Assembly: GCA_016198705.1 (NCBI GenBank)
Contig: JACQIA010000035.1
Span: 1 to 36,900 of the forward strand
Length of the DNA stretch: 36,900 nt
Direction: 5' to 3'
Source: Candidatus Aenigmatarchaeota archaeon
GTDB taxonomy: Archaea; Aenigmatarchaeota; Aenigmatarchaeia; CG10238-14; SCSR01
This document shows, one piece after another, positions 1 through 36,900 of the stretch. Each line of letters opens with the position of its first letter. Positions within the stretch are counted from its first letter, which is position 1. The translations under genes were made by a program, and so were the position numbers. The notes under the pieces were generated by a model, which made no database searches, was not told where the DNA came from, and saw only the letters and a list, made by a program, of their open reading frames with translations.

Positions 1-428
1 AAATATATTTAATAAAAATTATATTTACATTATTAGTTTAGGATATATACTATTGTGTGGATATAATGTTCAAAAGTGAGTTATATACCATTCGCGTAAT
101 GTGTGATTTGTAAATTGCAATCAAGTCGATGACTGTTCGTTGAAGACGTCTAAAGTGAGGCTTTTAATTGTGTTCTAAAAACTAAGGTTTTTTTGAATAG
201 TATGGTCTCTTAATGTCCTATGTGAGACATAATAAGCAGATCATATGCAAGGTTTGGCTATGATAAAAAGTGAGACTTCACTTACTTATTGATATGCTCC
301 TTTTTGAAAAGTTGAGATCTGCCCGCCTGGATATTATTTTCAAAGAAATAAAAGTGAGAGTTAGAGTAGCAGATATGCAGTGAGGATAGCTGAAAGATTT
401 ATATCTGTGCGAGTACATATAATTAATT
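1..428. other. AT-rich non-coding stretch with iterated AAAGTGAG motif
   Basis: I see no convincing gene here. The octamer AAAGTGAG occurs four times on the plus strand, at 72-80 (as AAAAGTGAG), 152-159, 267-274 and 351-358, with a degenerate copy GAAAAGTTGAG near 306-316. All copies have the same orientation and point toward the gene starting at 429. Spacings are about 80, 115 and 84 nt. The 14-mer ATATATACTATTGT at 43-56 recurs at 1289-1302, on the other side of that gene. This could be a regulatory region or a mobile-element border; the sequence alone does not decide. Confidence 0.5.
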
Positions 429-1130
429 ATGAATCCAATTAACTGGCTAAAAAGACTCTTACGATTTAAATCAATCACAAATCAATCAATCACTCAATCA
501 TATGACCAGCAACCTCAGTTAGAACCTGCACATCACCCTTCTTCAGAATTCTCTGAATCCTTACAATCTTCCCCTTCTGCTATCCAGCTTGAAAAAGAAT
601 CTCTTCAGCTTGGTATTGCTGCCGGCTATACTGGACGCTCCATAAGGGACATCGAATCGTCATTGGATCGCATTGAATCGCAAATGGTTACTAAAGATTG
701 GTTCACAATAAAGCTAGAAGAGGCGATTAAAACACATGAAAACAATGAAGAAAGCCGATTTCAAGCCATAGAAGCTACTTTAGGCTCCTTAATTCGATAT
801 TTCGACAGTCTGCCTGCCCAAACTAGACTAGAAACCATCAAGGATGCCGTAAGAAATATGCGGTTAACCAATAAAATGTTGCAATTAGTTAGTATAGCAC
901 GGGATATAAAAGAAATAAGCTATTTCGACTTGGCGACAAGACTAAATATAAGCCAAGATGCCTTAAGGGGATTATTGTCACTTGTTGTTAAGAGAACAGA
1001 CCAAATACAGCGCTTTGAACGAGAAAACAAAGGTTGGGTACGATTCAAAAGCGATTTAAATCAGAATCAATCACAAATCAATCAGAAGCCTATAGACAAT
1101 ACTGTGCAAGAAGGTATATCGGATCAATGA
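429..1130 (+). CDS. Hypothetical protein with C-terminal winged-helix-like domain
   Basis: 233 residues with no family I can name. An amphipathic N-terminus (NPINWLKRLLRF) is followed by a polar, Gln/Ser-rich linker (about residues 15-55), then helical charged segments (about 65-130). Residues about 146-208 look like a winged helix: a helix, then DLATRLNISQDALRGLLSLV as a helix-turn-helix, then GWVRF as a wing strand. A DNA-binding or replication/maintenance role would fit, but this is inference. The gene stands alone between two long non-coding stretches, and near-identical 27-bp DNA repeats sit at its two ends in different reading frames, unusual for an ordinary chromosomal gene and suggestive of accessory DNA. 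No strong Shine-Dalgarno precedes the ATG. Confidence 0.7.
   Translation: MNPINWLKRLLRFKSITNQSITQSYDQQPQLEPAHHPSSEFSESLQSSPSAIQLEKESLQLGIAAGYTGRSIRDIESSLDRIESQMVTKDWFTIKLEEAIKTHENNEESRFQAIEATLGSLIRYFDSLPAQTRLETIKDAVRNMRLTNKMLQLVSIARDIKEISYFDLATRLNISQDALRGLLSLVVKRTDQIQRFERENKGWVRFKSDLNQNQSQINQKPIDNTVQEGISDQ
462..488 (+). repeat. Direct repeat copy 1 (N-terminal end of the 233-aa gene)
   Basis: This 27-bp sequence begins CGATTTAAATCA and ends ATCACAAATCAATCA. It recurs at 1052-1084 with a 6-bp insertion (GAATCA). Here it encodes RFKSITNQS; the second copy is read in another frame, so the repeat is conserved as DNA rather than as protein. It is built from iterated AATCA units. Confidence 0.75.
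1052..1084 (+). repeat. Direct repeat copy 2 (C-terminal end of the 233-aa gene)
   Basis: Second copy of the repeat at 462-488, with six extra bases after CGATTTAAATCA. It is read here as SDLNQNQSQINQ, one frame away from copy 1. Recombination between the two copies would excise about 590 bp, nearly the whole gene. Confidence 0.75.
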
Positions 1131-1463
1131 ACTATTCTGAACCTATACCCATTTAGTGGTACAGGATGGACAATTTAAAAGTTTCTCTGTGATCTTCATT
1201 CTGATCAATGAATTGCACTTTCTACATGGAACATTTACATTTCCAACATATGAACTAAATTTTCCCCTAATTGTCACCCCTCAGAGCAATATATACTATT
1301 GTTTCCTGAACATATAAAGATTATGGAATAAATGCACTATAACCTTAAAAGTTTTAAGATATTTAGCTAAATTCTCTGTTCGCCAATAAAAATTTTATAT
1401 TTAGCGTATTTTGTCGGCATTATTTTTAGCTATATGCATTGATTGTATAAACGAAATTTGAAG
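1131..1463. other. Non-coding stretch with a 15-bp palindrome
   Basis: No supportable gene in these 333 bp. The only clear structure is a perfect 15-bp palindrome at 1344-1358 (CTTAAAAGTTTTAAG, 7-bp arms around one base). It resembles in form the palindrome at 1914-1928 on the other side of the HTH gene 1464-1769. The 14-mer at 1289-1302 repeats the one at 43-56. Confidence 0.5.
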
Positions 1464-1769
1464 CTATTTGCCTATTTCTTTCAGTCTTTTTGTTGTTTTC
1501 AAAAACCTCAGTATTCCAGCTGTGTTGTAGCTTGGTTTCAGCTTCCAATATACCGGCAAGTTTGGTAGAGTCATCGGCATCTCTTCATTCACGCCCCTCC
1601 TTTCGACAAAATCACCTATACTTTCCAATGCCCTTTTCACAGTATCAGGATTCATCTTCAGCTGTCTGGCTATTTCTCTTAACCATAACCCTTGAGGATG
1701 GTCCTCTAGTAGTTTGACTACCTTAATTACGCTAGTGATATTGGTTTTCATAACCCTAAATAGGTACAC
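1464..1769 (-). CDS. Small winged-helix/HTH protein, probable transcriptional regulator
   Basis: 101 residues from a GTG at 1769, or 95 from the ATG at 1751 (MKTNITSV). The segment SVIKVVKLLEDHPQGLWLREIARQLKMNPDTVKRALESIGDFVERRG is a clear helix-turn-helix in a winged-helix setting: helix 1, LREIARQL, then recognition helix PDTVKRALESI. No ligand or effector domain is visible beyond about residue 65. It is transcribed divergently from map. A long inverted repeat at 1780-1815 covers the place where its promoter should be, so autoregulation is likely (inference). The start is uncertain: a TATA-like GATATAG near 1788-1794 lies about 25 nt from the GTG, favouring a leaderless GTG start. Confidence 0.72.
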   Translation of the reverse strand: MYLFRVMKTNITSVIKVVKLLEDHPQGLWLREIARQLKMNPDTVKRALESIGDFVERRGVNEEMPMTLPNLPVYWKLKPSYNTAGILRFLKTTKRLKEIGK

Positions 1770-1779
1770 GTGTTTGATA

Positions 1780-1815
1780 AGCTTTTCTATATCAAGTTAA
1801 ACTTAAGGAAAAGCT
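1780..1815. promoter_or_regulatory. 36-bp inverted repeat, candidate operator
   Basis: The outer arms AGCTTTTC (1780-1787) and GAAAAGCT (1808-1815) are perfect 8-bp complements. Inside lies AAGTTAAACTT, another inverted repeat. The element sits just upstream of the divergent HTH gene and overlaps its TATA-like sequence, where an autoregulatory operator would lie. Confidence 0.5.
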
Positions 1816-1913
1816 GTAATAGACCATAATTAGCCCGATCAAGGTAAATTAGGCCTATTTTCTATAAGTTTATAGCTAGGGGTATATACGAAGCTTCACA
1901 ATAAGTGTCATAT

Positions 1914-1928
1914 CTTGAACAGTTCAAG
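1914..1928. promoter_or_regulatory. 15-bp perfect palindrome upstream of map
   Basis: CTTGAACAGTTCAAG has two 7-bp arms around a single A. It lies 40 nt before the map ATG, immediately upstream of a TATA-like ATTAATATTTA (about 1938-1948). A comparable palindrome, CTTAAAAGTTTTAAG, lies at 1344-1358. Either could bind the HTH protein encoded between them. Confidence 0.4.
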
Positions 1929-1967
1929 TCCCTAAACAATTAATATTTACGACGATAAATTCCATCA

Positions 1968-2828
1968 ATGGAAGAACTCTTAGAACACTTCAAGAAAGCC
2001 GAAAAGATATCCACCGAAGTAATTCAATTTGCCAAACCCTTAATCAAACAAGACACCAAGATTTTAGATATAGCAGAAACCATAGAAAACAAAATCAGAG
2101 AATTAGGCGGCAAACCAGCATGGCCTGTCAATATCTCTATAAACGATATAGCTGCCCACTACACACCTGAAATTAACGATACCATAGTACTAAAGGAAGG
2201 GGATTTGGTTAAGGTTGACATAGGTGTACAGGTTAATGGCTGCCCATGGGACAGAGCCTTTACTATCTGTATAGGGAAGAAATCTCATCCGCTAATAGAC
2301 GCATCTTCAAAAGCACTCGACGAGGCACTAAAAATAATGAAAGCTGGAACAAAAGTCTATGAAATATCGGAAATTGTAGAAACTACTGTAAATAATCTAG
2401 GTTTTAATGTCGTCAGAAACTTATCTGGCCATGGCATCGAGCAATACCACCAGCATGCCCATCCAATGATACCCAACAGCAAAAACACAATACAGGATGA
2501 GCTTGAATCTGGAAAAGTTTATGCGATGGAAGTTTTCACTACAAACGGCAGTGGGGTGGTTATCGAATCATCACCAACAGGAATTTTCAAATACCATGGG
2601 GATAAGCCGGTTAGATTGTGGGAAGCAAGGAAAATTTTAGAAATAACCAAAAATGAGTTTGACCAACTGCCATTTTGCAAGAGATGGATTAAAACCATTA
2701 CCCCATTGAAGCTGGATATCGCGTTAAGACAACTGATAGAGGCTGGCGCAATAGAAACATACCCTCCGTTGAAGGAACAATCCAATGGTTTGGTAGCCCA
2801 GACAGAAGAGACTGTGATTATAGGATGA
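1968..2828 (+). CDS. map: Methionine aminopeptidase, type II
   Basis: Removes the initiator methionine from nascent proteins; a dinuclear-metal cytosolic enzyme of the pita-bread fold. At 286 residues it matches archaeal MetAP2. The conserved His of the active site is at H64 (IAAHYTP). Metal ligands are recognisable: D84 (VKVDIGV), D95 (WDRAFT), H155 (SGHGI), E188 (AMEVFTTNG) and E280 (QTEETVII). The inserted helical subdomain typical of type II enzymes is present before the last Glu. The ATG is preceded about 26 nt upstream by TATA-like ATTAATATTTA, pointing to leaderless transcription. It converges with the downstream ICMT-like gene, with 2 nt between stop codons. Confidence 0.96.
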   Translation: MEELLEHFKKAEKISTEVIQFAKPLIKQDTKILDIAETIENKIRELGGKPAWPVNISINDIAAHYTPEINDTIVLKEGDLVKVDIGVQVNGCPWDRAFTICIGKKSHPLIDASSKALDEALKIMKAGTKVYEISEIVETTVNNLGFNVVRNLSGHGIEQYHQHAHPMIPNSKNTIQDELESGKVYAMEVFTTNGSGVVIESSPTGIFKYHGDKPVRLWEARKILEITKNEFDQLPFCKRWIKTITPLKLDIALRQLIEAGAIETYPPLKEQSNGLVAQTEETVIIG

Positions 2829-2830
2829 AT

Positions 2831-3364
2831 CTAAAGATTCGGAATTAAGAAAGGCACGCGTTTTTTATACTGAATGTATTCTTTACCAAATCTGGCTTCC
2901 AATTCCTTCTCTTCAACAAGTTTTATGTATGCAAGGTAAGAAAGCGGAATAACCAACCCAATTCCGATAAAAGAAAGCGAATTAAAAATCACTCCTAATC
3001 CAGCAACATAGATAATAACTCCCAGCACCATTGGATTGCGTGAATGTGCAAACGGGCCACTTGTCACCAATTTTTGGGTTGGAATAAAGGGAGATGGTGT
3101 ACCTTTGCCAATCCTAAAAAAGATTATTACGGTCCATAGAAACAATGTCAGGCCAGAAGCAAAAATGAATGTGCCTGTAAGTATGTTAAAAGGATATGGC
3201 AAAATTCGAGGCAAGATAACTATACTCTCAATCTCTTTTGATATAACAAACGATAAGCCTGGAATAAAAATAAAAAAGAAAAAAGGGACTACAATTACCA
3301 AGAACAAGAGCTTTTGCAATTGACTATATTTTTTCCTTTGCCACTCAATATACCTTTTAATCAT
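2831..3364 (-). CDS. Isoprenylcysteine carboxyl methyltransferase/PEMT-like membrane protein
   Basis: 177-residue integral membrane protein with about four hydrophobic segments (near residues 19-41, 61-83, 112-128, 130-147). The C-terminal part has the ICMT/PEMT family signature: G103-P-F-A-H-S-R-N-P, the following membrane hairpin, then EEKELEARFGKEYIQYKKRVPFLIP at 151-175. In the family this region binds S-adenosylmethionine and carries conserved Glu and Arg residues. The substrate cannot be deduced: archaeal members could methylate a lipid or a membrane component. An ahcY gene at the far end of the window would recycle the S-adenosylhomocysteine such enzymes make, but that link is general. 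Confidence 0.82.
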   Translation of the reverse strand: MIKRYIEWQRKKYSQLQKLLFLVIVVPFFFFIFIPGLSFVISKEIESIVILPRILPYPFNILTGTFIFASGLTLFLWTVIIFFRIGKGTPSPFIPTQKLVTSGPFAHSRNPMVLGVIIYVAGLGVIFNSLSFIGIGLVIPLSYLAYIKLVEEKELEARFGKEYIQYKKRVPFLIPNL

Positions 3365-3383
3365 TCATCATCAATAGATTTGT

Positions 3384-4139
3384 CTAAACATCAACGGCAT
3401 TCTCAGGCCTTTTGCCTTTGTCAATCATCTGTTCTTTCACAGTTATTTCATTAGTTATCGCCCTGAAGACAGGGCCTAATGTATAGCCTTGTGCAGTCCT
3501 GCTTATCATCTTAGGGACATCAAAATCTATTGTCAGCACAGTTGCTTTATCCGGTTCTACACTGAACGGCCTTACAATCTTCAAAACATTGCTGGGTATG
3601 TACAGTGGATAGGTTTTGTTGGAAATTTCAAAAAGCGGGTTATCGATTTTAACGCTGGCACCTGAGACGTACAGTCTTATTTGCGTATAATTGCCAGGAT
3701 CAAGCTCCTTCTCAGCTAGCAATGCAATATTATCAGTATACTGCAGCAGATCGAAGGACTTATCACCTTCAAGCACAGTAATCCAGCCAGATGCCAGTAC
3801 ACTCATATTCTCGAGCGCCTCAGTTGTAGTATGCACCTGCACGCTCTTTACTGTCATGAATAATTCTGTAGCCTCTCCCAATCCGACACCAGTCAATTTC
3901 TGTTTCACATCCTTTACTGCAATTATTACACTTCCTTTAGGTGCAGGCGGTGGTACAGTTTCTATTTCTATTTCATGTGCAGGTTCTGCTTCTGTCTGTG
4001 GAGCTACTTGAGTTGCCGGTTTGTATTGGCTGGAATAAACAACAGTAACAATCACCAACACAACAATTCCCAGGAAAAACGCCAATTTCCTATAGTCTTT
4101 TTCCGAATAACTTTTCCAATAGTCGTTCCAATGCCTTTT
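3384..4139 (-). CDS. Membrane-anchored DUF4382-domain protein
   Basis: 251 residues from the ATG at 4139 (MKRHWNDYWKS); an in-frame start 16 codons upstream gives a poorer, Cys/Leu-rich leader. A charged N-terminus is followed by one transmembrane helix (LAFFLGIVVLVIVTVVYSS, about residues 20-38), then a Pro/Glu/Ala linker, then the DUF4382 domain: GSVIIAVKDVK, LTGVGLGEATELFMTVKSVQVH, SFDLLQYTDN, and LTIDFDVPK near the end. The family is found mostly in secreted or surface proteins and has a beta-sandwich-like pattern; its biochemical role is unknown. The domain lies outside the membrane by this topology. TATA-like TTAAAAAG about 30 nt upstream supports this start. Confidence 0.78.
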   Translation of the reverse strand, partial: KRHWNDYWKSYSEKDYRKLAFFLGIVVLVIVTVVYSSQYKPATQVAPQTEAEPAHEIEIETVPPPAPKGSVIIAVKDVKQKLTGVGLGEATELFMTVKSVQVHTTTEALENMSVLASGWITVLEGDKSFDLLQYTDNIALLAEKELDPGNYTQIRLYVSGASVKIDNPLFEISNKTYPLYIPSNVLKIVRPFSVEPDKATVLTIDFDVPKMISRTAQGYTLGPVFRAITNEITVKEQMIDKGKRPENAVDV

Positions 4140-4222
4140 CATTAATAATATACATAGCACTATCAGATTAAATCTTTTTAAGCACAAAACACCAACTAAT
4201 GATTCAAAAAAGGAAGATATTT

Positions 4223-4402
4223 ATGGGTTATTCGCAACAGAACAGCAAGGGAAATACATACCATTTGCATTCGAGAGAAGGCAGAGGAGGAGCTAAGCTG
4301 TTTTTCTTTTCCAAAGATCCCACTGGTTCAATCGATTTGCCAGATACGATGACCGTCATAGAGGGGCCTACTGGGATGCTGATGGTTAAGAGGAAGCAAT
4401 AG
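4223..4402 (+). CDS. Small conserved-type hypothetical protein (59 aa)
   Basis: 59 residues from ATG 4223 (MGYSQQNSKG); an ATG at 4199 would add eight residues. GGAAGATA just before 4223 is Shine-Dalgarno-like, which is why I chose it. The protein has a basic polar N-terminus, an aromatic core (KLFFFSKDPTGSIDLPD) and ends TGMLMVKRK. It resembles small archaeal proteins I have seen repeatedly beginning NSKG.YxLHxR and containing FSKDPTGSIDLP, but I know no function. It is divergent from the DUF4382 gene, sharing a compact promoter region. Confidence 0.65.
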   Translation: MGYSQQNSKGNTYHLHSREGRGGAKLFFFSKDPTGSIDLPDTMTVIEGPTGMLMVKRKQ

Positions 4403-4494
4403 TTCTAAAAATCTATAAAAATTAGCTCTTTTCTATATTTTTTATAGGGAAGATATAAAAGGATAAAAACGAAATTAATTATTTAAGTGTTTCT

Positions 4495-4626
4495 ATGGAT
4501 GATAATCAATTAGACCGCATCGCCGACGAGATTAAAAGACAAGCATACCAATTGGAGATAATTAATCTGCATTTTGGGACAAACCTGCAATACAGGCCTA
4601 ACCCGGCAGTTATGGACACGGTTTAA
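4495..4626 (+). CDS. Very small protein (43 aa), hypothetical
   Basis: The frame from ATG 4495 to TAA reads MDDNQLDRIADEIKRQAYQL and then EIINLHFGTNLQYRPNPAVMDTV. Its composition is protein-like: an acidic amphipathic helix followed by an Asn/Pro tail. TATA-like AGATATAAAAGG (about 4451-4462) lies about 35 nt upstream. No family is recognised. It begins a row of three tiny genes, the other two being zinc ribbons. Confidence 0.45.
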   Translation: MDDNQLDRIADEIKRQAYQLEIINLHFGTNLQYRPNPAVMDTV

Positions 4627-4661
4627 CTATTTTATTTAAATTCTAAAATCAAAATAAGCTT

Positions 4662-4772
4662 GTGCATTCAGTTTGTGATTCATGTAAATTGTCAGTAAAA
4701 AAAGTCGGCAAGTTGTATAAAATGAGTTATTTTTACCTGTGCAAAAATTGCAGAGCTAAGCGCCGACGATAG
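4662..4772 (+). CDS. Tiny zinc-ribbon protein (36 aa)
   Basis: From GTG 4662 the frame reads MHSVCDSCKLSVKKVGKLYK and then MSYFYLCKNCRAKRRR. Two knuckles, C5-x2-C8 and C27-x2-C30, make a complete four-cysteine zinc ribbon, followed by a basic tail able to contact nucleic acid. TATA-like TTTATTTAAAT (4631-4641) sits about 26 nt before the GTG, as expected for a leaderless archaeal gene. It is too short for most gene callers. Function unknown; RNA or DNA binding is a guess from the zinc ribbon and Arg tail. Confidence 0.5.
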   Translation: MHSVCDSCKLSVKKVGKLYKMSYFYLCKNCRAKRRR

Positions 4773-4777
4773 TTACT

Positions 4778-4936
4778 TTACTTATGAATGCCTACAAAAG
4801 ATGTAATGGAATTTGCAAGAAGGTAGCCACAATTATTACATTTACCCTTTGTAGCAGTTATCACATGCTTTAAAATCAGCCTGCTGCATTTAGGACATTT
4901 CAACTTGTTTGATAGCCTCACTTGTTTTAAAAGCAT
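4778..4936 (-). CDS. Small zinc-ribbon protein (52 aa)
   Basis: From ATG 4936 the product has C14-x2-C17 (KCPKC) and C33-x2-C36 (KCNNC), a four-cysteine zinc ribbon. The C-terminus is hydrophobic (YLLANSITSFVGIHK). The start is debatable: the TATA box TTTATATA is centred near 4946, only about 10 nt from this ATG, but about 25 nt from an in-frame GTG at 4921, which would give a 47-residue leaderless product still holding all four cysteines. It converges with the 36-aa zinc-ribbon gene, with 5 nt between stops. Confidence 0.55.
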   Translation of the reverse strand: MLLKQVRLSNKLKCPKCSRLILKHVITATKGKCNNCGYLLANSITSFVGIHK

Positions 4937-4998
4937 TTTAGTATATAAAGCGAATTTGTTCTTTGAAAGTATATTTTATAGAATTACAAAATGTCATT

Positions 4999-5634
4999 TC
5001 ATTTGAATATAAAACCTGTTTCTTCCGACCAAAACAGCAAATCCAATTCGTCAAAAGGTATTCCGATATTCTCTGCAAATTTTTTCATCTTCATCTCTAT
5101 TTCCAAATATTTCTTTTTGTTTAAATTCTTCGGCAGGTCTTCAATTATCCCATATCTCTTCAGGTTTTTTAAAATGTGCGTATCTAGAATCGCTAAATCA
5201 TTCCCAGCTCCTATATTTCTTAGGAAATGACTAGCTTCTTTCATTCCAATACCTTTTATATTTTCCACAAGCCATTCTCTCGATTCATAAGAATTCACGA
5301 AACTATTAAGAATTTGTTTTAAATTTAGATTTGTTCCATTGGAGAAGAGCTTCCTAGCTTCTATAATATAGTTGGATTTGTTTTCATTGAATCTTACTGC
5401 ATTCAAGAAAGGTTTGATCTGGTGTTTTTCGCCGGCATAGAGCAAATTATTTTTCATCAACGACTCTATTGCATTCCAGCATGTCGTCGCTTTTGATTGC
5501 GGTGTGCAGAGGCAAAATGCTAGTTCTGCAAAAATCCTTTCATTCCCCTTGCCTTTAATTTCTCTAAATTCTCCCAGCCTTTTTTTAATTTCAACTTTCC
5601 TTGATTCATATTTTTTTAACAAGTCGCTTATCAT
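4999..5634 (-). CDS. ogg: N-glycosylase/DNA lyase (8-oxoguanine DNA glycosylase, archaeal Ogg2 type)
   Basis: Base-excision repair enzyme that removes 8-oxoguanine opposite cytosine and cleaves the abasic site. At 211 residues (ATG 5634) it matches the compact archaeal Ogg2 family. The helix-hairpin-helix VENIKGIGMKEASHFLRN (about 123-140) contains the catalytic lysine, K132, and the activating Asp is D151 in LAILDTH. The usual C-terminal aromatic tail is visible (DLLFWSEETGFIFK). Upstream it overlaps the 3' end of the DUF457 gene by 29 bp, so the two are probably cotranscribed. A TTG 21 nt earlier could also open the frame, but the ATG fits the family length. Confidence 0.92.
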   Translation of the reverse strand: MISDLLKKYESRKVEIKKRLGEFREIKGKGNERIFAELAFCLCTPQSKATTCWNAIESLMKNNLLYAGEKHQIKPFLNAVRFNENKSNYIIEARKLFSNGTNLNLKQILNSFVNSYESREWLVENIKGIGMKEASHFLRNIGAGNDLAILDTHILKNLKRYGIIEDLPKNLNKKKYLEIEMKMKKFAENIGIPFDELDLLFWSEETGFIFK

Positions 5635-6103
5635 AAAAATCTTTAACCACCACAATTATTTTTTCCCTTGCGTCTATTAAATTTTTCTTGAATACAAATA
5701 AACTCACCAAAAGACTTAAGCCTATAGTTTCTGTGAATATTTCAAATAAATCAACAACTATTTTTATTCCAGTTACAGGCACAAGATCATAAGTTACAAG
5801 CGGCCATAACCAAGGCAACGGAGTTCTTATGTCCTCTATCAAATGCATGTAGGTTCCAAACAGAACAGCTATCGCTACAGCCTTTCGTTTGGTTGCTAAA
5901 TAAACAATGGCACTTAATGCAGGACCAAAAAATAAATTGTGCGCAACTAGCCTGGTATAAGGAGATAACCCAGCCAGCAATAACCCCTTGTCAACAAAAT
6001 CCGGCAATATAGAACTTATGCCAACTATCAATGGCGACAGATACAAAAACAGGCCAAAAAATGCAGAAATGCCTATATGGCCAAAGAACAGCATTCTACT
6101 CAA
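5606..6103 (-). CDS. YdjM/DUF457-type membrane-bound putative metal-dependent hydrolase
   Basis: 165 residues with several transmembrane helices. The family pattern of membrane-embedded His/Asp residues is visible: H9 (FFGHIG), D35 in SSILPDFVD, H55 (VAHNLF), and H87-x2-E90-D91 (GTYMHLIEDI), which probably form a metal site. The homologous bacterial family is called LexA-regulated membrane hydrolase; no substrate is known. It starts 8 nt after the rps10 stop and overlaps the ogg gene, so it lies in one minus-strand unit with rps10. The basic C-terminal tail (KDFYDKRLVKK) is probably cytoplasmic. Confidence 0.8.
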   Translation of the reverse strand: MSRMLFFGHIGISAFFGLFLYLSPLIVGISSILPDFVDKGLLLAGLSPYTRLVAHNLFFGPALSAIVYLATKRKAVAIAVLFGTYMHLIEDIRTPLPWLWPLVTYDLVPVTGIKIVVDLFEIFTETIGLSLLVSLFVFKKNLIDAREKIIVVVKDFYDKRLVKKI

Positions 6104-6111
6104 TTAATTAT

Positions 6112-6432
6112 TTATCCGGTTAATTTAATTTCCACATGCAGGCCTTGGGGTATGTTGACCCTCATTATTTGCCTTAACGCCCTGTCATCTGCCTGCACTT
6201 CTATCAATCTTTTGTGGATTCTCATTTCCCATTTGTCGTATGTTGCATTGCCATGTCCCGTTCCATCCCCGCACGGTGTTTTTAAAGTTACAACCTTTAG
6301 AGTTTTTGTTGGCAACGGTATAGGCCCACGATAATTAACACCAAATTTTTTAGCAACATCTCTGATTTCATTGCAGATTGCATCCAATTCCTTTACATTC
6401 TTCCCCGATAATTTTATTTTTGCCGCTTGCAT
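6112..6432 (-). CDS. rps10: 30S ribosomal protein S10 (uS10)
   Basis: 106 residues matching archaeal uS10 throughout: the N-terminal KIKLSGKNVKELDAICNEI strand-helix, the loop GPIPLPTKTLKVVTLKTPCGDGTGH that threads into the 30S head near S3 and S14, the WEMRIHKRLIEV strand, and the C-terminal IPQGLHVEIKL strand. AAGTGATAAC just before the ATG is Shine-Dalgarno-like. In most archaea rps10 directly follows the EF-1alpha gene. Here about 3.2 kb with six other genes separates them, although both remain on the minus strand and in the same order. Confidence 0.95.
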   Translation of the reverse strand: MQAAKIKLSGKNVKELDAICNEIRDVAKKFGVNYRGPIPLPTKTLKVVTLKTPCGDGTGHGNATYDKWEMRIHKRLIEVQADDRALRQIMRVNIPQGLHVEIKLTG

Positions 6433-6477
6433 GTTATCACTTTATTAAAAGTATTGTATTTAAATGCTTTACTCAAA

Positions 6478-7371
6478 CTAAAAATTCAAAATGTTCCTAT
6501 AATTTTCAAACCTCGCTTCTATGTCAGCCATATTCAAAGTTAAAAGCCTTCTGATGCCAAAATCTTCAACAGCAAACGAACCCATAACATTGCCATAAAT
6601 GACCGCGTCTTTTAAAGTTTGTAAATTTAGTTTATCTTTCCTAGATATGTGGCCAAGGAAACCGCCTGCGAATGAGTCTCCTGCGCCGGTGGGATCTATA
6701 ATTTCTTCAAGTGGATATCCGGGAACTGGGAATATAGTATCTTCGGAAAAAAGTATTGAGCCATGTTCGCCTTTTTTGATTATTGCAAATCTTGGTCCCA
6801 TCTCCAGCAATTTTCTGCCGCATTTTATCAATCCCGGCACTTTAACTATCATTCGCGCCTCGTCATCATTCAAAATCACACAATCCACATTTTCGATCAT
6901 CTTAAGTACTTCAGCTTTTTTGCGTTTAATCCAGAACTCAATAGTGTCGCAAGCTGTCAATTTAGGTTTTTTAAACTGCTGTAAAAGTTCGAGGTTAAGG
7001 CTAGGATCATTGTTGCCAAGGTAAACAAACTCAGCATTTCTGTATCCCTCAGGAACTTGAGGTCTGTAAGTCCCTATAACGTTCAGTTCTGTTTTATTTT
7101 CAATTCTTTTGCTTAGATCATAATCAAAAGTCGAATCATAATGGAAAGTCTTGCCATCCATAACCACGAATCCCGCCAAATCCAAACGAGATTCTAAGGT
7201 TTTCTTATATTCTTGAGGGAAATCCTTGCCAACAGCAGATATCAAACCTGTTTTATCGAAAAATTGTGAAGAAATGGAGCAATATGTTGCAGAACCTCCT
7301 AAAATTCTCTCAACAGTCTTGAAAGGGGTTCTTGTTGTATCCAAAGCAACTGTGCCAAATACTACAATCAT
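6478..7371 (-). CDS. PfkB-family sugar/nucleoside kinase
   Basis: 297-residue ribokinase-fold enzyme that transfers phosphate from ATP (or ADP) to a hydroxyl of a sugar or nucleoside. The N-terminal substrate motif is ILGGSATYCSISSQFF (residues 23-38, the GG-A-N-x-A type element). The anion hole and catalytic base are in IDPTGAGDSFAGGFLGH, with D232 as base. The middle segment VNCVILNDDEARMIV-like (seen as CVILNDDEARMI) matches the family's NxxE region. The small lid is only partly typical and the exact substrate cannot be told from sequence: adenosine/nucleoside, fructose or ribose are all possible. It precedes rps10 by 45 nt on the same strand. Confidence 0.85.
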   Translation of the reverse strand: MIVVFGTVALDTTRTPFKTVERILGGSATYCSISSQFFDKTGLISAVGKDFPQEYKKTLESRLDLAGFVVMDGKTFHYDSTFDYDLSKRIENKTELNVIGTYRPQVPEGYRNAEFVYLGNNDPSLNLELLQQFKKPKLTACDTIEFWIKRKKAEVLKMIENVDCVILNDDEARMIVKVPGLIKCGRKLLEMGPRFAIIKKGEHGSILFSEDTIFPVPGYPLEEIIDPTGAGDSFAGGFLGHISRKDKLNLQTLKDAVIYGNVMGSFAVEDFGIRRLLTLNMADIEARFENYRNILNF

Positions 7372-7429
7372 GAAACGATTAAGAATTGCTATTTATTTAG
7401 CTTTAACTGTTGTCTTTTTGAATTTCTCA

Positions 7430-8038
7430 TTAAAATCCTAACTTTTCTTTGACAAAAATTAGCTTGATGCGGTTTGGCATGATTTCCTTCTCAAATATAA
7501 GAATCTTATTTATCCCGCTTCCCATCCCGTAGACTTTTTTCATACGGGCATCTTCCAAAGGAAAGGTGTGCTCCTTGATTCTCTCGAATGCTTCATCGAG
7601 ATTTTTGACAATCTTTTGGGTGCCAACAACCCAGATGACATTCGTCGCACTGAAAGCGTAAGGAGGCAGCTGGCTACCAGAGTTTGAAACTACAACTACC
7701 TTGCCATCCTCGGTAACAGCATGAACACTTCCTACCACATATTCAACTGCAGCCGACATTCTTCGCATGGCATTTCTCATTTCTTTTTGGTCAACGGACA
7801 TTATTTTTTTATTTATAGATGCATATCTGCCACTTTCTTGTATCTCTTTAGAAAGGCCTATTTCATTTAATGTAGTTGATGACACATCCATAACTTCCGA
7901 ACCTGCAGGAATTAACTCTAAAACTTTTTCACCAGCTTCTTTCCCATTGTTTGCAATAATCACCTCTATGCCTCTCCCTCTAAGTGCATTTGCAGTTTTC
8001 TCTATAGTTTTATTGTCAGCTAACTTCAGCCATTTCAT
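7430..8038 (-). CDS. LUD-domain (LutC/YkgG-like) protein
   Basis: 202 residues of a single LUD domain. Hallmarks are the helix IEKTANALRGRGIEVIIANNGKEA, the SSTTLNEIGL segment (about 53-62), the strand VVGSVHAVTEDGKVVVVSNSGSQ, and IWVVGTQKIVKNLDEAFERI. In bacteria such proteins belong to the lactate-utilisation LutABC set, but here no LutA or LutB neighbour is present, so lactate oxidation is not supported. Solitary LUD proteins are common in archaea and their ligand is undetermined. It lies 58 nt upstream of the PfkB gene on the same strand and may share its transcript. Confidence 0.85.
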   Translation of the reverse strand: MKWLKLADNKTIEKTANALRGRGIEVIIANNGKEAGEKVLELIPAGSEVMDVSSTTLNEIGLSKEIQESGRYASINKKIMSVDQKEMRNAMRRMSAAVEYVVGSVHAVTEDGKVVVVSNSGSQLPPYAFSATNVIWVVGTQKIVKNLDEAFERIKEHTFPLEDARMKKVYGMGSGINKILIFEKEIMPNRIKLIFVKEKLGF

Positions 8039-8081
8039 AATTTTACCTCTTTAAGTAAGGGAAAGCTGAAGGAGGTTCAGC

Positions 8082-8363
8082 TTACTCTTCAAAAGTTTCT
8101 TTTAATTTCTCCTTCAATTCTTCGCGTTTCTTGCCTATTTCTTTGTCTGTTTTCCATTTGTTTTTTGATGCTTCAATGACGAGTTCCACTAACTTGTCCA
8201 GTTTCTCGCCTTCTTCTTGTCCTATCTTCTGTTTTATTTTCTCATATAGAACTTCTTTGTGTGCCCAAAACGCCATTTGCATGAGTTTGGCCTCCATTAC
8301 ATCGTAAAAATCTCTGTATTGAGGGCCACCGCCGCAATTTTCTACACATAATTCAGCTTCCAT
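8082..8363 (-). CDS. Small charged protein with CxxxC motif, divergent partner of PadR
   Basis: 93 residues beginning MEAELCVENCGGGPQYRDFYD, with two cysteines (C6, C10) and a Gly-rich turn. The rest is two long charged helices, MEAKLMQMAFWAHKEVLYEKIKQKI and a Lys/Glu-rich C-terminal coil. GGGGTGTAAAAA before the ATG is Shine-Dalgarno-like. It is divergently transcribed from the PadR gene across a region with three inverted repeats, so it is the probable PadR target. The N-terminal cysteines could bind metal or sense redox state; that is inference. No named family is recognised. Confidence 0.65.
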   Translation of the reverse strand: MEAELCVENCGGGPQYRDFYDVMEAKLMQMAFWAHKEVLYEKIKQKIGQEEGEKLDKLVELVIEASKNKWKTDKEIGKKREELKEKLKETFEE

Positions 8364-8389
8364 TTTTTACACCCCATTTATATTTTAAA

Positions 8390-8456
8390 GGACGTCCAAT
8401 ATAGGATATCCTATACATATTTAGAAGTTGGACATATTTAAATATATCGGGTGTCC
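8390..8456. promoter_or_regulatory. Three palindromic operator-like elements between divergent genes
   Basis: Three inverted repeats share GGAC/GTCC or GGAT/ATCC halves. GGACGTCC is at 8390-8397, the perfect 16-bp TATAGGATATCCTATA at 8400-8415, and GGACA (8430-8434) pairs with TGTCC (8452-8456) around the TATA-like ATTTAAATATAT. The last would place repressor halves on both sides of the padR TATA box. PadR regulators bind such dyads as dimers and usually repress themselves and a divergent gene. Confidence 0.65.
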
Positions 8457-8480
8457 TATATTTGTAATAGAGGCTATGAT

Positions 8481-8783
8481 ATGAAGAGTAAATATGCGTG
8501 TGATATGAGAGGAATGTTGTCCTTCCATATGCTTTGGCTGCTAGCTAGAAAATCTATGCATGGTGAAGAGATAGCTCAGGAGATAGGAAAACGCCGCGGT
8601 GGGAAGCCCGCAGCTGGAACTATCTATCCTGCATTGAAGGATTTGAAAAATAAAAATCTAATTAAGGGTCAAAAGAAGGGGAAGATAATCATATACTCGC
8701 TTACGCCAGAAGGAAGGAAAACTGTAAAATACGCATTAGAGTATTTTTGCAGATGCTTTGGGGATATATTTAAAAACAGATAA
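8481..8783 (+). CDS. PadR-family transcriptional regulator
   Basis: 100 residues from ATG 8481. An in-frame GTG at 8451 lies inside the operator and is rejected; GAGG at 8470-8473 gives a Shine-Dalgarno spaced 7 nt from 8481. The winged helix is complete: MLSFHMLWLLARKSMHGEEIAQEIGKRR, then GTIYPALKDLKNKNLI as recognition helix, then KKGKIIIYSLTPEGRKTV as wing. The C-terminal dimer helix is short (minimal PadR, subfamily 2). Extra cysteines, C7 in KYACDMRG and the pair C-R-C near residue 90 (YFCRCF), could form a metal or redox sensor. Expected to control itself and the CxxxC protein across the palindromes. Confidence 0.88.
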   Translation: MKSKYACDMRGMLSFHMLWLLARKSMHGEEIAQEIGKRRGGKPAAGTIYPALKDLKNKNLIKGQKKGKIIIYSLTPEGRKTVKYALEYFCRCFGDIFKNR

Positions 8784-8804
8784 TAATTTATTTTAAGTAT
8801 TAAA

Positions 8805-9194
8805 ATGGCAGATCTTGAAATCATTGCTGTTGTCATGGGAATATTGATTATTATTACAAGGCTACCCGCTCTTCTTTGGCCAAAACAGTTTATTTCTTAT
8901 TGGAAGGAAAAATTTTCTAAAGAGTCTTCTGCAAAGACATTGGGGGCAATTGCTTTCCTAGTTGGCTTATTTTTCATTTATCTCATTTGGAATGAGATTT
9001 CCTTGCTGCAATTGCTGGTTGGTGGAATTTCAATAACGGTGTTGATAATTGGATTATTGCTGTTTTTAGTTCCAAAATTACCTTCGAATATTATGAATAC
9101 AATGGAAAAGAAATTGCCATTGTTAAGAGTTTTAGCTTTTATCGCAGTTCTAATAGGAATTTTATTAATTTCTTTAGGATATCAGGTTTTATAA
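8805..9194 (+). CDS. Four-helix integral membrane protein, hypothetical
   Basis: 129 residues, almost entirely four hydrophobic helices (about 5-24, 46-62, 66-87 and 107-127), with a short basic loop after helix 1 (WPKQFISYWKEKFSKESS). No catalytic or binding motif is visible and no named family is recognised; it looks like small archaeal and bacterial uncharacterised membrane proteins. It starts 21 nt after padR on the same strand and may be cotranscribed, in which case its expression would follow PadR. Confidence 0.65.
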   Translation: MADLEIIAVVMGILIIITRLPALLWPKQFISYWKEKFSKESSAKTLGAIAFLVGLFFIYLIWNEISLLQLLVGGISITVLIIGLLLFLVPKLPSNIMNTMEKKLPLLRVLAFIAVLIGILLISLGYQVL

Positions 9195-9251
9195 CTACTT
9201 AGCTTTAACTACCTAATTAAACTTTAATTTGCTAAAGATTAGTGATAGAAT

Positions 9252-9590
9252 ATGGTAACTATAGAGAAAAAAAGTTTGGACAAACCAGATGATACTACAA
9301 CACCAGGGGAGAAGTTAAAAGTTGAGATTGTTACAATCGGAGGTCTCACGCTTCAGCGAGTCACCGTAGAATCTGGATGGCAATGGTCAAAACACCTGAA
9401 ACCAGTTGTAAAGACTGAAACCTGTCAAAAACACCACCTTGTTTATATGATTTCTGGTAGGTTACATGCACGCATGGATGATGGAAAAGAAGAAGAATTT
9501 GGTCCAGGCGACATAGGAGTGATACCTCCTGAACATGATGGGTGGGTTGCCGGAAATGAGCCTGCAGTTTGGCTTGAGATTCCGCATTAA
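9252..9590 (+). CDS. Cupin-domain protein
   Basis: 112 residues. A single cupin barrel is visible: motif 1 as GWQWSKHLKPVVKTETCQKHHLVYMISGRLHARMDDGKE and motif 2 as EFGPGDIGVIPPEHDGWVAGNEPAVWLEI. Histidines H46, H61-H62 and H97 (PPEHDGW) could hold a metal, though the typical H-x-H spacing of motif 1 is displaced. Small stand-alone cupins may be enzymes, sugar isomerases or ligand sensors, and the sequence does not distinguish these. It converges with the EF-1alpha gene 33 nt away. Confidence 0.8.
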   Translation: MVTIEKKSLDKPDDTTTPGEKLKVEIVTIGGLTLQRVTVESGWQWSKHLKPVVKTETCQKHHLVYMISGRLHARMDDGKEEEFGPGDIGVIPPEHDGWVAGNEPAVWLEIPH

Positions 9591-9623
9591 AGGTATTCAA
9601 GAAAGGTTTGACAAATACAAACG

Positions 9624-10901
9624 CTACTTCGCCTTTACTACCTCTAAGCAAACTCCAGCAGCAACAGTCTGTCCCATGTCTCTTATAGCAAACCTCGCCA
9701 ATTCAGGAAATTCAGATTGTTTTTCAATAACCATCGGCCTTAATGGTTTCACCCTAATTCTTGCCGCATCACCAGGTTTTATAAAATCTGGCTTTTCTTG
9801 TATGACAGCCCCAGTCTTAGGATCAACCTTCGCTATAATTTCTTCTATCGTGCATGCCACAGATGCTGTATGGCAATGAAATACAGGAGTATATCCTGCA
9901 GTTATTAAAGTAGGATGCTGTAAAACAATTATTTGCCCGGTAAATTCTTTGACAACAGTTGGAGGATTATCAGGATGGCCAGCTACATCGCCACGTTTTA
10001 TCTGCGCTTTATCCACACCGCGAACGTTAAAACCAACATTATCTCCGGGCTTGGCTTCTGAAATTTGCTGATGGTGGACTTCCACGGATTTAACCTCGCC
10101 AACAACTCCTGACGGCTCAAAAACTAATTTGTCATTTATCTTCATCACACCAGTTTCAACCCTTCCAACAGGAACTGTACCTACCCCAGTGATAGTGTAA
10201 ACATCCTGTATAGGCAGCCTCAGCGGTTTTTGCGTTGGCTTTTCAGGTTCTTTTATCGTAGAATCCAATGTCTCAACTATAGTCTGCCCTTTATACCATG
10301 GCATCTTATCCGATTTTTTAGTTATATTGTCCCCATTATAAGCCGATACAGGTACAAATGGCATTGTATCCACCTTGAACCCAACACTTTTTAGGAGAGT
10401 GGTAATTTCAGTTTTCAATTCGTTGAATCGTTTCTCGTCATAATTGGCCGCATCCATCTTGTTTATAACCACAAGCAATTGCTGTATGCCTAAAACTCTT
10501 AGCAGCCATGTATGCTCTTTAGTCTGCTCCTGTATGCCTTCCCCTTGCTTGGCAGATACTACAAGAATTGCCGCATCAGCCTGGCTAGCCCCGGTAATCA
10601 TGTTCTTGACAAAATCCCTGTGGCCAGGAGCATCAATAATTGTGAAAAACCATTTTTGAGTTTCAAACGGTCTGTGCATGATGTCGATTGTTACTCCCCT
10701 TTCTCTCTCTTCCTTTACTGTATCCATGACGAAGGCAAATTCAAAAGTTTCCTTCTTAAGTTGCGTCGCAATTTCCTTCAATTTTCTTAATTCTTCCTCT
10801 CTGATAGCGCCACTTTCATATAGAATCCTGCCTATAAGAGTAGACTTTCCTGCGTCTACATGCCCTGCAGTCATTATATTGATGTGTGGTTTTGTAGGCA
10901 T
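9624..10901 (-). CDS. tuf: Translation elongation factor 1-alpha (aEF-1A)
   Basis: GTPase that delivers aminoacyl-tRNA to the ribosomal A site. At 425 residues it is normal for archaea. GTPase motifs are intact: GHVDAGKST (13-21), RGVTI (68-72), DAPGH (90-94), NKMD (147-150) and the SAYNGDNI segment. Domain II ([18 protein letters not shown]) and domain III follow. GAGGGAAAAA directly before the ATG is a Shine-Dalgarno. It is the last gene of the RNAP-ribosomal block here; 57 nt separate it from EF-2. A TTTAAA-rich sequence in that gap may give it an extra promoter. Confidence 0.98.
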
Positions 10902-10958
10902 TTTTTCCCTCAGAGTTTATAATTTAAATCGAGATTAACCTTTAAATATTTTAAGTTT

Positions 10959-13157
10959 TCATACTTCTGGTTTGGGTATATCCTCAGGCAAACCCTTCCT
11001 CTTCCTTATTCCCTGTACAACACCCTCAAACAAATCATTCGGCAATCTTTCAAAAACTATTTCTATCAGGCTGTAAAAGCCCCTTCCGCTAGTTGCTGAT
11101 TTCAACGAAGCATCAAACCCAAACATTTCTGCCACAGGCATCTTTGCAGTGATTATTGTCACCCCAAATTCTTCTTTCATATCAAATACCTGCCCTCTCC
11201 TGTTTGTAATTTCTCTTATAACCCCTCCCATCAATTCTGTTGGCACATCAATTCTTATAATTTGTTTCGGTTCCAGCACAGTTGCATTGGCTTTAAGCAT
11301 AGCCTGCCTGATTGCGTATCTAACCGCGGGCATTATCTGTCCAGGTCCTCTGTGCACAGGATCCTCATGCAATTCAGCATCAAGCAATTTTACTTTTAAT
11401 TTTGTGCACGGCTCTCTTGACAGAGGACCGTCTTCGCACACCTCTACAAATGCATCCCTAACCATTTCCATAACCTCGTTCAAGTACTGTATACCTTTAG
11501 TCAAATCAACCAAAACACATTTGTTATGCATCTGTATGATATTTTTCGCCTCATCATAATCCATTCCATATTTACCTATTTTTTTTAACAAATCAGTTTT
11601 CTTGGATTTAATTTCTCCCTCGCTTGGTATATCACCATCGATCATAGCCTTGTATACACCATCTTCCAAAGGCTCCAAAACAAAATAAAATTTGTTGTGC
11701 TTGTTTGGAGATTTCCCCTCCACTTCAGGCGATGGTTCAAAAATCGTTTCTCGATACACTACAATGGGCTTGGACATTTCAACTTCTATGCCCAATTCTT
11801 TCAATTTATTTTCGACTTTGGCTTCCAGGTGCAGTTCACCTAAACCAGAAACAAGATATTCGCCAGTTTCCTGGTTAATTTTTACAACTAAAGTTGTATC
11901 TTCCCTGCCCAATCTTTTTAATGTCTCAACCAGTTTCGGCAGTTCCATCGCATTCTTCGGCTCTATGGATTTCGTTACAACAGCCTCGAACAAATGCCTG
12001 ATTTCTTCAAACGGTTCTATAACATTCCCCGCGTCTGTAACAGTTTCGCCAGTAAACGCATCTTGTATGCCTACCAATCCAACTATATTTCCAGCGCTGA
12101 CCTCGTCAACTGCAATCCTTTGTATTCCCTTGTAGACTGCCACTTGCTGCATTTTTTCCTGTTTATGCTGTCCAATTAAATAAACATCCTTGCCTTTGTA
12201 AACCTTGCCAGAAAATAATCTGCCTGTAGCAACAAAACCAACGTGTGGATCAGGAACCATTTTTGTAACTATCATTGCCAGTTGCCCTTTTGGATCGCAC
12301 GCCAGCATTTGCTTCCCAACTTCACTATTCAAATCACCCTTCCAGATTTTGTCCAGTCTATATTTTTGTGCATCTACAGGGCCTGGCAAATGTTTGATGA
12401 TCATGTCTAAAATAACTTGATGCAATGGTGCTTTTTTAGCCAACTCATCTTCCTTGCCTGCATTAGTCAATTCAATTATCTCTTTGAAAGTAATCCCGGT
12501 TTTTTTCATGAATGGAATTGAGATTGCCCATTTTTTGTACGCAGACCCTATCGCAACTGTGCCGTCATTTACATTAACAAGCCATTTGTCTTTGTAGTCA
12601 TCCTCAACATATTTCTGTATCAAAATATTTACGTCGCGAATAACTTCTTCAAATCTTTTCATCATCATTTCAGGAGTCATCTTCAGTTCTTTGATCAATC
12701 GGTCGGTTTTGTTGATAAATAAAACTGGTTTTACCCTTTCTCTAAGCGCTTGACGGAAGACAGTTTCAGTCTGTGGCATTATTCCTTCCACAGGATCTAC
12801 GAGTACTATAGTTCCATCCACAGCACGCATTGCGCGGGTGACGTCACCACCAAAGTCTACGTGACCAGGTGTGTCGATGAGATTGATTACATAATCATTG
12901 CCTTCATATTCATGGACCATGCTGACGTTTGCACCATATATTGTCAACTGGCGCTTACGCTCCTGTTGATCGAACCATGTGAGCATGCCAGTTTCAACGT
13001 CACCAGCAACTTTTTCGGATATCATTCCAGCTAACATTGCTAGATTATCCGTTAGAGTTGTCTTGCCATGATGGACGTGACTGCTTGTAGCAATGTTTCT
13101 TATTCGAACAGGATCTTTCATTACTTCTACAATCCTTTCTGTTACTTCTTTAGCTAT
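10959..13157 (-). CDS. fusA: Translation elongation factor 2 (aEF-2), probable AUA start
   Basis: Ribosomal translocase GTPase. The first ATG (13121) gives 720 residues, but the frame upstream encodes AKEVTERIVEVMKDPVRIRNI, the family's usual N-terminal helix, after codon ATA at 13157-13155. An in-frame TAA comes immediately before, so no ATG, GTG or TTG can supply it. GGAG at 13167-13170 lies 9 nt before the ATA. The AUA start gives 732 residues, the usual aEF-2 length. Domains I-V are present, as is the diphthamide-site His in PVHRGPGQI. Oddities: the P-loop reads SHVHHGKTT (His29 for the near-invariant Asp) and switch I reads RQLTI rather than RGITI. Confidence 0.95.
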   Translation of the reverse strand: MAKEVTERIVEVMKDPVRIRNIATSSHVHHGKTTLTDNLAMLAGMISEKVAGDVETGMLTWFDQQERKRQLTIYGANVSMVHEYEGNDYVINLIDTPGHVDFGGDVTRAMRAVDGTIVLVDPVEGIMPQTETVFRQALRERVKPVLFINKTDRLIKELKMTPEMMMKRFEEVIRDVNILIQKYVEDDYKDKWLVNVNDGTVAIGSAYKKWAISIPFMKKTGITFKEIIELTNAGKEDELAKKAPLHQVILDMIIKHLPGPVDAQKYRLDKIWKGDLNSEVGKQMLACDPKGQLAMIVTKMVPDPHVGFVATGRLFSGKVYKGKDVYLIGQHKQEKMQQVAVYKGIQRIAVDEVSAGNIVGLVGIQDAFTGETVTDAGNVIEPFEEIRHLFEAVVTKSIEPKNAMELPKLVETLKRLGREDTTLVVKINQETGEYLVSGLGELHLEAKVENKLKELGIEVEMSKPIVVYRETIFEPSPEVEGKSPNKHNKFYFVLEPLEDGVYKAMIDGDIPSEGEIKSKKTDLLKKIGKYGMDYDEAKNIIQMHNKCVLVDLTKGIQYLNEVMEMVRDAFVEVCEDGPLSREPCTKLKVKLLDAELHEDPVHRGPGQIMPAVRYAIRQAMLKANATVLEPKQIIRIDVPTELMGGVIREITNRRGQVFDMKEEFGVTIITAKMPVAEMFGFDASLKSATSGRGFYSLIEIVFERLPNDLFEGVVQGIRKRKGLPEDIPKPEV

Positions 13158-13255
13158 TTATAACATCTCCTTTCAATATTTTTTAAAATTGATTTAAGTT
13201 CTGAACTTATAAGATTTATCAAAGTATAATAAAGTCTAAAATTCATGAAATAGAT

Positions 13256-13855
13256 TTATCTCGCGCCCTCTGCCTCTCTCTCCACCCTCTGCCTCTCTTT
13301 TATAACTTCCGACTTGCTAGCGTCATTGTTATAAGCAGCTACAATTTCATTCGCCAATGCAGTAACCATATCTTCCTTCTTGCCAAAACTTTTCCTATAA
13401 GAACTTTGCACTATTATTTTCAAAACAATGTCAATCCTCCTCTGAGGAGCAGTAATCACTGCTCGTCTAACAATTATACCACCAACCTGATATGCCGCAA
13501 TCTCCTCCCTCAATGCCGCATTCTCTATTGCCCTTACAAACACTTCGATAGGATTCTTCTTTGTAATCTCTTCAATTCTCTCGAAAGTTTTTTTGGCTAT
13601 TTTATAAGCCGTCTGATATTTGCCAACAACTCCTCCAGATGAAATCAAATGCTTCTTTCCTCTGTGGCCAGGCACCATTAGCTTTGTAATAAGCCTCTCA
13701 ACAATATTCATCTTAGATTTATGGAACTGTTGCTTGGCATATCTGCCGGAAGATTTTGGCAGGAACGTGGGCTGTAAATTTATGTATCTTCTCAACCCCA
13801 AGTCATTTACTACAATATCCTGTAAATTCCATTTGTTAAAAATTTTTATCTCCAT
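13256..13855 (-). CDS. rps7: 30S ribosomal protein S7 (uS7)
   Basis: 199 residues, normal for archaeal uS7, which nucleates the 30S head and contacts E-site tRNA. Recognisable segments are NIVERLITKLMVPGHRGKKH, the helix GKYQTAYKIAKKTFERIEE, KNPIEVFVRAIENAALREE, and the conserved AYQVGGIIVRRAVITAPQRRIDIVLKIIV. The C-terminus (VIKERQRVEREAEGAR) fits the usual KERVAKGAR ending in a slightly diverged form. GAGGTAA before the ATG is a clear Shine-Dalgarno. It abuts rps12 with no gap and is followed by a 98-nt gap to the EF-2 ATA. Confidence 0.97.
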   Translation of the reverse strand: MEIKIFNKWNLQDIVVNDLGLRRYINLQPTFLPKSSGRYAKQQFHKSKMNIVERLITKLMVPGHRGKKHLISSGGVVGKYQTAYKIAKKTFERIEEITKKNPIEVFVRAIENAALREEIAAYQVGGIIVRRAVITAPQRRIDIVLKIIVQSSYRKSFGKKEDMVTALANEIVAAYNNDASKSEVIKERQRVEREAEGAR

Positions 13856-14278
13856 TTACCTCGCCGGTTTTTGTTTCTTTCCAGAGACTATCTCACTCAA
13901 AGCAACGCCATTTACAGCAATAACTTTGTATTTAATCCCAACCATACTTCCTTTAGGTCCGCCTTGAGCGCCACCAATACTTTCAATAACGACCTCGTCA
14001 TGTTCGTTTATATGGTCTATAGCCCCTTCACCAGGAACGTGGGCTGTCACTTGGATATTATTTTTTATCAACTGCACCCTAACAGCTTTTGTCAATCCAG
14101 AAGCAGGCTTCTTCTGTTCTACAGCTCTCTTATCGATTACAAGGCCTCTTCCTTGAGGAGCCCCTTTCAATGGATCCTTCTTCCACAGCTTCAGCATCCT
14201 TCTTTTGTAATGTATTTTATGCCATCTGAATTTTTTCCTGGTAGCCTTTGCCTTCCTGCCGCCAAATTCCCCAACCAT
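13856..14278 (-). CDS. rps12: 30S ribosomal protein S12 (uS12), with altered decoding loops
   Basis: Decoding-centre protein; 140 residues, near normal for archaea. The N-terminal [25 protein letters not shown] and [39 protein letters not shown] are typical. Two usually strongly conserved loops differ: the KQPNSA-type loop reads Q55-K-K-P-A-S-G-L (Asn replaced by Ala59, following Ala by Gly61), and the DIPGVK/R loop reads S111-M-V-G-I-K (Pro replaced by Val113). GGTGAGATA before the ATG is a Shine-Dalgarno. It overlaps the upstream nusA gene by 1 bp and abuts rps7. Confidence 0.95.
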
Positions 14279-14700
14279 TATCTCACCACAATATCACTAA
14301 CACTATGAGTTCTATTTAACAATTTTCTATACAAATTCAAATTCTTCCCATCCCTACCTATTACCACTGCTTTATTCTTTTTTTCTACATTAATATCTAC
14401 GATAATTTCCTTCCCGTTGTTTCTTACATCTGCATTGATTACATAAGGTATGACATTCTTAACAAATTTTACCAAATCTTTTGAAAATTCAAATACTTTC
14501 ACATTCTTCTTTATCAACTTTTCAACATGCCTGACATTTGACCCGTTTTTCCCTATAGCTAACCCAATTTTCCCCTCATCAATTATGAAATAGACCGTAT
14601 CGTTTGAATCATTGATGAAGCAATCTGTAACAGTTGCTTTCGTCACATTTTCAAACAGAGTGATGAGTCTTATAGTTTCTGTATCAAAAATTATCCGCAT
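14278..14700 (-). CDS. nusA: NusA-like KH-domain transcription factor
   Basis: 140 residues, the short archaeal NusA that lacks the bacterial N-terminal RNAP-binding domain. Two KH domains are visible, with GxxG loops IGKNGSNV (KH1, about 49-56, in [18 protein letters not shown]) and IGRDGKNL (KH2, about 114-121). It is expected to bind RNA and affect transcription termination or ribosomal transcript handling. Its position between rpl30e and rps12 is the canonical archaeal order. Overlap with rps12 is 1 bp and the gap to rpl30e is 3 bp, so translational coupling is likely. Confidence 0.94.
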
Positions 14701-14703
14701 AGT

Positions 14704-14964
14704 TTATCCTTTGATTGTCAATACTGATACTGGGAAGGGCCTGCCGCAGAGTATACCTAGGTCCTTGCTGTTGCCGCTGAAAAGTTCAAACTTAGAATTA
14801 GATAATTTCGAAATATGCTCTATTTCATTTTTTATTTTGTCAGGTGCATTGCTGGCCATTACAATTAACTTCGCCTGGTTAAGTTTTATAAATCTGATAG
14901 ACCTACGATAGCCTAAGATCGCGTTGTCGGTTTTCAATGCAGTTTGTATTTCTTCGCTTAACAT
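14704..14964 (-). CDS. rpl30e: 50S ribosomal protein L30e (eL30)
   Basis: 86 residues from ATG 14964 (MLSEEIQTALKTDNAILGY); a TTG three codons earlier is less likely. The L7Ae/L30e/S12e fold is visible: IQTALKTDNAILGYRRSIRFI, KLIVMASNAPDKIKNEIEHISKL, then ELFSGNSKDLGILCGRPFPVSVLTI. This RNA-binding protein recognises kink-turns and sits in the large subunit. TATA-like CTATTTAAG lies about 26 nt upstream of the chosen ATG, in the 46-nt gap after rpoA2, so the downstream ribosomal genes may have their own leaderless promoter in addition to readthrough. Confidence 0.93.
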   Translation of the reverse strand: MLSEEIQTALKTDNAILGYRRSIRFIKLNQAKLIVMASNAPDKIKNEIEHISKLSNSKFELFSGNSKDLGILCGRPFPVSVLTIKG

Positions 14965-15010
14965 GCTTCTCAATTAATGGATTGATGCTTAAATAGTTTA
15001 ATCCCAGGAT

Positions 15011-16129
15011 TTACTCGTCGAACTTTGCTATCAAGTCAAACATGCCAGTTCCAGAGGGAATTACTTGGCCTATCATAACATTTTCAAAAATACCTTTAAA
15101 CTCGTCAACTTCATTTCTTATGCTTGCACGGACAAGATGTTTAATAGTTTCCTCAAATGCAGCTCTGGCTAAAATAGAAGTCTTACCCCCAGCCACACCA
15201 TATCTGCCTATAGACATCACAGCGCCTTTGAATGTCATTATATCTCCAACCAACATTACATGCCTTATATCAACATCCAATCCCTGCTCCTGCATTGTCT
15301 TCAAAGCTTCTCCGATTACTAAATTTCTTGCAGCCTCCACTCCCAAAACCTGCATTGTTTCATGTATGTCATTTGTGATAGTTCTGCCACCATCAATCTC
15401 ATCAATAGTCAAAATCTTCTCCAGATTGCTTCCTATGGTATTTATTATCCAATCATCCGCCTCGCGCCTAACTACAGCATTCATTATATCTTTGATGCCG
15501 CTCACATGAATGCCAAGGATCTTTTCTTTCAGCTTCTGCAATTCTTTAATGTCCTGCACGTCTTTAGTTATAAAGGCTATTGTATGATCCTTTTCCCTAA
15601 CTTTCAAATCAGTGAAAACTTCTTTCACAACCTTTATAATAGCACTCATCCTTCTCTTGTCAAAAACATTCAGCTCAATTGCATTTTCATTTAGATTTAG
15701 CGAGACATTGCTGACCAAGTTCGATACGTCCTTTTCCACAATCTCCTCCGCCATCTTTTTTGCCTGTTCAGCATTGTTGAATTGTTTTTTGAGATAAATA
15801 GTCATCATAGGCGTTTCAGGATCTTTCTTTGCATCAAAAATTTCTATCAATCTCGGCAGCCCGTAAGTGACTTTTATTCCCGCAGTTCCAGCAAAGTGGT
15901 ATGTACGCATCGTCATTTGGGTAGCCGGCTCAGAAATGCTCTGCGCCGCTATAATTCCAATAGCATCGCCAGGCTCAAACTTGCTGACAAAATACCTTCT
16001 TTTCACTTCTTCTGTTAATTTCTCTGCCTCATTCTTTTTAAGCCTCTTCTCTTTCGCAACTTTCTCTATCTCTTCCAAAATTCTCTTTGGCAATTCATCC
16101 GAATAATTTGTCTGCAACACTTCTGACAT
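15011..16129 (-). CDS. rpoA2: RNA polymerase subunit A'' (Rpo1C)
   Basis: 372 residues; the C-terminal part of the largest RNAP subunit, split as in archaea generally. It has the trigger-loop/bridge-proximal segment [31 protein letters not shown] (about 57-88) and the jaw and clamp-closing C-terminus ([43 protein letters not shown], then [11 protein letters not shown]-like). The ATG lies inside the 3' end of rpoA1: 35 bp are read in two frames. AAGGGTTGG upstream may serve as its Shine-Dalgarno. Confidence 0.97.
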
Positions 16130-18584
16130 CTATACCAACCCTTTCAATTTTCGATGGATCCAAGCCATCTTCGCCTGGAAGAAACTGGACAATCCTATTT
16201 TCACTGTCTCTAACAGTCCCGTCATATTCTACCTTCAAATCCTGCAAAGCACCCACCAGTCTTCTTTCCATATAACCTGAGTGCCTTGTCTTTAATGATT
16301 TGTCCATCAGCGATTCCCTGCTGTTTATTGCATCGAAAAAGAATTCAAAAGGAGTCAATCCATCTTTGAAACCTCTGCTAACAAAACCTCTTGACTCCAA
16401 GCTTATATCACCTTTTTTGAAATGAGGGAAAGTTCTTTCAAAATAGCCCCTCTCCATCCTCTCGCCCATCACCATCTCCTGCCCTACCATTGCAGCCGTT
16501 TGTACAATATTAACCAAATCCCCTCTCGCCCCGCTTTTCGCCATCACTAACGTGAAATTTTCTTTCAAATGTTTTTCTATAATGCTTTCAACCTCGTCCA
16601 AAGCTTTGTTCAATCTTCTTTTGATCAGCGTCTCCAAACTTTCTTTCGGAGTTCTTCCTATCAGCACCTTCAATTCTCCGCTTTCAAAGTTTCTTATAAG
16701 TTCATTGACATCTTTTCTAACTTTTTCTATAGTTTCCTGTATTTCCTTTCTTGCAGATTCGGGTATATCCTGGTCTGATATACTTATGGAAAATCCCATC
16801 GACATCAAAACTTCTATCGACAGTTTTGTTATATTAAACAAAAACCTCTTGACAATACTCGCCCCATATTCTTTCTCTATTTTATCAAGCAACTTCCCGC
16901 TCTCAGCTCCTACCGCCGCTTTATCTATGGTGCCTTCAAGCAATTTGCCATTCTTGATTACCACCACATCACCGGATTTGGATTTGTGCTCTGTCGAGAA
17001 ATCCTTTGGCAAAAATAAGCTGAATATCTCTTTGCCGGTTAAATGACTTTTATCAGGAATTTCCACATCAACATTGACACCTCTTACCAGCTGAGTGAAT
17101 GCTTCCCTTGGAAACTTTGTTTCACCATGCGTTAAGAGATACAATCCAGACAGATGGTCTCTGACAGCACCAACGATCGGTCCTGAAAATCTAGGACTTC
17201 TTATGTTCTTAGGTACAATCGTCAACAACTCTGCTTCGACTTGAGCCTCCTCATTCTGCAGAACATGTAAATTCATTTCATCTCCGTCAAAATCTGCATT
17301 GTAAGGCGGGCATACAGTGAGGTTAAGCCTGAAAGTCCTGTAAGGCATCACCCTAACCTTATGTCCCATTATACTCATTCTGTGCAAACTTGGCTGGCGG
17401 TTGAATAGCACGACATCGCCATCTTTTATATGCCTCTCCACAACAAAGCCTGGTGCTAGTTCTTTTGCAATCTCATCCTTGCTGACACTGGTAATTTTTT
17501 TCCTTCTACCATCAGGCCTAATTACATAATTTGCGCCAGGCCAAATATCAGGACCATTATTGACAAATGCTTTTATACCTTCCAAATTCCTTTCGTTTAT
17601 TCTAATTGGAATTGTAAGTTCTTTCGCTATTACTTCTGGAACACCGACTTCGTCTATGTCAATCATAGGATCTGGACTAATGACTGTTCTGGCCGAAAAA
17701 TTCACTCTTTTACCAGCCAGATTTCCCCTGAATCTCCCTTCTTTAGTTTTCAATCTTTGCGATAAAGTTTTGAGAATTCTACCAGACCTGTGTCTAGCCG
17801 GAGGCACTCCAGATATTTCATTATCGAAATAAGTTGAAATGTGATACTGCAACAATTCCCACAAGTCGTCTATGATAAAATCAGGCGCACCCAAATCTAT
17901 ATTTTCTTTCAACCTTTCATTTATTCTTACAACATCGACTAGTTTGTGTGTTAAATCATCTTCAGATCTTTCACCAGTCTCCAAAGTTATCGACGGTCTT
18001 ACTGTCACGGGGGGCATAGGCAGCAACGTTAATATCAGCCATTCAGGCCTGGTCTTCAAACCAATAATCTCCAAATCCTCGTTCGGAACTTTTTCAAAAA
18101 TCTCCCTCACAACTCCGGCATTTAAAATGTCACTATTTTCAACAATCGTGTAAGGCTTGATGAACTTATACTTCTTCTGTTCAGTATTGCAATATGGGCA
18201 TTTGGCTTTCGACAACTTTGCTAATTCTTTGAAGCTAAGCTTCTTGCCTTTCGACTTTTCTAGATCGTCTTTGCTAACCAAAACCCTTGAACATTTTCTG
18301 CAGAAGATCTTCACAAGCGCAAACAAAATTTTTGCATAATGAACATGAATGATAGGTTTTGTCAATTCCAAATAGCCGAAATGACCCTGGCATTCACCAA
18401 CAGTCCCACCACATGTTCTGCACCTCACACCAGGATCTACGACACCCAGCCTAGGATCCATCAGCCCACCTTCTATAGGATAGCCCTCCTGGTCATATAG
18501 TTCAGTCTTAGTTATCTTGGCTACGCTCATCTTTTTTATAAGTTCTGGGTTAATTATGCCAAATTCTATTCTATCTACTTGCAT
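16095..18584 (-). CDS. rpoA1: RNA polymerase subunit A' (Rpo1N)
   Basis: 829 residues, slightly shorter than the usual about 870-900. The N-terminal clamp zinc site is C55-x2-C58-x6-C65-x2-H68 ([14 protein letters not shown]), and a second site is formed by C95-x2-C98 and C129-x2-C132. The catalytic loop [12 protein letters not shown] (near residue 430) holds the three Asp that bind the active-site magnesium. The bridge helix lies near the C-terminus ([11 protein letters not shown], then [20 protein letters not shown]). GAGGTATAGAA before the ATG is a Shine-Dalgarno. It is 2 nt downstream of rpoB1 and overlaps rpoA2 by 35 bp. Confidence 0.98.
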
Positions 18585-18586
18585 TT

Positions 18587-20383
18587 CTATACCTCTTTCA
18601 TTACAACCTTTGGATAAATCATCATCGCCTTCAACTCATCCAACATCAACTTGAATGCGTAACTCATTTCTATATCAATTATTTTTGTCTCCCCGCAAAC
18701 CGTACAGTATTTCCTGTTTTTTATCTTGTCAAAGATAGCTACCAATCCGCATTCGCTGCATATGGAAACTAAAGTTTTGTCTGAATCAAATCTCTCTTTT
18801 AGCACCAGCGAAGCGCCATGAGCAATCAGACAATCCTTTTCCATTTCACCTAGTCTCAATCCGCCTTCCTTGCTTCTACCTTCTGTGGGCTGTTTGGTTA
18901 AAAGAGTTACAGGACCGCGCGATCTGGCATGTATTTTATTGGAAACTAAATGATCCAGCTTCTGGTAAAAACAATTTCCTATGAAGATTTGTGCTGTGAA
19001 TTTCTTGCCAGTCCTTCCGTCGTACATAGTTTCCTTCCCGTCATTCATAAAACCATGCGATTTCAACTTATCCCTCAATTCCTTTTCTGGCACAGGATTG
19101 AACGCAGGGGCTACTATATATTTCCCTGATAAACTCGACACCTTGCCAGCAAGCAATTCTAATAATTGCCCCATCGTCATTCTTGACGGAATTCCATGAG
19201 GATTAAATATTATATCAGGTATAACCCCGTCTTCAGTAAACGGCATATCTTCCTGCGGAACTATCAATGCAATAACACCTTTTTGCCCATGCCTGCTTGC
19301 TAATTTATCGCCAATCTCCGGAATTTTCAAATCCCTTATCACAACCTTAATTAATTTCGTACCATCAATGGTTTCAGACAAGAAAATTCTATCAACAGTG
19401 CCATCGTCGCCATGCCTTAATCTCACAGAGGTTTCCCTTATGTTTTCAACGCCTGTGATGAACTGGTCCATAGTTCCCAAAAATCTCAATGGAGATATTC
19501 TTCCTATAAGTACTTCATCAGATTCTACTCTATGTTCAGGGTTGATGATCCCGTCTTCCGGCAAATGCTTGTAAGTGTCCTCCCCGCCATACCCTCTTAT
19601 ACCAGCCTGCGGTATTCCTATGACATCCTCCTGCCCACCCATGTACCTCTTTTGTTCAGCTTCGTATGTTCGATACATGTAAGACCAAAGCAATCCTCTC
19701 TGGATGGAATTTGCATTGATTACAATTCCGTCCTCCATGTTGTAACCTTCATAACATCCGATAGCCACAACAACATTCGCCCCGTTCGGATGATTGTCGT
19801 AATTAATTATCGTGTGGGTATGCGTTTGCACCAATGGTTTTTGCGTGTAGACCATAACGTTGGATTTAGTGTCGGCTCTCAGCAAATAATTTGTAGCGAA
19901 AATTCCTATGGATTGCCCAACCATCTTGGCTCCGTAATTTACCCTGTCACCCCTGTTGAATTCAGGATATGGTATGAATGATGCGGACAATCCCAAAATT
20001 GTCGACGGATCTAATTCAAGATGCGTATGTTCGTTTGTCAATTCACTTTCTCGAAGCGCAACATACGCATTCTCCTCCTCTTCGGCATCCATATATTCTA
20101 CAATGCCAGTCTTTAGCAGATCTTCCCAAGTAATCTCTCCTTTGTGAAGTTTTTCTATATGCTCTTTGGTAATTTTTGGTTTGCCATTTTCAATAATAAT
20201 TAAAGGCCTCCTAACTCTTCCAGAGTCGGTGAGAATTTTTATTTCATCCATATGTTTGTGGAATGCCACATTCAATTGGTTGGAAAGCAACCCCGTCCTT
20301 CTTTTGTCTCTGAGATCTTTTACCAATTTTTCCGGCTCTTTAGTCCCCCCAATATATCTGCCATCTAAAAATATTTCTGTCAT
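18587..20383 (-). CDS. rpoB1: RNA polymerase subunit B' (Rpo2C)
   Basis: 598 residues; the C-terminal half of the second-largest subunit. The hybrid-binding core is visible: EIGDKLASRHGQKGVIALIVP (near 350-375) and GRTGKKFTAQIFIGNCFYQKLDHLVSNKIHARSRGPV, then LTKQPTEGRSKEGGLRLGEMEKDCLIAHGAS. A C-terminal zinc site is formed by CSECG and CTVCG. The subunit is separate from B'', as in many euryarchaea and some DPANN groups, and unlike the single rpoB of Crenarchaeota. AAGGGGAAATAA precedes the ATG, which comes directly after the rpoB2 stop. Confidence 0.98.
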   Translation of the reverse strand: MTEIFLDGRYIGGTKEPEKLVKDLRDKRRTGLLSNQLNVAFHKHMDEIKILTDSGRVRRPLIIIENGKPKITKEHIEKLHKGEITWEDLLKTGIVEYMDAEEEENAYVALRESELTNEHTHLELDPSTILGLSASFIPYPEFNRGDRVNYGAKMVGQSIGIFATNYLLRADTKSNVMVYTQKPLVQTHTHTIINYDNHPNGANVVVAIGCYEGYNMEDGIVINANSIQRGLLWSYMYRTYEAEQKRYMGGQEDVIGIPQAGIRGYGGEDTYKHLPEDGIINPEHRVESDEVLIGRISPLRFLGTMDQFITGVENIRETSVRLRHGDDGTVDRIFLSETIDGTKLIKVVIRDLKIPEIGDKLASRHGQKGVIALIVPQEDMPFTEDGVIPDIIFNPHGIPSRMTMGQLLELLAGKVSSLSGKYIVAPAFNPVPEKELRDKLKSHGFMNDGKETMYDGRTGKKFTAQIFIGNCFYQKLDHLVSNKIHARSRGPVTLLTKQPTEGRSKEGGLRLGEMEKDCLIAHGASLVLKERFDSDKTLVSICSECGLVAIFDKIKNRKYCTVCGETKIIDIEMSYAFKLMLDELKAMMIYPKVVMKEV

Positions 20384-21871
20384 TTATTTCCCCTTCTGCA
20401 GAATCATCTGCACAGACTTCAATTCCTTTTCACTGACACCCTTTGTAACTTCAGCCATGATGGCAAGATATTTTCTCAGTCCTATAGTCGCCCCCTCTGG
20501 AGTTTCTGATGCACATAATTTTCCCCAATGGGTTGGGTGCAATTCTCTAGCTTCAAAGTGCTCTTGCGTCGATGTCAAGGGAGATAAAACATTCCTCATG
20601 TGCGAAATACTTTTGATGTAACTTCCCCTTTCCAGCCTCTGGCTTACACCAGTTCTCCCGCCTACCCAGCTGCCTATAGCCAATGCAGAGACAAGCTGGT
20701 TTGTTAAAACATTCGATTCTACTATCGCTTGCAACGGCGGCAGTCTACCGCGCTTGGTAAGTTTCTGATAATTGTAAGTTATTCTTGTAATCAATCCCCA
20801 CTTTCCAAGCAATATAGAACGCAAAAGAATCTCAAGCAGATCACCAGCAAGCCTCAGTCTTTTGTTTGAATAATGGTCCAAATCATCCTCTTCAATCTTG
20901 TTTAAATGCACTCGTATAACTTTTTGTATTGCTTTTGCAAGGAAATTCGCCTTGTCTATTCTGTTCGCGGTTTCTTGCCCCAGATGAGGCAGCAAATATC
21001 TATCCACAAGTTTTACAGCCCTATCCTTCCTGAACTCCTTTTGCGGTATTTTTATATGCTTGCCTATCTCATCCAGCCCTTCCTCCTTAGAGGTAATGCT
21101 ATATTCATACAGGTTTGTCAAAAACTCCCCGCCAACTTCAGGATCTGAGGAAATCGTGTTTATAATCAATTCATCACTTTCCAACCCCAATGCCTTCAAA
21201 AGTATGGCCACAGGAAGTTTTGTCACATTTGCAAAAGTGATTGTTATGGTGCCGTCAGCTTTCCTTTCCAAAAGGTGTCTTTGCACGTAGCCGTCTTTCT
21301 CGGAGTGTATCCTTGCGATTTCCGAAACATTGCTGCTGCTGACTTTAGCTGTGATTATTCTGTTGGAGGCTATCTCTTCAACTAAAACTAAAATTCTCTC
21401 GGTCCCGTTGATTATAAAATAGCCGCCAGGGTCGTCAGGATCCTCGCCAGCTTTAATCAATTCCTGTTTTCCCATATTTGCTAAATAGCAAATTTTAGAC
21501 TTAGTCATGACAGGCAAATCCCCGAAATTAACAATTGTCGGTTCGCTTTCCACACCATTCAAGATAGGCGTCATTTCAACATACATTGGTGCTGAATAGG
21601 TTAGGCTTCTTATTCTAGCTTCCATAGGACTTATGGTTCTGTCAGAACCATCAGCTTCCTTTACTTTGGGATCTCCGATTTTGAATTCACCAAGCTTTAT
21701 TTTAAAGTCGCCCAAATCAGGGACTTCGGGTTTTATAGTCCCAATTTCACTCAAAACTTTAGGTATCCTTCTGGTGACAAAATCGTTATAAGAATCAATC
21801 TGGAACCTGACAAATCCCTTTTCTTTGGTGTAGGTATCCAATAGTGTTAAAAATGTGCTGTTCATTTTCAT
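20384..21871 (-). CDS. rpoB2: RNA polymerase subunit B'' (Rpo2N)
   Basis: 495 residues; the N-terminal half of the second-largest subunit, carrying protrusion, lobe and fork. Diagnostic segments are [13 protein letters not shown] at the start, [23 protein letters not shown] (near 150-172), and [25 protein letters not shown] followed by [30 protein letters not shown] near the C-terminus. The split from B' falls after [15 protein letters not shown]. The gene overlaps rpoH by 4 bp (ATG within its end), so translation is probably coupled. Confidence 0.98.
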
Positions 21872-22167
21872 CCCTTGACTACAACTCTATAGTATTCAGC
21901 TTCTCCAGCAGTTTCACTTTTTCTTAAAATCTTTACAACATCCCCAATCTTGCAATTAAGCAATTTAGCCATTGGGTCTGATGCAAGCATTCTTGGCAGT
22001 TGCCTCAATACTATTCCATATCTTTTCAAAAGTTCTTCCTTCTCCTTGTCATTGAGCAAGATGTGCTTAGGCACCAATTCATGTTTTGTAATTTCCAATT
22101 CTTTCAACACATCACCGTTAGAATAAGCAGTACGAAGTTTGTAGATAGGTTTGTCTTGGGTTAACAA
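21868..22167 (-). CDS. rpoH: RNA polymerase subunit H (Rpo5)
   Basis: Up to 99 residues. The conserved RPB5 C-terminal domain starts at [29 protein letters not shown] and ends [25 protein letters not shown]. Archaeal RpoH is usually about 78-84 residues, so the GTG at 22110 (80 residues) fits the family. The TTG at 22167 would add 19 residues ([19 protein letters not shown]) and lies about 13 nt after the likely transcription start. The gene is certain; the start is not. It heads the RNAP operon, as is canonical. Confidence 0.9.
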
Positions 22168-22200
22168 TATTCACGATTACACCATTTGCCAGAGCCTAGG

Positions 22201-22217
22201 TATCTATATATTAGATA
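22201..22217. promoter_or_regulatory. Inverted repeat containing TATA element, RNAP operon promoter region
   Basis: TATCTATATATTAGATA has 6-bp arms (TATCTA/TAGATA) around TATAT. It lies about 35-50 nt upstream of the rpoH TTG and is the best TATA-like sequence in the 182-bp gap between rpoH and the divergent gene at 22350. The rest of the gap holds no recognisable gene. The dyad could simply be the TATA box or also a regulator site. Confidence 0.4.
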
Positions 22218-22349
22218 TACTGGAGTTTTTAAGTTTATCGATTGAAGGTTTTGTCAAGAATTTTATTGATATTATAGCCGACAATCCAAAGAAGCAGTAG
22301 TTGAAGCATATTTAAGCATAGAGCATGAAATTCTTACTAAGGATATTAG

Positions 22350-22610
22350 ATGTCCGAACTTGGAATAATTGTGATGTTAATCTTTCTTGGAGTTGGCGGA
22401 ATCTTGGTTATCACTCAGAAGCCAAAACAAAAGTCAGAATACGATGAGTATGTCTACAAGCGAAAGATGGCTGAATTGCACACAAAGGAAATAGAAGACC
22501 GAGCCGAACAGGATTATGTGGATGAACAAGAGAGAAGAGAGAACTTGAGGGACTTGGCGAATGAAGGACTTGCCAAGAGACTGATGTTCGGAAAGAAGGA
22601 AAAAAGGTAA
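22350..22610 (+). CDS. Small single-pass membrane protein, hypothetical
   Basis: 86 residues. The N-terminal hydrophobic helix LGIIVMLIFLGVGGILVI (about 4-21) is followed by a highly charged, probably coiled-coil cytoplasmic tail rich in Glu, Lys and Arg (YKRKMAELHTKEIEDRAEQD, then a Lys-rich end). No family is recognised. The gene directly precedes, by 14 nt, the nuclease-like gene on the same strand, so the two may form a unit. It is divergent from the RNAP operon. Confidence 0.6.
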   Translation: MSELGIIVMLIFLGVGGILVITQKPKQKSEYDEYVYKRKMAELHTKEIEDRAEQDYVDEQERRENLRDLANEGLAKRLMFGKKEKR

Positions 22611-22624
22611 ACATTTTGGTTGTT

Positions 22625-22969
22625 ATGGCTCGAGATATCTTTGAAAATATAATTGATACTGACATTTTTGGTCGGAAAAAGTCTAAAAAGCAAATTAAAC
22701 GAGAAGTTTTAGAAGAGAACCGTATGAAAGGAAAAACAGCTGAAAATAATTATGTGGTGAGAGCTCAATTAGCAGGATACGAGGTTGAAAGAACTGGAAA
22801 AGGACATGACTTTAGAGTCAGAAAAAGGGATTTATTAACAGGAAGAGTTATTTACAGTGGAGTCAGAGAAATTAAATCCGGAAATGCTACACTCTCTAAA
22901 CTTCAGCGTAAAACAAAGAAAAAGCAATCTAACTATAAGATTGTTCGAGAAGACAATATGATTTGGTAG
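22625..22969 (+). CDS. PD-(D/E)XK nuclease-like protein
   Basis: 114 residues from ATG 22625 (MARDIFENII); a start three codons earlier is also open. The active-site signature of the restriction-endonuclease-like fold is laid out in order: helix E41 (KGKTAENNYVVRAQLAGYEV), D62 in GKGHDFRV, then E82-x-K84 in REIKSGN, followed by a helix with Q94 (SKLQRKT). Numbers are from MARD. The N-terminus is basic (GRKKSKKQIKRE), consistent with DNA or RNA binding. The small size suggests a single-domain nuclease such as archaeal Hjc-like or VRR-like proteins, but no specific family is recognised. Confidence 0.68.
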   Translation: MARDIFENIIDTDIFGRKKSKKQIKREVLEENRMKGKTAENNYVVRAQLAGYEVERTGKGHDFRVRKRDLLTGRVIYSGVREIKSGNATLSKLQRKTKKKQSNYKIVREDNMIW

Positions 22970-23262
22970 TTTATCTTCTCTTTTTCCTTGTGCTATAAAA
23001 TGTAACTTTTTCCCCACTACTTCTTCGGAATGATATTCTCCTTGCCATAATTCTATTATGTATGTTCTATATTTTAAATATTTCATTATGTTCTGATAAT
23101 TTTTCGGCTAGCCTTACCGAACCCTTCGGCTTTCTTCGAAAATTTCGCCTCACTCCGAACTTAAACTCCATTAATGTTCTCTGTTTCGGTCGCATAACAC
23201 TGATTATGCAAAATATTTCAATACTCGTTTTATTTTACACGGCCGAACGATAGTACTTATTC
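22970..23262. other. Largely non-coding stretch with small hairpins
   Basis: Between the nuclease gene and the homing endonuclease gene I see no secure gene. Hairpin-forming sequences cluster at about 23103-23131 (TTCGG and CCGAA alternating three times) and at about 23195-23212 (GCATAA/TTATGC around CACTGA). A 34-codon frame on the minus strand (23067-23171) is possible. Confidence 0.4.
23067..23171 (-). CDS. Possible tiny basic protein (34 aa) or gene remnant
   Basis: From ATG 23171 the frame encodes 34 residues, beginning MEFKFGVRRNFRRKPKGSVR and continuing LAEKLSEHNEIFKI. The basic first half and helical second half look protein-like, and the frame has no rare-codon look. It may be a real short protein or the 3' remnant of a longer gene, since no convincing promoter is seen. 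The repeated TTCGG/CCGAA elements fall inside it, so it could equally be structured RNA. Confidence 0.22.
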   Translation of the reverse strand: MEFKFGVRRNFRRKPKGSVRLAEKLSEHNEIFKI

Positions 23263-24078
23263 TTAAAGAAGTAAGCGCCCGGAGCGAGTTTGATTAAAAA
23301 TTAAATTAAGTTTATCTAGCTTTTCAGGACTAAGGAATCCTATTTTCTTTGCATACAATCCTTTATCATTTATTACCAAGACATGAGCTCCATTGTAAGG
23401 TCCTAGAATATGAGAATTAATTCCTAATGTCTTTAGAAGAGTTTTGATTTCTTCTAGCCCTCTTTTGTTCATGGATTTCGCAAATATACTCTTTTTAATT
23501 AAGCTTACAGATCCGTCACCATCAAAATATGCTCTCAACCATGCCACTTTTAGCTTAAAATTATCTCCATCCATAATATCTAATGGGACAGACCATTTTC
23601 TACTTCCAAATCTTGAATATCTAATTAAATCATCTATAACTGCTTGAGCATTAATTACTAAATCTGCTACACCATTTTCATATGGTGTGTAACCATAACA
23701 ATCTTCAACACTTTTTATGAAGTCATTTACTAAGATGGAATTTTTATTTGTGAAAAATATTCTATGTTGTTTTACTTTCATTTTATATGCTTTGTTACGT
23801 CTTTTATCGAATTGAAAATATTCATAATTTCCTATAACTTCACACCCTTCGGCTGACAAATAACCTAAAATTTTAGCTTTTGATACGTTTAAATTACTTA
23901 CGTCTTTGTTTATTGTAAAAAGTTTTCTATTTGGGTGAGGAATATCTAATGTATATCTCAAAACAGTCCTATCATTAATATGAATTAACTTCGAAATTTC
24001 ACTTATCTTAAGACCTTTCTTTTTAAGCTTTCTAATTTTTATAATTTCATTATCAGTTAGTTTTTTTCCTCTAGGCAT
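23263..24078 (-). CDS. Free-standing LAGLIDADG homing endonuclease with N-terminal HTH
   Basis: 271 residues. The N-terminus is a helix-turn-helix (LTDNEIIKIRKLKKKGLKISEISKLIHINDRTVLRY, about 8-42) of the resolvase/Sigma-70-like type. Two LAGLIDADG motifs follow: ILGYLSAEG (70-78, acidic E77) and WLRAYFDGDG (180-189, acidic D188). Such enzymes make a monomer with pseudo-twofold symmetry and cut a long asymmetric site. No intron or intein surrounds it, so it is free-standing. It lies 35 nt from the 3' end of tRNA-Asp on the same strand, and its last codons overlap an imperfect copy of that tRNA 3' end. Lys/Asn-rich composition sets it apart from neighbouring housekeeping genes. Confidence 0.87.
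   Translation of the reverse strand: MPRGKKLTDNEIIKIRKLKKKGLKISEISKLIHINDRTVLRYTLDIPHPNRKLFTINKDVSNLNVSKAKILGYLSAEGCEVIGNYEYFQFDKRRNKAYKMKVKQHRIFFTNKNSILVNDFIKSVEDCYGYTPYENGVADLVINAQAVIDDLIRYSRFGSRKWSVPLDIMDGDNFKLKVAWLRAYFDGDGSVSLIKKSIFAKSMNKRGLEEIKTLLKTLGINSHILGPYNGAHVLVINDKGLYAKKIGFLSPEKLDKLNLIFNQTRSGRLLL
23274..23288. repeat. Imperfect copy of tRNA-Asp 3' end (candidate attachment-site remnant)
   Basis: AGCGCCCGGAGCGAG matches AGCGCCTGAAGCGGG at 24112-24126 in 12 of 15 positions. The latter is the acceptor and T-stem 3' strands of tRNA-Asp. Both have the same orientation and lie on opposite sides of the homing endonuclease gene. On the minus strand it reads CTCGCTCCGGGCGCT, resembling the consensus 3' end of archaeal tRNA-Asp (CCGGGCG). 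This could be a displaced tRNA end left by integration, or chance. Confidence 0.3.
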
Positions 24079-24113
24079 GTATAATAATTTGTCGCCTTAG
24101 GATATAAATGTAG

Positions 24114-24221
24114 CGCCTGAAGCGGGATTTTCAGGAATTTAGTTCCATTTGAACCCGCGTCACAAGCGTGACAGGCTAATGCATTTTAATTTTGCATCCT
24201 AGGCCACTAGACGATTCAGGC
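24114..24221 (-). tRNA. tRNA-Asp(GTC) with two introns
   Basis: Acceptor stem GCCTGAA/TTCAGGC with discriminator G (CCA not encoded). The D-arm is GTCT-AGTGGCCTA-GGAT. The anticodon stem CAAGC/GCTTG around CTGTCAC is restored only if 15 nt at 24177-24191 (AATTAAAATGCATTA) are removed between positions 29 and 30. The T-arm GCGGG-TTCAAAT-CCCGC is restored only if about 20 nt at 24128-24147 are removed near position 59/60; that insert contains a GGAA/TTCC hairpin. The mature form is 73 nt. Anticodon GTC and G73 match Asp identity. Exact splice points may shift by a base or two. The 5' end is 10 nt from 5S rRNA, so cotranscription is likely. Confidence 0.88.
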
Positions 24222-24231
24222 ACATAAATGA

Positions 24232-24351
<120 letters not shown>

Positions 24352-24410
24352 ATAAAGTATCATATATCCGTAGCTTAAAAACCTTTACTTTTCCTCTTGT
24401 AATGAAAATG

Positions 24411-24547
24411 TCCCCCGAGCCGGATTTGAACCAGCAACCCTTCGCTTACTGTCTGAGCAAGCCCTGGATGACAAACACAATTGTGAATATCTACAGGCGA
24501 ATGCTCTACCAATGCTCTCTCCGAACGGAGATTTGAGCTATCGGGGG
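24411..24547 (-). tRNA. tRNA-Tyr(GTA) with two introns
   Basis: Acceptor CCCCCGA/TCGGGGG with A73. C1:G72 is the archaeal/eukaryal tRNA-Tyr identity pair. The T-arm is GCTGG-TTCAAAT-CCGGC and the variable loop GGGTT. The anticodon stem TTCGC/GCGAA holds loop CTGTAG-A, interrupted after position 37 by a 44-nt intron (24447-24490), the canonical 37/38 site. The D-loop carries about 20 extra nt (24513-24532) containing a TCTCC/GGAGA hairpin; removing them leaves AATTGGTA, a normal D-loop. The mature length is 73 nt. CCA is not encoded. Confidence 0.88.
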
Positions 24548-24570
24548 GAATTAAAATAACCTTTCTCTAC

Positions 24571-24578
24571 TATAAAAA
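24571..24578 (-). promoter_or_regulatory. TATA box of tRNA-Tyr
   Basis: Minus-strand TTTTTATA centred about 27 nt upstream of the tRNA-Tyr 5' end at 24547, the standard archaeal distance for a transcript starting at or next to the mature 5' end. Confidence 0.6.
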
Positions 24579-24585
24579 TCTTTCT

Positions 24586-26019
24586 TTAATTGACAGAGAC
24601 AGCCATAGAAACTGCAAATTTCTTTACTCTCTTATGGTCGTAATATCTCATTGTTGCAGAAGGCAGTATCAAACTACCAAGAACATCTACAGTTGGTTTT
24701 ATCCTGTAGTTGATAACTCTCTCCTCGGCAACTTTTAGCGAATCCAACTTCCAGCTCAACTCCGTCCCTTCAGCAGTCTTTCTTATAACAGGCCTTAATG
24801 TGTCGAATCTTTGCACAACTTCAGTCAACTGCGGCACAACATCAGCAACCACGATATCTTTTATTTCACTCAACGCATGGTTTTTAATTTCCAATGTCAC
24901 AACTATTTCCTTGCCTTTAGCCAATACACCATGTTTCTTCACAACCTTTTTTATACTCGGTGTGAAAACAAATTTGAAAGCAAGATATACAATAGTAGTT
25001 ATAACTAGCAACCCAATCCAAACACCCCATAAATTGATCTGGTATTTAACCGTTGCTTCCTGATTGGGAGTTAACGATATCAGCCATTCGTATACCACAG
25101 AATTTCCTATAGAATTTATTGATGTAGGATTAGTTTCTGCAATCACCCAATCTTTAGCAAATGATGGCACGGACTCTTTCAAGAATACTGAAGTAGGAAT
25201 ATTCCCAACATTCTTTACTTTAGTTGTTCTAACAATGGATAAGATTCTGAAATCTTGTGAGACGTCGGATGTAGTTTTATTAACCTCGTCAAGTCTTACG
25301 TCCAATGATTTGGAGCTTATCAAAGTATTTAGATTGTCCTTTAAGTTTACAGATATTGTGTAAATTCCTGGCGGTGCGTATCTGTCAAAAGTGTAACTTT
25401 TTGTTATAGTCTGCGATATTTTTCCTGGTATGTCTGAAACAGTTTCATCAAACTCTTTTATCAATGCATTATCCTTTTTTATCGTTACCAACAACCTGTA
25501 TATGTCGGATGGAATGCTGCGTGTATTGGTTAAAACATTATTTATCTGCAGGGTCTCTTCTGGGCTGAATAAAGATTTGCTTATTCGTAAATCAGACAAA
25601 TAGACAGGGCTAGTTCTCAAGACGTTTATCTGAATAGTTTTATTTAAAGAAATTTTTTCGTTTGCCGACGATGTTATGTACACCCTGAACAATACCGGGG
25701 AAATTGTCTCCTCTGCCTCAGGCAAAACGCTAAAGAACAACTTTACTGTAGCGGTTGATTTGGAAGTTAGCGGGAGATTGGTTGCAATGGTTTCAGGGAA
25801 AGCGCCAATTTTGCTTAGGAAGGAAGGGACTATTGATACCGAAAATACATCATATTTGTCCTGATTGTTTGCTATAGTCAGCTCTACTGCAGAGCTTTCC
25901 CCGCTGTAGATAAACAATTCAGATGCAGATAATGACACTTCTAAAGGTTCTTGAGCTAAAATGGCTGGTGAAAGCAGAAGCATAGCAACTGCAAATGTCA
26001 GAATATATAATTTTTGCAT
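24586..26019 (-). CDS. Secreted/membrane protein with Ig-like domains and a C-terminal segment beyond a TM helix
   Basis: 477 residues. A cleavable signal peptide (hydrophobic 4-21, then AQEP) is followed by beta-rich repeats of the archaeal adhesion/COG1470 kind (about 25-330), including SPEETLQINNVLTNTRSIPSD and APPGIYTISVNLKD. One transmembrane helix, LWGVWIGLLVITTIVYLAFKF (330-350), is followed by a basic stretch (TPSIKKVVKK), so by the positive-inside rule the last 125 residues would be cytoplasmic. Yet they again look like an extracellular-type beta domain (EIVVTLEIKNHALSEIKDIVVADVVPQ). Function unknown. It stands alone downstream of nitroreductase. Confidence 0.72.
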   Translation of the reverse strand: MQKLYILTFAVAMLLLSPAILAQEPLEVSLSASELFIYSGESSAVELTIANNQDKYDVFSVSIVPSFLSKIGAFPETIATNLPLTSKSTATVKLFFSVLPEAEETISPVLFRVYITSSANEKISLNKTIQINVLRTSPVYLSDLRISKSLFSPEETLQINNVLTNTRSIPSDIYRLLVTIKKDNALIKEFDETVSDIPGKISQTITKSYTFDRYAPPGIYTISVNLKDNLNTLISSKSLDVRLDEVNKTTSDVSQDFRILSIVRTTKVKNVGNIPTSVFLKESVPSFAKDWVIAETNPTSINSIGNSVVYEWLISLTPNQEATVKYQINLWGVWIGLLVITTIVYLAFKFVFTPSIKKVVKKHGVLAKGKEIVVTLEIKNHALSEIKDIVVADVVPQLTEVVQRFDTLRPVIRKTAEGTELSWKLDSLKVAEERVINYRIKPTVDVLGSLILPSATMRYYDHKRVKKFAVSMAVSVN

Positions 26020-26086
26020 TTAAAACCCGCCATTTTTGTATAATTAAATTTAGTTTTGTATATATTATACTTTTTACCAAAACACA

Positions 26087-26728
26087 TCATTTTTTCGTCG
26101 TTTTTTTCCTAAGAGATTTAATAAAATCTTCCAAAACCATCCCTACAGGTTTAGCTAGATGTTCATCTTCCCTGCCTTTCTTCGTAGCTATAGCAAGTTC
26201 AAACTTCTTGCCATATTTATCAACCCACGAGATATGTTCGAAAGGTGTTCTTTCCTCTTCTGATGTAGAGGTTGGATGACCTATAGAAAGAATCGCCACA
26301 GGCCTTAGCTCGTCCGGCAACCCCAGAATAGTTTTCACCTCTTCTTCGTCAAATGCCCGAATCCAAACAGCGCCTAAATTTAATGCATTGGCCGTTAGCA
26401 TGATTACAGCAACAGCAGCAGCCGTGTCTTGGACGCCATACAGAGTCCCTCTTTTATCAAACCTAAGGTGCTCCCTCTCCATGTTGGCGCAAACTACAAT
26501 ATCAACAGGAGCGTCGAGAATTATCTTTTGCCTAAATGCGGCTACGGCAAGCTTTTTCTTCTGGTCGTCATCTTGGACAACAATAAATTCCCAAGGCTGT
26601 ATATTTCCAGCGGAATTAGTCCTTGTAGCCATATAGAGCATAAGGCCGATATCTTTTTCGTCCACAGGTCTGCCATCGAATTCTTTAACTGTGGTTTTTA
26701 ATTTGTAAATTGCTTCGAAAACATCCAT
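26087..26728 (-). CDS. Nitroreductase-family FMN oxidoreductase
   Basis: 213 residues. The family's N-terminal FMN-contact pattern is present as AIYKLKTTVKEFDGRPVDEKDI, in which the usual RRSxRxF is replaced by KLKTTVKEF. The middle motif ATRTNSAGNIQPWEFIVV matches the A-PSa-N-QPW-F segment. GVQDTAAAVAVIMLTANALNLGAVWIRAF and LGLPDELRPVAILSIGHP are the typical second half, where the phosphate-binding residues lie. It should use NAD(P)H to reduce an unknown acceptor. An extra Lys-rich C-terminal tail of about 35 residues (EDFIKSLRKKTTKK) is unusual. It is divergent from DNA ligase. Confidence 0.88.
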   Translation of the reverse strand: MDVFEAIYKLKTTVKEFDGRPVDEKDIGLMLYMATRTNSAGNIQPWEFIVVQDDDQKKKLAVAAFRQKIILDAPVDIVVCANMEREHLRFDKRGTLYGVQDTAAAVAVIMLTANALNLGAVWIRAFDEEEVKTILGLPDELRPVAILSIGHPTSTSEEERTPFEHISWVDKYGKKFELAIATKKGREDEHLAKPVGMVLEDFIKSLRKKTTKK

Positions 26729-26815
26729 GCTATCCTAGTGAAATTTCTTTTGCATTGTTAAAGCCTTTTCTGTAAGAAATTTATCAATAGGTTAACTAAT
26801 TATTAGCGTGATTCA

Positions 26816-28522
26816 ATGGAGTATTCTACGCTTGCAGACAGATACGAAAAGCTGGAAGCTGTGGCTTCTAAATTGGCGAAGGCAGATATAATAGGAGAAT
26901 TCCTGAAATCTATTCCTTCCTATGAATTGCCGAAAATAGTTCTGCTCTTGCAAGGCAGGGTATATCCAAGCTATTCAGAAAATGAATTGGGTATAGCAAC
27001 GCAGATGATGATCAAATCCATTTCTAAAGCTTCAGGATTTTCTGCTGCAAAAGTAGAAGAGATTTTTAAGAGGACAGGTGACTTGGGCTTAACAGCCGAA
27101 CAGTGTGTTAAATCAAAGAGGCAGGCAAGCCTATTGAAAAAGAAATTAACTACTGATAACGTTTTTGAAAATTTGCAGAAGTTGGCAACAATTGCAGGCC
27201 AAGGCTCGCAAGATAAAAAATTTAGCCTGATAGCGGAATTGATAATTTCCGCCCAACCAAAGGAGGCAAGGTATATCGTAAGAACCGTCTTAGGCGAGCT
27301 GCGTATAGGGGCAGCAGAAGGGATAATTCGTGATGCGATAGTCAAGGCATTTTTAGCTGACGAAAAATCCAGCAAAGAAGAAAAGGAAAAGGCTACTGAG
27401 GCAGTTGAGAATGCGTGGAGCTTGCTGAACGATTATGGGGAAGTTGCAAAAATCGCCAATGAAAAAGGGATTAAAGGATTGCAAAAAGTCGGCATCCAGC
27501 TTGGCAAGCCCATACAAGTCATGCTGGGTTTGGCTGCAGAAAAAATCGAGGATGTGGTTAAAGAATTCGGCGAAATTATAGCAGAATACAAATACGACGG
27601 AATGCGTGTGGTGGTAGAAAAAAAGGGAAATCATTTCTGGCTGTTTACTAGAAGACAAGAGGATGTAACAAAACAATTCCCAGACATTGTAGAACTTGCT
27701 AAGAAATGCTTGAAAGCCGATGAATGCATTGTTGAAGGTGAAGTATTGGGTATAGATACGAAAACAGGCTATCCTTTGCCGTTTCAAGCAATGAGCCAAA
27801 GAGTTCACAGGAAATATGACATAGATAGGCTTGTTAAGGAAATCCCAGTTCAGGTTAATTTGTTTGATGTCATGTATGTCAACGGCACCCCACTTTTCAA
27901 CGAACCATTAATAGAGCGGAGAAAAGAACTTGCGAGGATACTAAAACCGATTAAAGGCAAATTCCAATTGGCTAAACACATAATTACAGGCGATGTCAAG
28001 AAATTAGAGCAATTCTACGGGGATGCGGTTGAAGGTAAACAAGAAGGATTGATGTTGAAAGTTCCTAATGCACCATATGTATTTGGTAGGCATGTTGGCA
28101 CCATGTATAAAATTAAACCAGTCATGGAGAATCTAGATTTGGTGATAATAGGTGCAATATGGGGGGAAGGTGGAAGAACTAAATGGTTGACGAGCTACGA
28201 GCTGGCATGTAGAGATCCAAATACAGGCAAATTTCTAAGTTGCGGCATGATGTCGACAGGTTTGAATGAAGACGAATACGAACTTATGACTAAGGAATTA
28301 AAAAAAATAATTATATCGGAAAATGGTAAGATAGTAATTGTCAAGCCCAAAATTGTCTTGGAAGTCGGTTATCAAGAAATTCAAAAATCTCCAAATTATG
28401 AGTCGGGATTTGGGCTGAGATTTCCTAGATTTGTTAGGGTGCGTGATGACAAGGGTCCTGACGAGGCTGATACGATAACTAGAGTAAAGAAGCTTTATTC
28501 ATCTCAAGGCAAGGCAGGTTAA
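26816..28522 (+). CDS. lig: ATP-dependent DNA ligase
   Basis: Replicative and repair ligase that seals nicks through an adenylated lysine. 568 residues, normal for archaea (about 560-600). The N-terminal DNA-binding domain spans about 1-235 (EARYIVRTVLGELRIGAAEG near 150-168). Nucleotidyltransferase motif I is AEYKYDGMR with catalytic K259. Motif III is near ARK-like LFDVMYVNG, motif IV near EGLMLKV, and motif V is TMYKIKP. The C-terminal OB fold ends in DEADTITRVKKLYSSQ. The ATG follows the 87-bp divergent promoter region shared with the nitroreductase gene. A T-rich run after the stop (about 28541-28546) may terminate transcription. Confidence 0.97.
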   Translation: MEYSTLADRYEKLEAVASKLAKADIIGEFLKSIPSYELPKIVLLLQGRVYPSYSENELGIATQMMIKSISKASGFSAAKVEEIFKRTGDLGLTAEQCVKSKRQASLLKKKLTTDNVFENLQKLATIAGQGSQDKKFSLIAELIISAQPKEARYIVRTVLGELRIGAAEGIIRDAIVKAFLADEKSSKEEKEKATEAVENAWSLLNDYGEVAKIANEKGIKGLQKVGIQLGKPIQVMLGLAAEKIEDVVKEFGEIIAEYKYDGMRVVVEKKGNHFWLFTRRQEDVTKQFPDIVELAKKCLKADECIVEGEVLGIDTKTGYPLPFQAMSQRVHRKYDIDRLVKEIPVQVNLFDVMYVNGTPLFNEPLIERRKELARILKPIKGKFQLAKHIITGDVKKLEQFYGDAVEGKQEGLMLKVPNAPYVFGRHVGTMYKIKPVMENLDLVIIGAIWGEGGRTKWLTSYELACRDPNTGKFLSCGMMSTGLNEDEYELMTKELKKIIISENGKIVIVKPKIVLEVGYQEIQKSPNYESGFGLRFPRFVRVRDDKGPDEADTITRVKKLYSSQGKAG

Positions 28523-28616
28523 ATTTAAATAACTTCCGTTTTTTATTGTTATTAGCCAGTAACAGCAAGTTTAAATGCTTAAATATCAAACGTCTAATAA
28601 ATTTAAGAGTGATTAA

Positions 28617-29438
28617 ATGGGGTTAGCTTCAAACAAAGTAATGGATGCATTGAAGGGAATTGGGCTTAATTTATACGAAAGAAAGCTTTGGGTGGCGCTT
28701 TTGGCTCGCGGGACTTCTACTGCCGGTGAGCTGTCAGCGATAGCAAGCGTCCCTAGAAGCAGGACTTACGATATTTTACAGTCATTAGCCGAAAAGGGTT
28801 TTGTAGCAGCACAGCAATCAAAGCCTTTGAAATATGTTGCAATGGCTCCTGAAGAGTCTTTGGAGAGAGCAAAGAAGAAGATGGAAGAGGATTTCAAAGA
28901 CACCCAGGAAAGAATAAATGATTTAAAGTCTTCACCAGTTTTAAAAGAACTGAATGAAATTTTCACCAAAGGATTGAAATTAGTTGCTCCAGAAGAATTT
29001 ACAGGAGCTTTGAAGGGCAGATATTCTTTACATCAGCAATTGACTTCGATGTTTAAAGATGCCGATAAAAAAATAAACATCTTAACCACTCCGGAAGGAT
29101 TGAATGAACTGTATGAGCATCATTTTGATACATTGAAAAAGGCGAGCGATAAGGGAGTTGACATAAAGATACTTACCAGCAGCACAGAGAAATCCGCAGA
29201 TGCAGTTAAGGCACTTGGCGGGTTTGCGGAAATAAGAAATGTAAACGATAAAGAACTGCCGGTTTCAGGCAGGTTTGCCGTGGTGGATGGCAAAGAGCTG
29301 GTATTTTCATTAACTGACCAAAAGACTGTGCATGCAACACAAGACTTGGCTATGTGGAGCAAAAGCGAGCATGCGGCTAAAGAAGTTTTGGAGCCTTTGT
29401 TTAAGTTGGCGTGGAATAATTCTAAAGCTGTTGGGTAG
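28617..29438 (+). CDS. TrmB-family transcriptional regulator
   Basis: 273 residues. The N-terminal winged helix is classic TrmB: ALKGIGLNLYERKLWVALLARGTSTAGELSAIASVPRSRTYDILQSLAEKGFVAAQQSKPLKYVAMAPEESLE (about 12-85), then a helical linker. The C-terminal PLD-like effector domain (about 110-270) contains INILTTPEGLNEL and VDIKILTSS. The TrmB sugar-binding domain proper is not evident, so the ligand is unknown. TATA-like CTTAAATAT and TTTAAAT sit 30-45 nt upstream. Converges with thrS, stop adjoining stop (29438/29439). No sugar transporter neighbours are present. Confidence 0.9.
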   Translation: MGLASNKVMDALKGIGLNLYERKLWVALLARGTSTAGELSAIASVPRSRTYDILQSLAEKGFVAAQQSKPLKYVAMAPEESLERAKKKMEEDFKDTQERINDLKSSPVLKELNEIFTKGLKLVAPEEFTGALKGRYSLHQQLTSMFKDADKKINILTTPEGLNELYEHHFDTLKKASDKGVDIKILTSSTEKSADAVKALGGFAEIRNVNDKELPVSGRFAVVDGKELVFSLTDQKTVHATQDLAMWSKSEHAAKEVLEPLFKLAWNNSKAVG

Positions 29439-31106
29439 TTATTTAAACCTTTTATTTTCGTCTTGAACTTGTTTTATTAATTCTTCTAATTTCACACCGT
29501 ATTTTGTCTTGCCATCAATAGTTCTAACAGCTATAGTCTTGTTTGCTTCTTCTTTCTTTCCAACAACCAACATATACGGTAATTTCTGCAGCTGGGCATC
29601 CCTTATCTTATGTTCGATGGTAGAAGACGCTTTATCAATCTCCGCACGAATATAGTTTTCCTTCAATATCCCAAAAACATTTTCAGCATATTTTAAATTA
29701 TCATTTGAAATAGGCAGAACTCTGGCTTGTACTGGAGACAGCCATACAGGAAATTTGCCTTTGAAATGTTCAACTAAAATTCCCAAGAATCTCTCTATGC
29801 TGCCATAAACAACTCGATGGATGATCACAGGTTTATGCAGCTTGCCATCCTCGCCTACATATCCCAAATCAAATCTTTCAGGCTGCATGAAATCAACTTG
29901 AACTGTTGCGCACTGCCAAGTCCTACCAAGAGAGTCTTTGATGTGAAAATCAATCTTGGGTCCGTAGAAAGCTCCTTCACCAGCATTTATTTTGAATTTT
30001 ATTTTTTTCTTTTCCAACGCCTTTTTCAATGCACTCTCAGCCTTGTCCCAAATATCTTTCGAGCCCATCGACTTCTCAGGCTTCGTAGACAATTCCACAT
30101 GATATTCAAAGCCAAAAACCTTGTAGAAATAATCAACTATATCTACAACTTTATCTATTTCCACAACCAACTGCTCCGGCGTTGCAAAAATATGCGCGTC
30201 GTCTTGAGTAAACACCCTCATTCTAAACAAACCAGATAATACACCACTCAATTCATTTCTGCTTACTAGGCCCAATTCAGCTAATCTCAATGGCAAATCC
30301 TTGTAGCTTCTGTTCGTGTTTTTAAAAACTAAGATGGCACCCGGACAGTTCATCGGCTTTAGTGCAAAATCTACATCCTCAACTTCAGTGAAGAACATCA
30401 AATCCTTGTAGTGCTCCGAATGGCCGCTAATTTCCCATATCTTTTTATTGAGCAGAGTTGGCGTGTTGATTTCAAGATAGCCCCCCTTCAAATGCTCCTT
30501 TCTCCAAAAATCTATCAAAGTGTTTCTCAATAGCATTCCTTTGTGGTGGTAGAAAACCATTCCCGGTCCAACTTCCTGGAAACTAAACAAATCCAACTGC
30601 TTTCCTATCACTCTGTGGTCATTCTCACCCAGTTCCTCTTCCCTGACTTTTGGTTTTTTGATTTGGACTTTCTGCTCAACTTTTTCCTTAGTTTCGCCAG
30701 CAACATATGCTCTTGATTGTTCAGCCAAAGGATGTGCTTTTGTTTTCAAGTTGAATTGCTTGTTCCAGCCAAACGGCGCTCTGGATGTGTCTATATCCAA
30801 ACTTTTCGCATAATTTTCCATGTTTTCTAAAATTTTCAATGCAGCACCAGGTTTAGCTAAATTCCTGCTTAGATGTGCGAATGGATATATCAGTATTTTG
30901 TTTATTTTTATTTTCTGCAGAAAATCTTTTACATCATCTATAGCCTTTTTTGCTACAGCTTCATCGTCGCCGTCTTCCACTGATGTGAACAGAATCAATA
31001 CATTTTCCTGCATATACTTTTTCCTCTCTACGTCCTCCGCCCTTTCAATTTCCTTTTGTATGGGTTCGTATTCTATGAAGTCCGCATGTGTTTGTAAGAT
31101 TCGCAT
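29439..31106 (-). CDS. thrS: Threonyl-tRNA synthetase, archaeal type
   Basis: Charges tRNA-Thr. 555 residues, shorter than the usual about 610-625. The archaea-specific N-terminal D-aminoacyl-tRNA-deacylase-like editing domain is present (ILQTHADFIEYEPI, then RAPFGWNKQFNLKTKAHPLAEQSR, about 1-135). The class II core follows: motif 1 region GGYLEINTPTLLNK, motif 2 MNCPGAILVF with zinc ligand C254, the ligand in DDAHIF, and motif 3 VIIHRVVYGSIERFLGILVEHF. The anticodon-binding domain (LSPVQARVLPISNDNLKYAE) closes the protein. It diverges from tRNA-Gln, with about 56 nt between. Confidence 0.96.
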   Translation of the reverse strand: MRILQTHADFIEYEPIQKEIERAEDVERKKYMQENVLILFTSVEDGDDEAVAKKAIDDVKDFLQKIKINKILIYPFAHLSRNLAKPGAALKILENMENYAKSLDIDTSRAPFGWNKQFNLKTKAHPLAEQSRAYVAGETKEKVEQKVQIKKPKVREEELGENDHRVIGKQLDLFSFQEVGPGMVFYHHKGMLLRNTLIDFWRKEHLKGGYLEINTPTLLNKKIWEISGHSEHYKDLMFFTEVEDVDFALKPMNCPGAILVFKNTNRSYKDLPLRLAELGLVSRNELSGVLSGLFRMRVFTQDDAHIFATPEQLVVEIDKVVDIVDYFYKVFGFEYHVELSTKPEKSMGSKDIWDKAESALKKALEKKKIKFKINAGEGAFYGPKIDFHIKDSLGRTWQCATVQVDFMQPERFDLGYVGEDGKLHKPVIIHRVVYGSIERFLGILVEHFKGKFPVWLSPVQARVLPISNDNLKYAENVFGILKENYIRAEIDKASSTIEHKIRDAQLQKLPYMLVVGKKEEANKTIAVRTIDGKTKYGVKLEELIKQVQDENKRFK

Positions 31107-31128
31107 AAGTTCTCAACAATTAATTTGA

Positions 31129-31137
31129 TTTTATAAG
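31129..31137 (+). promoter_or_regulatory. TATA box of tRNA-Gln
   Basis: TTTTATAAG lies about 29 nt before the mature tRNA-Gln 5' end at 31163, within the normal distance for archaeal tRNA promoters. Confidence 0.6.
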
Positions 31138-31162
31138 TTTATCAAAATATTCTATTAACTAT

Positions 31163-31260
31163 AGCCCCGTCGTCTAGCGGCCAAGGATACGAAAGAGTGT
31201 ATACGCCTCTGGTCGTATGAGAGATAGCTCGGGACGGCAGTTCGAATCTGCCCGGGGCTA
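31163..31260 (+). tRNA. tRNA-Gln(CTG) with two introns
   Basis: Acceptor AGCCCCG/CGGGGCT with A1:U72 and A73, as usual for archaeal tRNA-Gln. The D-arm is GTCT-AGCGGCCAA-GGAT and the T-arm GGCAG-TTCGAAT-CTGCC. The anticodon stem CGAGC/GCTCG is restored by removing 12 nt (31193-31204, AAGAGTGTATAC) at 29/30 and 13 nt (31213-31225, TCGTATGAGAGAT) at 37/38; the loop is then CTCTGGA with anticodon CTG. The introns contain complementary ATAC(G) and (C)GTAT, so they can pair with each other across the exon. Mature length 73 nt. Its last three bases are also the stop codon of carB on the other strand. CCA is not encoded. Confidence 0.88.
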
Positions 31261-34200
31261 TATTCCTAGACTTATTGGCTTTTCTAATGCACCTGCTAAA
31301 ATCTTCACCAGTTCAGCATTTGTTATAATCGGAACACCAAACTCAACAGCCTTCCTTCTTATCAAATGATCATTTGTAATCTCTTCCTCTTCATAGCTTT
31401 TTGGTATGTTGATGACCAAATCAATTTTACCTCCAGAAATAAAAGTTGAAGCATTCGGTTCCTTTCCATCCAATGGCCAATGAAGTATGGTTGTTTTAAT
31501 TCCATTAGACTCCAAGAATTTCGCAGTACCTTCAGTAGCATATAATTCAAATCCAATCTCAACCAACTTCATCACACTTTCAAGCAAATACATTTTAGTT
31601 TTCATAGGTCCAGTAGACAAAAGTATAGTCTTCTTAGGCAATTTAAATCCAGATGCAATCAATGATTTCAAGAACGCCTCATTAAAATCTTTTCCAAAAC
31701 AAGCCACCTCACCCGTTGATGCCATATCCACACTAGTAACAGGATCAGCTCCCTCCAACCTCATGAAAGAAAATTGCGGAGACTTGACTGCCCATCTTGT
31801 TGGAACAGCTTCACTATCATCAACCTTACTACCTAGAAAAACATTGGCAGCCAACCCCATCAAATTAACACCAACTGTTTTAGAAACAAAAGGCATGCTT
31901 CTGCTAGCCCTAAGATTGCATTCAATCACATAAACATTCCCATTCTTCACCAGATATTGGATATTGAAAGGACCTTTGATTCTCAACTCCTTTGCTATCT
32001 TTCTAGTATAATCGCGAATCTTGGTTTTCACATCTTCACTGATTGTGATGGTTGGAATAGAGATTGTAGCATCCCCTGAATGCACACCAGCTTCTTCAGC
32101 ATGTTCTAAAATGGCTCCAATGAATACATTCTCACCATCACTCACAGCGTCAACTTCCACTTCCCTCGATTCAATGAAAAATTTAGATATCACAACAGGA
32201 TGCTCGCGTGAAACATCAGCTGCAACTTTCAAATAATTTTCCAATTCATGTTCGTCATTGACTACCTGCATTGCAGAGCCTGACAAAACATAAGACGGGC
32301 GAATCAAAACAGGATATCCGATTTCTTGTGCAAATCTCTTTGCATTTTCCAAGTTTTCCAACCTGCTCCATATAGGCTGTGGTATTTTTAATTCATCAAG
32401 TATCGCGCTGAATTTAGCCCTGTCCTCCGATCTGTCTATATTTTCTGCAGACGTTCCAAGTATTTTAATTCCATTATCCACAAGTTTCAAAGCAACATTG
32501 TTTGGTATCTGCCCGCCTACGCTAACAACAACGCCATCAACATTTTCCTTTTCTGCTATGTCCAAAACCCTTTCTAATGTCAACTCCTCGAAATAAAGTT
32601 TGTCTAAGATGTCATAATCGGTTGAAACGGTTTCCGGGTTATAGTTTATCATTATAACTTCACCAACACCTTTGTCCTTTAGCGCCCAAGCCATGTTCAC
32701 ACAACACCAGTCAAACTCAACGCTGCTTCCAATCCTGTAGCATCCTGAGCCAAGAACTATGATTTTATTCTTTCGTTGGAAGTCTATGTCGTCTGCATTT
32801 CCATGATAAGTTAGGTAAAGGTAATTGGTAACCGCAGGCCATTCTGCCGCTAAAGTGTCTATCTGTTTTGCCACCGGAATTATTCCAAAAGATTTCCTCA
32901 AGCGTCTTATTTCATCTTCGCTCTTCCCAACCAATTTCCCTATTTTTTTATCAGAAAATCCCAACTGCTTTGCTTCCTTCAATAAATTTGGCAATAATTC
33001 TGAATTTCTTAATTTGTTCTCAAAGCCAACAATATTTTTTATTTTGTACAAAAACCACTCGTCTATACCACTCAACATATGGATTTCATCTATGGCCATC
33101 CCAACTTGCAGCGCCTTTACAACATAAAAAATTCTTTTGTCAGTTGGAAATTCCAATTCATATCTTATCTTTTCCAAATCAGGTCTGATATCATCAACAT
33201 CTGTCAATTCCTTTCCAATATCAAGCATCCTGACAGCTTTTTGTATTGTCTCTTCGAAAGTTCTTCCTATTGCCATCACTTCTCCAACAGATTTCATTTG
33301 TGTCCCTATTCGTCTGCTAACGTTCTTGAATTTCTGGAAATCCCATCTCGGAATTTTAATTGTAATATAATCCAACGCTGGTTCAAAGCAAGCAGTGGTA
33401 ACGCCTGTGACTTTGTTAACTAATTCTGGTAAAGTGTAGCCTGCAGCTAGCTTCGCAGCAATGTACGCAATTGGATATCCGGTTGCTTTGCTAGCTAATG
33501 CAGAACTTCTCGACAGTCTTGAGTTGACTTCTATCACACGATATTCTTCTTTGTCAGGATGAACAGCAAATTGTATGTTGGATTCCCCAACAATTCCTAA
33601 TGCGCGGATAACTTTAAAACTCAACATCCTCAATTCATGATATTCCCTGTTTGTTAAAGTTTGCGATGGAGCTACAACAATGCTTTCACCAGTATGAACT
33701 CCCATAGGATCCCAGTTTTCCATATTACAAACTATTGTGCAGTTATCAGCCGAATCTCGCATCACTTCATATTCAATCTCCTTCCATTTCCCAACATATT
33801 CTTCAATCAAAATTTGGTTTATTCTGCTGTACGCTAAACCACGGGCTGCTATTTCTGTTAATTCCTTGAAATTGTAAGCCACACCTGAACCCTGACCTCC
33901 TAAAGTGTAAGCAACTCTTATCATCACAGGATAGCCGATTTCTTTCGCAGCCTCTAGCGCTTCGTCAATCGAATTAGCCTTCTTACTTTTTGGTATAGGT
34001 ATATCGTTTTTAACCATCAGCTTTCTAAATTCATCCCTGTTATCACAAGTTTCAATTGCAAAAATTCCTGTCCCTAAAACTTCCACATTGTATTTTTCTA
34101 GAATTCCTTTTTCATATAATTCCATTCCAGCATTCAGTGCAGTCTGCCCGCCGAAGCTTAATAAAATCCCATCAGGTCTTTCCTTTTCTATAACTTTTTC

Positions 34201-34422
34201 TAGAAATTCAGATGTCAATGGAACGAAATAAACTTCATCAACAAATTTTTTATCTGATTGAATAGTAGCTATATTCGGATTTACTAAAATTACTTTTATC
34301 CCTTCTTCTCTTAATGCTTTGATTGCTTGGGCACCGGCGTAGTCGAATTCACCCGCTTCACCAATTTTAATTGCCCCGCTACCTAGTAGCAGAACTTTTT
34401 TTATTGTTTCATTGCACGACAT
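31258..34422 (-). CDS. carB: Carbamoyl-phosphate synthase large subunit
   Basis: Makes carbamoyl phosphate from bicarbonate, ammonia (channelled from CarA) and two ATP, for pyrimidine and arginine synthesis. 1054 residues, normal. There are two homologous synthetase halves: KKVLLLGSGAIKIGEAGEFDYAGAQA and GGQTALNAGMEL in the first, KIIVLGSGCYRIGSSVEFDWCCVNMA and GGQIPNNVALKL in the second. Each is followed by an ATP-grasp domain (VIRVAYTLGGQGSG-like, and LIRPSYVLSGSAMQVV). The C-terminal MGS-like allosteric domain spans about 930-1054 (LLSTGPMKTKMYLLE). GAGGGATAAAAA is its Shine-Dalgarno. It overlaps carA by 14 bp, and its TAG lies within the opposite-strand tRNA-Gln. Confidence 0.98.
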   Translation of the reverse strand: MSCNETIKKVLLLGSGAIKIGEAGEFDYAGAQAIKALREEGIKVILVNPNIATIQSDKKFVDEVYFVPLTSEFLEKVIEKERPDGILLSFGGQTALNAGMELYEKGILEKYNVEVLGTGIFAIETCDNRDEFRKLMVKNDIPIPKSKKANSIDEALEAAKEIGYPVMIRVAYTLGGQGSGVAYNFKELTEIAARGLAYSRINQILIEEYVGKWKEIEYEVMRDSADNCTIVCNMENWDPMGVHTGESIVVAPSQTLTNREYHELRMLSFKVIRALGIVGESNIQFAVHPDKEEYRVIEVNSRLSRSSALASKATGYPIAYIAAKLAAGYTLPELVNKVTGVTTACFEPALDYITIKIPRWDFQKFKNVSRRIGTQMKSVGEVMAIGRTFEETIQKAVRMLDIGKELTDVDDIRPDLEKIRYELEFPTDKRIFYVVKALQVGMAIDEIHMLSGIDEWFLYKIKNIVGFENKLRNSELLPNLLKEAKQLGFSDKKIGKLVGKSEDEIRRLRKSFGIIPVAKQIDTLAAEWPAVTNYLYLTYHGNADDIDFQRKNKIIVLGSGCYRIGSSVEFDWCCVNMAWALKDKGVGEVIMINYNPETVSTDYDILDKLYFEELTLERVLDIAEKENVDGVVVSVGGQIPNNVALKLVDNGIKILGTSAENIDRSEDRAKFSAILDELKIPQPIWSRLENLENAKRFAQEIGYPVLIRPSYVLSGSAMQVVNDEHELENYLKVAADVSREHPVVISKFFIESREVEVDAVSDGENVFIGAILEHAEEAGVHSGDATISIPTITISEDVKTKIRDYTRKIAKELRIKGPFNIQYLVKNGNVYVIECNLRASRSMPFVSKTVGVNLMGLAANVFLGSKVDDSEAVPTRWAVKSPQFSFMRLEGADPVTSVDMASTGEVACFGKDFNEAFLKSLIASGFKLPKKTILLSTGPMKTKMYLLESVMKLVEIGFELYATEGTAKFLESNGIKTTILHWPLDGKEPNASTFISGGKIDLVINIPKSYEEEEITNDHLIRRKAVEFGVPIITNAELVKILAGALEKPISLGI

Positions 34423-35524
34423 TTTTTATCCCTCGGATGAAATTGTCAAATAAAAATCCGCTTTCCAAAGGCCCAGGCCCTTCAGGATGCCACTGGACGC
34501 CAAAAACTGGCTTGCTCTTATGCCTGATTCCTTCCACAGTTTTGTCATTGACATTAATGTGACTAACCACGAAATTTGTATTTTCTAGTGATTCTGGTTT
34601 AATTGTATATCCATGATTTTGTGTCGTGATGTAAACATTCTTTGTTTGCAAATCCATGCAGGGATGATTTTGTGCACGATGGCCAAATTTCAACTTGTAA
34701 GTATCTCCGCCTGCAGCCAAACCTAAAATTTGATTTCCCAAACAAATTCCCATTAATGGTATATCCGTCTCTAAAAACCCTCTAACGGTTTCAATAGTTT
34801 TTACGCACATCTTAGGATCACCAGGACCGTTTGATACAACAATTCCAGCAGGATTGTAACTTAGAATTTTCTCAGCAGAAAAATCATACGGAACTCTTAT
34901 CACATCAACATTTCTTGCCAACAGCTCTCTTAAAATGCCAAACTTCACACCGCAATCTATCAGAACAACTTTAGGAGAATTGCCTGAATTGTATTCAACA
35001 ACTTTATCAACACTTACAGTCTTTACTAAATTTCTTGTGTTCGGATCTTCTATGGAATTTGTTTTTGATTCTATTTCCTGCATGTCTATTTCTTCTGCAA
35101 TATTTAAAATTCCCAACATCACACCTTTGATTCGCAATTTCTTTGTCAACTCTCTTGTATCAATGCCGTAAATTCCAGGAACCTTCTCTTTTTTCAGCCA
35201 TTCATCCAAAGTTTCTTCCTGGGCCCAATGGCTTGGATTTTTCTGCAATTCAGATATGCAATAACCAGTCACCTGTATTCTATCCGATTCGAAATGCAGA
35301 GGAATGCCAAAATTGTTTGTAATCTTATGCGAAGAAACGGCATAATTGCCGATCAATGGATAAGTTTGAACTAAAATCTGTCCATAGTAAGACGGATCAG
35401 TTAATGATTCAGGATATCCAACCATTCCAGTATTGAAAACTACCTCGCCTGTAATTTCTGTAGGATAACCGAAACCAATACCTTCGAATATCGTCCCGTC
35501 TTCTAATACTAAAACAGCCTTAAT
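34409..35524 (-). CDS. carA: Carbamoyl-phosphate synthase small subunit (glutaminase), probable AUU start
   Basis: Hydrolyses glutamine and passes ammonia to CarB. The first ATG (35425) would start at MVGYPESLTDPSY, losing the family's conserved N-terminus. The frame upstream encodes exactly that missing part, KAVLVLEDGTIFEGIGFGYP and then TEITGEVVFNTG, after codon ATT at 35524-35522. Five codons earlier (35539-35537) is an in-frame TAA, and no ATG, GTG or TTG lies between. TATA-like TTAAAAAT is centred about 25 nt upstream of the ATT. The full product is 371 residues. Nucleophile C261 (MGICLGNQ), and H346 and E348 (QWHPEGPGP), complete the triad. Confidence 0.95.
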   Translation of the reverse strand: MKAVLVLEDGTIFEGIGFGYPTEITGEVVFNTGMVGYPESLTDPSYYGQILVQTYPLIGNYAVSSHKITNNFGIPLHFESDRIQVTGYCISELQKNPSHWAQEETLDEWLKKEKVPGIYGIDTRELTKKLRIKGVMLGILNIAEEIDMQEIESKTNSIEDPNTRNLVKTVSVDKVVEYNSGNSPKVVLIDCGVKFGILRELLARNVDVIRVPYDFSAEKILSYNPAGIVVSNGPGDPKMCVKTIETVRGFLETDIPLMGICLGNQILGLAAGGDTYKLKFGHRAQNHPCMDLQTKNVYITTQNHGYTIKPESLENTNFVVSHINVNDKTVEGIRHKSKPVFGVQWHPEGPGPLESGFLFDNFIRGIKNVVQ

Positions 35525-35585
35525 TGAAACCCACTTTTAGTTTGATTTTTAAGGTTTAAAAAGATTATGTGTTTATTTGCGAAAA

Positions 35586-36374
35586 CTATAATACAAGTTT
35601 TAATTTTTCTAAAGCCTGCACATGATTTCTGCTGTTTAGAAATTCCGAAAGGTCTTTAATATTCAATGAAGCTAGGAAGAGATATTGAATTTCACGTGGA
35701 GTTAGAGAGCTTTCCATGGATTTGACAGCTCCAATTACATGCCTAATAATCTCTTCCGTTTCTGGACGGATATTATACCCATTTGATTCCCTTGAAACAT
35801 CTATAATAGCCCATTTAATATCATCCCAAGTTCGGATACCAATCATTACATCAGGATGCGTAGCTTGTAATTCTTCTAAAAATAATTGAGATATATTTGT
35901 AGGTTTTCCTCTCACAAGACGTCTTGCGTGATGAAAATCTTCGTGTGGTGTTTTTATAGAGCTAAGTTTTATAGGCATTTCACTGCCTATTGGATAATAT
36001 ATTTTTGGAGTTGCTCCTTCTGCTTGAGTTCTTATTTTTAAAGCATCTATTAGATGTATATTCGTTTTTGGGGATGAGCCGTTTGTATATTCATCCCAGT
36101 TAGCAACTAAAATTGTTGAAGGATAAAAATACAAGATACCAGCTATTCCATACATTTCCTGCAAAGAATCTCTATCAAACCTTGTATCAGGACCAGTTGC
36201 TAGTCTTGCACCTTCAAAATGTTCTGGCGTAACTTCTGTATACCCTGCTGAATTTAACAATCCAGCTAATCTGTATCTGTTTGCATGTGGATTTGAGACC
36301 AAATCAAGATGTTTTTGGTAAGCTTCCTCCCTTCTATGGAGTACTTCTGATGGTACTGGTTTTAAATCTATCAT
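35586..36374 (-). CDS. Hypothetical protein (262 aa)
   Basis: 262 soluble residues with no recognised family. Balanced composition and no signal or membrane segment. Visible features are an N-terminal helical region with LAGLLNSAGYTEVTPEHFEGARLATG, a beta-rich centre (GILYFYPSTILVANWDEY), a His-rich loop (TPHEDFHHARRLVRG, about 143-157) that could bind a metal or nucleic acid, and a helical C-terminus (SLTPREIQYLFLASLNIKDLSEFLNSR). It lies upstream of carA on the same strand but 61 nt away with a separate promoter. Its neighbour upstream is a 55-aa protein. Confidence 0.68.
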   Translation of the reverse strand: MIDLKPVPSEVLHRREEAYQKHLDLVSNPHANRYRLAGLLNSAGYTEVTPEHFEGARLATGPDTRFDRDSLQEMYGIAGILYFYPSTILVANWDEYTNGSSPKTNIHLIDALKIRTQAEGATPKIYYPIGSEMPIKLSSIKTPHEDFHHARRLVRGKPTNISQLFLEELQATHPDVMIGIRTWDDIKWAIIDVSRESNGYNIRPETEEIIRHVIGAVKSMESSLTPREIQYLFLASLNIKDLSEFLNSRNHVQALEKLKLVL

Positions 36375-36405
36375 AAAATCACTTAGTGATTAACAAATAA
36401 AGGAA

Positions 36406-36573
36406 CTATTTAATGCCCTTTAGTCTTTGTTTTAGGTAGGTTATTTTATTCTGCAGGAATTTCATTTCTTTAACACTTCTGGCAAATCCTAATGATTGCT
36501 GAGTTTCTATCAGCATCTCTTGCAAAAACTGGTTATGTGCGGCTACTAGTCTTTCTTTGTTTCCATTTGTCAT
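36406..36573 (-). CDS. Small helical protein (55 aa), hypothetical
   Basis: From ATG 36573 the product begins MTNGNKERLVAAHNQFLQEM and has a coiled-coil-like pattern through ETQQSLGFARSVKEMKFLQN to a basic end (KITYLKQRLKGIK). The plus-strand ACTTATATTTAAG at 36592-36604 reads as a TATA-like CTTAAATATAAG on the minus strand, about 25 nt upstream, supporting a leaderless start. It ends 31 nt before the 262-aa gene, and both are on the minus strand, so they may be cotranscribed. No family is recognised. Confidence 0.5.
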   Translation of the reverse strand: MTNGNKERLVAAHNQFLQEMLIETQQSLGFARSVKEMKFLQNKITYLKQRLKGIK

Positions 36574-36590
36574 AGTCACTATATAGTAGT

Positions 36591-36606
36591 TACTTATATT
36601 TAAGTA
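36591..36606. promoter_or_regulatory. Inverted repeat overlapping a TATA box
   Basis: TACTTATATTTAAGTA has 6-bp arms (TACTTA/TAAGTA) around TATT. It coincides with the TATA-like element of the 55-aa gene, so a bound regulator would block TBP. It may also simply be the TATA box. Confidence 0.35.
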
Positions 36607-36745
36607 TTACTATTCTACAGTAGCTAAATATTTAAATAGAAGACGATAAGCGATAAATAACTGAGAGCTCATAAAATAATTTAGCAATATCATGAAACTA
36701 AACCAACCTTATTAAAACTAATCTTGCAAATAATTTAGAGATAAA

Positions 36746-36900
36746 ATGCCTCACAAAGTCAAAGACATATCATTGGCCAAAGAAGGTGTTCTAAAGATAG
36801 AATGGGCTGAAAGGCAGATGCCTGTCCTGATGAAGATTAGGGAAGAATTCAAAGAGTTCAAACCGTTAAAAAATGTCAGAATAAGCTGTGCGCTGCATGT
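36746..36900 (+). CDS. ahcY: S-adenosylhomocysteine hydrolase (partial, N-terminus)
   Basis: The first 51 codons run off the window end. The start [20 protein letters not shown] followed by [32 protein letters not shown] matches the N-terminus of AhcY, which hydrolyses S-adenosylhomocysteine to adenosine and homocysteine and so relieves inhibition of SAM-dependent methyltransferases. The ending of the visible part (RISCALHV) leads to the conserved CLHMTxxTA segment, which would follow beyond 36900. Only the N-terminal domain is seen, so the NAD-binding domain cannot be checked. Confidence 0.9.

Follow-up and report, generated by a model that had tools for sequence, protein, structure and literature searches.

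Probable AUA initiation of elongation factor 2 in a Candidatus Aenigmatarchaeota archaeon

The EF-2 gene and its proposed start codon

The gene for elongation factor 2 (EF-2) in the window, that is, the whole stretch of 36,900 nucleotides analyzed here (contig JACQIA010000035.1), begins its conserved coding region with an ATA codon (Table 1). This codon is real in the sequence and, because a handful of housekeeping genes of the lineage show similar AUA, AUU or AUC starts, it is probably real in translation as well. Judging from the sequence, we give a probability of about 0.7 to initiation at this AUA, which would be directed by a Shine-Dalgarno sequence, use the ordinary initiator tRNA and yield a 732-residue protein with methionine as first residue. 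Starts of this kind are known; what is unusual here is the gene and the domain of life.

Table 1. Features of the EF-2 region and of carA in the window
Feature	Position	Strand	Basis or remark
EF-2 gene	10959..13157	-	732 codons from ATA plus stop; TIGR00490 (aEF-2) match
ATA, proposed EF-2 start	13155..13157	-	ATG column of relatives; TIGR00490 model position 1
In-frame TAA	13158..13160	-	Rules out every canonical start farther upstream
ATG TTA, in frame, then TAA	13161..13166	-	Adjoins Shine-Dalgarno; aligned spacing -1, not usable
Shine-Dalgarno AGGAG	13167..13171	-	Aligned spacing 8 to ATA (mode 7-9)
Met13, first in-frame ATG, rival start	13119..13121	-	4-nt AGGA match, aligned spacing 9
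Leader, rps7 to EF-2, about 100 nt	13161..13255	-	Sequence
Ribosomal protein S7 gene (rps7), upstream neighbour of EF-2	13256..13855	-	ORF and profile match
EF-1 alpha gene, downstream neighbour of EF-2, ordinary ATG start	9624..10901	-	ORF
carA (carbamoyl-phosphate synthase small chain), no canonical start; ATT at 35524-35522	34409..35524	-	PRK12838 alignment

On the minus strand the 5' region of EF-2 reads GAAA GGAG ATG TTA TAA ATA GCT AAA GAA GTA ACA GAA and continues with the codons AGG ATT GTA GAA GTA ATG AAA GAT, the ATG of which lies at 13121-13119. Nine bases (ATGTTATAA) separate GGAG (13170-13167) from ATA (13157-13155), as an earlier note made from the sequence had counted. That note also described a frame open for 12 codons above the first ATG, and indeed the ORF encodes 720 amino acids from 13121, when only ATG, GTG and TTG starts are allowed, versus the 732 that the note gave for a start at ATA. 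Its claim that no AUG, GUG or UUG start could produce the opening helix was borne out by the reading at 13160-13155: with TAA directly upstream of ATA and codon 13 as the next ATG, the conserved N-terminus is reachable from no canonical start. The ATG straight after GGAG (13166-13164) is in the EF-2 frame and is stopped two codons later by the TAA. The genome contains one full-length copy of EF-2.

EF-2 matched TIGR00490 with 998.6 bits (cutoff 738.45), residues 6-723 aligning with profile positions 6-717; residue 6 falls on model position 6, which places the ATA on position 1. The N-terminus was readable in 22 relatives, ranging from the same family to the same class and all from other genera. 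The segment ahead of Met13, taken in the earlier note for the helix that opens archaeal EF-2, was present in every one of them (22/22), with N-termini such as MAKKEMTERI and MAGKDVLERI. The start opening this helix is ATG in 21 relatives and TTG in one (G006, a member of the same family), and in nearly all of the 22 the canonical start aligns with the ATA column. Of the genomes read, this one alone has ATA, the other genera having ATG or TTG where readable. Residues 3-12 are 9/10 identical to those of the relative G013. The nearest named genomes were the MAG FW215_bin.29 (79% EF-2 identity) and Candidatus Aenigmatarchaeota CSMAG_2697, also a MAG (77%). In one relative (L003) the rps7 stop codon abuts the EF-2 ATG and the leader is nearly absent.

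In the mechanism proposed here, AGGAG would pair with the 3' end of 16S rRNA and so place the 30S subunit, and the initiator Met-tRNA (CAU) would accept AUA despite the mismatch at the third position, producing an EF-2 of 732 residues that begins Met-Ala-Lys-Glu-Val-Thr. We infer that initiation occurs at AUA with methionine as the inserted residue, and that AUH starts are tolerated in the lineage. In bacteria AUA and AUU starts have about 10-30% of the efficiency of AUG, which would be odd for an abundant protein and speaks against AUA initiation. The earlier note's suggestion that AUA tunes the level of EF-2 is speculative and finds no support in the sequence; the codon may just as well be merely tolerated. 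The genome encodes aIF1 (SUI1) with an intact normal domain and a zinc-knuckle-like N-terminus, and a search with an anticodon-stem pattern, with or without an intron gap, gave no match for the initiator tRNA.

Non-canonical starts elsewhere in the lineage

We scanned approximately 750 kb of this genome (G000), together with 786 kb from one family member and 246 kb from another, for orthologue-supported genes showing conservation upstream of the first ATG, GTG or TTG; antisense shadow ORFs were filtered out and the results then curated. Conservation clearly extended upstream in 9/361 closed orthologue-supported genes of at least 80 amino acids, EF-2 among them. In G000 the gene for RNase P component 4 (L148:18046) has an ATT start, the next canonical codon lying 53 residues on. 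The ATT of carA occupies the start column of its family, residue 2 falling on PRK12838 profile position 2, and reading back from it one reaches a TAA without meeting a canonical codon; in G002 the orthologue carries TTG-CTC at this column. RpoN of G000 probably starts at ATA behind GGTG, though there are TTG and GTG codons a short way upstream, and metK, a gene frameshifted by +1, has a CTG start preceded by GGAGGTG. In the relative G012, AspRS starts at ATT, RpoN at ATC (next canonical codon 34 on), SMC at ATT or CTG and a Cas4-like gene at ATT. No non-canonical start was found among 155 genes checked in G013. The firmest cases are EF-2, RNase P component 4, carA and RpoN of G012, and we claim only a handful of such starts in G000 and G012. 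The frameshift of the metK-like gene (L087, ~5970-6060; G000:C49) is located at CAT CCT TGA C, a site that looks like a shifty stop, and could be programmed or an error.

For genes whose starts alignment had fixed, the Shine-Dalgarno spacing, counted from where AGGAGG ends, peaked at 7-9 in all three genomes. The spacing was 8 for the EF-2 ATA, 7 for RNase P, 9 for metK, 7 for AspRS, 7 for RpoN and 8 for SMC, while the carA and Cas4-like starts had no Shine-Dalgarno match. Matches of at least 4 nt at spacing 7-9 were therefore present at 6/8 non-canonical starts, compared with 6-8% of random positions (p ~5e-6, a value that is optimistic because the Shine-Dalgarno played a part in the choice of some of the eight starts, such as SMC). 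In an unbiased genome-wide scan, near-cognate codons behind Shine-Dalgarno sequences were not enriched over a shifted-spacing control, indicating that near-cognate use is rare and that each case rests on alignment. It is conceivable, at somewhat less than even odds, that start selection is relaxed in this Aenigmatarchaeota family, with AUA, AUU and AUC forming a standing minor class of about 1% of genes that includes core housekeeping genes such as EF-2 and RpoN, and with the AUH start of RpoN kept between genera.

The same sequence would be obtained if the population has ATG and the A at 13155 came from an error in assembly or base calling, or from a variant of a rare strain. ATA is one transition away from ATG, the source genome is a Candidatus Aenigmatarchaeota MAG of 1.08 Mb (102 contigs containing N gaps; 96.8% complete), and the frameshift in metK may be of this origin. 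On the other hand, the aligned codons of 169 genes, 50,611 in all, contained a single nonsense-type substitution (in CysRS, L133); the same alignment also showed the rtcB insertion described below and some matches in which a gene is not clearly disrupted. Since this is about one apparent nonsense substitution per ~50,600 aligned codons, base-call error is unlikely as a general cause. From the substitution rate we estimate that about 0.1 altered starts would be expected in the ~250 checkable genes, versus at least two seen in that set plus carA. Further evidence against an error is that the well-supported altered starts are all AUH, a class still able to initiate, mostly with a well-placed Shine-Dalgarno, and that the same kind of start occurs in a relative genome. 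We therefore consider an error or variant at 13155 unlikely. The substitution in CysRS is an in-frame TAG following NKYSKKD (L133, ~14209; G000:C22).

Putative short introns and rival explanations of the EF-2 N-terminus

Several genes are broken by insertions of 14-32 nt within invariant motifs. The insertions match the bulge-helix-bulge grammar of pre-tRNA introns, in which four exon-1 bases pair with four at the 3' end of the intron, an NN^N bulge lies on either side, and a hairpin usually forms inside. This fit suggests that protein genes of the lineage contain tiny bulge-helix-bulge introns. In rnhB of G000 (L148 minus, G000:C91, ~2100-2850) the arrangement is GACG AA^A CCTCTATTAAAGAGG CGTC AA^G, and removal of the 22 nt restores GIDE/AGRG (the slash marks the insertion site); rnhB of G012 (L167 minus) has a putative 31-nt bulge-helix-bulge intron in the same GIDEAGRG motif, at a neighbouring position. 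EF-2 of G006 (L019, ~1200-1640) contains five putative introns of 14, 17, 29, 31 and 32 nt, whose removal gives a continuous EF-2 of 730 amino acids. At least three similar insertions are found in EF-2 of G007 (L020, minus), which has in common with G006 the insertion site WFDE/QER and the 3' end ACATTAA/CAAGA. In rtcB of G000 (L049 minus, G000:C18, near 2442), whose product is the RNA ligase that acts in tRNA splicing, a hairpin-forming insertion of 30 nt that contains a stop codon lies at MPDGH/SGYG; taking out exactly these bases re-establishes the frame, and the pairing contains one mismatch. A GatB/GatE-like gene of G013 (L107:3021-4418) carries about 17 nt with a stop at GLE/IHQQL and a partial bulge-helix-bulge match.

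Many of the tRNA genes (L038, L058, L079, L081, L082, L151) apparently have introns, several of only ~12-16 nt, and a splicing endonuclease gene is present in the genome. Some of these genes were misread by ARAGORN; its tRNA-Pyl(CTA) looks like an intron-bearing tRNA-Ser(GCU), and therefore no amber suppressor is claimed. The intron in crenarchaeal cbf5 is a known precedent (PMC2738675). If true, the tiny introns would break annotation of this phylum, and introns in protein genes may possibly outweigh the AUA start in importance.

Since the lineage apparently carries such introns, it is not idle to ask whether a bulge-helix-bulge intron is spliced out of the EF-2 leader, so that an AUG farther upstream comes into frame with EF-2; the encoded splicing endonuclease is consistent with this route. 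A candidate of 86 nt was found at 13233-13148, and its removal would give MNFRQVTERIVEVMKDP. However, the candidate was equalled or bettered in 10/200 shuffled leaders, it is longer than the 14-32 nt introns whose removal restored a protein, it would take out the Shine-Dalgarno together with the conserved A-K-E codons, and no Shine-Dalgarno is apparent for the AUG that it would bring in. Splicing of the leader thus appears highly improbable. Translation from Met13, about as unlikely as an error at 13155, would give a 720-residue EF-2 and leave the ATA-led segment as an untranslated relic. The N-terminus of bacterial EF-G is about as short as that of the Met13 product, Met13 is conserved in nearly all relatives, and an AGGA, which is a chance match, precedes it at the aligned spacing of 9. 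Nevertheless, this match extends over 4 nt only whereas the stronger AGGAG is rightly placed for ATA, and residues 3-12 have kept their identity to G013, noted above. The AUA initiation put forward in the earlier note remains the best reading, in view of the ATG column of the relatives, the Shine-Dalgarno spacing, the conservation of codons 2-12 and the other AUH starts, with Met13 still standing as a rival to it.

A start at ATG 13166 followed by readthrough of the TAA two codons later would profit from the frame that this ATG shares with the ATA. It can hardly be credited: the ATG abuts the Shine-Dalgarno (aligned spacing -1), and nothing points to a reassignment of TAA, as genes in the alignments are open apart from isolated breaks. 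Code reassignment and TAA readthrough were rejected. Editing of AUA to AUG in the RNA was also rejected, as we know of no one-step deaminase route for this change.

Known systems and other features of EF-2 in the lineage

In Escherichia coli, infC and pcnB have an AUU start, and low initiation regulates or limits their expression. The EF-2 gene resembles them as a chromosomal gene with an AUH near-cognate start and differs in that regulation was shown in E. coli, whereas the EF-2 start is proposed from the sequence. An AUU start has been inferred for lepA of Borrelia burgdorferi and Bacillus licheniformis (PMC1780047). There too a translational GTPase needs, by alignment, an AUH start for its full length, although lepA and archaeal EF-2 belong to different GTPase families and different domains of life. 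In Staphylococcus aureus, infC, ccpN and citZ start at AUA and cvfC1 at AUU; the efficiency of these starts is mostly ~10% of that of AUG and up to 30%, and the native AUA starts were mapped by retapamulin ribosome profiling (PMC13009471). As proposed for EF-2, these AUA or AUU starts are directed by a Shine-Dalgarno. The S. aureus genes differ in being bacterial, with IF3 as gatekeeper and an extended Shine-Dalgarno, and none encodes the main elongation GTPase, while the Shine-Dalgarno match of EF-2 is 5 nt long.

aIF1 disfavours non-AUG codons in the Sulfolobus solfataricus and Pyrococcus abyssi systems (PMC6237735), in which initiation is Shine-Dalgarno-led and proofread by aIF1, a factor also present in this genome. 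No natural AUA-started archaeal gene is given in that paper, in which the term AUA is absent, and no report of one was found in the open-access literature searched, which does not prove that there is none. If the EF-2 start is true, an essential protein that is normally abundant depends on a start codon worth about one-tenth of AUG in bacteria, and does so in an archaeon whose aIF1 would be expected to turn such codons away; the fidelity of start selection in archaea could then be put to a concrete test. Gene callers limited to ATG, GTG and TTG truncate or miss such genes, as with RNase P component 4 here and RpoN of G012.

The GTPase motifs of EF-2 are altered in this lineage. In the window (~12940-13100) and in the relatives, SHVHHGKTTLTD replaces the usual AHIDHGKTTL, and KRQLTI is found where RGITI is usual. 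Long open inserts occur in the P-loop region HVHHGK(T) of EF-2 in several relatives (L009, L010, L012, L016, G046, G047), with frames of up to 1270 amino acids; these inserts are likely inteins.

Follow-up and report, generated by a model that had tools for sequence, protein, structure and literature searches.

A twice-interrupted tRNA-Asp gene in an Aenigmatarchaeota genome whose only recognized splicing endonuclease lacks the catalytic lysine

A tRNA-Asp(GTC) gene interrupted in both its anticodon stem and its T-loop raises the question of whether it is a working gene whose transcript is spliced and, if so, which enzymes would splice it. The gene occupies positions 24114-24221 (minus strand) of the window, the whole 36,900-nucleotide stretch of DNA analysed here, which is contig C90 of a 1.08 Mb Candidatus Aenigmatarchaeota genome (G000). 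It spans 108 nt with its introns and 73 nt when spliced. Read along the minus strand, exon 1 (24192-24221, 30 nt, up to position 29) is followed by intron 1 (24177-24191, 15 nt, at position 29/30 in the anticodon stem), exon 2 (24148-24176, 29 nt, positions 30-59, with the anticodon GTC at 24170-24172), intron 2 (24128-24147, 20 nt, at position 59/60 in the T-loop) and exon 3 (24114-24127, 14 nt, positions 60-73). The initial annotation had given the same coordinates exactly, with no mention of the strand, and its two introns of 15 nt at 29/30 and about 20 nt at 59/60, the removal of which leaves a 73-nt tRNA, were borne out in size, site and product.

The spliced molecule forms a complete cloverleaf with the invariant bases and the anticodon loop CTGTCAC. 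Pairing is Watson-Crick throughout the acceptor, anticodon and T stems, in line with the earlier description of all stems as perfect; that description does not extend to the D stem, in which two of the four pairs are G-U (score 3.2 of 4). When the acceptor was kept and the remainder shuffled by dinucleotides, none of 400 sequences scored 20 or more, the best reaching 13.4 compared to 32.0 for the real gene.

Both introns are enclosed by a complete hBHBh' motif with a 4-bp central helix and two 3-nt bulges. Intron 1 has the central helix AUGC/GCAU with four outer and two inner pairs, and intron 2 has the central helix UUCA/UGAA, an outer helix that is the T stem itself (four pairs counted) and an inner helix, GGAA/UUCC, of four pairs. 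In 2000 trials in which the introns alone were shuffled and the exons kept, a strict motif arose 33 times at intron 1 and 25 times at intron 2, and at both in a single trial. Since these motifs had not figured in the initial annotation, they provide an independent test of its intron reading. From the cloverleaf and BHB motifs, together with the lack of a second copy found and the comparison with relatives given below, we regard the twice-interrupted gene as very probably functional and spliced, and not as a pseudogene.

We propose that the transcript folds into the two BHB motifs, that the sole EndA found in the genome would cut both bulges of each motif to release the 15-nt and 20-nt introns, and that an RtcB-type ligase would then join the three exons into the 73-nt tRNA. 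Because the T stem serves as the outer helix of intron 2, its cleavage would be compatible with a folded T arm and could take place after that arm has formed. Intron 1, in contrast, pairs with bases of the D arm and anticodon loop, so that its BHB is in competition with the mature cloverleaf; this motif would have to arise ahead of the cloverleaf or in its place, and cleavage probably precedes formation of the anticodon arm. For this gene we infer transcription, cleavage, ligation, the order of events and the identity of the lysine-less EndA described below as the enzyme. That the genome has this one functional tRNA-Asp gene, its introns freed from BHB motifs by EndA and its three exons joined by an RtcB-type ligase, is in our assessment most probably correct. 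The splicing components encoded in the genome are one EndA gene and one rtcB gene, which is itself interrupted.

The initial annotation had anticipated a heterotetrameric or three-unit endonuclease, and the genome search instead returned one short, single-subunit EndA. Each EndA domain family (PF02778 and PF01974) had one match, both in a single open frame of 197 aa encoding a protein of about 188 aa that aligns with solved EndA structures over an N-terminal and a catalytic domain. With one PF01974 match in the genome, no gene for a second, structural subunit of the (alpha beta)2 type was found, nor was the fusion of about 390-400 aa that forms a three-unit epsilon2 EndA found in this genome or in its own family. 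Exactly one PF01974 match, a single short EndA, was present in 15 of the 16 genomes of the family (none in the other) and in 10 of the 12 genomes of family f2 (none in two). Frames with two catalytic-type matches (246-425 aa, mostly about 400) occurred only in other families of the order. Two f5 genomes (G033 and G034; loci L049 and L058) carry both a three-unit EndA and a short lysine-less one, reflecting either contamination or true coexistence.

The single EndA retains Tyr118 and His134, and its triad is incomplete, the catalytic Lys, at a position that we take to be Lys156 in the M. jannaschii EndA numbering, being replaced by Ala165. Ala, Thr or Ser occupies this site in all 28 short EndAs examined in the order, a count from a family search that was independent of any pattern at the Lys site and in which 30 of 40 match rows were fetched as loci, and Lys is present in both three-unit proteins checked. 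Among 80 named EndA loci, 70 lacked the Lys and 10 had it, which is not a frequency since the scan pattern itself specified [AT] at that site; the named loci related to this EndA came mostly from Candidatus Aenigmatarchaeota and then from Nanohaloarchaea. An AlphaFold monomer model (pLDDT 84) had M. jannaschii EndA (1a79) as its best structural match. The loop between Tyr and His has 15 residues compared to 9 in M. jannaschii and contains Lys129, invariant in 14 aligned sequences, and we propose that this residue would replace the catalytic Lys.

We also considered whether the enlarged Tyr-His loop might be the Crenarchaea-specific loop and rejected this identification, since the published loop, as described in the available part of PMC12397907, is N-terminal of the catalytic Tyr. 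By sequence alignment alone, the EndA has GKPQPEETPDR at the site of that loop and lacks the second basic residue of Lys-(Pro/Val)-(Lys/Arg), and by the same alignment most f2 EndAs have no extra residues there.

The absence of the Lys is a point against the spliced-gene explanation, because the sole EndA found lacks the very residue whose substitution by Ala is reported to abolish cleavage by the ARMAN-2 enzyme (PMC12397907). It lends weight to an alternative in which the introns are real and the cutting is done by another endonuclease, either absent from the assembly or so diverged that it escapes recognition, with the lysine-less EndA acting as a subunit of structural or altered function; according to PMC6379350, each of the four known EndA types conserves the Tyr/His/Lys triad. 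This would require, however, that the second gene be missing or too diverged in all genomes of the own family and of f2, and the EndA at hand keeps the Tyr, the His and the fold. We therefore regard a second endonuclease as unlikely. Tentatively, and with somewhat less than even confidence, we propose that Aenigmatarchaeota of this family have a fifth kind of EndA, formed by one short subunit that lacks both the Lys and the typical Crenarchaea/ARMAN loop and perhaps uses Lys129. Such an enzyme would remove many relaxed introns, up to four per tRNA, as well as introns of the rtcB mRNA, so that the ligase would be needed to make the ligase, in a self-limiting loop.

A second point against a spliced tRNA-Asp is that the sole rtcB match of the genome (L223, C18:1186-2529, minus strand) is broken by a TAG in frame, unless its own transcript is spliced. 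The TAG stems from 30 inserted nucleotides that separate MPDGH from SGYGFPIGG; in other genomes of the family this motif is uninterrupted. At the same place rtcB of two relatives, G019 (L311) and G021 (L313), has 32-nt inserts that shift the frame, and the inner helices of these inserts differ from that of G000 by paired changes. The motif at this first site is relaxed, with three central pairs and, by the rule used, no outer pairs, and 9, 5 and 2 of 2000 shuffles were as good. A second insert in the G019 gene (31 nt) has a full BHB that none of 2000 shuffles equalled, and in G025 a second rtcB copy (L314) is interrupted twice, by 16 nt and by 13 nt, with BHB motifs that were equalled by 0 and 19 of 2000 shuffles, respectively. 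Removing the inserts restored the open frame in each case over the stretch examined. The inserts may reflect damaged genes or assembly errors; their motifs and the regained frames point to the reading that they are probably mRNA introns, located in the splicing pathway's own ligase. In the available parts of PMC7714728 and PMC2738675 the archaeal mRNA introns named are those of cbf5 and one Haloferax 5' UTR, further ones being predicted in PMC2738675, and our search of the open-access literature, made mostly by listing, found no case of an rtcB mRNA intron. If confirmed, the rtcB introns would be archaeal mRNA introns beyond the cbf5 and Haloferax 5' UTR cases, located within the splicing ligase. 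Separately, rtcB of G022 (L312 and L315, C2:140925-143642) forms a single 960-aa frame in which two RtcB parts are separated by about 1.4 kb that may represent an intein.

Introns are abundant in the other tRNA genes of the genome. A partial census of 38 parsed tRNA genes counted 43 introns, of which 23 lie at positions other than 37/38; the census was based on the T arm, to which other tRNAs interrupted in the T-loop are invisible, and it leaves out an unparsed tRNA-Trp-like gene (L027), an unparsed Ala gene (L011) and the unreached Thr genes (L004, L005) and odd L038. Outside tRNA-Asp and the initiator tRNA-Met, 20 of 37 introns have a central helix of four pairs flanked by two or more outer pairs and at least one inner pair, and the rest are more relaxed. 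L038 (C67) is a Cys-like gene with poor D and anticodon stems, L004 (C55) is an odd Thr(TGT) gene with the T-loop TTAAAAT, and either may lie on a contaminating contig. A tRNA-Ile(TAT) gene (L044, C1) has three introns, and a tRNA-Phe(GAA) gene (L036, C20) with introns at 9/10 and 26/27 is located just upstream of the EndA gene.

The most heavily interrupted gene in the census is the initiator tRNA-Met (L045, C1, about 25745-25908, minus strand), for which four introns, at 10/11, 29/30, 37/38 and 43/44, were parsed. Because the score alone is weak, with 1 of 150 shuffles as good and thus not far beyond chance, this parse is based on homology: of 75 positions in the joined exons, 64 match the G024 gene, which has no introns, and 68 match the G027 gene once spliced. 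As supported by homology, this gene would exceed by one the maximum of three introns per tRNA gene given in the available part of PMC8450103, where Thermoproteales are given 0.84 introns per gene on average, against an overall mean of 0.21.

Within the window, the upstream neighbour of tRNA-Asp is a tRNA-Tyr(GTA) gene (24411-24547, minus strand) that has two introns, one of 21 nt in the D-loop (24512-24532) and one of 44 nt at 37/38 (24447-24490), and between the two tRNA genes lies a 5S rRNA gene (24233-24349, minus strand, 85 bits). A 31-nt match, 90% identical to part of the 5S rRNA region, occurs on another contig of 3.3 kb (L033, C93:377-407). Directly downstream of tRNA-Asp is an apparently free-standing LAGLIDADG homing-endonuclease-like ORF of 271 aa (23263-24078, minus strand). 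On the plus strand, a tRNA-Gln(CTG) gene (31163-31260) has introns at 29/30 (31193-31204) and 37/38 (31213-31225); ARAGORN had called a tRNA-Tyr(ATA) at 31162-31261, which we rejected in favour of this two-intron parse.

A tRNA-Asp gene could be located and parsed in 30 of the order's 36 genomes; none was found in G009, G018, G019, G025, G032 and G035. At least one intron was present in 19 of the 30 parsed genes. Within the own family, 13 of 16 genomes yielded the gene, which is intron-free in six (G015, G016, G017, G024, G027 and G028), and the G000 exons align without gaps with intron-free genes of family relatives, five of the six being included in the alignment. The 29/30 intron occurs in G000, G022, G023 and G029, and the genes of G022 and G026 have three introns each; other sites, given approximately, are in the D arm (G026, G007, G008 and G010) and at 27/28 (G020). 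Consistent with the expectation of the initial annotation that T-loop introns are rare, the 59/60 intron was found in just two of the 30 parsed tRNA-Asp genes, those of G000 and G026 (16 nt, full BHB, in the latter), with a further 59/60 intron in the initiator tRNA-Met of G016. Given such varied sites among relatives, the positions of tRNA-Asp introns turn over quickly, and the T-loop site is recurrent but rare.

These comparisons bear on whether the gene works at all. ARAGORN did not call a tRNA-Asp at 24114-24221, and Rfam had no tRNA-Asp there, whether the gathering score or E<=1 was applied, results that could be taken to favour a decayed pseudogene with two insertions and a functional gene elsewhere, all the more so as the assembly is unfinished (102 contigs, 96.8% complete) and a further gene could be missing from it. 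However, a covariance model of the spliced tRNA had its best match in the genome at these same coordinates (67.8 bits), followed by a locus that parses as tRNA-His (62.1 bits); since the uninterrupted tRNA-Asp genes of relatives scored 74-94 bits with this model, an intact second copy would have shown up. A pattern running from the anticodon loop to the T-loop matched once in the genome and not at all in the reversed control, and no second tRNA-Asp was found among the parsed members of the 42 tRNA-family matches in the genome, leaving the intact second gene that the initial annotation had named as refuting its reading unobserved here. With no mispairs at stem positions of the exons and a full BHB around both inserts, a pseudogene is highly improbable. 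That the inserts stay in a mature tRNA with enlarged arms is scarcely credible: although intron 2 by itself is predicted to fold as a hairpin within the T arm of the unspliced strand, insert 1 destroys the anticodon stem, relatives' inserts at the same sites vary in sequence and length, and both inserts are absent in six relatives. The preferred reading, a spliced working gene, implies that standard tRNA finders can overlook essential genes in genomes such as this one.

T-loop introns are known in archaea (PMC6379350), and this gene adds one lineage to the short list of those having them. The lineage hint drawn earlier from the T-loop intron was right in pointing to a small-genome archaeon, the genome being 1.08 Mb. 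Aenigmatarchaeota, a DPANN lineage, belong to neither the Thermoproteales nor the ARMAN group; an assignment to Micrarchaeota/ARMAN, which the style of the introns had suggested, was rejected because the named EndA loci point to Aenigmatarchaeota. As a gene, this tRNA-Asp belongs to a familiar kind; more of the interest lies in the machinery that would splice it.

In their introns the tRNA genes of G000 resemble those of the unrelated Thermoproteales, where short BHB introns likewise occupy both canonical and non-canonical positions, several to a gene; Pyrobaculum calidifontis, for example, is reported to have 71 introns in 46 tRNA genes (PMC8450103). Intron-rich Crenarchaeota, however, have an (alpha beta)2 EndA with a Crenarchaea-specific loop, as described in PMC6379350 and PMC4090602, whereas G000 has a single short EndA lacking the Lys. 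ARMAN-1 and -2 (Micrarchaeum) share with G000 an ultrasmall archaeal host and non-canonical introns, and their tRNA introns are accompanied by a three-unit epsilon2 EndA (PMC6379350, PMC12397907), a form that the own family of G000 lacks even though it is found in other families of the same order. The enzyme of Methanocaldococcus jannaschii, an alpha4 EndA, is alike in form, with one gene, an N-terminal and a catalytic domain, a length of about 180-190 aa and the best structural match, but it differs in that the G000 protein has Ala for the catalytic Lys and an invariant Lys in a Tyr-His loop of 15 rather than 9 residues, and in that the tRNAs of G000 are full of non-canonical introns.

According to the available part of PMC6379350, relaxed motifs are removed efficiently only by (alpha beta)2 and epsilon2 EndAs, and species with alpha4 or alpha2 EndAs are described in PMC4090602 as having mostly few, canonical introns, with one exception named among alpha2 EndAs in the available part of PMC4033280. 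As judged from its sequence, G000 goes against both the statement that the Tyr/His/Lys triad is conserved and the statement that a single-type alpha4 or alpha2 EndA is associated with few, canonical introns. The lysine-less EndA thus makes it testable whether the lysine is truly catalytic and what gives EndA a broad specificity. Taken together, the tRNA-Asp gene and the single EndA lacking the Lys are a variant of a known splicing system.

Follow-up and report, generated by a model that had tools for sequence, protein, structure and literature searches.

Where does translation of carA begin when its conserved N-terminus is preceded by no ordinary start codon? The question is raised by a 36,900-nucleotide stretch (the window) of an Aenigmatarchaeota genome, designated G000, in which an earlier note had proposed that the gene starts at AUU. 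The features concerned are the following:

34409..35524, minus strand: carA, carbamoyl-phosphate synthase small subunit, read from ATT; 371 codons plus stop (from the translation, PF00988 and solved CPSase chains)
35522..35524, minus strand: ATT, the proposed carA start, aligned with the Ile/Leu codon 2 of relatives
35423..35425, minus strand: first in-frame carA ATG (Met34), the start that automatic annotation would pick
35537..35539, minus strand: in-frame TAA, five codons 5' of the ATT; found at the same place in G002, a genome of the same family
31258..34422, minus strand: carB, large subunit, with an ordinary ATG start; same strand as carA, whose end it overlaps

The missing start codon of carA

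On the minus strand the frame reads TAA AAG TGG GTT TCA ATT AAG GCT GTT TTA GTA TTA GAA GAC GGG. In the locus sequence, no ATG, GTG or TTG is found in this frame between the TAA (35539-35537) and the conserved core; rereading of 35539-35522 bore out the earlier description of a stop five codons before the ATT with no canonical codon in between. The first in-frame ATG, at 35425, is codon 34 when counting from ATT. The claim that the N-terminal strands of CarA are encoded upstream of that ATG also held, the Pfam model CPSase_sm_chain being aligned from its position 1 at 35512, 29 codons 5' of ATG34 (PF00988, E = 1.3e-50, 170 bits, positions 1-125). Solved CPSase chains match full-length, over CarA query residues 3-367 (E down to 2.7e-91), and the alignment begins at codon 3 in all solved CarA homologues. 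The protein carries both the N-terminal CPSase_sm_chain and the class I glutamine amidotransferase domain, and carB is adjacent (31258-34422). The absence of a canonical start before the conserved N-terminus was thus confirmed.

Met34, the first canonical start codon, could be the start of a short CarA. Between codons 2 and 33, comparison with G002 gave 6, 4 and 20 differences at the three codon positions, and 15 synonymous against 8 replacement codons. Since substitutions are concentrated at the third position, the stretch upstream of Met34 is, on this comparison, under protein-coding constraint. The 33 upstream residues are conserved and present in all solved homologues, and without its first strands the N-terminal domain, which binds CarB, should be disrupted, so that a short form is very improbable.

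The nearest CarA homologues, each at 68% identity, are those of G002, L050 (H03B2) and L051 (HK01M). The carAB pair (31258-35524 in the window) is present in three of the 36 genomes of the order, and the window CarA is no closer to same-family G002 than to L050 and L051, one of which is labelled Methylarchaceae; this suggests that carAB has moved between archaeal lineages. Patchy presence, combined with a lost start, might also be the mark of an early pseudogene. Given 371 open codons, the identity to G002 and an intact carB downstream, we regard this as the least credible of the explanations considered.

The ancestral start and the carA leader

Where the start used to be can be read from the relatives, by way of one more codon:

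35525..35527, minus strand: TCA, aligned with the TTG start of carA in G002, L050, L051 and E. coli

The nearest homologues begin with TTG-CTC-AAA or TTG-ATT-AAA and the window has TCA-ATT-AAG. In E. coli, carA is known to start at TTG (PMC6245113), and its start region, TTG-ATT-AAG, shares with the window the codons after the start; it keeps TTG and a strong Shine-Dalgarno (SD) site (-9.8), whereas the window has TCA and a moderate one. The alignment indicates that the lost start is the codon before ATT, and that ATT is the second codon (Ile2) of the family. The earlier placement of the family's initiator Met at ATT has therefore to be moved one codon upstream. As ATT is expected from protein homology, its presence alone is no evidence of initiation. 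Loss of the start at this position is not known from any relative; G002, L050 and L051 all have TTG, and no non-canonical start has been kept among them.

More widely, a canonical start precedes the core in 76 of 81 closed CarA loci, so that its absence here is more than chance. The window's carA is one of the five exceptions; the other four (L062, L064, L107, L066) comprise three Nitrososphaerota-like loci, in which ATT codons lie nearby, and one from Aminicenantes. For carB, five of 28 archaeal loci lack a canonical start, compared to none of 42 bacterial loci (P = 0.008), while the same comparison for CarA alone gives P = 0.12; some of the genomes are related, and both values are indicative only. 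Among Nitrososphaerota-like genomes, carB without a canonical start was seen in L067, L068, L082 and L052, near 3130-4140. In the first three, GTA overlaps the carA stop (GTAA/GTAG) where L073 has GTG (GTGA), and in L052 the sequence is ATT-CCA-AAG-CGG where other carB genes begin MPKR.

The carA leader contains three further features:

35553..35562, minus strand: TATA box TTTTTAAACC, 7.3 bits with a genome-derived matrix, starting 38 nt before ATT
35530..35539, minus strand: TAAAAGTGGG, which includes a moderate SD-like stretch; 9 of 10 positions conserved in G002 (TAAGAGTGGG)
35532..35534, minus strand: GTG, one base out of frame, spaced from the TATA box almost as in a leaderless gene; also out of frame in G002

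The TATA matrix was trained on 473 conserved genes from three genomes of the family, and its peak lies 32-29 nt before the start codon, as in leaderless or nearly leaderless genes. A TATA-like element had been noted about 25 nt before the ATT; the 10-mer in fact begins at -38, from which a leader of only 6-9 nt is predicted, the 5' end of the transcript probably lying that far upstream of ATT. The leader pairs with the 16S tail (taken from the end of L209) at -5.9 kcal/mol, which is moderate, in the top 24% of genes. No Rfam element was found in the leader at E up to 1. The pattern TAARAGTGGG was also considered as a genome-wide leader motif and discarded: of its 4 hits, the other three fall in unrelated sequence, and the number equals that of the reversed-pattern control.

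The out-of-frame GTG figures in two alternative explanations. First, an error in the consensus, or a strain-level lesion, may conceal the start; a one-base indel in GTGGGTTT, for instance, could have shifted the GTG at 35534 out of frame. The GTG lies 28 nt after the start of the TATA 10-mer, near the leaderless peak, and an in-frame GTG is found near this place in several archaeal carA loci (L067, L068, L073, L082). Lesions do exist in this genome, as MetK has a one-base frameshift. However, AGTGGG recurs in the independent genome G002, with the GTG in the same wrong frame, and two substitutions would be required to restore TTG. Frame breaks are, moreover, rare in G000: none was found among 205 G012 proteins matched to it, which gave 3 in-frame stops, nor among 81 G013 and 91 G009 proteins, which gave no in-frame stop either. 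Gene-breaking assembly errors are thus rare in G000, and a hidden start is unlikely, if still the foremost of the alternatives.

Second, translation may begin elsewhere, at another non-AUG codon (UCA, GUU, AAG) or at the out-of-frame GUG with a subsequent +1 shift. G002 shares TAARAGTGGG but not the DNA around it, which points to a functional region, and the GTG is near leaderless spacing in both genomes (at -31 in G002). Nevertheless, reading from the GTG meets a stop after 4 codons in the window and 10 in G002, no slippery motif can be seen, and among the codons present AUU is the best documented near-cognate start. We consider a start at another place improbable.

Two other genes of G000 have peculiarities of their own. 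In MetK (L224, G000:C49, around 5990-6060, plus strand), the Met position is occupied by CTG, preceded by the strongest of all the SDs measured (-17.9 kcal/mol), and the one-base shift, at CAT CCT TGA C, resembles an RF2 frameshift context, or may simply be an error. In the gene for the RtcB RNA ligase (L147, G000:C18, reverse-strand offset about 1757-1787), MPDGH and SGYGFPIGG, adjacent in the G012 homologue, are separated by 30 additional bases that include an in-frame TAG. A bulge-helix-bulge-like fold is obtained for this segment (z = -1.28), and the insert may be a splicing-endonuclease intron within the ligase gene itself.

Putative AUN starts in the genome and its family

A second AUN start had been claimed for EF-2 in the same window, and here the sequence supports the claim:

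10959..13157, minus strand: EF-2 read from ATA (13157-13155), the companion AUN case
13167..13173, minus strand: AAAGGAG, SD site 9 nt before the EF-2 ATA; -8.8 kcal/mol, top 9% of G000 genes

As in carA, the AUN codon directly precedes the conserved N-terminus with no canonical start upstream. It comes immediately after a TAA and, in contrast to the ATT of carA, which is aligned with codon 2, it stands exactly at the initiator Met position, where relatives have ATG, behind a strong SD. In six other genomes (G002, G011, G012, G016, G046, G047), EF-2 contains long in-frame inserts near residue 27, at the GKTT P-loop, which are probably inteins; the window EF-2 has no insert there.

It had been suggested that AUN starts might be a genome-wide habit. 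We scanned 557 kb of G000 including the window (about half of the genome), and portions of three genomes of the same family, for ORFs with conserved residues that lie 5' of any ATG, GTG or TTG. EF-2 was the only clean AUN case among 274 conserved closed G000 ORFs, a set that leaves out CarA because the comparison relatives lack it. On this sample, AUN starts are rejected as a common feature of the genome, where normal starts are ATG, TTG and GTG in 122, 17 and 8 cases. Looser AUN candidates mostly had a canonical start beside them, and a small ORF at 36405-36606, which had appeared startless, proved ordinary, with a GTG and an ATG common to G012 and G013. The initiator tRNA was not found in the sampled G000 stretches. 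ARAGORN reported a tRNA-Pyl with anticodon CTA (L210, G000:C16:20001-30993, 9060-9156), which may be a miscalled intron-containing tRNA.

In the relatives, three AUN cases were found by homology alone, in genes that we take, from recognition of the sequences and not from a family search, to be DRG GTPase in G009 (ATT), RpoN in G012 (ATC) and Asp/AsnRS in G012 (ATT). Each of the three (L255, L228, L243) has no canonical start upstream and a strong SD. With EF-2 (-8.8 kcal/mol), this makes four clean cases, the others pairing at -8.1 (DRG), -8.4 (RpoN) and -8.3 kcal/mol (Asp/AsnRS), and their SDs fall in the top 7-19% of each genome. The product of the four percentiles is about 1 in 10,000, for a small case set picked partly by eye. 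Random sequencing errors would not favour genes with a strong SD, which fits real weak starts. The strong SD sites ahead of the clean cases make rare AUN starts seem real in this family of genomes. In this set carA is the weakest member, being a poorer example than EF-2 because its ATT is off the Met position and its SD, at -5.9 compared to -8.1 to -8.8 kcal/mol, is moderate.

Proposed initiation at AUU and its significance

The original proposal is thus partly supported: the conserved N-terminus of carA lacks any canonical start and EF-2 has ATA at its Met position, but the ATT of carA aligns with codon 2 of the family. Initiation at AUU is the best single reading of the locus, with a chance that we place just short of even. 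Several observations favour it: there is no canonical start, constraint reaches to codon 2, and CarA (371 aa) and CarB are intact; the same family has four clean AUN-at-Met cases with strong SDs; gene-breaking assembly errors are rare in G000; and carA has a weak start elsewhere, namely the TTG of E. coli and the three Nitrososphaerota-like loci without a canonical start. Among the codons between the TAA and the core, AUU is the nearest to AUG, save AAG, which is likewise one base off.

If AUU is used, carA would be an intact gene, expressed with the N-terminus complete. The lineage would have lost the ancestral UUG start (now UCA), initiation having moved to the next codon, AUU, which was already the Ile2 of the family. 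The transcript would begin about 6-9 nt upstream of AUU, as the TATA box at -38 predicts, with the AAGUGGGU stretch perhaps serving as an SD site of modest strength. AUU would be decoded by the initiator tRNA through a mismatch at the third position, and output would be low but sufficient. The N-terminus would then be (M)KAVLVLEDGTIFEGIGFGYPTEITGEVVFNTG for CarA, and (M)AKEVTER for EF-2 read from ATA.

Bacterial precedents are E. coli infC and pcnB, which have AUU or AUA starts. In S. aureus, the infC start is AUA, and reporters of ccpN, cvfC1 and citZ gave, from AUU or AUA, about 10 to 30% of the AUG output; extended SD motifs are present at the infC, cvfC1 and ccpN sites (PMC13009471). The reliance of these proven S. 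aureus starts on extended SD motifs weakens the AUU reading for carA, where the SD is moderate, as does the TATA box, which places the end of the transcript away from ATT. These E. coli and S. aureus genes resemble carA in having an AUN near-cognate start on a conserved gene, with low output expected. They differ in that their SDs are strong or extended, that several of their starts are conserved among relatives, and that they were confirmed by ribosome profiling and reporters, whereas carA is known here from its sequence.

In a survey of bacterial and archaeal groups, switches of the start codon to AUU were very rare, being found for 1 of 61,358 ancestral AUG and 1 of 5,080 ancestral GUG codons (PMC5622118); these counts presumably rest on existing annotations. 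No report of AUN starts in such archaea was found in the literature searched. Our broader proposal, advanced tentatively as one that may well prove wrong, is that AUU, AUA and AUC serve in this family of small-genome archaea as rare but true starts of core genes, enabled by strong SDs, in about 0.3 to 1% of genes. The core genes concerned would be EF-2, RpoN, Asp/AsnRS, DRG GTPase and CarA, with starts invisible to standard gene callers, a list no less tentative than the proposal.

If these starts are real, essential archaeal proteins, EF-2 and CarA among them, are cut short by gene callers, and initiation in archaea is less strict than annotations would have it, even for the presumably abundant EF-2. 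EF-2, carA and the others provide concrete genes for testing near-cognate initiation in archaea, and the predicted link between AUN codons and strong SDs lends itself to a check in many genomes.
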